Assembly (NCBI GenBank): GCA_018817425.1 | Contig: JAHITX010000037.1 | Location: 1 to 37,388 of the forward strand | Direction: 5' to 3' | Length of the DNA stretch: 37,388 nucleotides | Source of the DNA: Pseudomonadota bacterium | Lineage (GTDB): Bacteria > Desulfobacterota > Desulfobacteria > Desulfobacterales > RPRI01 | Shown here: positions 1-37,388 of the stretch, piece after piece | Position numbering within the stretch: the first letter of the stretch is position 1 | How the letters are laid out: the number at the start of each line of letters is the position of its first letter | Translations under genes and position numbers: made by a program | Notes under the pieces: model-generated | Database searches by the model: none | What the model was told of the DNA's origin: nothing | Seen by the model: only the letters and a program-made list of their open reading frames with translations

Positions 1-229
1 ATAAAAATTTAATAATAACAAAAACTATCGCATGAAAAAACTTTAGGGGTTAGTTGTAGTGCCTTACTTTGTAAACCTTTAAGATAATAACGCTTATTAT
101 TTTTATGCGAAAGTCGGGTTAGACATGGAATTGAAATTTTTTAACTGATACTTATTGATTTTATCTTGCCCCTTTAACCTTGTTCCTTTTAAACCTATAA
201 ATTTACGATCCCCCTTGGGCGGATTCGTA
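1..229. other. AT-rich leading region, no gene seen
   Basis: No credible gene is visible on either strand before the first repeat module. Open frames here overlap repeat sequence and have no recognisable product or ribosome site. The stretch runs directly into the repeat block at 230-458, so nothing before vapB (535) appears to be coding. Confidence 0.6.
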
Positions 230-296
230 TTACTGATTCTTCCTCTCAAAGAATCAGTAATAAATACTCTGAGACTCTGTGTTCTCTGTGAGAGAT
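230..296 (+). repeat. Structured repeat module 1 (hairpin plus tail only)
   Basis: A 12-bp perfect stem, TTACTGATTCTT (230-241) with AAGAATCAGTAA (249-260), encloses the loop CCTCTCA. The family tail follows and ends in GTGAGAGAT. The stem sequence differs completely from the usual AAGAATTTTT/AAAAATTCTT stem, yet pairing is perfect, and the loop and tail are kept. This is the best single piece of compensatory evidence that the hairpin itself is maintained. Confidence 0.8.
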
Positions 297-301
297 AAAA
301 A

Positions 302-458
302 CAGTTCATGACTTGATAAGCTTATGAGTTCGTGAGCAAACAATATGGTATCAGACTTCGCTATTCGATTCTGCGACAGCAGCAGTCAGCTTTATAAGCA
401 TTTTTCCTCTCAAAAATTCTTATAAAAACTCTGTAACTCTGTGCACTCTGCGAGAGAC
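302..458 (+). repeat. Structured repeat, subtype C (copy 1)
   Basis: About 157 bp. It opens with CAGTTCATGACTTG, contains the palindrome ATAAGCTTAT, then a CTGCGACAGCAG mini-hairpin, GTCAG, a hairpin with loop CCTCTC, and the CTCTGT-rich tail. Near-identical copies lie at 1898-2054 and 4199-4355. The left stem arm here has one mismatch (TATAAGCATTTTT), and the tail reads CGAGAG instead of TGAGAG, so this copy is slightly decayed. Confidence 0.85.
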
Positions 459-534
459 AAAAATAATATTATAAATTAACAAGTCTTATAATTTACAGAC
501 ACTTATAGCATATACATAAGAAATCGGAGGAATA

Positions 535-765
535 ATGAACACAGCAAAAATTTTTAAAAGCGGAAATTCTCAGGCGGTAAGACTGCCAAAAGAATTTCAA
601 TTTGATACGTCGGAGGTTCAAATTTTTCGAAGGGGAGATGAGATTATTCTCAAAAAAAGTCCAAAAAGTTTAGTCAAGGTATTTGAACTACTAACTAAAT
701 TATCAGATGACTTTATGATAAATGGTAGGCAGCAACCGGCTGTTCAGGAACGAGAGATATTCTAA
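535..765 (+). CDS. vapB: VapB/VagC-type antitoxin (AbrB-like)
   Basis: This 76-residue protein reads as a SpoVT/AbrB-fold antitoxin of the VapB/VagC group. The N-terminus MNTAKIFKSGNSQAVRLPKE carries the family's SGNSQAVRLPK signature, followed by the V-x-I-x-RRGDEIIL strand pair of a swapped-hairpin DNA-binding domain. The C-terminal third would normally wrap and inhibit the VapC PIN RNase. The start is fixed by a strong GGAGGA ribosome site a few bases upstream. The stop codon overlaps the ATG of the following vapC by one base, the usual translational coupling. That toxin is truncated, so this is now an orphan antitoxin. Such antitoxins normally autorepress their own promoter. The family assignment is firm and present activity is inferred. 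Confidence 0.9.
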   Translation: MNTAKIFKSGNSQAVRLPKEFQFDTSEVQIFRRGDEIILKKSPKSLVKVFELLTKLSDDFMINGRQQPAVQEREIF

Positions 766-866
766 TGTATATGCTCGATACAGATATTTGCATTTACATT
801 ATTAAACATAAGCCAACAATTATGTACACTTCACTCAAAAAAACGCTCAAACTGAAGAATTTTTAG
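765..866 (+). pseudogene. vapC: Truncated vapC PIN-domain toxin
   Basis: The ATG at 765 overlaps the vapB stop. The frame begins MYMLDTDICIYIIKHKP, the typical N-terminus of a VapC PIN-domain RNase with the first catalytic Asp in LDTDICIY. After about 17 residues similarity is lost. The frame stops at 866 after 33 codons, against roughly 130 in intact VapC. The stop TAG falls at the very beginning of a subtype A repeat (863-1005), and no PIN C-terminus follows the repeat. The simplest reading is that deletion and/or repeat insertion removed the toxin body. It cannot make an active nuclease. Confidence 0.8.
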
Positions 867-1005
867 CCGCAGACAAACGCATAAAGAGATTTGATTAATG
901 TTCAAATAAAACTTACCTGCGATAGCAGCATGTCAGCATTTTAAGAATTTTTCCTCTCAAAAAATTCTTAAAAAACTCTGTGACTCTGAGTGCTCTGTGA
1001 GAGAC
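863..1005 (+). repeat. Structured repeat, subtype A (copy 1)
   Basis: About 143 bp, starting TTAGCCGCAGACAAACGC. It continues through CTGCGATAGCAG, ATGTCAG, the hairpin TTAAGAATTTTT-CCTCTC-AAAAAATTCTTAA, and the tail ending TGAGAGAC. It matches the copy at 37191-37334 almost base for base, and the copy at 1743-1892 closely. Its first bases supply the stop codon of the vapC remnant. Confidence 0.85.
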
Positions 1006-1041
1006 AAAAATAGTATTTAATAATTTTAAAATAATATCATA

Positions 1042-1344
1042 ATGCAAAAAGAACTTACTTATACCAATATAATAAATAGTTTAAAAGCTGAAAAGGACTT
1101 TCTTTGTAAAGAATATGGTGTTATTGAAATCGGCTTATTCGGTTCATATGCCTTTGGAACTCCAAGTAAAGACAGCGATATTGATCTTTTAATTGAATTC
1201 AAAGAACCAAAGTTTGAACATCTTGCCGGACTTATAATTTATCTAGAAAATAAATTTAATAAAAAGATTGAAATAATAAGAAAAAGTAAAAATATCAAAA
1301 GCCGGTTTATTCAAGGTATAGAAAATAAAGTTATTTATGTCTGA
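1042..1344 (+). CDS. mntA: MntA-like nucleotidyltransferase antitoxin
   Basis: A 100-residue minimal nucleotidyltransferase (MNT fold). The catalytic signature is clear: GLFGSYAFGT (about residues 31-40) followed by DSDIDLLIEF, i.e. GS-x(n)-DxD with the two metal-binding aspartates. In the characterised HepT-MntA systems, MntA transfers AMP from ATP to a tyrosine in the RX4HXY motif of HepT and so neutralises it. The partner hepT begins inside the end of this gene (8-nt overlap, 1337-1344), so the pair is translationally coupled. No strong ribosome site precedes the ATG. The gene lies 36 nt after a subtype A repeat, which may shape its leader. Family assignment is strong. Confidence 0.9.
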   Translation: MQKELTYTNIINSLKAEKDFLCKEYGVIEIGLFGSYAFGTPSKDSDIDLLIEFKEPKFEHLAGLIIYLENKFNKKIEIIRKSKNIKSRFIQGIENKVIYV

Positions 1345-1702
1345 TAATTTCATAACAGATAACTTTGAAAGTATTTTTGAAGCCATATTGCTGATCGAAT
1401 GTAGGTTCGCTGAGGTTAGTAAAGCAGAAGATTTTGTTTTATCCCCTCATGGTGTTATTATACTCGATTCAATTGCCATGAGGCTGCAAGTAATTGGAGA
1501 ATTAGTTAAAAAAATCGAAAAATCAGATCGGTCTCTTCTTGATAAATATTCGAATATTAAATGGGATTTGATTATCAGATTAAGAGATATTATATCTCAC
1601 CACTATGCTGTTATTGACCATGAAATAATTTATGATATATGCAAAAATCATATTCCTCCACTCAAAGCATCAGTTTTAAAAATTCTTGAAAAAACTCTGT
1701 GA
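1337..1702 (+). CDS. hepT: HepT-like toxin (DUF86/HEPN RNase)
   Basis: A 121-residue all-helical HEPN-superfamily protein of the HepT/DUF86 type. The active-site motif RDIISHHY (about residues 82-89) fits RX4HXY: Arg and His form the RNase centre and the Tyr is the residue MntA adenylylates. The region GVIILDSIAMRLQVIGELVKK is also typical. It overlaps mntA by 8 nt. The last residues, KILEKTL, and the TGA stop are encoded by a partial copy of the dispersed repeat (from about 1675), so the C-terminal tail has probably been replaced by repeat sequence. The catalytic motif lies well upstream and is intact, so the toxin may still work. Confidence 0.9.
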   Translation: MSDNFITDNFESIFEAILLIECRFAEVSKAEDFVLSPHGVIILDSIAMRLQVIGELVKKIEKSDRSLLDKYSNIKWDLIIRLRDIISHHYAVIDHEIIYDICKNHIPPLKASVLKILEKTL

Positions 1703-1724
1703 CTCTGAGAACTCTGTGAGAGAT
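1675..1724 (+). repeat. Partial structured repeat overlapping the end of hepT
   Basis: This copy keeps only the right stem arm (AAAAATTCTT) and the tail CTCTGTGACTCTGAGAAC through TGAGAGATT. The left arm and the CCTCTC loop are missing. It overlaps the final codons and stop of hepT. The tail variant CTCTGAGAACTCTG matches the copy at 37191-37334. Confidence 0.75.
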
Positions 1725-1742
1725 TAATTTGCAGTAAATATA

Positions 1743-1892
1743 TTCAGCCGCAGACAAACGCAGAAAGAGATTTGGTGAACATTCAATTATAAGACAACTT
1801 ACCTGCGATAGCAGTATGTCAGCATTTTAAGAATTTTTCCTCTCAAAAAATTCTTATAAAAACTCTGTGACTCTGTGTTCTCTGTGAGAGAT
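1743..1892 (+). repeat. Structured repeat, subtype A (copy 2)
   Basis: Begins TTCAGCCGCAGACAAACGCAG, then CTGCGATAGCAG, TATGTCAG, the CCTCTC-loop hairpin (about 1828-1860) and the tail ending TGAGAGAT. It abuts a subtype C copy starting 6 nt downstream, giving a tandem A-C arrangement. The short spacer ATAAAAACAG is also found between the B and C copies at 4191-4201 and before the C copy at 302. Confidence 0.85.
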
Positions 1893-1897
1893 AAAAA

Positions 1898-2054
1898 CAG
1901 TTCATGACTTGATAAGCTTATGAGTTCGTGAGCAAACAATATGGTATCAGACTTCGCTATTCGATTCTGCGACAGCAGCAGTCAGCTTTATAAAAATTTT
2001 TCCTCTCAAAAATTCTTATAAAAACTCTGTGATTCTGTGTTCTCTGTGAGAGAC
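1898..2054 (+). repeat. Structured repeat, subtype C (copy 2)
   Basis: Nearly identical to the copies at 302-458 and 4199-4355. The left stem arm reads TATAAAAATTTTT, so pairing with AAAAATTCTTATA has a mismatch. The tail ends TGAGAGAC at 2054, only 11 nt before the ATG of the GxxExxY gene, and its GAGAG (2048-2052) is the only ribosome-site-like sequence before that start. Confidence 0.85.
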
Positions 2055-2065
2055 AAAAAATCATA

Positions 2066-2449
2066 ATGGACATAAACAAAATATCTTCAGATATAATTAA
2101 AGCAGCAATAAACGTACATAAAGAACTTGGCCCTGGATTATTAGAATCCGTCTATCAATCATGCATGCTAATTGAGTTAAATGAAATGGGCATAAATGTG
2201 AAAGCTGAGATACCCATACCAATAAAATACAGGGGACAAGATATCACAGATCAAGGTTTCAGGATTGATCTGCTTGTTGATGATATCGTAATTGTTGAAC
2301 TTAAATCAGTTGAACAAATCAAAGACATACATAAAAAACAGTTACTGACATATTTAAAATTAGCTAACAAGCCTTTAGGACTCCTGATAAACTTTAACAA
2401 AATATTGTTAAAAGACGGGCTAACCCGTATTATCAATGACCAACATTGA
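2066..2449 (+). CDS. GxxExxY family protein
   Basis: A 127-residue member of the GxxExxY family (PD-(D/E)XK nuclease-like fold). The naming motif appears as GLLESVY (about residues 24-30) after the HKELGPG lead-in. The nuclease-like core follows as FRIDLLVDDIVIVELKSVE (about residues 66-84), with Asp and E-x-K in the expected positions. The C-terminal segment KPLGLLINFNK is also characteristic. The family's cellular role is not established. Members are common in repeat-rich environmental genomes and often stand alone, as here. No classical Shine-Dalgarno is present, and the GAGAG at the end of the preceding repeat is the best candidate. A subtype of the same repeat follows immediately after the stop. 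Confidence 0.88.
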   Translation: MDINKISSDIIKAAINVHKELGPGLLESVYQSCMLIELNEMGINVKAEIPIPIKYRGQDITDQGFRIDLLVDDIVIVELKSVEQIKDIHKKQLLTYLKLANKPLGLLINFNKILLKDGLTRIINDQH

Positions 2450-2526
2450 TTGTCAGTCTTTAAAGATTTTTTTTCCTCTCAAAAAATTCTTAAAAAAACT
2501 CTGTGACTCTGTGTTCTGTGAGAGAC
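2450..2526 (+). repeat. Structured repeat module (hairpin plus tail)
   Basis: Starts with TTGTCAG right after the GxxExxY stop codon. It continues with an imperfect hairpin (TTTAAAGATTTTTTTT / AAAAAATTCTTAAA) around loop CCTCTC, and a shortened tail ending TGAGAGAC. The upstream subtype-specific half is absent. Confidence 0.75.
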
Positions 2527-2536
2527 AAAAATAATA

Positions 2537-2695
2537 TCTCACAGAGCCCGCGGAGATCACAAAGATAAATAATACATATAGTTACATACGATGATAAGTA
2601 AGCTTCCTGCGGAGCAGTATGTCAGGTTTTAAAGAATTTTCCTCTCAAAAATTCTTAAAAAATAACTCTGTGACTCTGTGCTCTCTGTGAGAGAC
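2537..2695 (+). repeat. Structured repeat, subtype B (copy 1), MITE-like ends
   Basis: About 159 bp. Opens TCTCACAGAGCCCGCGGAGA and closes with the CTCTGTG tail ending CTGTGAGAGAC. The ends form an imperfect terminal inverted repeat of about 30 bp: TCTCACAGAG at the left is the exact complement of CTCTGTGAGA at the right. Internally it has CTGCGGAGCAG, TATGTCAG and the hairpin AAGAATTTT-CCTCTC-AAAATTCTT. The 3' flank AGCCATTAAATAACCGATA (2702-2720) is shared, with a small insertion, by the flank of the copy at 3256-3391. Confidence 0.85.
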
Positions 2696-2804
2696 AAAAA
2701 TAGCCATTAAATAACCGATAGCCGTAGACCTTGCTTCCACACATCAAGTTGATCGACGATAAGGGAACAACGTTTAAAGTTGAAGAGAAAGGAAGGAAAA
2801 TAAT

Positions 2805-3017
2805 ATGCCAAAATTAAAAGATATTGATATTAATTATGATCAGATAAAAGATTTGGTCTATCAATTGGCTTTTGAAAAAAAGATGGCTCTTATAAAGGAA
2901 ATTGTTAAGGATAGAAGCTATCAAGCAAACTTTTATCGTTTTGCAGATTCATTGTTAAAAAAGTATGACATCCCTGATATGAATGAATCCGAACTGGATA
3001 ACTATCTTCATGAGTAG
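2805..3017 (+). CDS. Small hypothetical protein, possible antitoxin
   Basis: A 70-residue charged helical protein that I do not recognise as a named family. It starts after an excellent ribosome site (AAGGAAGG, about 8 nt upstream of ATG). It contains YQLAFEKKMALIKEIVKDRSY (about residues 19-39), which reads as one long amphipathic helix, and ends in an acidic stretch, DMNESELDNYLHE. Size, charge and position suggest the antitoxin of a type II pair. The next frame overlaps its end by 8 nt and looks like the C-terminus of a PIN-domain toxin (3010-3111). Small proteins of this kind precede PIN toxins in many genomes, but the role here is inference. Confidence 0.65.
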   Translation: MPKLKDIDINYDQIKDLVYQLAFEKKMALIKEIVKDRSYQANFYRFADSLLKKYDIPDMNESELDNYLHE

Positions 3018-3111
3018 TCTTTTCCCGTTAAAACTGGGGTATTACAAAGGAATAGAAATAGTGAGAGCCGCAGAATTTCTTTCAATCATTTCAAAAAGAA
3101 TAGCTGAGTAA
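3010..3111 (+). pseudogene. Possible C-terminal remnant of a PIN-domain toxin
   Basis: A 33-codon frame starts at an ATG overlapping the end of the preceding gene by 8 nt, the geometry expected of a toxin. Its sequence includes LKLGYYKGIEIVRAAEFLSI, which resembles the last residues of COG1569-type PIN toxins (pattern DLL-x-L-x-x-YKGI-x-I-x-x-x-x-EFL). The PIN N-terminus and all catalytic acidic residues are absent. I read this as a toxin gene that lost most of its body by internal deletion while keeping its start and tail. The similarity is by eye over about 20 residues, so confidence is limited. Confidence 0.4.
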
Positions 3112-3255
3112 GAGCCAACATTCATAAAAATGTTGTCGAACTTGGGTTAACTACTGTAAATCGGAAACCATAAACTTTATTTTTTTCATGCGATGGTCTC
3201 AAGCCTGGATGCTCTATGCTCCTGCGATACTCCAGGAACATTTTGATTTATAATC
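3112..3255. other. Non-coding spacer after the PIN remnant
   Basis: No gene or clear regulatory signal was seen. It precedes a subtype B repeat and contains a loosely paired segment around CCTGG...CCAGG (about 3206-3237) without a following T-run, so it is not called a terminator. Confidence 0.5.
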
Positions 3256-3391
3256 TCTCACAGAGTTCTCAGAGATCACAAAGATAGTAATAGTTTATGA
3301 GTTCATAAGTTGCGGTAGCAGTATGTCAGTCTTTTTAAAAATTTTCCTCTCAAAAAATTCTAGAAAGACTCTGTGACTCTCTGTGAGAGAC
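3256..3391 (+). repeat. Structured repeat, subtype B (copy 2)
   Basis: Opens TCTCACAGAGTTCTCAGAGA and closes ACTCTCTGTGAGAGAC, with imperfect terminal inverted repeats. The mini-hairpin is TTGCGGTAGCAG. The main hairpin is lengthened: GTCTTT upstream of the left arm pairs with AAAGAC downstream of the right arm, another pairing-preserving variation around loop CCTCTC. The 3' flank AGCCATTAAAT...ACCGATAACCG is shared with the flank of the copy at 2537. Confidence 0.8.
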
Positions 3392-3465
3392 AAAACAGCC
3401 ATTAAATTATTAACCGATAACCGCAAACAGTTTATAGCCTTACTTTGCACGAAAGGATCAGATCT

Positions 3466-3705
3466 ATGAAAGTATTTGAATATACTGCTGTAGTATGGAA
3501 AGAAACAGAGGGATATGTTTCTAAGTGCTCCGAACTGGGTGTGGCCAGTTATGGTGAGTCTTTTCATCAGGCAGTAAGCAATCTGCGTGAAGCAGTTGAA
3601 TTATATCTGGAAAATGCATTAGAGCTTAACCTGATTGAGGATATGGAAGAAAGTCTAACCACAAAAGAAAAATTTACGGCTCACTTGGAGGCAACGCTTC
3701 CGTGA
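3466..3705 (+). CDS. hicB: HicB-family antitoxin
   Basis: A 79-residue HicB antitoxin with the partial RNase H-like fold. Typical features are FEYTAVVWKETEGYVSKCSE (the Y-x-a-x-v-x-x-E-x-x-G-Y-x-a-x-c-x-E pattern), then GVASYGESFHQAVSNLREAVELYLE. It binds and blocks HicA, and in most systems also represses the operon. I place the start at ATG 3466, which has AAAGGA about 9 nt upstream, rather than at an in-frame TTG 21 nt earlier. The stop overlaps the hicA GTG start by 4 nt (GTGA), so the two are translationally coupled. Gene order is antitoxin first. The protein is on the short side and lacks an added C-terminal DNA-binding domain. Confidence 0.92.
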   Translation: MKVFEYTAVVWKETEGYVSKCSELGVASYGESFHQAVSNLREAVELYLENALELNLIEDMEESLTTKEKFTAHLEATLP

Positions 3706-3941
3706 CAAAACTGCCGATTATTTCTTCAAAACAGGCGATAAAAGCTCTCAGAGCTGCCGGATTTGAGGATGCTCCAAAAAGGGGAAAAGGCAGCCATATC
3801 GCATTGGTTATGCGAGGTTCAGAGAAAACAAGACTTGTAATAGTACCGGATAGCAAGGCATTACCACGGGGTACTCTGCATGCCATTTTGGATCAGGCTG
3901 GACTTGACAGGAATGAATTTATAGAACTTTTAAAAAAATAG
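3702..3941 (+). CDS. hicA: HicA-family mRNA interferase toxin
   Basis: A 79-residue HicA toxin with the double-stranded RNA-binding-like fold. SSKQAIKALRAAGFEDAPKR is the family's first helix-loop. GKGSHIALV (about residues 28-36) carries the catalytic His in the G-S-H motif. ALPRGTLHAILDQAGLDRNEF is the typical C-terminal helix. The predicted activity is ribosome-independent mRNA cleavage when HicB is degraded. Translation starts at GTG 3702 with GGAGG about 10 nt upstream inside hicB, overlapping the hicB stop. All expected residues are present, so this appears to be a complete pair, unlike the two broken toxins nearby. Confidence 0.93.
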   Translation: MTKLPIISSKQAIKALRAAGFEDAPKRGKGSHIALVMRGSEKTRLVIVPDSKALPRGTLHAILDQAGLDRNEFIELLKK

Positions 3942-3994
3942 AATGCGCTTATGAACTCCATAGGATATTATTTATCCATCCACATAGAACCGTT

Positions 3995-4025
3995 TCTCTG
4001 CGATTCTGAGTACTCTGTGAGAGAC
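3995..4025 (+). repeat. Partial repeat tail
   Basis: Only the tail of the family is present (CTCTGCGATTCTGAG to TGAGAGAC), 10 nt upstream of a full subtype B copy. The subtype B copy at 2537 is likewise preceded by a tail with the same spacer (AAAAATAATA), so tail plus B may have moved as one unit. Confidence 0.7.
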
Positions 4026-4035
4026 AAAAATAATA

Positions 4036-4192
4036 TCTCACAGAGCCCGCGGAGATCACAAAGATAAATAATACATATAGTTCATAAGTTGATAAGTAAG
4101 CTTACTGCGAAGCAGTATGTCAGGTTTTAAAGAATTTTCCTCTCAAAAATTCTTTAAAAATAACTCTGTGACTCTGTGTTCTCTGTGAGAGA
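4036..4192 (+). repeat. Structured repeat, subtype B (copy 3)
   Basis: Near-identical to 2537-2695: TCTCACAGAGCCCGCGGAGA left end, CTGCGAAGCAG mini-hairpin, TATGTCAG, hairpin TTTAAAGAATTTT-CCTCTC-AAAAATTCTTTAAA, tail ending TGAGAGAT. Where the copy at 2537 has TTCTTAAA in the right arm, this one has TTCTTTAAA, which restores a longer match to the left arm. Confidence 0.85.
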
Positions 4193-4198
4193 TAAAAA

Positions 4199-4355
4199 CA
4201 GTTCATGACTTGATAAGCTTATGAGTTCGTGAGCAAACAATATGGTATCAGACTTCGCTATTCGATTCTGCGACAGCAGCAGTCAGCTTTATAAGAATTT
4301 TTCCTCTCAAAAATTCTTATAAAAACTCTGTGACTCTGTGCTCTCTGTGAGAGAT
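4199..4355 (+). repeat. Structured repeat, subtype C (copy 3), abutting a start codon
   Basis: Near-identical to 302-458 and 1898-2054, with a perfect stem TATAAGAATTTTT / AAAAATTCTTATA around CCTCTC. The tail ends TGAGAGATT, and GAGAG (4349-4353) lies 9 nt before the ATG of the deacetylase gene at 4363. With the B copy upstream, the 421-nt gap between hicA and that gene is almost entirely repeat DNA. Confidence 0.85.
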
Positions 4356-4362
4356 TCTTCTA

Positions 4363-5289
4363 ATGCATAAATCCTACTACATAATAAAATCATTCTTACC
4401 CCGCCGGCTGCAGATTTATATCCGGCGCAAGGTTTTAATAAAAAAACGCCATAATTATAAAGATGTCTGGCCTATAGACGAAAAGGCTGCAAAGCCTCCT
4501 GATGCTTTTACAGGTTGGCCTGATGGGAAAAAATTCGCTCTTGTCTTGACACATGATGTAGAAAATGCAAAAGGACACGATAAGTGTAAGAAACTGGCGG
4601 AAGTGGATGAAAGTTTTGGGTTTAGATCATCTTTTAATTTTGTTGCAAAAGATTATCCTGTTTCAGCTAAACTACGCCAATATCTTACAGAACGGGGATT
4701 TGAAGTCGGAATACACGGCCTGCATCATGATAAAAACCCGTTTCGGTCAAAAGCAGTATTTCAGAAACAGGCTGAGGAAATCAACCGCTTTTTAAAAGAA
4801 TGGAATGCAGTAGGCTTTCGTTGCCCAAGCATGTATCACAATCTTGAAATGCTTCATGAGTTGGATATTGAATATGATGCCTCTACATTTGATACCGATC
4901 CTTTTGAACCTCAGCCTGACGGCATGGGTACAATATTTCCATTCCAGGTGACGGCTGATTACAATCAACATTTGAGACCTTTGAAGTATGTTGAGCTTCC
5001 TTACACCCTCCCCCAGGATTTTCTGCTGTACATACTCATGCGGGAGAAAAGTATAGAGATATGGAAAAATAAACTGGACTGGATTGCGGAAAAAGGAGGC
5101 ATGGCCCTCCTGATTACTCATCCTAACTATATAAACTTTGATAAAAAACCTGATTATGATCAATATCCTCTACATTACTACACGGATTTTCTTGAATACA
5201 TTAAATCAAAATATGAAGGGCAATACTGGCATGCACTACCAAAAGACATGGCACATTTTTGGGCCGATAATTACGGAACTCATCTTTAA
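4363..5289 (+). CDS. NodB-like polysaccharide deacetylase family protein
   Basis: A 308-residue protein of the carbohydrate esterase 4/NodB superfamily. Visible motifs are THDV at residues 63-66 (motif 1, catalytic-base Asp and metal ligand), HGLHH at 118-122 (motif 2, H-x3-H metal ligands), FRCPSMYHN (about 153-161, motif 3 R-x-P), and LLITHPNY near the C-terminus (motif 5 His). No signal peptide is evident; the N-terminus is basic (RRLQIYIRRKVLIKKRH), so it may act in the cytoplasm or at the membrane face. It would remove N- or O-acetyl groups from a sugar in the polymer or a precursor. It is the first gene of the polysaccharide locus. Its only ribosome-site-like sequence is GAGAG supplied by the preceding repeat. 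Confidence 0.85.
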   Translation: MHKSYYIIKSFLPRRLQIYIRRKVLIKKRHNYKDVWPIDEKAAKPPDAFTGWPDGKKFALVLTHDVENAKGHDKCKKLAEVDESFGFRSSFNFVAKDYPVSAKLRQYLTERGFEVGIHGLHHDKNPFRSKAVFQKQAEEINRFLKEWNAVGFRCPSMYHNLEMLHELDIEYDASTFDTDPFEPQPDGMGTIFPFQVTADYNQHLRPLKYVELPYTLPQDFLLYILMREKSIEIWKNKLDWIAEKGGMALLITHPNYINFDKKPDYDQYPLHYYTDFLEYIKSKYEGQYWHALPKDMAHFWADNYGTHL

Positions 5290-5345
5290 CAAAAGCACCG
5301 TTATTAATCTGATTTTTTATGAGAAAGAGAGGTAAAAACTTTGTG

Positions 5346-6797
5346 ATGAATAACTCGATGATCATACCCGTAATACTTGCCGGCGGATCAGGAACGAGGC
5401 TATGGCCTTTATCGCGTCAGCTTTATCCAAAGCAATTTCTAAATTTTGGTGATGGAAATACTCTGTTTCAGGAAACATTATTACGTTTAACTAAGATGGG
5501 ATTAGTACAACCACCGATTGTAATATGTAATGAAGAACACCGTTTTATTGTAGCTGAGCAGCTTCAGCTAATTGATATTTCCGCAAACACTATACTTCTT
5601 GAGCCTGTGGCTCGCAATACTGCGCCTGCCTTGGCGGTTTCAGCCTTGAAAGCGATAAAAGATGACAGCAATGCTATATTGCTGGTATTGCCGGCCGATC
5701 ATTTTATTGGTAACCTGAAAGCCTTTCAAGAAGCAATACAGGAAGGCACAGAATTTGCGGCTCGAAATCAACTTGTTACATTTGGCATAATACCTGTTAC
5801 TCCAGAGACCGGATACGGCTATATTCATAAAGGTTCGCCATTAGAGCTTACAGCGAATAAACCGCCAGTATGGCAAATAGACAGGTTTATTGAAAAGCCT
5901 GATCTTGCTCTTGCAACAGAGTATTTGTCTTCGGGAGAATATTTATGGAACAGCGGTATCTTCATGTTCAAAGCGTCAAAGCTGCTTGAAGAGATTAAAA
6001 CTTTTACGCCTGCTATCATGGATGCCTGCGAGGCTGCACTGGAAAAAGGACAAAGTGATCTGGATTTCTATCGGCTGGATATTGATTCGTTTTCTACATG
6101 TCCAAGTGATTCCATAGACTATGCGATAATGGAAAAAACATCCTGCGGAGTTATTATCGCTCTTGATTCGGATTGGAACGATTTGGGCTCATGGGAAGCG
6201 TTATGGCAGATGGGAGATAAGGATGAGGATAATAATGTACTGTATGGTGATATCAGTCTACAGGGTGTCAGAAACTCATATATTCACGCCTCAAGTCGAT
6301 TGGTAACTGCCATAGGGCTTGATAATCATGTAATAGTAGAAACTAAAGATGCTGTTTTTATATCTCCCCGGAACTCCGTCCAGCAGATCAAGTCTGTTGT
6401 TGAGACTCTGAATAAAGACAACCGTTCCGAAGTAATTACCCATAAAACTGTATACCGGCCCTGGGGTTCGTATACTAACGTGGAAGAATCGGATTGTTTT
6501 CAGGTAAAACGTATTACTGTTAAACCAAAAGCTAAACTATCACTACAAAAACATTTCCACCGTGCCGAACACTGGGTGGTCGTTAAGGGTACAGCGCTTG
6601 TTACAAGAGGGGAAGATCAATTTATTCTAAAAGAAGACCAGTCTACATATATTCCACTGGGCACTGTACACAGGCTGGAAAATCCCGGGAAAATACCATT
6701 GGAACTGATTGAAATACAATCCGGTAGATATCTGCGTGAAGACGATATTGAGCGCATGGATGATATTTATGGAAGAACTGAAAAAAACAACATTTAA
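5346..6797 (+). CDS. manC: Mannose-1-phosphate guanylyltransferase / mannose-6-phosphate isomerase
   Basis: A type II bifunctional enzyme: the N-terminal half makes GDP-mannose from Man-1-P and GTP, and the C-terminal cupin interconverts Fru-6-P and Man-6-P. The pyrophosphorylase signature GGSGTRLWPLSR is at residues 13-24, RFIEKP near 180, and the cupin metal motif QKHFHRAEHW near 400. I choose ATG 5346 (483 aa, close to the usual 470-480), preceded by GAGAGGT. An in-frame ATG at 5319 would add nine basic residues without a ribosome site. It feeds AlgD two bases downstream in the pathway, and it needs phosphomannomutase, whose local gene is disrupted (12918-15826). Assignment is strong. Confidence 0.95.
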   Translation: MNNSMIIPVILAGGSGTRLWPLSRQLYPKQFLNFGDGNTLFQETLLRLTKMGLVQPPIVICNEEHRFIVAEQLQLIDISANTILLEPVARNTAPALAVSALKAIKDDSNAILLVLPADHFIGNLKAFQEAIQEGTEFAARNQLVTFGIIPVTPETGYGYIHKGSPLELTANKPPVWQIDRFIEKPDLALATEYLSSGEYLWNSGIFMFKASKLLEEIKTFTPAIMDACEAALEKGQSDLDFYRLDIDSFSTCPSDSIDYAIMEKTSCGVIIALDSDWNDLGSWEALWQMGDKDEDNNVLYGDISLQGVRNSYIHASSRLVTAIGLDNHVIVETKDAVFISPRNSVQQIKSVVETLNKDNRSEVITHKTVYRPWGSYTNVEESDCFQVKRITVKPKAKLSLQKHFHRAEHWVVVKGTALVTRGEDQFILKEDQSTYIPLGTVHRLENPGKIPLELIEIQSGRYLREDDIERMDDIYGRTEKNNI

Positions 6798-6930
6798 TAA
6801 ACGATCGGGATCAAATAATCATCTCTTGAAATTATAGAATAATGCTTATGCAAATATTATTTAGATCAACAAGTAAATAATTAATTACTCATCAAACAAA
6901 TCAAATAGTCTTCTTCTTTCGGAGGATTTT

Positions 6931-8244
6931 ATGAATATCAGCATTTTTGGACTTGGTTATGTAGGTTGCGTCAGTCTGGGATGTTTGGCAAAAAACGGCC
7001 ATCAAATCATCGGCGTAGATACTAATGAAACAAAAGTCCGTTATATCAATAAAGGGAAGTCACCAATTATCGAGAAAGGCCTCAATACGCTGATCGCTCA
7101 GCAATTTAAGGCAGGCAATATATCAGCAACTAACGATTCCATATCAGCCATACAAAATTCAGAAGTTTCTTTCATCACTGTCGGAACGCCTAATACCGAA
7201 CATGGGCATCTGGACTTAAATGCTATTTTTAAAGTAGCTGTGGAAATTGGCAAAGGTATAGCACAAAAAAAAGAAAAGCATATTATTGTCATCCGGTCAA
7301 CTGTTCTTCCCGGAACAAATGAGAAAGTATGTGAAATCATTGGAGACACGACTAAAAAGAACCCAGGAAAAGATTTTTTTGTGGTTTCTAACCCTGAATT
7401 TTTACGAGAAGGCTCTGCTATCAATGATTATTACAATCCGGCATACACATTGATCGGATCCAATGATGATTATGCCATTAGCAAAATGGAGGAAATCTAC
7501 AAAGACGTTTCTGCTCCAATCATCATTTCAGATATAAAGTGCGCCGAAATAATCAAATATGTCAATAATGCCTTTCACGCGCTGAAAATCACTTTTGCAA
7601 ATGAAGTAGGGAATATCTGCAACTGCCTTGGGATAGACTCACGCCGAGTAATGGAAATATTCTGTAGGGACAATAAGCTAAACTTATCACCCTACTATTT
7701 AAAACCTGGTTTTGCTTATGGCGGATCATGCCTGCCGAAAGATTTAAAGGCCTTGACAACTATCGCTAATGATCTGTATATAGACAGCCCAATCCTAAAG
7801 AATATAGATCGCAGCAATGAACTTCAAAAAGCCATGGCTATTAAGAAAATCATCGGATTTGGAAAACAGCGACTCGGTTTTCTTGGTTTGAGTTTTAAAG
7901 CTGGGACGGACGATCTGCGTAACAGCCCAATCATCGATGTTATTGAAGTGCTTCTGGGCAAAGGATTCGATATACGTATATTTGACCGCAATGTCCGTTT
8001 ATCCAAACTATTTGGAGCCAACAAAAAATTTATCATGGAGAAGATTCCTTTTATTTCTAAATTCATCATCAACGACCCCGATGAAATCATCAAACACTCT
8101 GAAGTATTGGTTATTGTCAACAACGATGAAGAATTTAAGAATATTTTAGATAAAGTTCCCAAAGGTAAGATCATTTATGATCTTGTTAACATAGACTTTA
8201 AAAACAAAGGGAAAAATAAAAAATATAAGGGCATTGCATGGTAA
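6931..8244 (+). CDS. algD: GDP-mannose 6-dehydrogenase
   Basis: A 437-residue UDP-glucose/GDP-mannose dehydrogenase family protein that matches AlgD most closely. MNISIFGLGYVG is the NAD-binding Rossmann motif. NPEFLREGSAINDY, NAFHALKITFANEVGNI and KLNLSPYYLKPGFAYGGS are AlgD-type. The catalytic Cys is C267 in GGSCLPKDLKAL; Pseudomonas AlgD uses C268. It oxidises GDP-mannose twice to GDP-mannuronate, committing carbon to a uronic-acid polymer. The start has a strong CGGAGGA site. The last 7 nt overlap the downstream glycosyltransferase, so the two are coupled. A 133-nt gap separates it from manC. UDP-sugar dehydrogenase is an alternative but fits less well. Confidence 0.92.
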   Translation: MNISIFGLGYVGCVSLGCLAKNGHQIIGVDTNETKVRYINKGKSPIIEKGLNTLIAQQFKAGNISATNDSISAIQNSEVSFITVGTPNTEHGHLDLNAIFKVAVEIGKGIAQKKEKHIIVIRSTVLPGTNEKVCEIIGDTTKKNPGKDFFVVSNPEFLREGSAINDYYNPAYTLIGSNDDYAISKMEEIYKDVSAPIIISDIKCAEIIKYVNNAFHALKITFANEVGNICNCLGIDSRRVMEIFCRDNKLNLSPYYLKPGFAYGGSCLPKDLKALTTIANDLYIDSPILKNIDRSNELQKAMAIKKIIGFGKQRLGFLGLSFKAGTDDLRNSPIIDVIEVLLGKGFDIRIFDRNVRLSKLFGANKKFIMEKIPFISKFIINDPDEIIKHSEVLVIVNNDEEFKNILDKVPKGKIIYDLVNIDFKNKGKNKKYKGIAW

Positions 8245-9440
8245 AAAATAAGCACATATTGTTTATCGTAGAGAATAATTCTGTGCCTAGAGATGTCAGG
8301 GTTTGGTCGGAAGCCTTAGCCGCAAAAGAATACGGATATGATGTATCGGTTATCTGTCCGGTACATAAGAAATCAGCACCTGAGAAATATGAGCAACTGG
8401 AGGGGGTAGATATCTACCGGCATCCCATGCCGATAGAAGCCAGCGGCAGGGCCGATTTCTTTCTTGAATATATTTCAGCTCTGTTCTGGGAAATTACTTT
8501 GAGCATAAAACTTTATTTTAAAAAACCGTTTCACATAATTCACAGCGCTAATCCCCCTGACCACATTTTTATCATCGCCCTTATATTTAAGATATTCGGC
8601 GTTAAATATATCTTTGACCATCACGACATAACACCGGAAACATATGTGGCTAAATTCGGTGCTAAAAACATTATTTATAAAATATTAATGTTTATGGAGA
8701 AAGCAACTTTTAAAACATCCGATATAGTCATATCAACTAATGAAAGTTATAAAAATATTGCTATAACCAGAGGTAGCAAAAAAGATGATGAAGTATTTAT
8801 CGTACGTAACGGACCTGACTTATCAAGAATAGATAAGCCCGATCCTAACCCCGAATTAAAAAGTGGCTTTGACTATCTGGTTGCTTATCTGGGTGTCATT
8901 AATAATCAAGAAGGCATAGATAATTTATTAAGAGCAGTGCAATATATTATCTACAAGAAAAAAATTAAAAATATCAAGTTTGTAATTGTAGGCACAGGCC
9001 CGCACCGAAATGAAATGATACAATTATCGAAGGATTTGCTGATAGACAAATTTGTAATTTTTACTGGTTATATCCCTTATAAAGATTTATACGAAGTTCT
9101 TACCACGGCTGATTTATGCGTAAACCCGGAATTCCGAAATGAGTTTACCGACAAATCGACCATGATCAAAATTATGGATTATATGACCTTTGGCAAACCG
9201 ATCGTCATGTTTGAAACAACTGAAGGAAGAGTGACAGCCGGAGAAGCTGCCATCTATGTATATAACAACAATGAGGTGGATTTTGCTGAAGCTATAATTG
9301 TATTATTGCATGATGATGAAAAGAGAAAGAGGATGGGGGACATTGCAAAACAAAGGATCCAAGAAATACTGCAATGGGATCTGCAAAAAAATAATTTAAT
9401 TAGAGCTTATAACCATTTAGGTAAATCGTTTGAAAATTAG
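8238..9440 (+). CDS. Glycosyltransferase, GT4 family
   Basis: A 400-residue GT-B fold retaining glycosyltransferase. The N-terminal acceptor domain begins KHILFIVENNSVPRDVRVW, a common start in exopolysaccharide GT4s, and contains the IFDHHDITPE segment. The C-terminal nucleotide-sugar domain has VIVGTGPHR, a strand-loop near ADLCVNPE, and KIMDYMTFGKPIVMFETTEGR. It overlaps algD by 7 nt, which makes it a candidate mannuronosyl or mannosyl transferase, but donor and acceptor cannot be read from sequence. No membrane helices are obvious; membrane association would be peripheral. Confidence 0.9.
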   Translation: MVKNKHILFIVENNSVPRDVRVWSEALAAKEYGYDVSVICPVHKKSAPEKYEQLEGVDIYRHPMPIEASGRADFFLEYISALFWEITLSIKLYFKKPFHIIHSANPPDHIFIIALIFKIFGVKYIFDHHDITPETYVAKFGAKNIIYKILMFMEKATFKTSDIVISTNESYKNIAITRGSKKDDEVFIVRNGPDLSRIDKPDPNPELKSGFDYLVAYLGVINNQEGIDNLLRAVQYIIYKKKIKNIKFVIVGTGPHRNEMIQLSKDLLIDKFVIFTGYIPYKDLYEVLTTADLCVNPEFRNEFTDKSTMIKIMDYMTFGKPIVMFETTEGRVTAGEAAIYVYNNNEVDFAEAIIVLLHDDEKRKRMGDIAKQRIQEILQWDLQKNNLIRAYNHLGKSFEN

Positions 9441-9631
9441 CAAAGAAATACTTTGAAAATATTGATACCCCAATTTTATAAAATTCCATTTGCCTTTCTC
9501 TCATAATAATATCTCATCCCGAAAATAGAGTAATTATAGAGCGGAGGCAAGTGGTTGTTACCTCTTTTCTATAATATTTTAAAGTTGTTTCGCCCTGTTG
9601 GTAAGGTCATGCAACTCCTGGAGCAATACAA
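9441..9631. other. Intergenic gap, no clear signal
   Basis: A 191-nt AT-rich gap. GAGG...CCTC (about 9543-9563) followed by TTTTCTATAA could form a weak hairpin plus T-run, but the stem is short and interrupted. GGAGC about 10 nt before ATG 9632 serves as the ribosome site of the next gene. Confidence 0.4.
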
Positions 9632-10843
9632 ATGAAAGATGAACTTCTTGAAAAAATATATTTATCAATTTATCAATTTATTAACTGGCTTGAATCATAT
9701 GGTGAAATATCTTATGACTATCAAAGTTATTTTTCAAGCACTCTATGTCGAACTGCAAAAGCCCTATACTATAAGAAGCCATGGATAGGAACAATAGCAG
9801 TTACCCCTATGATATTTAGTGAGGCTTTTGCCCCATTTGCCCGACGATTATTTTGGCGGCAACAACGGTTTCCAATTGCTGATGCGCATTATGCAATGGG
9901 GTTTACTTTTCTTTCAAATATTATAAATAAACCTAAATATTATAAAAAAGCACTCCATTTTCTTAATGTTTTGGAAGATACAAGATGCACAGGATATAAG
10001 CACTACTGTTGGGGTTATCCTTTCAACTGGGAAACAAGGAATGGTACTATCACTGCAGGCACACCACTTATAACAACAACACCTTATGTATATGAAGCGT
10101 TCTTTGATGTATACAGGATCGATAAGAATGATAAATGGCTCCACATTATGCAGTCAATAGCAATGCATGCATTTGATGACATTAAAGATTTTCAAATATC
10201 TCCTAATGCGTGTTCATGCTCATATACACCATATGACCAAGGTGGTGTAATTAATGCTTGTGCTTATAGGGCTTTTTTATTAACAAGTGCATCTATCACT
10301 TTTTCAGATGAAAATTATTGGCGTGTTGCCGAGAAAAATCTAAATTTTGTGTTAGAAAATCAACAACCAAATGGATCTTGGTCTTATGCCATAGATGGCA
10401 TAAGAGACTTTGTTGATCACTTTCACACTTGTTTTGTATTAAAGGCATTAGCAAAAATCGAAAAGCTTACAGGACACCAAGGCTGTAAGCAGGCAATAGA
10501 AAGAGGAGTGAAGTATTATGTTAAAAACTTGTTTGATGAACAAGGCCTGCCTAAACCATTTTCAAAAGCACCTCGCCTAACAGTATATCGTAAAGAACTT
10601 TATGATTATGCAGAGTGTATTAATCTTTGCTTACTTTTAAAAAATAGATTTGAAGAATTAAATGGTATATTATCCAACGTCTTGACAGATCTTTTGCTTA
10701 ACTGGCAAAAAAATGATGGCTCATTTCGTTCACGTAAACTTCTTCTTGGATGGGATAATGTCCCTATGCATCGTTGGGCTCAATCTCAGTTATTCAGAAG
10801 TTTATGTTTTTTGTTATATCAAGAGAAGCAAACCGATCGATAA
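9632..10843 (+). CDS. Alpha/alpha-toroid protein of a polysaccharide locus, function unknown
   Basis: A 403-residue, mostly helical protein with repeated helix-hairpin units resembling the alpha/alpha toroid of six-hairpin glycosidases, lyases and terpene cyclases. Recognisable repeats include ADAHYAMGFTFL, NQQPNGSWSYAIDG, FVDHFHTCFVLKALAKIEK and VPMHRWAQSQLFRSLCFLL. Proteins with this NGSWxYxxDG...DHFHT layout recur in O-antigen and capsule loci and are sometimes mis-annotated as delta-aminolevulinate dehydratase; no enzymatic role is established. There is no signal peptide, so it should be cytoplasmic. It lies directly before asnB (24-nt gap), which suggests a joint role in sugar modification. 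A uronate epimerase- or lyase-like fold is possible but unproven. Confidence 0.75.
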   Translation: MKDELLEKIYLSIYQFINWLESYGEISYDYQSYFSSTLCRTAKALYYKKPWIGTIAVTPMIFSEAFAPFARRLFWRQQRFPIADAHYAMGFTFLSNIINKPKYYKKALHFLNVLEDTRCTGYKHYCWGYPFNWETRNGTITAGTPLITTTPYVYEAFFDVYRIDKNDKWLHIMQSIAMHAFDDIKDFQISPNACSCSYTPYDQGGVINACAYRAFLLTSASITFSDENYWRVAEKNLNFVLENQQPNGSWSYAIDGIRDFVDHFHTCFVLKALAKIEKLTGHQGCKQAIERGVKYYVKNLFDEQGLPKPFSKAPRLTVYRKELYDYAECINLCLLLKNRFEELNGILSNVLTDLLLNWQKNDGSFRSRKLLLGWDNVPMHRWAQSQLFRSLCFLLYQEKQTDR

Positions 10844-10867
10844 TATCTCATCGCTGAGGGAAAATAT

Positions 10868-12736
10868 ATGTGTGGTATTTGTGGCCAATATAATTTCAAA
10901 AAACAGACCCCCGTTGCCAAAGAAAATATAGAAAAAATGACACAAACACTATCCCATAGGGGACCAGATGACGAAGGATATTATATATCCGGTCCTCTTG
11001 GATTAGGCTTCAGACGCCTATCAATTATAGATATAGAATCTGGTCATCAACCTATGTCAGATCACGAAGAGTTAGTATGGGTGGTTTTCAATGGTGAAAT
11101 ATATAACTTTATAGAATTGAGGAAGGAGCTTGAAGGTTTCGGGCATATATTCCGTACGAGATGTGATACTGAGGTTATAATATATGGTTACAAACAATGG
11201 GGTGAGGCCGTTTTTAATCGTATGAATGGCATGTTTGGGCTTGCGCTATGGGACGTAAAAAAGAAAAAACTAATTATCGCTCGTGACGCTATGGGCATCA
11301 AACTCGTCTATTACAAAATTGAAGAGGGCTGTCTGTATTTTGGCTCAGAGATTCGTGCAATTCGTGCCGGTTCTTGTAAAATGCCTGAGGTTGATCCTAT
11401 ATCCCTGAACTTGTTTTTACGCTATCGCTACACACCTTCTCCTTTCACAATATACAAAGAAATAATGAAACTTGCTCCAGGTACCATGATCATCTTTGAA
11501 AATGGTATAAGTCGTTTAGAACGTTGGTATAAGTATAAACCGATCCCTTTTTCCCCTATAAAAACCGACAGGGAAGCAAAAGAAGAGCTATTAGAGATCT
11601 ACAAACGATCTGTGAAGAGGCATCTTATAAGTGATGTACCTCTCGGTCTCTTGTTAAGTGGAGGAATAGACTCAGGTCTCCTTCTAGGTTTAATGAACCT
11701 AAATGGAAACGCTTGGCCTACTTATACAGTAGGATATGGAACAGCCTTTAAAGATGATGAACTCACTGATGCGTCTAAAACTGCAAAAATATATTCCGCA
11801 CAACATATATCAACAGAACTCGATAGAATAACATTTGAAACCCATTTGCAGAAGATCGTTACTCTTTTAGAAGAACCAATTGCCACTTCATCAATTGTAC
11901 CAATGTATTTTGTATGCGAACGTGCACGTCAGGATGTGAAAGTTGCATTAGTAGGTCAAGGCCCTGATGAGCTTTTTGGAGGTTATATTCGACATATAGG
12001 AGTCTTTTATGGATCATACTGGAGAGCTTTACCTGAATGGCTTCGGAACTCATTAAGGATGTCAGTTACAGCTATATTCAGAAATGAGGCACTTAAAAGA
12101 GGCGTGTATTCTTTAAATACACCAGATAGAATGCAAAGATATCAGCGTGTTTTCTCCATAATGCCTGAAGAAGTCATTAATAAACTCTTTCAAGAAGGTA
12201 CAATTCCCATCGATTCAGGCGATAGAGTATTAGAATGCTGGGAAGATCTGCAACCATTAATGGAAAATACTGACGAACTCGGCGGATTTCAATTTCTGGA
12301 AATACGATCTTCACTACCTGATGAATTGCTTATGTATGCAGACAAGCTTTCTATGGCACATGGTCTTGAAATTAGAGTGCCATTCCTAGATCGCGAGATA
12401 GTTGAATATGCTGAAAGGCTTCCAGCTCGTTTCAAAATAAGAAATGGAAGCAGAAAATGGTTACATCGCCAAGTGTGTAAGGATTTTCTCCCAGCGGAAA
12501 TTATCAGGAGGAAAAAACGTGGTTTTGCGAGTAATGTTGTTGACGATTGGTTCCGTTGTTCTTTAAGCAATAAAATGAAAGACCTCCTATTAGATAGTAA
12601 TTCGTTGATGTTTAACTTCTTACGACCTAAAGAAGTATATCAACTTTTTACTGAACATAAGACTGGAAAAAGAGATAATCACAAAATTTTATTTAGTCTA
12701 GTGGTTTTTGAAGAATGGTTGAGATCAGTACAATAA
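10868..12736 (+). CDS. asnB: Asparagine synthetase-type (AsnB) glutamine amidotransferase
   Basis: A 622-residue, full-length AsnB-family protein. The N-terminal Ntn glutaminase domain has nucleophile Cys2 (MCGICG), SHRGPDDEG, RLSIIDIESGHQPM, FNGEIYN and RTRCDTEV. The C-terminal synthetase domain has the PP-loop SGGIDS at residues 264-269 and GPDELFGGY. Canonical AsnB reads GEGADELFGGY; here it is GQGPDELFGGY, placing this in a divergent subgroup. In O-antigen loci such proteins (WbpS, WbmE) are linked to converting uronic-acid carboxyls to amides. Next to algD that suggests mannuronamide formation, although free asparagine synthesis cannot be excluded. GAGGG precedes the ATG by about 9 nt. 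Confidence 0.9.
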   Translation: MCGICGQYNFKKQTPVAKENIEKMTQTLSHRGPDDEGYYISGPLGLGFRRLSIIDIESGHQPMSDHEELVWVVFNGEIYNFIELRKELEGFGHIFRTRCDTEVIIYGYKQWGEAVFNRMNGMFGLALWDVKKKKLIIARDAMGIKLVYYKIEEGCLYFGSEIRAIRAGSCKMPEVDPISLNLFLRYRYTPSPFTIYKEIMKLAPGTMIIFENGISRLERWYKYKPIPFSPIKTDREAKEELLEIYKRSVKRHLISDVPLGLLLSGGIDSGLLLGLMNLNGNAWPTYTVGYGTAFKDDELTDASKTAKIYSAQHISTELDRITFETHLQKIVTLLEEPIATSSIVPMYFVCERARQDVKVALVGQGPDELFGGYIRHIGVFYGSYWRALPEWLRNSLRMSVTAIFRNEALKRGVYSLNTPDRMQRYQRVFSIMPEEVINKLFQEGTIPIDSGDRVLECWEDLQPLMENTDELGGFQFLEIRSSLPDELLMYADKLSMAHGLEIRVPFLDREIVEYAERLPARFKIRNGSRKWLHRQVCKDFLPAEIIRRKKRGFASNVVDDWFRCSLSNKMKDLLLDSNSLMFNFLRPKEVYQLFTEHKTGKRDNHKILFSLVVFEEWLRSVQ

Positions 12737-13042
12737 CTTAAACTGACTTGACTTCGACTTGGCTCTCCTAATGAAAGAAACAATTTAAGAGAAAACCACC
12801 CATAATGTTATAAATGCATTTTTATGGATATTGGAAATTCCAAAATCCTGTGCTTTTTATTACAGCAAGAGAAACAATCTAATAAAAGAGCTTTGGTCAT
12901 TTTTGAAAGATTCATATATGTTAGCACCTCAAAATACAAGTCTGACCTGTTTTAAGGCCTACGATATTCGGGGAAAAGTTCCTGAGGAATTCAATGAAAC
13001 TATAGCCTATCGTATCGGCCGGGCCTACGGTCAATATCTTAA

Positions 13043-13051
13043 CCCAAAGCA
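13043..13051. repeat. Target-site duplication, left copy (CCCAAAGCA)
   Basis: CCCAAAGCA lies directly before the left inverted repeat and is repeated exactly at 14578-14586 directly after the right one. One copy belongs to the original algC codons for Pro-Lys-Gln. Confidence 0.95.
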
Positions 13052-13239
13052 GGGTGTAATTAAAAGTGTTGGTAGGGCAAATAATTGGTTCTTAAAACAT
13101 ATAATATTGGAAACAATACGAATAACCGGTTTAAAAATAACTTGCTGTAATCATTAAATAATTCTAGACTTTTTAATTTGACTAGTGTATGGGTCAGTTT
13201 AGGTAACCAAATTAATAACTTGTGAAGGAGGAACTACCG

Positions 13240-13536
13240 ATGACTGACCGCCAAGATGATAGCTTGAAAAAGAGATTAAACAAACACCCCCATCTAAAAA
13301 ATAGAATTGTACAATTATTGGAAATCGTAGAAAACGCTGATGGAGATTTGAAAAAAGCCGATGAAGCTGAAAAAAGAGTGATTGAAGAATTACGTAAAAT
13401 GGGAAATGAAGTATTGCACGATTGGGCTGTATGCAGAGAAAAACAGGAAGCTGAAGCCTTAAATAAAAAGGGATTAGTAAAGAATGGTAAAAAAAATAAC
13501 TTGGCATACAAGTTATGGGGAAATATCTGTTTTTGA
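13240..13536 (+). CDS. ISKra4-family upstream ORF (transposase N-terminal part)
   Basis: A 98-residue charged, helical protein starting at ATG 13240 after AAGGAGG. It is rich in Lys/Glu (KKADEAEKRVIEELRKMGNEV) and probably forms a helical N-terminal region. It overlaps the transposase frame by 53 nt. At 13489-13496 there is a run of eight A residues, after which the two frames differ by one base. Loss of one A by polymerase or ribosome slippage would fuse this part to the transposase, giving a single protein of about 450 residues, which is the usual ISKra4 size. Confidence 0.8.
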   Translation: MTDRQDDSLKKRLNKHPHLKNRIVQLLEIVENADGDLKKADEAEKRVIEELRKMGNEVLHDWAVCREKQEAEALNKKGLVKNGKKNNLAYKLWGNICF

Positions 13537-14548
13537 GAGAACTTTTTTAGATAAAGGGAAGTTGTATAGACCTTTTTCTTATACGGCAGAAGTAACAAGC
13601 CGCTGTTATTCGCTTCCTTTACAGCGTATCATCACGGACTTTGGAGCAGATGTATCATTTCAAAAGATATCAAAAAAACTAATGGAGCATTATGGAATAA
13701 GTGTTTCTGTCAGTTCAGCGCAAAAGATCACAGAGAAGCATGCTGAATCTATTAAGAGAATAGAATACCTGCATAGAGATATACCCGAAGATGATGGGGT
13801 AAAAAGTTTGATATGTGAAACAGATGGAACAATGATTCCAATAGTGGATACTGTTGAAAAAAACGGAACCTCTGTAGACAAACGAAAGACTCGTAGCGTT
13901 CGATGGAAAGAAGCGCGTTTAGCTTTTGCCCGGCAGAAAGATAAGGTTGATCGGATATTTAGTGGTACACTTGGTTTGACAGATATGGCCGGAGACCATC
14001 TATTTGATTGTGCTGTTAGAGCTGAATTCGGGGGTAAAACAAAAGTACATTGTGTTGGTGACGGAGCCCCATGGATTGCAGAACAGGTAGAAAGGGTATT
14101 CGGCAATCAAGGGAATTATTTAATCGATTTTTATCATTTATGTGATTACATGGCAGCAGCTTCTAAAAAGTGTTTTCCGGAAAATCCGGATGCTTGGCTG
14201 GATCAACAAAAAAAGAGGATGAAAGAAGGAGCTGTCAATAAAGTATTGAAGTCTTTGTCGTTACATGAAGAACCGAAATCAAAACAAGATAAAGATGCGC
14301 CGGTTCGTTGCTGTTTGCGCTATATCAACAACCGTCCGGGACAATTTAAATATAAAGAGACATTAGCTGGCAATTTACCAATTGGTTCTGGTGAAATAGA
14401 AAGTGCGCATCGTTATGTCATACAAGATCGTTTAAAAATACCAGGTGCATGGTGGAAAGAAATAAATGCCAGCCATATGCTCGCATTAAGAATCATTAGG
14501 GAGAATGGCGAGTGGGATAAATACTGGGAAGATAATAAAGCAGCATAA
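13484..14548 (+). CDS. ISKra4-family DDE transposase
   Basis: A 354-residue transposase. The likely DDE residues sit in CETDGTMIP (about residue 110), CVGDGAPW (about 193) and GSGEIES (about 300), with FYHLCDY after the second Asp. RYVIQDRLKIPGAWWKEINA near the C-terminus is typical of the family. It can start at ATG 13484 inside the upstream frame, or be made as a fusion through the A8 run at 13489-13496. All catalytic blocks are intact and the element has both ends, so it may be active. Confidence 0.92.
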   Translation: MVKKITWHTSYGEISVFERTFLDKGKLYRPFSYTAEVTSRCYSLPLQRIITDFGADVSFQKISKKLMEHYGISVSVSSAQKITEKHAESIKRIEYLHRDIPEDDGVKSLICETDGTMIPIVDTVEKNGTSVDKRKTRSVRWKEARLAFARQKDKVDRIFSGTLGLTDMAGDHLFDCAVRAEFGGKTKVHCVGDGAPWIAEQVERVFGNQGNYLIDFYHLCDYMAAASKKCFPENPDAWLDQQKKRMKEGAVNKVLKSLSLHEEPKSKQDKDAPVRCCLRYINNRPGQFKYKETLAGNLPIGSGEIESAHRYVIQDRLKIPGAWWKEINASHMLALRIIRENGEWDKYWEDNKAA

Positions 14549-14577
14549 ACATTTTCCCAACAGTTTTAATTACACCC

Positions 14578-14586
14578 CCCAAAGCA
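14578..14586. repeat. Target-site duplication, right copy (CCCAAAGCA)
   Basis: Exact repeat of 13043-13051, bordering the right inverted repeat of the ISKra4 element. Coding sequence of algC resumes immediately with GTGGTTGTTGG. Confidence 0.95.
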
Positions 14587-15895
14587 AGTGGTTGTTGGTT
14601 ATGATATACGCCTACAAAGTCTTGCACTGGCAAAAGCTGTTTCTGAAGGCCTTCTGGACAGCAATGTCGATGTAATCGATATCGGCCTTTGTGGAACTGA
14701 AGAGATTTATTTTCAAACAGCCGACCGACATGTGGGTGGTGGCATCATGGTCACCGCCAGCCATAACCCCATGGATTACAATGGCATGAAGATGGTACGT
14801 GAGGATAGCCGTCCGATCAGCGGCGACAGTGGCCTTAATATCATAAAGGAATTGGCCGAAAAAAATGTGTTTAATAAGAATACTTCACGGGGCTCGCTGA
14901 TAAATGACAAAAGCAAGGAAAATTATATTCAACATTTGCTGGGATATGTTAACCGCCCTGCCCTGAAACCACTTAAAATAGTCGTCAACGCTGGCAACGG
15001 GTGTGCAGGATTGGTCGTGGATCAGCTTGCCCATCACCTGCCTTTTGAGTTCATACGCATCCATCACGAACCGGATGGAAACTTTCCAAACGGCATTCCA
15101 AACCCGCTGCTTCCTGAAAATCGAGCGGCAACATCTAATGCCGTTAAAAAACATCGGGCTGATTTCGGGATTGCCTGGGACGGAGATTTTGATCGCTGTT
15201 TCTTTTTCGATGAAAATGGTCGGTTCATTGAAGGGTATTATCTGGTCGGCTTATTAGCCGTTCAAATTTTAGAAAAACATCCAGGCGCGCGTATTATCCA
15301 TGATCCGCGTCTAATGTGGAATACGGTATCGATGGTCGAGGCGGCTGGCGGCATCCCCGTGCAGAGCAAGACGGGACACGCCTTTATTAAGGAGCGTATG
15401 CGAATAGAAAACGCAGCTTACGGTGGTGAGATGAGCGCTCATCACTACTTTCGAGACTTTGCCTATTGTGATTCTGGAATGATTCCATGGCTTCTTGTAT
15501 CCGAACGAATTTCGAAAACTGGAATCCCCCTGTCAAATTTTGTAGATGAACAAATGAAGGCATACCCATGTAGTGGAGAAATCAACTATACTGTAAAAGA
15601 CAATACAAAAGTCATAGAACAAATTCTTTCACATTATAAAGCAAATGCCCTATTAGTGGATCGTACAGATGGTGTTAGCGTTGAATTCAAAGAATGGCGG
15701 TTCAATTTGCGCGCATCGAACACCGAACATCTCCTGAGACTCAATTTAGAAACCAGAGGTGATACAACACTCCTCCAAGAGCGTATACAAGATCTTTACA
15801 GAATCATTTCAGCCTCAGCATATTAACGAAATGTTAACAGATTTTTTATATACCTATCATTATTTATTTAATAATATCATAATTTTAAATCTTAT

Positions 15896-17884
15896 ATGAA
15901 ACATAATAAAATCATATTGCTTTTCTTTTTACTCTGCCAACTTTTTTTTGCAAACATAGTTTTATCTGAAGAACCAGAAGTAAATTTTGTCGATATTGTG
16001 GGATCTGACATAAAGGATGCTAAAGAAGCTAAGTTAGCCTGCGATTTGTTGGGTCTTCGGTTCGTAACCAACTATATTGGAACAAAAAGTAACAATGAAG
16101 TGTTGAGGTCAATAAAAGGATTATATAACAAAGAGGTGTTAATACTATCACAAAGAGTACTTAAATATTTCAATAAAGATATTGTTTCAATGTTCGGACA
16201 ACCCGATAGTAAATCAAAAATATTTATTTGGGGTATATGCTCTGATACGGACATCGCAAATTTGAGGATTTGGTCTGATAACAAAATCAAGCACTTTAGA
16301 AAATTTGAATTAAAACATCTTCCCACATCAATCAGTGTGGTAAATAATGATCAGATTTCAAAGGAACTTGGTGGGCTGGAATACCCTTTTATTAGCTCTG
16401 GCACAGGAGTAATAAATGGCTTTGAATTAACGGACTCTCTTAGAGCATTTACTCTTATAAATGTAGTCGATGAAGACCATAAACCAATATGTCCAATCTT
16501 TTTAAAAATAGATTCAGCAAATAAAAGTGTGTTCTATTTAACTTCCTGGGAAAAAGTCATTTCAGGTGAAAATCATAGCCTGTTAAAAATTATACCTCTA
16601 TTGATGTTTCTAAAATACTCCTTTGGAGACCGCTCTTGGCATGGTATTAATGATTATGCGAACTTTACTATAGATGACCCATGGCTGAAAGAACCATATG
16701 GTTATCTTAGCTTCAAAGATCTTTGCAAAGAAGCAAAAAGAGCGCCTTTTCACGCCACCATCGGATTTATTCCTTACAACTATCAAAAAAGCTATAATGA
16801 CGTTATAGAAACATTTCGACAATGTCCTCAGAATTTATCGATAGCAGTTCACGGCAATAATCATGATTTTTCAGAATTCCGTTATAATGGGAATACTCGA
16901 TTAGCTGATAAAAAAATCAGTTCTCTTCATCCGGATGAAAAGAATATTCTTCAAGCATTATACAGAATGGAAAAATTTAGTCGTAAAACTGGCATCCCAT
17001 TTGATCGCGTGATGATATTCCCAAGAGGAATTTACACCATAAACAGCTTGAGCCTATTGAAAAAAAATAATTTTCTTATGACAGTAAATAGCACAAAACC
17101 TTTAGGCATAGGACATTTCACTAATAATATTGATAAATCAAGAGGCATTACACTCGAATTTGAAAACTTCCCATTGGTTTTGAGAAATGAAGTCCCAAAT
17201 TTGAAAAATAATAAGAGCGCCATGATACTCATAAAAAATTGGATACAGATGCGATTATTTTTGGATTTACCAGTAATATTACTTACACATCATGACTTTT
17301 TTAAAAACAATCCCAATGGGCTCAATTCTATTTCAAATATGATTAATGAATTACAATATAAAGTTGTATGGACTAGCTTGGGGAATATAGCAAAGAATCT
17401 TTATTTGCAGAGAAGAATTAATGATCATGAAATAGAAATTTCTACTTATTCAAGCAATATTTATATAAAAAATAAATACCCACATATTATGAAATATAAG
17501 ATTAAAAAACAGGAAAACTTTATAATTCCTATTCGCTCAGTTGATGTGGATGGAATTAAACATAAATATCATCGAGATGACAGCTATATTAAAATCGAAG
17601 TTTTTATCAAACCAGGTCATGAAAAAAATATCCAGATTATTTATCATTCTGATAATCAAGTAGCAGATTTCACCTATTCTGATGACAGCTTACAAGCAAC
17701 TTTAGTTAGAAACCTATCGGACTTCCGTGATCTGTATTTACCAAAGCTGCCTTTTGGAGATAAGATGGTAATAATATTTTATTGGATAGGCGGTGTAAAG
17801 GGTTTTGGAATAGTCTTGTTAGGATTTACTGTAGTTTTTATTATTATATTAATTCTACATAAAAGAAAAAAGGCAAAATCCTGA
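15896..17884 (+). CDS. Exported, membrane-anchored NodB-like deacetylase family protein
   Basis: A 662-residue protein with an N-terminal signal peptide (residues 1-24, KIILLFFLLCQLFFANIVLS) and one C-terminal membrane helix (about 634-655, GIVLLGFTVVFIIILIL) followed by KRKKAKS, so the body faces the periplasm. A NodB-like domain is marked by TIDDP with D260/D261, VHGNNH with H319 and H323, FPRGIY, and LLTHHDFF. Before it is a large domain I do not recognise (about 25-240), and after it a beta-rich region (about 480-600). It may deacetylate the polymer during export. Compared with the cytoplasmic-looking deacetylase at 4363 it is a second, spatially separate candidate. Only weak ribosome sites are seen. 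Confidence 0.78.
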   Translation: MKHNKIILLFFLLCQLFFANIVLSEEPEVNFVDIVGSDIKDAKEAKLACDLLGLRFVTNYIGTKSNNEVLRSIKGLYNKEVLILSQRVLKYFNKDIVSMFGQPDSKSKIFIWGICSDTDIANLRIWSDNKIKHFRKFELKHLPTSISVVNNDQISKELGGLEYPFISSGTGVINGFELTDSLRAFTLINVVDEDHKPICPIFLKIDSANKSVFYLTSWEKVISGENHSLLKIIPLLMFLKYSFGDRSWHGINDYANFTIDDPWLKEPYGYLSFKDLCKEAKRAPFHATIGFIPYNYQKSYNDVIETFRQCPQNLSIAVHGNNHDFSEFRYNGNTRLADKKISSLHPDEKNILQALYRMEKFSRKTGIPFDRVMIFPRGIYTINSLSLLKKNNFLMTVNSTKPLGIGHFTNNIDKSRGITLEFENFPLVLRNEVPNLKNNKSAMILIKNWIQMRLFLDLPVILLTHHDFFKNNPNGLNSISNMINELQYKVVWTSLGNIAKNLYLQRRINDHEIEISTYSSNIYIKNKYPHIMKYKIKKQENFIIPIRSVDVDGIKHKYHRDDSYIKIEVFIKPGHEKNIQIIYHSDNQVADFTYSDDSLQATLVRNLSDFRDLYLPKLPFGDKMVIIFYWIGGVKGFGIVLLGFTVVFIIILILHKRKKAKS

Positions 17885-17892
17885 TTATAGAA

Positions 17893-19179
17893 ATGACAAC
17901 ATTAAATATTACAATATTAAGATTTGCTCACGCATTCGATTCCGGTGGAGGCACGGAGACTTATATAGAAGATCTTGACCGCATGCTATTAGCAAATAAT
18001 TCTTGGACTATCATACGGATGTATTTGACATATGATAAAAATACAAAATCTCAACAGCATGAAATTATTGGCAAAGGAAATTTGATTAAAGTCCCGCTTT
18101 ATGCTGAAAACCCAGACAAATTAGAATTAATGAATATTGAATCAAAATATGATGTTTTAAAAAACCGTCTAAAAAACCTGTTTCGTGACCAAATTATATA
18201 TAACCCGTTACTTTATTCTGTATTTTTTCAAAGTATAATTCAAAAAAGACCTATACCTAAAAGGATAAACGAAGCACTTAATGCAAAAGAATTAGCAACC
18301 GAATTAATGTCCGAACACAAGATTGATCTTGTTGTAATGCACTATGCATCAGGAAGTGACAGTGCTGCTGTAATTGAAGCAGCAATTCAACGAGACATTC
18401 CATATGTTTTTATCAACCACTTTTCAAATGATTGCCTGAACAGCGTTTCAGTCAGGGAACAAACAAAAAAGGCTGCCGGAATTGGCGGAGTTTCAAAGGT
18501 AGGTGTTCCAAAGCGGCTCCGTAATACTTTCTATAATATTTCCGATGGCATAGATATCAATATCTTTAAAAATACTTCTTCAAAACCAAATAATGATAAA
18601 AAGGATACCCCCATAATTCTGCTCCCTGCAAGAATTACCCCTTCAAAAGGGCAACACGATTTGATCAGAGTATGTGCCAATCTTCGTAATGAAGGCGTAA
18701 GATGTCAAATCGCATTGGCAGGCCGGGCAGACTCTGAGAGCTATATCAAAAAACTCAAAAATATGGCTAATAAACTAGGTGTGGGACAAGACGTTCTTTT
18801 TCTTGGCCTGTTGTCATCCGATCAATTGAGAGAATGGTACGATAAATCATCCATAATGGCATTTCCAACCTATCATAACGAAGGACTTGGCAGAGTATTA
18901 ATTGAAGCACAAGCAATGAAAGTTCCTCCGGTCAGCTATATTATAGGAGGTACTCCCGAGGCAATTATACACGGTAAGACAGGCTTTCTTGTTAAAAAAG
19001 GCGATATTTCCGATTTTGCAGCGAGGCTAAAGGAATTGCTTAATGATGCAAATAAGCGCAGGCACATGGGCGAGGCCGGGCGGGAATTTGTTGTAAGACA
19101 ATTCAGCCTGCAAGCATTAGCTATAAGACATGAAAAGTTTTATTTAAAAGCAATTTCAAAAGTAAGCCGAAAATTTTGA
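17893..19179 (+). CDS. Glycosyltransferase, GT4 family
   Basis: A 428-residue GT-B glycosyltransferase starting 8 nt after the preceding gene. N-terminal ILRFAHAFDSGGGTETYIED carries the glycine-rich acceptor-domain loop. The C-terminal Glycos_transf_1 domain includes ILLPARITPSKGQHDLI, IALAGRAD, the E-x7-E nucleotide-sugar motif in NEGLGRVLIEA, and GGTPEAIIHGKTGFLV. These features make it a retaining transferase acting on a lipid-linked intermediate at the inner face of the membrane. The sugar specificity is not deducible. Confidence 0.92.
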   Translation: MTTLNITILRFAHAFDSGGGTETYIEDLDRMLLANNSWTIIRMYLTYDKNTKSQQHEIIGKGNLIKVPLYAENPDKLELMNIESKYDVLKNRLKNLFRDQIIYNPLLYSVFFQSIIQKRPIPKRINEALNAKELATELMSEHKIDLVVMHYASGSDSAAVIEAAIQRDIPYVFINHFSNDCLNSVSVREQTKKAAGIGGVSKVGVPKRLRNTFYNISDGIDINIFKNTSSKPNNDKKDTPIILLPARITPSKGQHDLIRVCANLRNEGVRCQIALAGRADSESYIKKLKNMANKLGVGQDVLFLGLLSSDQLREWYDKSSIMAFPTYHNEGLGRVLIEAQAMKVPPVSYIIGGTPEAIIHGKTGFLVKKGDISDFAARLKELLNDANKRRHMGEAGREFVVRQFSLQALAIRHEKFYLKAISKVSRKF

Positions 19180-19278
19180 TTAAATCAATTGATAAATATT
19201 TAATGTTTATCTCTTAAAACTCGTCTATGTACTTCTAAATACTGCTAGAAAACTCCACATTAATCTTAAGGATCTAAA

Positions 19279-20496
19279 ATGAAAATATCTATTATTTTAG
19301 GCACTCGTCCTGAAGCAATAAAGTTGGCACCGGTAATTCTTGAAATTATGAAAGAGCCCGGCTTAGAATCCCAAATTTGTGTTACAGGCCAACATCGTGA
19401 AATGTTAGACCAAGTGCTAACTACTTTTGGTCTAACTCCAGACATAGACTTAAATTTAATGAGGCATAATCAGACCCTGACATCTCTTACTGTAAGTGCA
19501 ATTGAATCAATAAATAGTTATCTGCTTAATAAAAAGCCAGATCTCGTCTTAGTGCAGGGAGACACAACAACAGCCTTTTGTGCTACATTAACAGCATTCT
19601 ATAATGGTATTCCAACAGCACATGTGGAGGCTGGCTTGAGGACATGGAACCTTAAGTCACCTTGGCCAGAGGAAGCAAATCGTGTCTTAATCTCACATAT
19701 TACCCAACTGCACTTTGCACCAACAGCATCAGCAAGGCAAAACCTATTACGAGAAGGAATATCCGACAAAACTATCAACGTAACTGGCAATACCGTTATT
19801 GATGCACTGTTTTTCACTTTGGACAAAGTAAGGAAAAATCGTACAGTAATACCAGGACTGCCTAAATTCCTCCAACCTTTAGGAGATAGCAAAACAAACT
19901 CCCCTAAAATTATACTTATAACTGGGCACCGACGTGAAAGTTTCGGCCAGGGGTTCCAAAATATATGCTATGCCATTGCTGAGTTGGCAGAACGTTTTTG
20001 TGACTTTCATTTTATATACCCGGTTCATTTAAATCCGAATGTTCGCAAACCTGTAATGAGTATACTAGGTAAGGTAACAAAAAATAACAAAAAAATAAGG
20101 ATGGATCAAACGGTTAAAAAAGAATCATATATAAATAATGTTCATTTGATTGAACCGCTTACTTATTTGGAATTTGTTGCAATGATGGATCACTCAACTC
20201 TCATACTGACTGACTCAGGAGGCATACAGGAAGAAGCGCCCAGCCTTGGGAAACCGGTTCTTGTAATGCGTGATACAACTGAAAGACCTGAAGCGGTAGA
20301 AGCTGGAACCGTTCGGTTGGTTGGCACAAATGTTGACAATATAATCAAGGAAGTATCTAGTTTACTTCTTGATCCAGAAGCCTACAAGGTAATGTCGAGA
20401 GCTCATAACCCATACGGTGATGGATTGGCTTCAAAACGAATCGTTAAGATATGCCAAGAGTTTTTATCTAATTCACCGACCACCACTTCAGCATAG
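19279..20496 (+). CDS. wecB: UDP-N-acetylglucosamine 2-epimerase (non-hydrolysing)
   Basis: A 405-residue WecB/MnaA-type enzyme that interconverts UDP-GlcNAc and UDP-ManNAc. Recognisable blocks are MKISIILGTRPEAIKLAPVI, VQGDTTT, AHVEAGLRTW with PWPEEANRVLI, ITGHRRESFGQG, TDSGGIQEEAPSLGKPVLVM and RDTTERPEAVEAGT, which carry the UDP and active-site residues of the family. It is slightly longer than the usual 370-380, with an insertion around residues 260-280. No UDP-ManNAc dehydrogenase (WecC) is present in the window, so ManNAc itself is the likely product used. AAGGAT precedes the ATG. Confidence 0.94.
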   Translation: MKISIILGTRPEAIKLAPVILEIMKEPGLESQICVTGQHREMLDQVLTTFGLTPDIDLNLMRHNQTLTSLTVSAIESINSYLLNKKPDLVLVQGDTTTAFCATLTAFYNGIPTAHVEAGLRTWNLKSPWPEEANRVLISHITQLHFAPTASARQNLLREGISDKTINVTGNTVIDALFFTLDKVRKNRTVIPGLPKFLQPLGDSKTNSPKIILITGHRRESFGQGFQNICYAIAELAERFCDFHFIYPVHLNPNVRKPVMSILGKVTKNNKKIRMDQTVKKESYINNVHLIEPLTYLEFVAMMDHSTLILTDSGGIQEEAPSLGKPVLVMRDTTERPEAVEAGTVRLVGTNVDNIIKEVSSLLLDPEAYKVMSRAHNPYGDGLASKRIVKICQEFLSNSPTTTSA

Positions 20497-20525
20497 CTGG
20501 TAGTAATCTTGCTATAAAAAACTGG

Positions 20526-20575
20526 ACACTCAGTTAAGCCGTTATGGAGCGACACGATATCGCATAATTGAGTGT
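20526..20575. repeat. Long inverted repeat upstream of the methyltransferase pseudogene
   Basis: ACACTCAGTTA (20526-20536) pairs with TAATTGAGTGT (20565-20575) at 10 of 11 positions across a 28-nt loop that itself holds CGATATCG. Immediately after it, CAACAGAT (about 20579) and ATCTGTTG form a second small hairpin. No T-run follows, so it is not a standard terminator. It could be an operator, an element end or a structured leader. Confidence 0.45.
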
Positions 20576-20643
20576 ATCAACAGATGATGATAATATCTGT
20601 TGTAAAGATTTGTAAATTATTAATCGGACATCAGCGAGATAAT

Positions 20644-21711
20644 ATGAATCAACTTTATAGAATTAGAGAAAAATTTTCCTATCATTACAGAATTGGAGGA
20701 ATTTGGGGAATATTCTTTCAATTACATCAACATTTTCCAGTGCCAGTACCAAATATAATAAAATGGAAAATGGGGGTAGTGCACGAAATTAGGTTTTGGG
20801 AAAAAGTTTTCAATCAAGAGAATGAATATTGGCCAGGATTCAAAAAGCGACTCGATTCAAACAGGCCAATCGAAGGAGCCCTCAAAGAGCTATTGGCTGA
20901 AATCGATATAGTTAATCCCTTAATCCTTGATGTTGGTGCTGGACCAATTACATACCTGAGTACAGGCGGCTTCAATAGCTATCCAACCATTCGAGCTTGT
21001 GACGCGCTAGCCATACAATATGACAAAATATTATTAGCTCATAAAATTCAACCAAAGATAAGAACTGAACTATGTGAGACTGAGCACCTTACACATAAGT
21101 TTAATTGCCATTAGGTAAACCCCCGGCTCTGCCGGGGGACTCCCAGAGTTTGACAATTCCGGGAGTATGAATTTGACAAGCGTTCATCATACAAGATGCT
21201 TTTGTCATATCCGAATGCTTTTATCAGGAATCCAGCTTTCAAAAATCGGACAAAATCCGGATTCCCGCAAAACCACTGCGGAAATGGCAGGAGAAGATGC
21301 TTGACGATGATGCTTTTGGTATTTCGATTGCGATCAGGCCCCTTTGAGGGGCCAGCAATCGTAAAGCCTCCGGCTTTGCCGGAGGATATTTACTTTGACT
21401 TTTTCGATATTGTCTATTCGAGAAACTCACTTGATCATTGTCACGATCCCATTAAGGGCCTTGATCAAATGATTAGTGTGACTAAACCAGGTGGATATGT
21501 TGTTATCGAAGGGATACGTAATGAAGCTATCCATGAAAACTGGATAGGTATGCACAATTTTAATTTTGATACAGATGATACTGGAGACTTCATCATATCT
21601 AATAAAATAAAAAAATATTCTGTTAAAACGCAATTTAAAAAAAAAGTCTCTCTTAAAACCAAAATTAATAAAAGCTGGCTTGTTGTAATAATTCGAAAAT
21701 TAGAGGACTAA
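20644..21711 (+). pseudogene. SAM-dependent methyltransferase interrupted by a REP-flanked element
   Basis: The 5' part (20644-21111, 156 codons) has ILDVGAGPITYL, the SAM-binding glycine loop, and ends at EHLTHKFNCH. The 3' part continues with FFDIVYSRNSLDHCHDPIKG and VTKPGGYVVIEG, typical of class I methyltransferases in surface-polysaccharide loci. Deleting 21112-21399 joins the two in frame as KFNCHFFDIVYSRN, a natural family sequence, for a protein of about 259 residues. The insert begins with an in-frame TAG, so only the N-terminal half is translated, and it lacks the later catalytic half. The function would have been methylation of a sugar in the polymer. Confidence 0.82.
21112..21399 (+). 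mobile_element. 288-bp non-coding element bounded by REP-like palindromes
   Basis: Each end carries a related palindrome. The left is GTAAAC then CCCCCGGC-TCT-GCCGGGGG (21120-21138); the right is GTAAAG then CCTCCGGC-TTT-GCCGGAGG (21367-21385). Both are followed by TTTGAC. The stems differ by a compensatory C/G to T/A change. Inside are a further hairpin ACTCCC/GGGAGT (about 21139-21166) and a strong one at 21325-21361 (CGATTGC, GGCCCC-TTTGA-GGGGCC, GCAATCG). It has no credible gene. This looks like a palindrome-associated, non-autonomous element of the kind moved by Y1 (IS200/REP-type) transposases. The exact left border could differ by a base or two. Confidence 0.7.
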
Positions 21712-21712
21712 T

Positions 21713-23254
21713 TTGAAACCAACGAAAAATCTGTCTATAGATAACAGTAAGCCAAATCAAGATGATTTTAGTACTAATCACCTCCTTTCTAACTTAACAC
21801 ATAAAACGGTATCAAGCAGTTTTATCTCTTTGGGAACACAGGGTGCAAAATTCTTATTGAACTTAATGTCTACAATAATACTCGCCAGATTACTTATGCC
21901 TGAAGATTTTGGTATAGTTGCCATGGTAATGTCTGTAAGTGGGTTTTTTATGATGTTGAAAGATGCTGGCCTTTCAACGGTTGTTATCCAAAAAGACTTA
22001 ATAACCCATGAACAAGTATCAAACTTATTCTGGCTTAACATTATATTTTCCACTGGGCTAAGCCTAACTATGGCTACTATTGCTTATCCAGTTTCGTGGT
22101 TCTACAAAGAACCACGACTTGTTAATATAACATTAGCACTTAGCATAATTTTTTTTATATTTGGTTCCTCATTTCAACATCAAGCACTTTTGAAACGTCA
22201 ACTTAAATTCAAAACAATTGCAGCGATTGAAATAGGATCTATGGCCTCTGGATTTATAACAGGTGTATTTATGGCTTTACATGGCTATAAATACTGGTCG
22301 CTTATAGGACAAAATATTGCATTAGCTCTTATGACCTGTTTATTGACATGGTACTTCTCTAATTGGCGCCCAAGTTTTTTTACTCGTAATTGTGGCACTA
22401 TACCTTTGCTTAATTTTGGAATAAATTTAACAGGCGCAAGCTTATTGCAGGCTATTTCTCGTATGCTAGAATATTTTTTAATTGGTCGGTTTTATGGAGC
22501 ACAGGCACTTGGTATCTATTCAAGGGCTAATGCTCTTTTAATGAATCCTCTGCAGCAATTATTAAGCCCTCTATCTAATGTTTTCATACCTGTTTTATCC
22601 AGGCTACAAACTGATGAAAAACGTTATCGAAATATTTTTTTACAAATTTATGAAACTATGGCAATACTTATATTTCCTGCATCAGGATTGTTAATGATAA
22701 TATCTGACCCCCTTATAAATATTGTTTTAGGACCAAAGTGGCATGAAGCTGCACCTATATTCACATTATTTACAATTTTAGCAATTTATGCTCCTTTATC
22801 CGGCGCAACGATTTGGTTATTTACTAGTCAAGGGAGAGGGAATGATTTAATAAGGACTACTACTATTATTACTTTTTTTGGCATTTGCTCAATAATAGTT
22901 GGCTTACCTTTTGGGGCTAAAGGTGTAGCATTCAGTTATTCGTTGACTGGTATTTTCATTCGCCTGCCAATTCTTTACTATTTAGCTGGTAGAAAAGGAC
23001 CTGTGAGTACAACAGATTTATTCGTCAAGTTTGTCAAACATTTGCCTCTTTGGTTTGGTGTTGTTGGATCAACCTATATAACAAACATACTAATTCCCAC
23101 TCATGAACCAATACATCAAATCTTTATTTCTACTTTTGTCGGAGTCATTGTCAGTATATTCCTTATTTATAACATTAAACATGAGAGGGAAATAGCTATC
23201 AACCTAATAAATAAAATGTTCACTTTGATACCAAATAAATTTATAGTGAAATAA
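21713..23254 (+). CDS. wzx: Wzx-type polysaccharide flippase (MOP superfamily)
   Basis: A 513-residue polytopic membrane protein with about 12-14 predicted helices. N-terminal SSFISLGTQGAKFLLNLMSTIILARLLMPEDFGIVAM is the classic opening of RfbX/Wzx polysaccharide transporters, followed by GLSTVVIQKDLI. Its role is to flip the undecaprenyl-linked repeat unit to the periplasmic face. The start appears to be TTG 21713 with GAGGA just upstream; the first in-frame ATG is about 45 residues in and would remove the first helix. The start lies directly after the stop of the broken methyltransferase, so it was probably coupled to that gene, and the insertion may lower its expression. Confidence 0.92.
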   Translation: MKPTKNLSIDNSKPNQDDFSTNHLLSNLTHKTVSSSFISLGTQGAKFLLNLMSTIILARLLMPEDFGIVAMVMSVSGFFMMLKDAGLSTVVIQKDLITHEQVSNLFWLNIIFSTGLSLTMATIAYPVSWFYKEPRLVNITLALSIIFFIFGSSFQHQALLKRQLKFKTIAAIEIGSMASGFITGVFMALHGYKYWSLIGQNIALALMTCLLTWYFSNWRPSFFTRNCGTIPLLNFGINLTGASLLQAISRMLEYFLIGRFYGAQALGIYSRANALLMNPLQQLLSPLSNVFIPVLSRLQTDEKRYRNIFLQIYETMAILIFPASGLLMIISDPLINIVLGPKWHEAAPIFTLFTILAIYAPLSGATIWLFTSQGRGNDLIRTTTIITFFGICSIIVGLPFGAKGVAFSYSLTGIFIRLPILYYLAGRKGPVSTTDLFVKFVKHLPLWFGVVGSTYITNILIPTHEPIHQIFISTFVGVIVSIFLIYNIKHEREIAINLINKMFTLIPNKFIVK

Positions 23255-23316
23255 TTATAATTTATTATGACCATAATAAATTATATACAAATAGTATATA
23301 AAAGAAGCTGATTCAA

Positions 23317-23859
23317 TTGAAAACTCCCCAAATATTATTAAACAAAATTATAGAACTACACTTAAATACAAAAAAGCGTCATTTTCGAAAATGTGGCACC
23401 AATGTTAGAATAACGAAAGGATGTAGATTTTTTCACCCAGAAAAAATAGAATTAGGTAGTAATATTTATATCGGCCACAATGCATGGATTGATGCACAAG
23501 GGTCTATTACAATTCAAAGTGGAACCATAATAGGCCCAAGACTTATTATTTACTCAGCAAACCACAACTATAATAGTGATAAAGCAATTCCATATGACGA
23601 GGATATTATTTATAGTCCAGTAATCATTGGTGAAAACACATGGATTGGCGGAAATGTAATTATCTTACCTGGTGTTTCAATAGGCGAAGGCTGTGTAATA
23701 GGAGCAGGATCAGTAGTAACTAAAAACCAAAAAAGTGGGGTGGTAATTGGTGGAAATCCAGCAAAAATTATAAAAGAACGTAATTGGTCAATGTATCAAA
23801 AACTTAAAAGAGAAAATAAAATATATTATAAAATAAAAAATGATAGTAGTAAATCTTAA
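23317..23859 (+). CDS. Hexapeptide-repeat acyltransferase (LbH), first copy
   Basis: A 180-residue left-handed beta-helix acyltransferase of the maltose/serine-acetyltransferase type. Hexapeptide repeats run from about residue 30 to 160 (IELGSNIYIGHNAWIDAQGS, VIIGENTWIGGNVIILPG, VSIGEGCVIGAGSVVTKN). SANHNY (about residues 85-90) supplies the probable catalytic His on an extended loop. VIGGNPAKIIKE is the standard C-terminal end. Acetyl-CoA-dependent O- or N-acetylation of a sugar is likely. The best start is TTG 23317; no in-frame ATG lies before the fold begins. Very AT-rich codon use. Confidence 0.85.
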   Translation: MKTPQILLNKIIELHLNTKKRHFRKCGTNVRITKGCRFFHPEKIELGSNIYIGHNAWIDAQGSITIQSGTIIGPRLIIYSANHNYNSDKAIPYDEDIIYSPVIIGENTWIGGNVIILPGVSIGEGCVIGAGSVVTKNQKSGVVIGGNPAKIIKERNWSMYQKLKRENKIYYKIKNDSSKS

Positions 23860-23945
23860 TAACATTCTAATAGATAAATTATATTATCTTTCAAAATCAA
23901 GATTAAAATTAATTGAAGCGCAAGCGTAGAGAATGCATAAATGCC

Positions 23946-24575
23946 ATGTTTAAAAAAAATATAAAATATTATAGAGCAGTTTTACAAGCAAGCCCATTTA
24001 AAACGGCATTACTATATACGCGAACAAAAAGAATCAATTTAAAAATAGTGATTTATCCAGAAATGTTTTGCAATATAGCTAAAAATGCAACCCTTGAAGG
24101 GAATGGAATTCTTTATTTGGGAAAAACATGGGAGCAGAGGAGATTTTTGCAATCCGAGTTCATCGCCTATTCGGGAAGCTCTGTGCTTGTCAATGGAGTT
24201 TTCTCTTTTTATACAGGTTGTTGTATTGCAGTTAATACAGGCGCAAGCCTCAGTATTGGTAGCGGATATATGAATAATAGAGGATCTATTGAATGTTTTA
24301 AATCTATTGAAATCGGTGCTAATGTAATGATCGCAAAAGGCGTAACAATAAGGGACAACGACGTTCATATAATTAATGATCGGATATCTGCAAGCCCTAT
24401 AAAGATCGGAGACAATGTCTGGATTGGAATAAATGCGACAATATTGAAGGGCGTCAATATTGGAAACGGTGCTGTTATAGCAGCAGGGGCTCTCGTAACA
24501 AAGGATGTTCCTGAAAGTTGTTTGGTTGCAGGTGTTCCAGCAAGAGTCATTAAGAAAAACATTTATTGGTATTAG
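23946..24575 (+). CDS. Hexapeptide-repeat acyltransferase (LbH), second copy
   Basis: A 209-residue left-handed beta-helix acyltransferase, distinct from the copy just upstream. The N-terminal 45 residues are helical and basic. The beta-helix follows with repeats such as [60 protein letters not shown], and the terminal [17 protein letters not shown] near residue 142 is a probable active-site His loop, as in WcaF/VatD-like enzymes. I take ATG 23946 as start because earlier in-frame codons encode only a basic lead. It would add an acyl group, probably acetyl, to another position or sugar. Confidence 0.85.
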
Positions 24576-24599
24576 TTGATAAGGATGAAATAAATAATA

Positions 24600-25829
24600 A
24601 TGATAAACAAAACACCTAGTTTCTTATTGTATGGAATTGGTGGTGTTTATAATTACGGTTGTGAGGCTATCGTTCGTGGTACAGTTAATTTGCTTCGAAC
24701 TCGATGGCCAGAAGCCAATATAACACTTGTCACTCCAAGGTATGAAGATGATATGCAACGTCTTAATGATATAAATATCAATATTATACGAAAAATGTTT
24801 GAACCGCGTTTTGCACCAAAAAGAATTGCACGAAAAGCAGCTGGGCTTTTATCCATACATTGGGATCCTTTTGTGGAAAAAATCGACTATATGGATGAAG
24901 TGGATGTTGTGCTGTCTATCGGAGGTGATATGTATACCGTTTCACCATTAGGAGCCGGATATGCCAAGAAACTGATCCAGTTCGGTGACATCGCAATAAA
25001 TAAAAATAAGAAACTTGTTATATGGGGAGCCTCAATAGGTCCTTTTGAAGATAATACCGATGCTAAAAAAGCTTATGTAAAACACCTGCAAAATGTAGAT
25101 TTAATAACAGCTCGTGAACCCATAACTGTTAATTATCTTAATAAACTTGGTCTATCTCAAAAAACCGTTTCATGTTCTGATCCAGCTTTTATTGTAAGCG
25201 GGTCAACGATTAGAAAACCACCAAATAATAAAAGACTCCACATTGGTGTTAATTACAGCCCTTTATCATTATTATTTGCAACAAAAAATGAAAATTTAAA
25301 AAATTTTGCAGAGAAACAATCCCTTATTCTTTGTAAATTAATTGAGAAGTACAATTCCGAAATTACTTTGATACCCCACGTAGTGTGCTCTTTCGAACCT
25401 ACTGATGACGATTATACATACCTGATGTCCATTCGAACAATGATTCCTGAGAAATTTAAAGATAGAATACATATTATTGATAACGATCCTGGCTATATTG
25501 GCTTAAAAGATGTACTCGAATCGTGCGATATAGTTATTGCAGCTAGGATGCATTGTGCTATAAATGCAATTTCTTTAGGAATACCTACGATTTTTGTTTC
25601 TTACAGTGCAAAATCAGAAGGAATGGCCCAGTATATTTATAATCACAATGTTTGGGTCGTTTCATTAAATGACACTACATCTGTCAACTTAGTTCAAAAA
25701 GTGCAAATGATGATTAATGAAAAAGAAAAAGTGCAAAACCAGCTATTACAAAAAATTCAAATTTTAAAAAAAGATGCTACAAAATCTGTAAATGCCCTTG
25801 AAAAAATATTGGAAGGTCCTCTAAACTGA
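24600..25829 (+). CDS. Polysaccharide pyruvyl transferase family protein
   Basis: A 409-residue protein of the PS_pyruv_trans family (CsaB/WcaK/EpsO-like, GT-B-related). It begins PSFLLYGIGGVYNYGCEAIVRG, the family's glycine-rich GN-x-G-x-EA-like loop. It has VVLSIGGDMYTVSP, VIWGASIGPFED, LITAREPITVNYL and the conserved C-terminal AARMHCAINAISLGIPTIFVSYS with the essential His. Members transfer pyruvate from PEP to form a ketal on a sugar, giving the polymer negative charge. The F420-hydrogenase-beta-like gene that often accompanies such genes is nearby at 28976, separated by a GT4 gene and IS1182. Confidence 0.9.
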   Translation: MINKTPSFLLYGIGGVYNYGCEAIVRGTVNLLRTRWPEANITLVTPRYEDDMQRLNDININIIRKMFEPRFAPKRIARKAAGLLSIHWDPFVEKIDYMDEVDVVLSIGGDMYTVSPLGAGYAKKLIQFGDIAINKNKKLVIWGASIGPFEDNTDAKKAYVKHLQNVDLITAREPITVNYLNKLGLSQKTVSCSDPAFIVSGSTIRKPPNNKRLHIGVNYSPLSLLFATKNENLKNFAEKQSLILCKLIEKYNSEITLIPHVVCSFEPTDDDYTYLMSIRTMIPEKFKDRIHIIDNDPGYIGLKDVLESCDIVIAARMHCAINAISLGIPTIFVSYSAKSEGMAQYIYNHNVWVVSLNDTTSVNLVQKVQMMINEKEKVQNQLLQKIQILKKDATKSVNALEKILEGPLN

Positions 25830-25854
25830 ACTTTATTATTTTACCCATACCAAA

Positions 25855-27132
25855 ATGAAATATCCAATTAAAATACTGTTTATTAGTCCATTCTTTGCAC
25901 CCTTGTCTAACGCTGAAGCTTTTTGTAACGGCAAGATGGTCAATCAACTTTTAGAGGATGGTTTTGAAGTAAAAGTTTTATCAGTAGATTATGGTGGCCA
26001 TAATAAATTTTCATACGATCAATCTGATATATGGAATCCATTAAAACCTGTTACTATTAAAATCCCTCCTCATGCAAATACCAACAAATATTTTTCTCCT
26101 TTTTTAGGACTCCATTATAAAACAATTAATTGGGCTAGATGGATTAATGCAGTTATTCTAAAAGTATCTCACCTTCATCGTATTCACCAATTTCATATCA
26201 TTTATTCTCGTGGGCTTCCAAACGTTGCACATATTGCAGGATATTGGGTTACACGAAAATTAGGTATTAAATGGATTGCTAATTTCAATGACCCTTGGGA
26301 CTTAGAGGCAACTCACTTAATGCCCCAACAACGTCATTTGAGAAAAAAAAATATCTCATCTTTTGTTTACGATAGATGGTTTCAAATTGTTATGAAAAAA
26401 GCTGATCTAATTACATTTCCATGCGAAAGACTAAGAGACTATCATCTACAAATGGTTAATTCGCCTGTAAATTGTTCGATTATCCCCCATATTGGTGTTT
26501 CGGGAAATGATTTGTCTGATCCCAAAACTTTTTATTTAATACATGCTGGAAGCTTGGGTAGTGGTGAAAGCACACGACATGGAGCAACTTACGAATTACT
26601 GGCAGGTTTTAAAAGATTCTTGGATCATTATCCTGAATCTGAATCATACGCTACCAAACTTTTACTAGTAGGTAAAAGTGACCCTCTAACAATACATATT
26701 ATAAAAGAAATGAAGTTGGATACTGTTGTATCTTTTACGGGTTGGGTAAACTATTCTGAAAGCATAAAATATATAGCAAAAGCTTCCGTATGTATCCTTG
26801 TTGAGGGAATGATGCCGGAAGGGATATATTTACCATCTAAATTGGCTGATTATATAGTATCTCGTAAACCAGTAATCGCATTGAGTCCCACTGTCGGAAC
26901 TATCTCAGATCTGTCTCGATTTAAAGGAATAACACGAGTGAATGTTGATGATCAAAAAAGTATAGAGCGCGCCATCGCTTTTCATTTTGAAGCATTTAAA
27001 AATCAACAATTATCCACACTTTCACCATGTGATGAACTGATTAACAAATTTGAAAGTAAAAATATCCTTAATAATTTTTATTCTATTATAAAGAACATAT
27101 TACCCGAGTACAAATCTGGACATAAATTATGA
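25855..27132 (+). CDS. Glycosyltransferase, GT4-like
   Basis: A 425-residue GT-B glycosyltransferase of the WbuB/GT4 type. N-terminal IKILFISPFFAPLSNAEAFCNGKMV is the typical opening with acceptor loop; IIYSRGLPNVAHIAGYWV and WIANFNDPWD follow. The C-terminal donor domain has YLIHAGSLGSGEST, FTGWVNYSESI and YLPSKLADYIVSRKPVIALSP. No classical ribosome site precedes ATG 25855, which lies 25 nt after the preceding stop. It is the last intact gene before the IS1182 element. Sugar specificity is unknown. Confidence 0.88.
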   Translation: MKYPIKILFISPFFAPLSNAEAFCNGKMVNQLLEDGFEVKVLSVDYGGHNKFSYDQSDIWNPLKPVTIKIPPHANTNKYFSPFLGLHYKTINWARWINAVILKVSHLHRIHQFHIIYSRGLPNVAHIAGYWVTRKLGIKWIANFNDPWDLEATHLMPQQRHLRKKNISSFVYDRWFQIVMKKADLITFPCERLRDYHLQMVNSPVNCSIIPHIGVSGNDLSDPKTFYLIHAGSLGSGESTRHGATYELLAGFKRFLDHYPESESYATKLLLVGKSDPLTIHIIKEMKLDTVVSFTGWVNYSESIKYIAKASVCILVEGMMPEGIYLPSKLADYIVSRKPVIALSPTVGTISDLSRFKGITRVNVDDQKSIERAIAFHFEAFKNQQLSTLSPCDELINKFESKNILNNFYSIIKNILPEYKSGHKL

Positions 27133-27270
27133 TGGTTTCGTAAAAAGTCGGTTATCGGTTTTTGTAAAAAACACTGACTCAGTAGTAAATATTAGTGTTT
27201 GATGTTAATTTTTGGTTAAAAAAAGTATAAATTGTTCTTTGATATATGCAAAATATTAATTGGGCGGCTG

Positions 27271-28881
27271 TTATACCGCACATAGACCCTGCTTTGGCAT
27301 CATTTGTGCCATTCTGAATGCAGCAGCTCTAAAGATGTTCACTCCCAAAGCTTTCAGCACGGCACAGTAACTCACAGCTTTGAGCCCTCGAACCCGAAGT
27401 CGCTTGACCCCGGTTCTCCGGTCATATTCCGACATGGTGGCTTCGACTCCGGAGCGCCAGCGGTAACGATCTTTGAATCCATCGGTTCTTTCATATAACC
27501 TGCGCATGGCAACACGTTTATCTTTTTCAGTAAACCGCAGGTAAAAAAACTTGCGGCCTTTTTTAACCGGACATTGTGATTGTTTGGGACAATTGCTGCA
27601 AACTTCCATATCAAAACCCACACTGTTGCGCTTTTTCTTTTTGACTGTAACAGGCGGATGCCCTTGCGGACAGGCTAAAATACAACCATCATCGGATATC
27701 TTAAAGTTGCAAAGGCCAAGCTTATCTTCTTTCGGGGCTCCCATAACCGGTGCAACCAGTTCAACCCCCTGGGTTTCTGCTTTTTGGAGGTTGTTATCGC
27801 TGCCATAAAGAGAATCGGCAAGAACCTCCTTAGGCGCAAACCCGTTTGCTTCGGCAGATTCAATCGCAGGTAAAAGAGCGTTCGCATCACTTTGATACGC
27901 CTTTTCTACTTTGACATGGGTAATCAGTCTTAGCTGTTTGTCTTCAGGATCATCACAAGGTGAGTATGTCTCCATGATCTGAACCTGATAGCCTTGTCCT
28001 TTATGGCCGCTGTAACTTGCATCCGGATCTGACGGATTCTGCAATGAATCGGAAGCAATCTCTTTGGGTTTCTTTATCAAAACAGGATTATCGGTATCAT
28101 CTGTTAAGTTGCATTGCTCATTTAAAACCCGCTCAAGAAGTTTAAAACTGTACAGAGAAGATACTTCATCTGTGTGCTGGAACTGTACAAACAGGTTAAA
28201 AAGATCCTTGCTTACTTCGCTTAAGGTTTTATGAGATTCGGATGGCTTTACCATGGAAAAGCAGTTCATAGCGTTTTTGGTAAAGTACTTTTCAATAATA
28301 TGCTTATCCACCTTATCGAAGAAAGCGGGATACTGCCGTTTAAGATTAGCCAGAAATTTGTGGATGGTTTCTGAAAAAATTCCGATTCTGCCAAGCCTGC
28401 GCATATTGGACTTTATATGCACTGAGTCAAGACGCTGCTTGTCGGTATTGACATTAAAAGCTTCAGCCAGCTTAGCTGTGCCGGAGTTGAAGATTATGTC
28501 TTCGAGACCGTTTTGTACAATTATGTTTCGGTTGTTCCACAATGTTTTAGTGCTGACGTATTTGGCATTATCCGATTCTTCCGTGATATTTAATGCATAA
28601 TGCCATTGCATATTAAAGCAATACTGCTGAACCGTTTCTTCATCAGTAAGGTTACAAGTCTGCTGTAGAATAAGTGCACCAAGCATGGAATAAAGCTCTT
28701 TTGTTGACCGCCCCATGAATTCGTCGAAAAACTTTGCAAATTTATCGGCAGGAATAGAAGGCAGAATGTGCTCACGGAATAATCCAGGCCATCCGGCATC
28801 AAGCATTTGCCGTCTTTTTGGAGAAATACTGTCCCATGGATCAAAAATGTAAAGCTGTTTAGGATTTTGCATATGTATCAT
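27271..28881 (-). CDS. IS1182-family DDE transposase
   Basis: A 536-residue transposase on the minus strand. The N-terminus (LYIFDPWDSISPKRRQMLDA) and the DUF772-like region around FFDEFMGRSTKELYSMLGA are typical of IS1182. Catalytic blocks include an early Asp in the region of RLDSVHIKSNMRRLGR, EVLADSLYGSDNN, and GVEATMSEYDRRTGVKRLRVRGL. A cysteine-rich zinc-like segment, CPQGHPP...CSNCPKQSQCPVK, precedes the last block. Start ATG 28881 has AGAGG 6 nt upstream and a good promoter further up. The frame is uninterrupted, so it may be functional. Confidence 0.93.
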   Translation of the reverse strand: MIHMQNPKQLYIFDPWDSISPKRRQMLDAGWPGLFREHILPSIPADKFAKFFDEFMGRSTKELYSMLGALILQQTCNLTDEETVQQYCFNMQWHYALNITEESDNAKYVSTKTLWNNRNIIVQNGLEDIIFNSGTAKLAEAFNVNTDKQRLDSVHIKSNMRRLGRIGIFSETIHKFLANLKRQYPAFFDKVDKHIIEKYFTKNAMNCFSMVKPSESHKTLSEVSKDLFNLFVQFQHTDEVSSLYSFKLLERVLNEQCNLTDDTDNPVLIKKPKEIASDSLQNPSDPDASYSGHKGQGYQVQIMETYSPCDDPEDKQLRLITHVKVEKAYQSDANALLPAIESAEANGFAPKEVLADSLYGSDNNLQKAETQGVELVAPVMGAPKEDKLGLCNFKISDDGCILACPQGHPPVTVKKKKRNSVGFDMEVCSNCPKQSQCPVKKGRKFFYLRFTEKDKRVAMRRLYERTDGFKDRYRWRSGVEATMSEYDRRTGVKRLRVRGLKAVSYCAVLKALGVNIFRAAAFRMAQMMPKQGLCAV

Positions 28882-28915
28882 AATTTACCTCTTAACCTTT
28901 TGAATCTGTTAACTA

Positions 28916-28944
28916 TTTATACAAGCCAAAGAAGTAAAAGTCAA
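28916..28944 (-). promoter_or_regulatory. Sigma-70-type promoter of the IS1182 transposase
   Basis: On the minus strand, TTGACT (28939-28944) and TATAAA (28916-28921) are separated by exactly 17 nt and lie about 35 nt upstream of the transposase ATG. It points away from the F420-beta-like gene, so it would make transcript antisense to the upstream locus. Confidence 0.75.
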
Positions 28945-28975
28945 GAGAAATATTAATAAATAATAAAATAATTCA

Positions 28976-30445
28976 ATGTGTTATAAAATATTACTTTTTA
29001 CGAGTCCATCAATTATGAAGAACAATTATTTTAGTAAAAATAATTTTGATTTATCAAACGGCTATAGCAACTTTGAGATGGTCATAAAAGAAGGGCTCTG
29101 CGTCGGTTGCGGTATTTGTTCAGGAATATTTCCAGAATCATTTAAAATGGAAATTTCCAAGTATGGTGAATATCACCCTATTTTTTTAAATAACTATAAT
29201 CTTAATCAAATATTTAGCAAAGCAGAAAAGTTTTGCCCATTTACTGGAGTTGGAGAAAACGAAGATAGGCTTGGCCAAGAAGAGTTTGGAAATTTAGCAG
29301 GAATTAATCATTTATCAGAGTTAGGGTACTTTTTAAACACATACGTTGGTTGGGTAACAAATGATTCAAATCGTATATCATCCAGTGCAGGGGGATTAAC
29401 AACATGGTTATTAAAATACCTATTAAAAAATAAAATTATTGATGGTGTTATTTGTGTTAATCCTACTAATTCAAATGATATATTTTTTGAGTATAGTATA
29501 ATTCGAAAAGAACAAGATCTCGATAAAAGCAAGAAATCTAAATATTATACCATCGAGTTATCAAAAGTTATTAAAGAATTAAAGGCATCTGATGGGAAAT
29601 ATGCTATTGTGGCTTTACCTTGTTTTATAAAAGGCTTGCGCTTAGCAATCCAGCATGGATTTTTACCTCGTGAAAGATTTTATTGCATGATAGGATTGTT
29701 CTGTGGGCACCTGAAGACAACGCAATTTTCACATTATCTTATTCGGCAATGCGGTTTAAAAAAAACCTCTGTAATAACTGTTGATTTCCGAAAGAAACTC
29801 CTTAATGAAAAAGCTTCAGATTATGCTTTTGAAGTCACCGCAAAAAATGAATTTAATAATGTTGAAAAGCATCATATAAAAATGAAGGATGTTTTATTAG
29901 GTAATTGGGGGTTGAACGCATTTATGTTAAAAGCATGTGAATATTGTGATGATGTCGTCGCGGAACTTGCTGATGTTTCATTAGGAGATGCCTGGTTACC
30001 TGAATATGTTACCGATAGCCGTGGAACCAATATTATTATATGCAGAAGAAATGATTTGCATGATATTTTCCTACAAGCTGCTGATACTGGTGAAATAGCA
30101 TTAGAGGATATTGATCCTAAAAATGTTATTCTTTCCCAGGATGGTGGTTTTCGCCAAAGAAGACAGGCACTATCTTATCGGCTTTTTATTTCAAGAAAAT
30201 ATGGATTATGGCGACCAAAGAAAAGAATATCGCCTTCATCGAAATCAATAAAAATTTTTAGCAAAATAATTCAAAAGATTCGGATTAAAATTGCACAGAG
30301 CAGTAAGGAAAAATTTCATGAATATTTAATAAAAAATGATTTGAAGTCTTTTTCCAATCAAATGTCTTTTTGGGTATATATATTTAACTTCCTATATAAA
30401 ACCAAAAGGCTATTTAAGCTTATCACTTCATCTTTTCATTTATAA
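28976..30445 (+). CDS. Coenzyme F420 hydrogenase/dehydrogenase beta-subunit-like protein
   Basis: A 489-residue protein of the FrhB/FpoF-like family found in polysaccharide loci. CVGCGIC at about residues 42-48 plus CPF near 87 form a ferredoxin-type [4Fe-4S] site; only part of a second set is visible. The FrhB N- and C-terminal domains follow: SSSAGGLTTWLLKYLL, VALPCFIKGLRLA, GLFCGH, CEYCDD and DVSLGDAW. In loci of this kind it is often paired with pyruvyltransferase-family genes, but the reaction is not established; a flavin/FeS redox step on a sugar is plausible. ATG 28976 and an internal ATG at 29015 are both possible starts; neither has a strong ribosome site, and IS1182 lies immediately upstream. 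Confidence 0.85.
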   Translation: MCYKILLFTSPSIMKNNYFSKNNFDLSNGYSNFEMVIKEGLCVGCGICSGIFPESFKMEISKYGEYHPIFLNNYNLNQIFSKAEKFCPFTGVGENEDRLGQEEFGNLAGINHLSELGYFLNTYVGWVTNDSNRISSSAGGLTTWLLKYLLKNKIIDGVICVNPTNSNDIFFEYSIIRKEQDLDKSKKSKYYTIELSKVIKELKASDGKYAIVALPCFIKGLRLAIQHGFLPRERFYCMIGLFCGHLKTTQFSHYLIRQCGLKKTSVITVDFRKKLLNEKASDYAFEVTAKNEFNNVEKHHIKMKDVLLGNWGLNAFMLKACEYCDDVVAELADVSLGDAWLPEYVTDSRGTNIIICRRNDLHDIFLQAADTGEIALEDIDPKNVILSQDGGFRQRRQALSYRLFISRKYGLWRPKKRISPSSKSIKIFSKIIQKIRIKIAQSSKEKFHEYLIKNDLKSFSNQMSFWVYIFNFLYKTKRLFKLITSSFHL

Positions 30446-30703
30446 AAATTGTGACCCAGAAAGTAATTGCTGGAAAATTATGCCAATAATTAAGAAGCTT
30501 AAATAATTTAATATACCCTTGATAAATGCATGCTTAATCTCTTAAGGTTTGCTGTTTAATCCCCCGAAGCTTATTCGTTCATTGCTTTTTGATACGTCAC
30601 AACTTGCTCCGGGGTAGTTCATTAAATATTTAAAAATATTATTTCGATATAAAAATAAGGTTGTTAAACATAATTTCCCACAGATTTGCACAAAATTATC
30701 GTA
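30446..30703. other. Intergenic region with a decayed REP-like sequence
   Basis: A 258-nt gap with no gene. CCCCCGAAGCTT (about 30560) and ACTTGCTCCGGGGTAGTTCATT (about 30602-30623) look like two worn copies or split halves of a GC-rich palindromic repeat, with GTTCATT after each. No clear promoter was found, and the start of the following gene has no strong ribosome site. Confidence 0.35.
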
Positions 30704-32080
30704 ATGCCTCCTCAATTAGTTCTATTGTTATGCTTTCTGTTTATAATTTACGTTTTATACTCTGAACGCAAACGAAATACACAAGTTTCTCGGGCACTGA
30801 TTTGGCCTTTGCTTTGGTATATGACTGCTGCAACACGGCCTATCGGAGTTTGGCTATATATCTGGGGCTTCAAATTGCCTTCTTCCAATTCACCAACAGA
30901 AGGAAGCATTATTGATGCATGTTGGTTAACCATATTAATTGTTATTGGAATCTATATACTTAATAGCAGGCACTATCGTTGGCATACCATAATAAGAGAA
31001 AATATATGGTTCTTGTTATTGTTTTTCTTTATGGCACTAAGCATTTTTTGGTCACAATATCCTATGGTCTCCTTTAAGAGAGTTATAACTTCCTTCGGAT
31101 CAGTAGTCATGGCTCTGGTTGTCCTCACAGAACCCAAACCCGTAGAAGCGATTATAGCAACGCTAAGAAGATGCGCCTACTTTACGATTCCACTTTCAAT
31201 AATTACCATAAAGTACTTCCGGAATATTGGCGTCCAATGGGGAAATTGGTCTGGAGAAGCATCTTGGGTAGGTCTATCCATGTCAAAGAATACGCTAGGT
31301 CAAGTTGCTACAACCGGGGCTCTCTGTTTCATTTGGGAAAAGATGCGCAAACACAATAGCAATGATGTTAGAGTGATTGATTTTTTATATATTATAATGA
31401 GCTTGTATCTTTTAAAAGGATCAGATAATGCCATAAGTGCTACATCCATTTCTGTATTTGCCACCGGTTTTTTGATTTTTATAATGTTGAACTTTATGAA
31501 GATTAAAACAGAAAGAATCAAACCATTTTTCAAGCTAGTCTGTATCATTATCTTCGCTATACAATTGACTTTAATTTGTCACACCTTAAGTCCTTTCCCC
31601 AAAGACTCTGCATTGGGCTTCCTCGTTCAGGGGATGGGACGTGATATGACTTTGACTGGGCGAACGGAAATATGGAGCGATATCTTCTCTGTAGCTTCTC
31701 ACAGACCTATGCTCGGCACGGGCTATGGTGCTTTCTGGATTGGTAGGCTGGTTAATATCCCATGGTCAGAAAATATGTCCTGGGTATTGAATCAAGCACA
31801 TAACGGCTATTTTGATATATATCTTCAACTGGGATGGGTTGGTATCTGCTTGCTTATAGCTTCTATATTTTTCACTATCCCAAAAATCGTTCGCACATTT
31901 TCTTTTGACTATGAATATGGTCGATTTAGAATGACCTTTTTTCTTGTAATTCTTTTCATCAATATCACTGAATCAACATTGCTAAGGCTCAATCACCAAA
32001 TGTGGTTTATTTTCCTTCTTGCTGCATTAACTGTTGCACCTTATAAAGATAGCAGTATTGTAGGGGTAAATGAGTTTTAA
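30704..32080 (+). CDS. Wzy/WaaL-type O-antigen polymerase or ligase
   Basis: A 458-residue polytopic membrane protein with about 11-12 helices. The Wzy_C region is clear: GMGRDMTLTGRTEIWSDIF, RPMLGTGYGAFW and NQAHNGYFDIYLQLGWVGI, the large periplasmic loop containing the conserved Arg and the H-N motif. In a locus with Wzx it most likely polymerises repeat units, although ligase activity is possible. I choose ATG 30704; an in-frame TTG 18 nt earlier would add six residues. Both lack a good ribosome site. Confidence 0.88.
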   Translation: MPPQLVLLLCFLFIIYVLYSERKRNTQVSRALIWPLLWYMTAATRPIGVWLYIWGFKLPSSNSPTEGSIIDACWLTILIVIGIYILNSRHYRWHTIIRENIWFLLLFFFMALSIFWSQYPMVSFKRVITSFGSVVMALVVLTEPKPVEAIIATLRRCAYFTIPLSIITIKYFRNIGVQWGNWSGEASWVGLSMSKNTLGQVATTGALCFIWEKMRKHNSNDVRVIDFLYIIMSLYLLKGSDNAISATSISVFATGFLIFIMLNFMKIKTERIKPFFKLVCIIIFAIQLTLICHTLSPFPKDSALGFLVQGMGRDMTLTGRTEIWSDIFSVASHRPMLGTGYGAFWIGRLVNIPWSENMSWVLNQAHNGYFDIYLQLGWVGICLLIASIFFTIPKIVRTFSFDYEYGRFRMTFFLVILFINITESTLLRLNHQMWFIFLLAALTVAPYKDSSIVGVNEF

Positions 32081-32138
32081 TTGCAGTACATCCCGATGAC
32101 TAATTTCCATTATTGAATTTGAATGCTTAATTATCATT

Positions 32139-33269
32139 ATGACTATTATAGTTCCCCACGGTTTTGAACCTAACTATACTTTAGGTTTTGTTAAAGGTCT
32201 CGTTGCACACAACATTGACCTTTGCGTTATTTCGTCAGATATAGATCAGCTTAGACTTACGAAAATAGGTATTAATAATATTAATTTACGTGGCTCACAG
32301 GACCACAACAGGACTTTTCTGTCTAAGGCAATCAATATTATAAAGTATTATGCTTACTTGTTGATATATTTGCTGCAAAATCAAAGAAATGTCATCCACT
32401 TTACTGGCCTCTTCGGAAACTCTTCAATTCTTTATGATGGCATTATACTGAACTTGTTTTTTAAATTAGTATCGTCGCGGTATATATATACGGTTCACAA
32501 CATTCTTCCTCACAGTAAGCAAAATAGCCAATTATTTAGATGGATTTACCGAATAATATATATAGTACCAGATATCCTTCTGGTCCATACTCACTTGGCA
32601 AAACAGCAACTTGTGGAAAAATTTCATGTTCCAGAAAGAAAAATAATTGTTATTTCTATCGGTCTAAATGAAGAAATACCGGTCACGAAAATTACTCAAA
32701 ATGAAGCAAAAAAGCATTTGGGTTTCAACAGCCAAGACAATATTGTACTTTTTTTTGGGAAAGCTGATACATATAAAGGTCTGGATATTCTAATAGAAGC
32801 ATTCGATCAGCTCAACCTGCCATCAATGAAACTCCTTATCGCCGGATGGTTTCCAGATTCGTCCTACCGCCAACAAATTACTTCAGCTATTAATAATGCC
32901 GACCATAGAGCAGCTATTTATCTGCATGAAGCATTCATCCCCAATGATGAGGTTGAATATTATTTCAAAAGTGCTGATGTCCTTGTTCTACCTTACAGGA
33001 ATATTTACCAGAGCGGGGTAGTATTCCTTTGTTTTAATTTTGGCCTGCCGATAGTATCTACACCTGTTGGCTCAATTCCTGAATTTATTGGAGATGATAT
33101 GGGAATCATAACAGAAACCAATGATCCACAGGGAATAGCCGATGGACTAAGGCATTTTTTTGAGGCAAAAGATAAATTTAACAGGGAAATAATTGCAGCA
33201 AAGGCAAAAAAATACAAATGGGAAAATCTTTGTAAGGCCCTTGTTCCACTATATAAAGAAAGATACTAA
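32139..33269 (+). CDS. Glycosyltransferase, GT4 family
   Basis: A 376-residue GT-B glycosyltransferase. The N-terminal domain opens TIIVPHGFEPNYTLGFVKGL, and YTVHNILPHSK is a conserved acceptor-domain segment. The donor domain has VLFFGKADTYKGLDILIEAF, LLIAGWFPDSSYRQ, DVLVLPYRNIYQSGVV and FGLPIVSTPVGSIPEFI. It forms a tight pair with the next GT4 gene (3-nt gap), so the two probably add successive sugars. Confidence 0.9.
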   Translation: MTIIVPHGFEPNYTLGFVKGLVAHNIDLCVISSDIDQLRLTKIGINNINLRGSQDHNRTFLSKAINIIKYYAYLLIYLLQNQRNVIHFTGLFGNSSILYDGIILNLFFKLVSSRYIYTVHNILPHSKQNSQLFRWIYRIIYIVPDILLVHTHLAKQQLVEKFHVPERKIIVISIGLNEEIPVTKITQNEAKKHLGFNSQDNIVLFFGKADTYKGLDILIEAFDQLNLPSMKLLIAGWFPDSSYRQQITSAINNADHRAAIYLHEAFIPNDEVEYYFKSADVLVLPYRNIYQSGVVFLCFNFGLPIVSTPVGSIPEFIGDDMGIITETNDPQGIADGLRHFFEAKDKFNREIIAAKAKKYKWENLCKALVPLYKERY

Positions 33270-33272
33270 TTT

Positions 33273-34349
33273 ATGAAGAAAGTTTTACTGGTATCAAACA
33301 AAGTATTTCATTACAGGGTCTCAAATTATAATTATTTTGCAAAACGTTTTAAGGATTATGAATGGGAGTTTATAGTACGCTCGAATGAACTTGAAAAACA
33401 AAATCCTTTCCCTTTGGAATTTGATTTCAAAGAAATGCCTTTCAGTTTTTTCAACTATAAGCGCGAAATTGAGCAAATCCGCCCTGATGTGGTTATATTT
33501 TTTCTACATCTCAAAGACATTATCATATGGCCGCTTATACACTGGCTAAAACTCAAAAGAATACCTGTTGTTTACTGGAATAAGGGTATCAACCTGGAAG
33601 TACATAACCCTGGTCTTCGCAATCTCTTTTTCTACTACATTCATACTTTAAGCGATGCCCTTATACTATATTCAAAAAATGAGGTAAAAGATATCTGGAC
33701 CAAAAATCAGCATAAGGTATTTATTGCCAATAACACAATAAACTTTGAGTCTTTTCCTGAAATTTTACAGACAAAGGAAGAAATTAAGCAAGAATTTGGT
33801 ATCCCTTTTAACAAAGTAGTGCTTTTTGTTGGTCGCATGCGCTCTGTCAAAAAAGTGGAACATCTGATACAGGTATTTAATTCTCTTGATGAGCCAGGAT
33901 TAGGTTGTGTTATTGTTGGTAATTCTATGGCATACAATATCCATGACCTGATTAAGCGTGATAATATACTTTACCTTGGAGAAATTCATGATCCGAATAA
34001 TCTTCAAATAAGCAAGTTATTCAAGGCATCAGACATATTTTGTATCCCTGGAGATGTGGGACTTGGCTTAAACCAGGCTTTTTATTGGGGTTTGCCTGTT
34101 GTAACTGAGGATGGTCTTCAACCCCCAGAGATACACTATCTGACAAATGGCCAAAATGGTTTCATTGTACCGGAAAATGATATAGAAAAATTGAAGGCCA
34201 AAATCATATTATTGCTCTGTAATGACGAATTACGTGATCAATTTTCGCAAAAGGCGAGAAATGTAATCATAAATGCAGCATCTATTGAAACCATGTTTAA
34301 GGGATTCTTAAATTGTGTTTTGGCATTGAGTTCGCCGGATCGCCATTAA
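33273..34349 (+). CDS. Glycosyltransferase, GT4 family
   Basis: A 358-residue glycosyltransferase starting 3 nt after the preceding gene, so it is translationally linked to it. N-terminal [21 protein letters not shown] resembles GT4 enzymes that begin with an H-Y-R-x-x-x-Y motif. The donor domain has [55 protein letters not shown] and [12 protein letters not shown]. Its donor and acceptor are unknown. It is the last biosynthetic gene of the locus. Confidence 0.9.
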
Positions 34350-34462
34350 AAAAAGACCATTATGATAACGTGACAATATTCGATGCATTGCTTGATTTCA
34401 AAATAACTTTGATGTGGTATTCTTTTTTACTTAACCATTACAGCAATTGGAGGAAACATCTT

Positions 34463-37117
34463 ATGACTTTTTATAAATATTACTTATGGATGTTCTTGCG
34501 GATTGTAGCAAAAATGAAAGTAAATTTGTTCTCTTTTATATTTGCAATAATTTTTAGTTTACCTTTATTGATAGAAAGTGGATTTGCGGCTACTTTTGCA
34601 GCTAATACTTGCTCTCAATCTGATGTTTCAGCCACTATTTCAGCTGCCTCTGACGGCGATACGGTTTCAGTACCTTCTGGAACTTGTACTTGGGGGACAA
34701 GTAGTACATATGTTCTTGTCAATAAAGCTATCACTCTACAAGGTGCAGGACGAGGAATTACGATAATTAATCTTGCTGATAGCGGATCAACATATGCTAA
34801 TGCAGTCATAAGGATAACTGCTGCTGCTACCGTCAAGAGTATGACAATAAACGGTTCCGACGCTGCTTTTGTTAGTGCTTTTTCTGCTGGGACAGTTGAT
34901 GGATGGAGAATCACAGACATTGATTTCAACGGCGGGACACATGAAGCTTATTTTGTTTATGCCGGATCGTATGGCCTAATTGACAATAATAATATAACTG
35001 GCGCATCCGGTTCTTCCGAACTTATATTTGCAAGGGGGCCGACTGATTCATGGCAAACAGCTAATTCTATCGGTGAGGCAGATAATCTTTTTATTGAAAA
35101 TAATATATTTAATGGAATTGGTTATGTGTGCGATATTAATTCTAATGGAAGAGCAGTCGTCCGATACAATACCATAAATGGGATAAGCAAGATTGATGGG
35201 CATGGTAAAGCAAGCAACTCACCACCCCATGGTGTTAGGCATTTGGAAATATATAACAACACATGGACAAATACCACTAATTATTGGGCTGCTATGGAAA
35301 TACGTGGCGGTGGGGGTAGAATATTTGATAATGCCATACAGTCATCTGCATCTATATGGCTTTTATTGGAAGAATTTGGGTGTTTAAATAAATGGCCTAA
35401 CTTTGATAGCGAATATCAATGCCTAAGTGATTACCCAATAGATGATCAGATTGGTGTTGGGATTGACCCTAAGTCAGCTGCTAGTGAACCTTTATATATA
35501 TGGGGGAACACTAAAAATGGATCTCCTATTTCATTTATTTATCCAGCAATTCCAGCAGGTGCAATAACAGATTGTGGCGAAGGTTCTTGGACTATGGAAG
35601 ATATAATACAAGAAGGACGTGATTATTTTGAATCAGAAACAAAACCCGCTGCAATGAGTGGATATACACCATATACTTATCCCCATCCCCTTGTTTGTGC
35701 CTCTTCACCTTATCCCGAAACCGCCCTCTGCCCTCAACCTGTGGTTACGGTATCACCAACAACAAAAGATTTTGGAAGCATCACTATCGGCTTTGAAACC
35801 GATACACAAACATTCACGGTTTCAAATGGCGCTGGCGGTGGATATCTTAAAGTAAAAGCAGTTGCCCTGGCAAATGAAGATGGCGATTATGACCAATTTG
35901 CATTGTCAGTCGGAGAAGACACCTGTTCGGGGAATATAATGGCTCCGGACCAAAGTTGTAGTTTCAAGGCATATTTTCGCCCGTCAACAGAAGGCGCAAA
36001 ATCTGCAGATATTGTTTTGAGTTATACAGACGATTCTCCAATAAAAACCATACCTGTAAGCGGAACAGGAACTGCCATACCAATCCCTTATATGTCAATT
36101 TCACCTACTTCGATATCTTTTCAGGATGTAAATACATACGCAACATCTGCGGCTCAGCCAGTTACCATTCAAAACATCGGAAATGAGGTACTCAACATAA
36201 GTACTATTGATCTTTCAGGTGGAAATGATAACCTGTTTAATATAGTAAATGACGAATGCAGCACAGTGCAGGATATACCAAAGTTTAGTACTTGTACATT
36301 CGGTGTAACATTTGCGCCAACAACAGGAGGAGAAAAGGAAACAACTCTTACTATCACATCTGATGCAGGCAACTCTCCCTATGAGATACCTTTATCCGGC
36401 AACGGCACCTCAACCACAAATGTAACCTCAACCAATTCAACTGTTTCAGAATATATAGTCTCCGATTCAGCATCAGGCTCCCCTTCGGATTATACAACCC
36501 AATCGGTTGTAAGTTATACGTTAACAGGTGTAAGCAGCAGTGCCAATGTCAGTATTACCTATCCTTCTTTACCGGCAAGCCCTGTATTCTATAAAGTTGT
36601 GAGCGGTGTATGGAAGCAAATATATCCCACAAATGCTACCTCCGGAATTACAGGCGTTACATTAAGCGGCTTAACTCTTAGCTATACCATTTGGGACAAC
36701 AAAGATTGTGATAGTGATGGAACGTCGGGCACCATCACCGACCCGGTAGCCGTTGGCACTGTGGCAACGGCAACAACAAAAAGCGTTGCTACTGATGGTG
36801 GCGGCGGTGGAGGGGGCGGGGGATGCTTTATAGCAACAGCCGCATATGGATCAAGTCTTGATAAACATATAGTTCTCCTGAAAAGCTTTAGAGATAATTA
36901 TTTGTTAACTAATTTTGTGGGCGAAGCATTTTTAAACTTATATTATAAATATTCACCCCCTGCCGCAAATTTCATCCGCAAACATGACACCGCAAGAACC
37001 GCAACACGAATTGCCCTTACCCCAATTGTCTATAGCGTTCAATATCCCTATCTTCTGCTTCTGCTTTTAATACTTCCAGCGCTCATTCTTTTAAAAAGAA
37101 GAAAGACTATAAATTAG
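34463..37117 (+). CDS. Secreted beta-helix protein with choice-of-anchor and CFI-box C-terminal domains
   Basis: An 884-residue secreted protein. ATG 34463 follows GGAGGA by 8 nt. A signal peptide with hydrophobic core ([20 protein letters not shown]) ends near residue 42. A right-handed parallel beta-helix (about 45-420) contains coils such as [15 protein letters not shown] and [12 protein letters not shown]. Two choice-of-anchor D/ASH-like domains follow ([14 protein letters not shown] and [14 protein letters not shown]), then a choice-of-anchor U-like domain ([13 protein letters not shown] to [14 protein letters not shown]). An eight-Gly linker leads to [15 protein letters not shown], the CFI-box, ending in a membrane helix and LLKRRKTIN. 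The C-terminus suggests sorting to the cell surface. Beta-helix folds include uronate epimerases and lyases, so it may act on the polymer. Confidence 0.85.
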
Positions 37118-37143
37118 ACAGGATTAACAGGATGTACAGGATT
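37118..37143 (+). repeat. Short tandem-like ACAGGAT repeat
   Basis: ACAGGAT occurs three times within 26 nt (ACAGGATTA, ACAGGATGT, ACAGGATTT), directly after the stop codon of the beta-helix gene. It resembles short dispersed repeats seen in several environmental bacteria. It marks the start of the repeat-rich right flank. Confidence 0.6.
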
Positions 37144-37190
37144 TTGCCTACGGCAAGTGGGTCAAGAGAAAGCACAAAACTCATGAATCA

Positions 37191-37334
37191 TTAGCCGCCG
37201 ACAGACGCAGAAAGGAATTTGATTAACGTTTAAATAAAACATACCTGCGATAGCAGCATGTCAGCATTTTAAGAATTTTTCCTCTCAAAAAATTCTTAAA
37301 AAAACTCTGTGACTCTGAGAACTCTGTGAGAGAT
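37191..37334 (+). repeat. Structured repeat, subtype A (copy 3), right edge
   Basis: About 144 bp beginning TTAGCCGCCGACAGACGC, with CTGCGATAGCAG, ATGTCAG, hairpin TTAAGAATTTTT-CCTCTC-AAAAAATTCTTAA and a tail ending TGAGAGATT. It is in the same orientation as the left-flank copies and is closest to 863-1005. It is the only member of the family found to the right of position 4355, and it lies just outside the polysaccharide locus. Confidence 0.85.
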
Positions 37335-37388
37335 TTAAAATATACAAGGCACAAGTTTATACACTTTATGCTTATCAATTTACTGTAA

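Follow-up and report, generated by a model that had tools for sequence, protein, structure and literature searches.

A candidate membrane-tethered, polysaccharide-active beta-helix protein with a CFI-box C-terminus, encoded in a polymer-making locus

The beta-helix gene and its locus

The window analysed here, 37,388 nucleotides long, is the entire contig C37 of a 5.1-Mb assembly (GCA_018817425.1; 147 contigs, 99% complete) of a Desulfobacterota bacterium. An open reading frame of 884 amino acids, already called by the first-pass annotation, is real and occupies positions 34463-37117 of the plus strand, to which all coordinates below refer. A Shine-Dalgarno-like GGAGG (34449-34453) ends nine bases 5′ of its ATG at 34463. 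The GC content of the gene is 0.41-0.42, compared to 0.35 in the two preceding glycosyltransferase genes and 0.36 in the window. Its end position in the locus coincides with the contig edge, so that the far side is out of view.

Judged by its gene content, the locus is a Wzx/Wzy-type heteropolysaccharide locus. Scanning 23 window ORFs, several of which gave no match at all, identified GMP-PMI, an AlgD-like dehydrogenase, phosphomannomutase, WecB, a flippase, acetyltransferases, a pyruvyl-transferase-like gene, Wzy_C and several glycosyltransferases. The Wzx-type flippase lies at 21713-23254 (PF13440, 277.6 bits) and the Wzy_C or O-antigen ligase-type polymerase at 30686-32080 (PF04932, 52.9 bits), followed by two glycosyltransferases (32139-34349, PF00534) directly upstream of the beta-helix gene. 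The AlgD-like GDP-mannose 6-dehydrogenase (6931-8244; NDP-sugDHase, 397.5 bits) is 50% identical over its full length to an AlgD sequence, so the polymer likely contains a mannuronate residue. The product of 4363-5289 resembles polysaccharide deacetylases, with a weak PDB match (E 9e-4) and no NCBIfam or Pfam match. The locus also contains two transposase-like genes.

Domain architecture of the encoded protein

The architecture proposed initially was confirmed: signal peptide, beta-helix, two choice-of-anchor D domains, a choice-of-anchor U domain, a glycine run, a CFI-box, a membrane helix and a basic tail. The signal peptide (residues 1-42; 34463-34588) was recognized by eye from a 23-residue hydrophobic stretch in the translation. 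The beta-helix domain (residues 43-410; 34589-35692), assigned from an AlphaFold2 model, PDB fold matches and family alignments, carries a 10-residue family signature at its end; no Pfam beta-helix model exceeds its cut-off for the 884-residue protein. It is followed by Ig/ASH-type domains at residues 426-648, resolved as two choice-of-anchor D (ASH/HYDIN-like Ig) domains at residues 426-534 and 544-648 (35738-36406). The curated NCBIfam model NF012200.0 matches them in two stretches with 104.6 bits (cut-off 45), and Pfam PF22544 and PF22073 are also over cut-off. A choice-of-anchor U domain spans residues 681-765 (36503-36757; NF041766.1, 37.2 bits, cut-off 32).

The linker at residues 779-787 (36797-36823) consists of nine glycines rather than the eight counted previously. 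Directly after it, the CFI-box-CTERM domain (residues 788-856; 36824-37030) starts with Cys788 and covers the whole model NF041770.1 (positions 1-69) at 94.9 bits (cut-off 40). It is the single CFI-box match in the source genome (E ≤ 0.001). A membrane helix and a basic cluster take up the extreme C-terminus (residues 861-884), as in CTERM-type proteins. The helix (residues 861-877; 37043-37093) is preceded by a VYSVQ stretch, has what we call a type i tail, and is followed by the basic tail KRRKTIN (37094-37114). In the C-terminal model (pLDDT 87.6) the CFI-box forms four helices and the last helix covers the membrane segment; that segment and the KRRK cluster were otherwise placed by eye.

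Fold and structural relatives of the beta-helix

AlphaFold2, run with a 34-sequence alignment, predicts a right-handed parallel beta-helix from residue 41 on (pLDDT 87.1, pTM 0.89). Alignments to PDB chains cover model residues 1-354, that is protein residues 41-394, and of the 612 chains that Foldseek had preselected for alignment, 398 reach a Z score of at least 8. The top relatives are tied at Z 22-25 and include the RbmB lyase (PDB 9ozl, Z 23.7), AlgE modules (24.2-24.6), polygalacturonases, tailspikes and, in the top row, PfbA (24.9), a surface adhesin by its entry title. Since adhesin, enzymes and tailspikes are tied, the fold alone does not name a function. In BFVD, matches at low TM scores include predicted viral proteins whose annotation reads pectate-lyase-like, tail-fibre or tailspike.

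RbmB, a Vibrio polysaccharide lyase by its entry title, shares the fold and is absent from the family-profile matches described below. To our knowledge, it has no CFI-type anchor.

A conserved set of charged residues

E212, R234, H247 and E262 are identical in all 34 rows of the family alignment (A4), whose members are as low as 24% identical to the window sequence. In the alignment of bacterial members (A2), these four together with R259 and R281 are identical in 6/6 rows. This stretch (35096-35305) is likely an active site or a sugar-binding face. By our reading of the DSSP string of the model, E212, R234 and E262 sit on same-class strands of successive coils and would accordingly share one face.

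A profile of the 34-member family matches the PL6 lyase 7dmk (E 3.5e-11; best single domain i-E 1.9e-5), with the caveat that profile matches can be inflated by repetitive beta-helices. The same profile also matches AlyF (2.3e-4) and the phage protein 7chu. What the window protein has in common with the PL6 enzymes BcelPL6, BcAlyPL6 and AlyF is the beta-helix and these remote matches. The catalytic pair of BcelPL6 is Lys-249 and Arg-270 (PMC6879350). Profile alignments to 7dmk and 6qps, the latter weak (E 0.021), show the PL6 Lys and Arg columns to be unconserved in the family and the His to be conserved. In our reading of the E 0.021 match, the window protein has Asn226 where BcelPL6 has Lys-249, and Gly246 where it has Arg-270; H247 is paired with His-271, and E212 and R234 with a Glu and an Arg.

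DPHD is the active-site motif of the AlgG and AlgE C5-epimerases. It occurs in 0/34 rows of A4 and 0/6 rows of A2, amounting to 38 distinct sequences.

Relatives in bacterial polysaccharide loci

Full-length copies of the beta-helix are rare, with five found in 395 genomes of the phylum, the window's copy included. Matches were present in 36 of these genomes; the other 31 have only partial ones (<58 bits), which were excluded. Four of the five full-length copies (those of the window, G140, G064 and G179) lie in polysaccharide loci. The presence of the family in related polysaccharide loci supports the initial idea that the beta-helix acts on the polymer of its locus.

These loci have several genes in common with the window. 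The deacetylase-like protein of 4363-5289 recurs in G140, G064 and G179 at 56-60% identity. A GT4 glycosyltransferase is shared at 56% identity in G179 and at about 26% in G140 and G064, and AsnB-like proteins are found in the related loci at 22-30%. The Wzy_C proteins near the beta-helix genes of G140 and G064 are 31-33% identical to that of the window, and the Wzx of G140 is 33% identical. An AlgD-like gene, 48% identical to 6931-8244, lies about 11 kb from the beta-helix gene of G179; this is the only one of the other four copies with such a homologue nearby. The fifth copy, in G105, is outside polysaccharide loci: its neighbours encode an M23 peptidase and a RadC-like protein, and the beta-helix is its sole match to a window gene.

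None of the four other full-length genomic proteins, three of them in polysaccharide loci, has a CFI-box. The only other protein seen with the whole architecture is a sixth, from another collection (L037), which is 39% identical over 952 positions. On its short contig, a YdjC-like gene lies upstream.

Relatives in viral tail and virion modules

Searching with the family alignment found 72 loci on viral contigs, compared to 0 and 1 locus in scans with a single beta-helix sequence. The nearest relatives of the window copy are four of these (L122, L123, L124 and L149; UFBoot 100), which lie on contigs classed as viral by IMG/VR rather than in isolates. For example, L123 adjoins a portal gene, with a tail sheath stabilizer two genes off, L149 has a tail-fibre-like gene two genes away, and L124 has a head-closure-like gene within two ORFs downstream.

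More generally, 54 PHROG families are matched by 116 neighbours, drawn from 33 of the 72 loci. Within the best 25 of these families, those that recur are for the most part families of tail fibre, tail, portal, head-tail adaptor and virion proteins. A tblastn search of 50,697 GenBank phage records, with the query given as the G140 / L118 beta-helix, gave no match. Many viral members have signal-peptide-like starts, as judged by eye.

Beta-helices in phage tail and virion modules are often depolymerases. Judging from the tree and these neighbourhoods, the beta-helix belongs to a kind that occurs in phage tail or virion modules, and it was probably exchanged with phages.

Distribution and formats of the CFI-box

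The CFI-box is widespread: 60 of 198 genomes of the phylum have a match, 54 of them over the cut-off. Most genomes have 1-3 matches and four have 15-28. One record of the GenBank phage set also contains it. The literature searched holds no description of the CFI-box, in line with the earlier statement that its machinery is undescribed. Neither profile searches nor Foldseek found PDB relatives, and one chain reached Z 2.8; such an absence is no proof of a new fold.

We distinguish three formats. In the first, exported-type proteins have a membrane helix after the domain, as do 74 of the 88 CFI ORFs in the genome_contigs set (a 19-residue stretch with KD of at least 1.6). The N-terminus is hydrophobic in 64 of the 76 ORFs with a complete 5′ end. 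In the second, the domain ends the protein. About 20 such cases, several cut by contig ends, are found in an Omnitrophota assembly, where some of the proteins have a visible signal peptide; degenerate versions occur in three other genomes with 19-28 matches each (15 loci read). In the third, cytosolic-type proteins end in the CFI domain, most of their other domains being named by eye or from record annotation. They include cold shock plus zinc ribbon, restriction-endonuclease-like, TPR and kinase-like proteins, one protein in an operon with Hsp70 and an AAA ATPase, and, on conjugative plasmids, small ORFs 5′ of Cas4-like nuclease genes. The domain matches 40 plasmid records; of the 16 proteins from these whose translations were scored, 14 have no membrane-like stretch (19 residues, KD of at least 1.6). 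The other two have a tail helix (H20) or a hydrophobic stretch inside the last helix of the domain (H17). Among the 14, H36 carries what looks by eye like a Tat signal.

The invariance of the cysteine in alignments A1 and A3 is partly a matter of selection, since a CFIATA-like pattern served to pick their sequences. Most variants that the profile brought up retain the Cys and have P, A, V or T in place of the following F; some have no such segment.

The immediate neighbours of CFI genes are diverse. For 125 of 129 neighbours at 80 loci, four of at least 1000 residues being left out, 134 Pfam families were found, the commonest with five members, and no glycosyltransferase family is among the best 25. 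A link between CFI-box proteins and polysaccharide loci, put forward as a lead, thus fails as a general rule across the 80 loci surveyed. We infer that a polysaccharide protein is the CFI cargo of the window by happenstance.

Tether or sorting tag

The name of the family (CFI_box_CTERM, NF041770) suggests a C-terminal tag, whereas our survey describes a folded domain that ends cytosolic-type proteins too. We infer that it is a C-terminal association module, which in the window protein serves as a membrane tether. Because the domain also ends cytosolic-type proteins, it is a poor fit to a tag that exists only for cleavage by a sorting enzyme, and the proposed C-terminal processing of the protein is weakened.

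Its likeness to the known sorting systems is partial. PEP-CTERM/exosortase and MYXO-CTERM/myxosortase have the C-terminal membrane helix and basic tail in common with the window protein (PMC1569441; PMC11980579), and MYXO-CTERM likewise has a conserved Cys, proposed as a modification site (PMC11980579). By analogy, the Cys of the CFI-box may be modified as well. Unlike in these tags, this Cys lies about 70 residues before the helix, where it starts a folded domain that also occurs without a membrane helix.

Nonetheless, the CFI-box could be a true sorting tag, with an exosortase-like or other intramembrane enzyme cutting near the helix and the mature protein passing to the outer surface, as for PEP-, GlyGly- and MYXO-CTERM. 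We regard this as rather unlikely, on a par with the binder discussed below. The choice-of-anchor domains, glycine linker, membrane helix and basic tail do fill the usual anchor slot, and a type i tail, with a P at the start of a short helix, is seen in 62 of the 88 CFI ORFs from the genome_contigs set (the rule depends on a P near one position, and the borderline cases L053, L084 and L093 were counted as type ii). An XrtC-like exosortase adjoins a CFI gene in three cases (G119, G197 and L067), in G119 the gene adjoining the CFI gene matches the PEP-CTERM kinase PrsK, and the source genome itself has three exosortase matches. Exosortase matches (E ≤ 0.001) are found in 31/60 genomes with a CFI-box compared to 47/138 without (p = 0.026, ignoring relatedness). 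Matches above 100 bits are found in 25/50 genomes with type i tails compared to 4/21 with type ii only (p = 0.018, again ignoring relatedness). Of the 80 loci, 74 entered the exosortase comparison; for L044, L061, L081, L090, L098 and L102, the assembly was already represented, by accession.

However, the other 25 of the 50 type i genomes have no exosortase above 100 bits, including one (G203) with 10 CFI matches; these are mostly metagenome-assembled genomes that may be incomplete. What is conserved is a domain of 69 residues, helical in the model, rather than a short motif before the helix; cytosolic-type proteins have it, as do proteins of which it forms the very end; and no neighbouring gene recurs.

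In a tree of 21 exosortases, the XrtC-like group of 14 comprises nine from genomes with and five from genomes without a CFI-box. An exosortase as the obligatory CFI enzyme was not found, as the enrichment is weak and exceptions are many; the three adjacent pairs are why an exosortase is kept as an alternative. Hedgehog- or intein-like cleavage between Gly and Cys was rejected: a residue other than Gly often precedes the Cys, and the domain is a short, helical one.

Discussion

Taken together, we propose that the locus that makes the polymer also encodes, in the window protein, a beta-helix that acts on polysaccharide while tethered to the membrane, probably as a lyase or hydrolase, and we give this reading a probability of about 0.5. 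The protein would be exported by Sec via its signal peptide, and the predicted beta-helix would fold outside the cytoplasm. There, the conserved E/R/H/E set would bind and cleave or trim the acidic, probably mannuronate-containing heteropolysaccharide of the Wzx/Wzy locus. The two Ig-like domains and the choice-of-anchor U domain may serve as a spacer and the glycine run as a flexible joint, while the CFI-box with the adjacent helix and basic tail would hold the C-terminus in the inner membrane. So tethered, the enzyme would act where the polymer exits the cell.

The main rival to an enzyme is a non-catalytic protein, a lectin-like binder or an adhesin in the manner of pneumococcal PfbA, by which the polymer or a foreign glycan would be kept at the cell. 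PfbA tops the fold list, in a tie with enzymes, a long spacer and an anchor fit an adhesin, and neither the catalytic Lys and Arg known from PL6 nor the DPHD of AlgE/AlgG is present. Yet four charged residues stay identical throughout the family although identity falls to 24%, and members are found both close to polymerase genes and within tail or virion modules of phages. We accordingly hold a binder to be rather doubtful, at perhaps half the chance of an enzyme. A mannuronan C5-epimerase of the AlgG/AlgE kind, one of the activities first envisaged, is not borne out and is very improbable: AlgE modules fit the fold and an AlgD-like gene is in the locus, but the 38 sequences are without DPHD, no Alg44, AlgX or AlgK is named among the 23 scanned ORFs (several without any match), and the locus is of the Wzx/Wzy type.

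For a lyase or hydrolase, the nearest experimental precedent for the working mode is, by analogy, WceF of Pantoea stewartii. WceF is a beta-helix hydrolase with a tailspike-like fold, encoded in an EPS cluster and acting slowly on the cell's own polymer (PMC7949094). Like WceF, the window protein has a right-handed beta-helix, here a predicted one, of phage-tailspike-like fold and is encoded within an EPS- or capsule-type cluster and carrying an export signal by eye. We therefore propose, on this analogy, that it trims or remodels the polymer at the cell. The two differ in build: WceF is a trimer, exported by Tat and equipped with tailspike-like head and neck domains, whereas the window protein has a Sec-type signal by eye, an Ig-like spacer, a CFI-box and a membrane helix.

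A more far-reaching picture, which we offer as a speculation with a small chance of being right throughout, is that of a domesticated phage tail depolymerase module, which its fusion to an Ig-like spacer and a CFI-box fixes in the membrane at the exit site of the cell's own polymer, and which sets the length of that polymer or its release. The CFI-box would then be a general C-terminal membrane-association module for either face of the membrane, in bacteria and archaea, with its conserved Cys (Cys788 here) as a possible acylation site, and not a sorting-protease tag.

For annotation, our results mean that the CFI-box, widespread as it is, ends cytosolic-type as well as exported proteins and is unsafe to annotate as a surface-sorting tag. 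Beside WceF, the window protein would be another phage-type beta-helix linked to a polysaccharide synthesis locus.

Other genes of the polysaccharide locus

Two transposase-like genes, one ISKra4-like (13484-14548) and one IS1182-like (27271-28881), both matched below the cut-off, are internal to the polysaccharide locus of the window. The locus also contains, internally, an FrhB/FdhB-type gene (28976-30445).

Variation in the format and context of the CFI-box

Three genomes (G034, G071 and G185; loci L203-L217) encode degenerate CFI domains that are not followed by a membrane helix, with 19-28 matches per genome. In these domains [10 protein letters not shown] is often replaced by C[PA]xxxx[YL]G, and one locus (L213) carries two degenerate domains in tandem. 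A 1.6-Mb Omnitrophota assembly (G200; loci L260-L279) has around 20 near-alike CFI domains, found at the extreme C-terminus of proteins that otherwise differ.

By eye, we also found the CFI-box joined to other sequences. At L029, the reading frame runs on past the CFI-box and membrane helix into a stretch of more than 200 residues that resembles an outer-membrane protein. Two further loci show pseudopilin-type fusions: a pilin-type N-terminus is followed by the CFI-box at L299 (G036, contig C10), and the CFI-box precedes a GspG-like sequence at L077.

A small ORF with a CFI-box is conserved on MOBF/MPF_F conjugative plasmids (L034, L326, L330 and L332), a short way downstream of an M48 metalloprotease gene. 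It is followed by a Cas4-like or PD-(D/E)XK nuclease gene on all of these plasmids except L330, where a hypothetical gene takes that place.

CFI-box genes beside exosortase genes

At three loci (L304, L305 and L067), an XrtC-like exosortase gene and the gene of a CFI-box protein of the PKD/Fn3 type form a conserved convergent pair, and in L304 a gene matching the PEP-CTERM kinase PrsK adjoins this pair. An exosortase with 49% identity is also encoded in the genome of the window, on contig C38.
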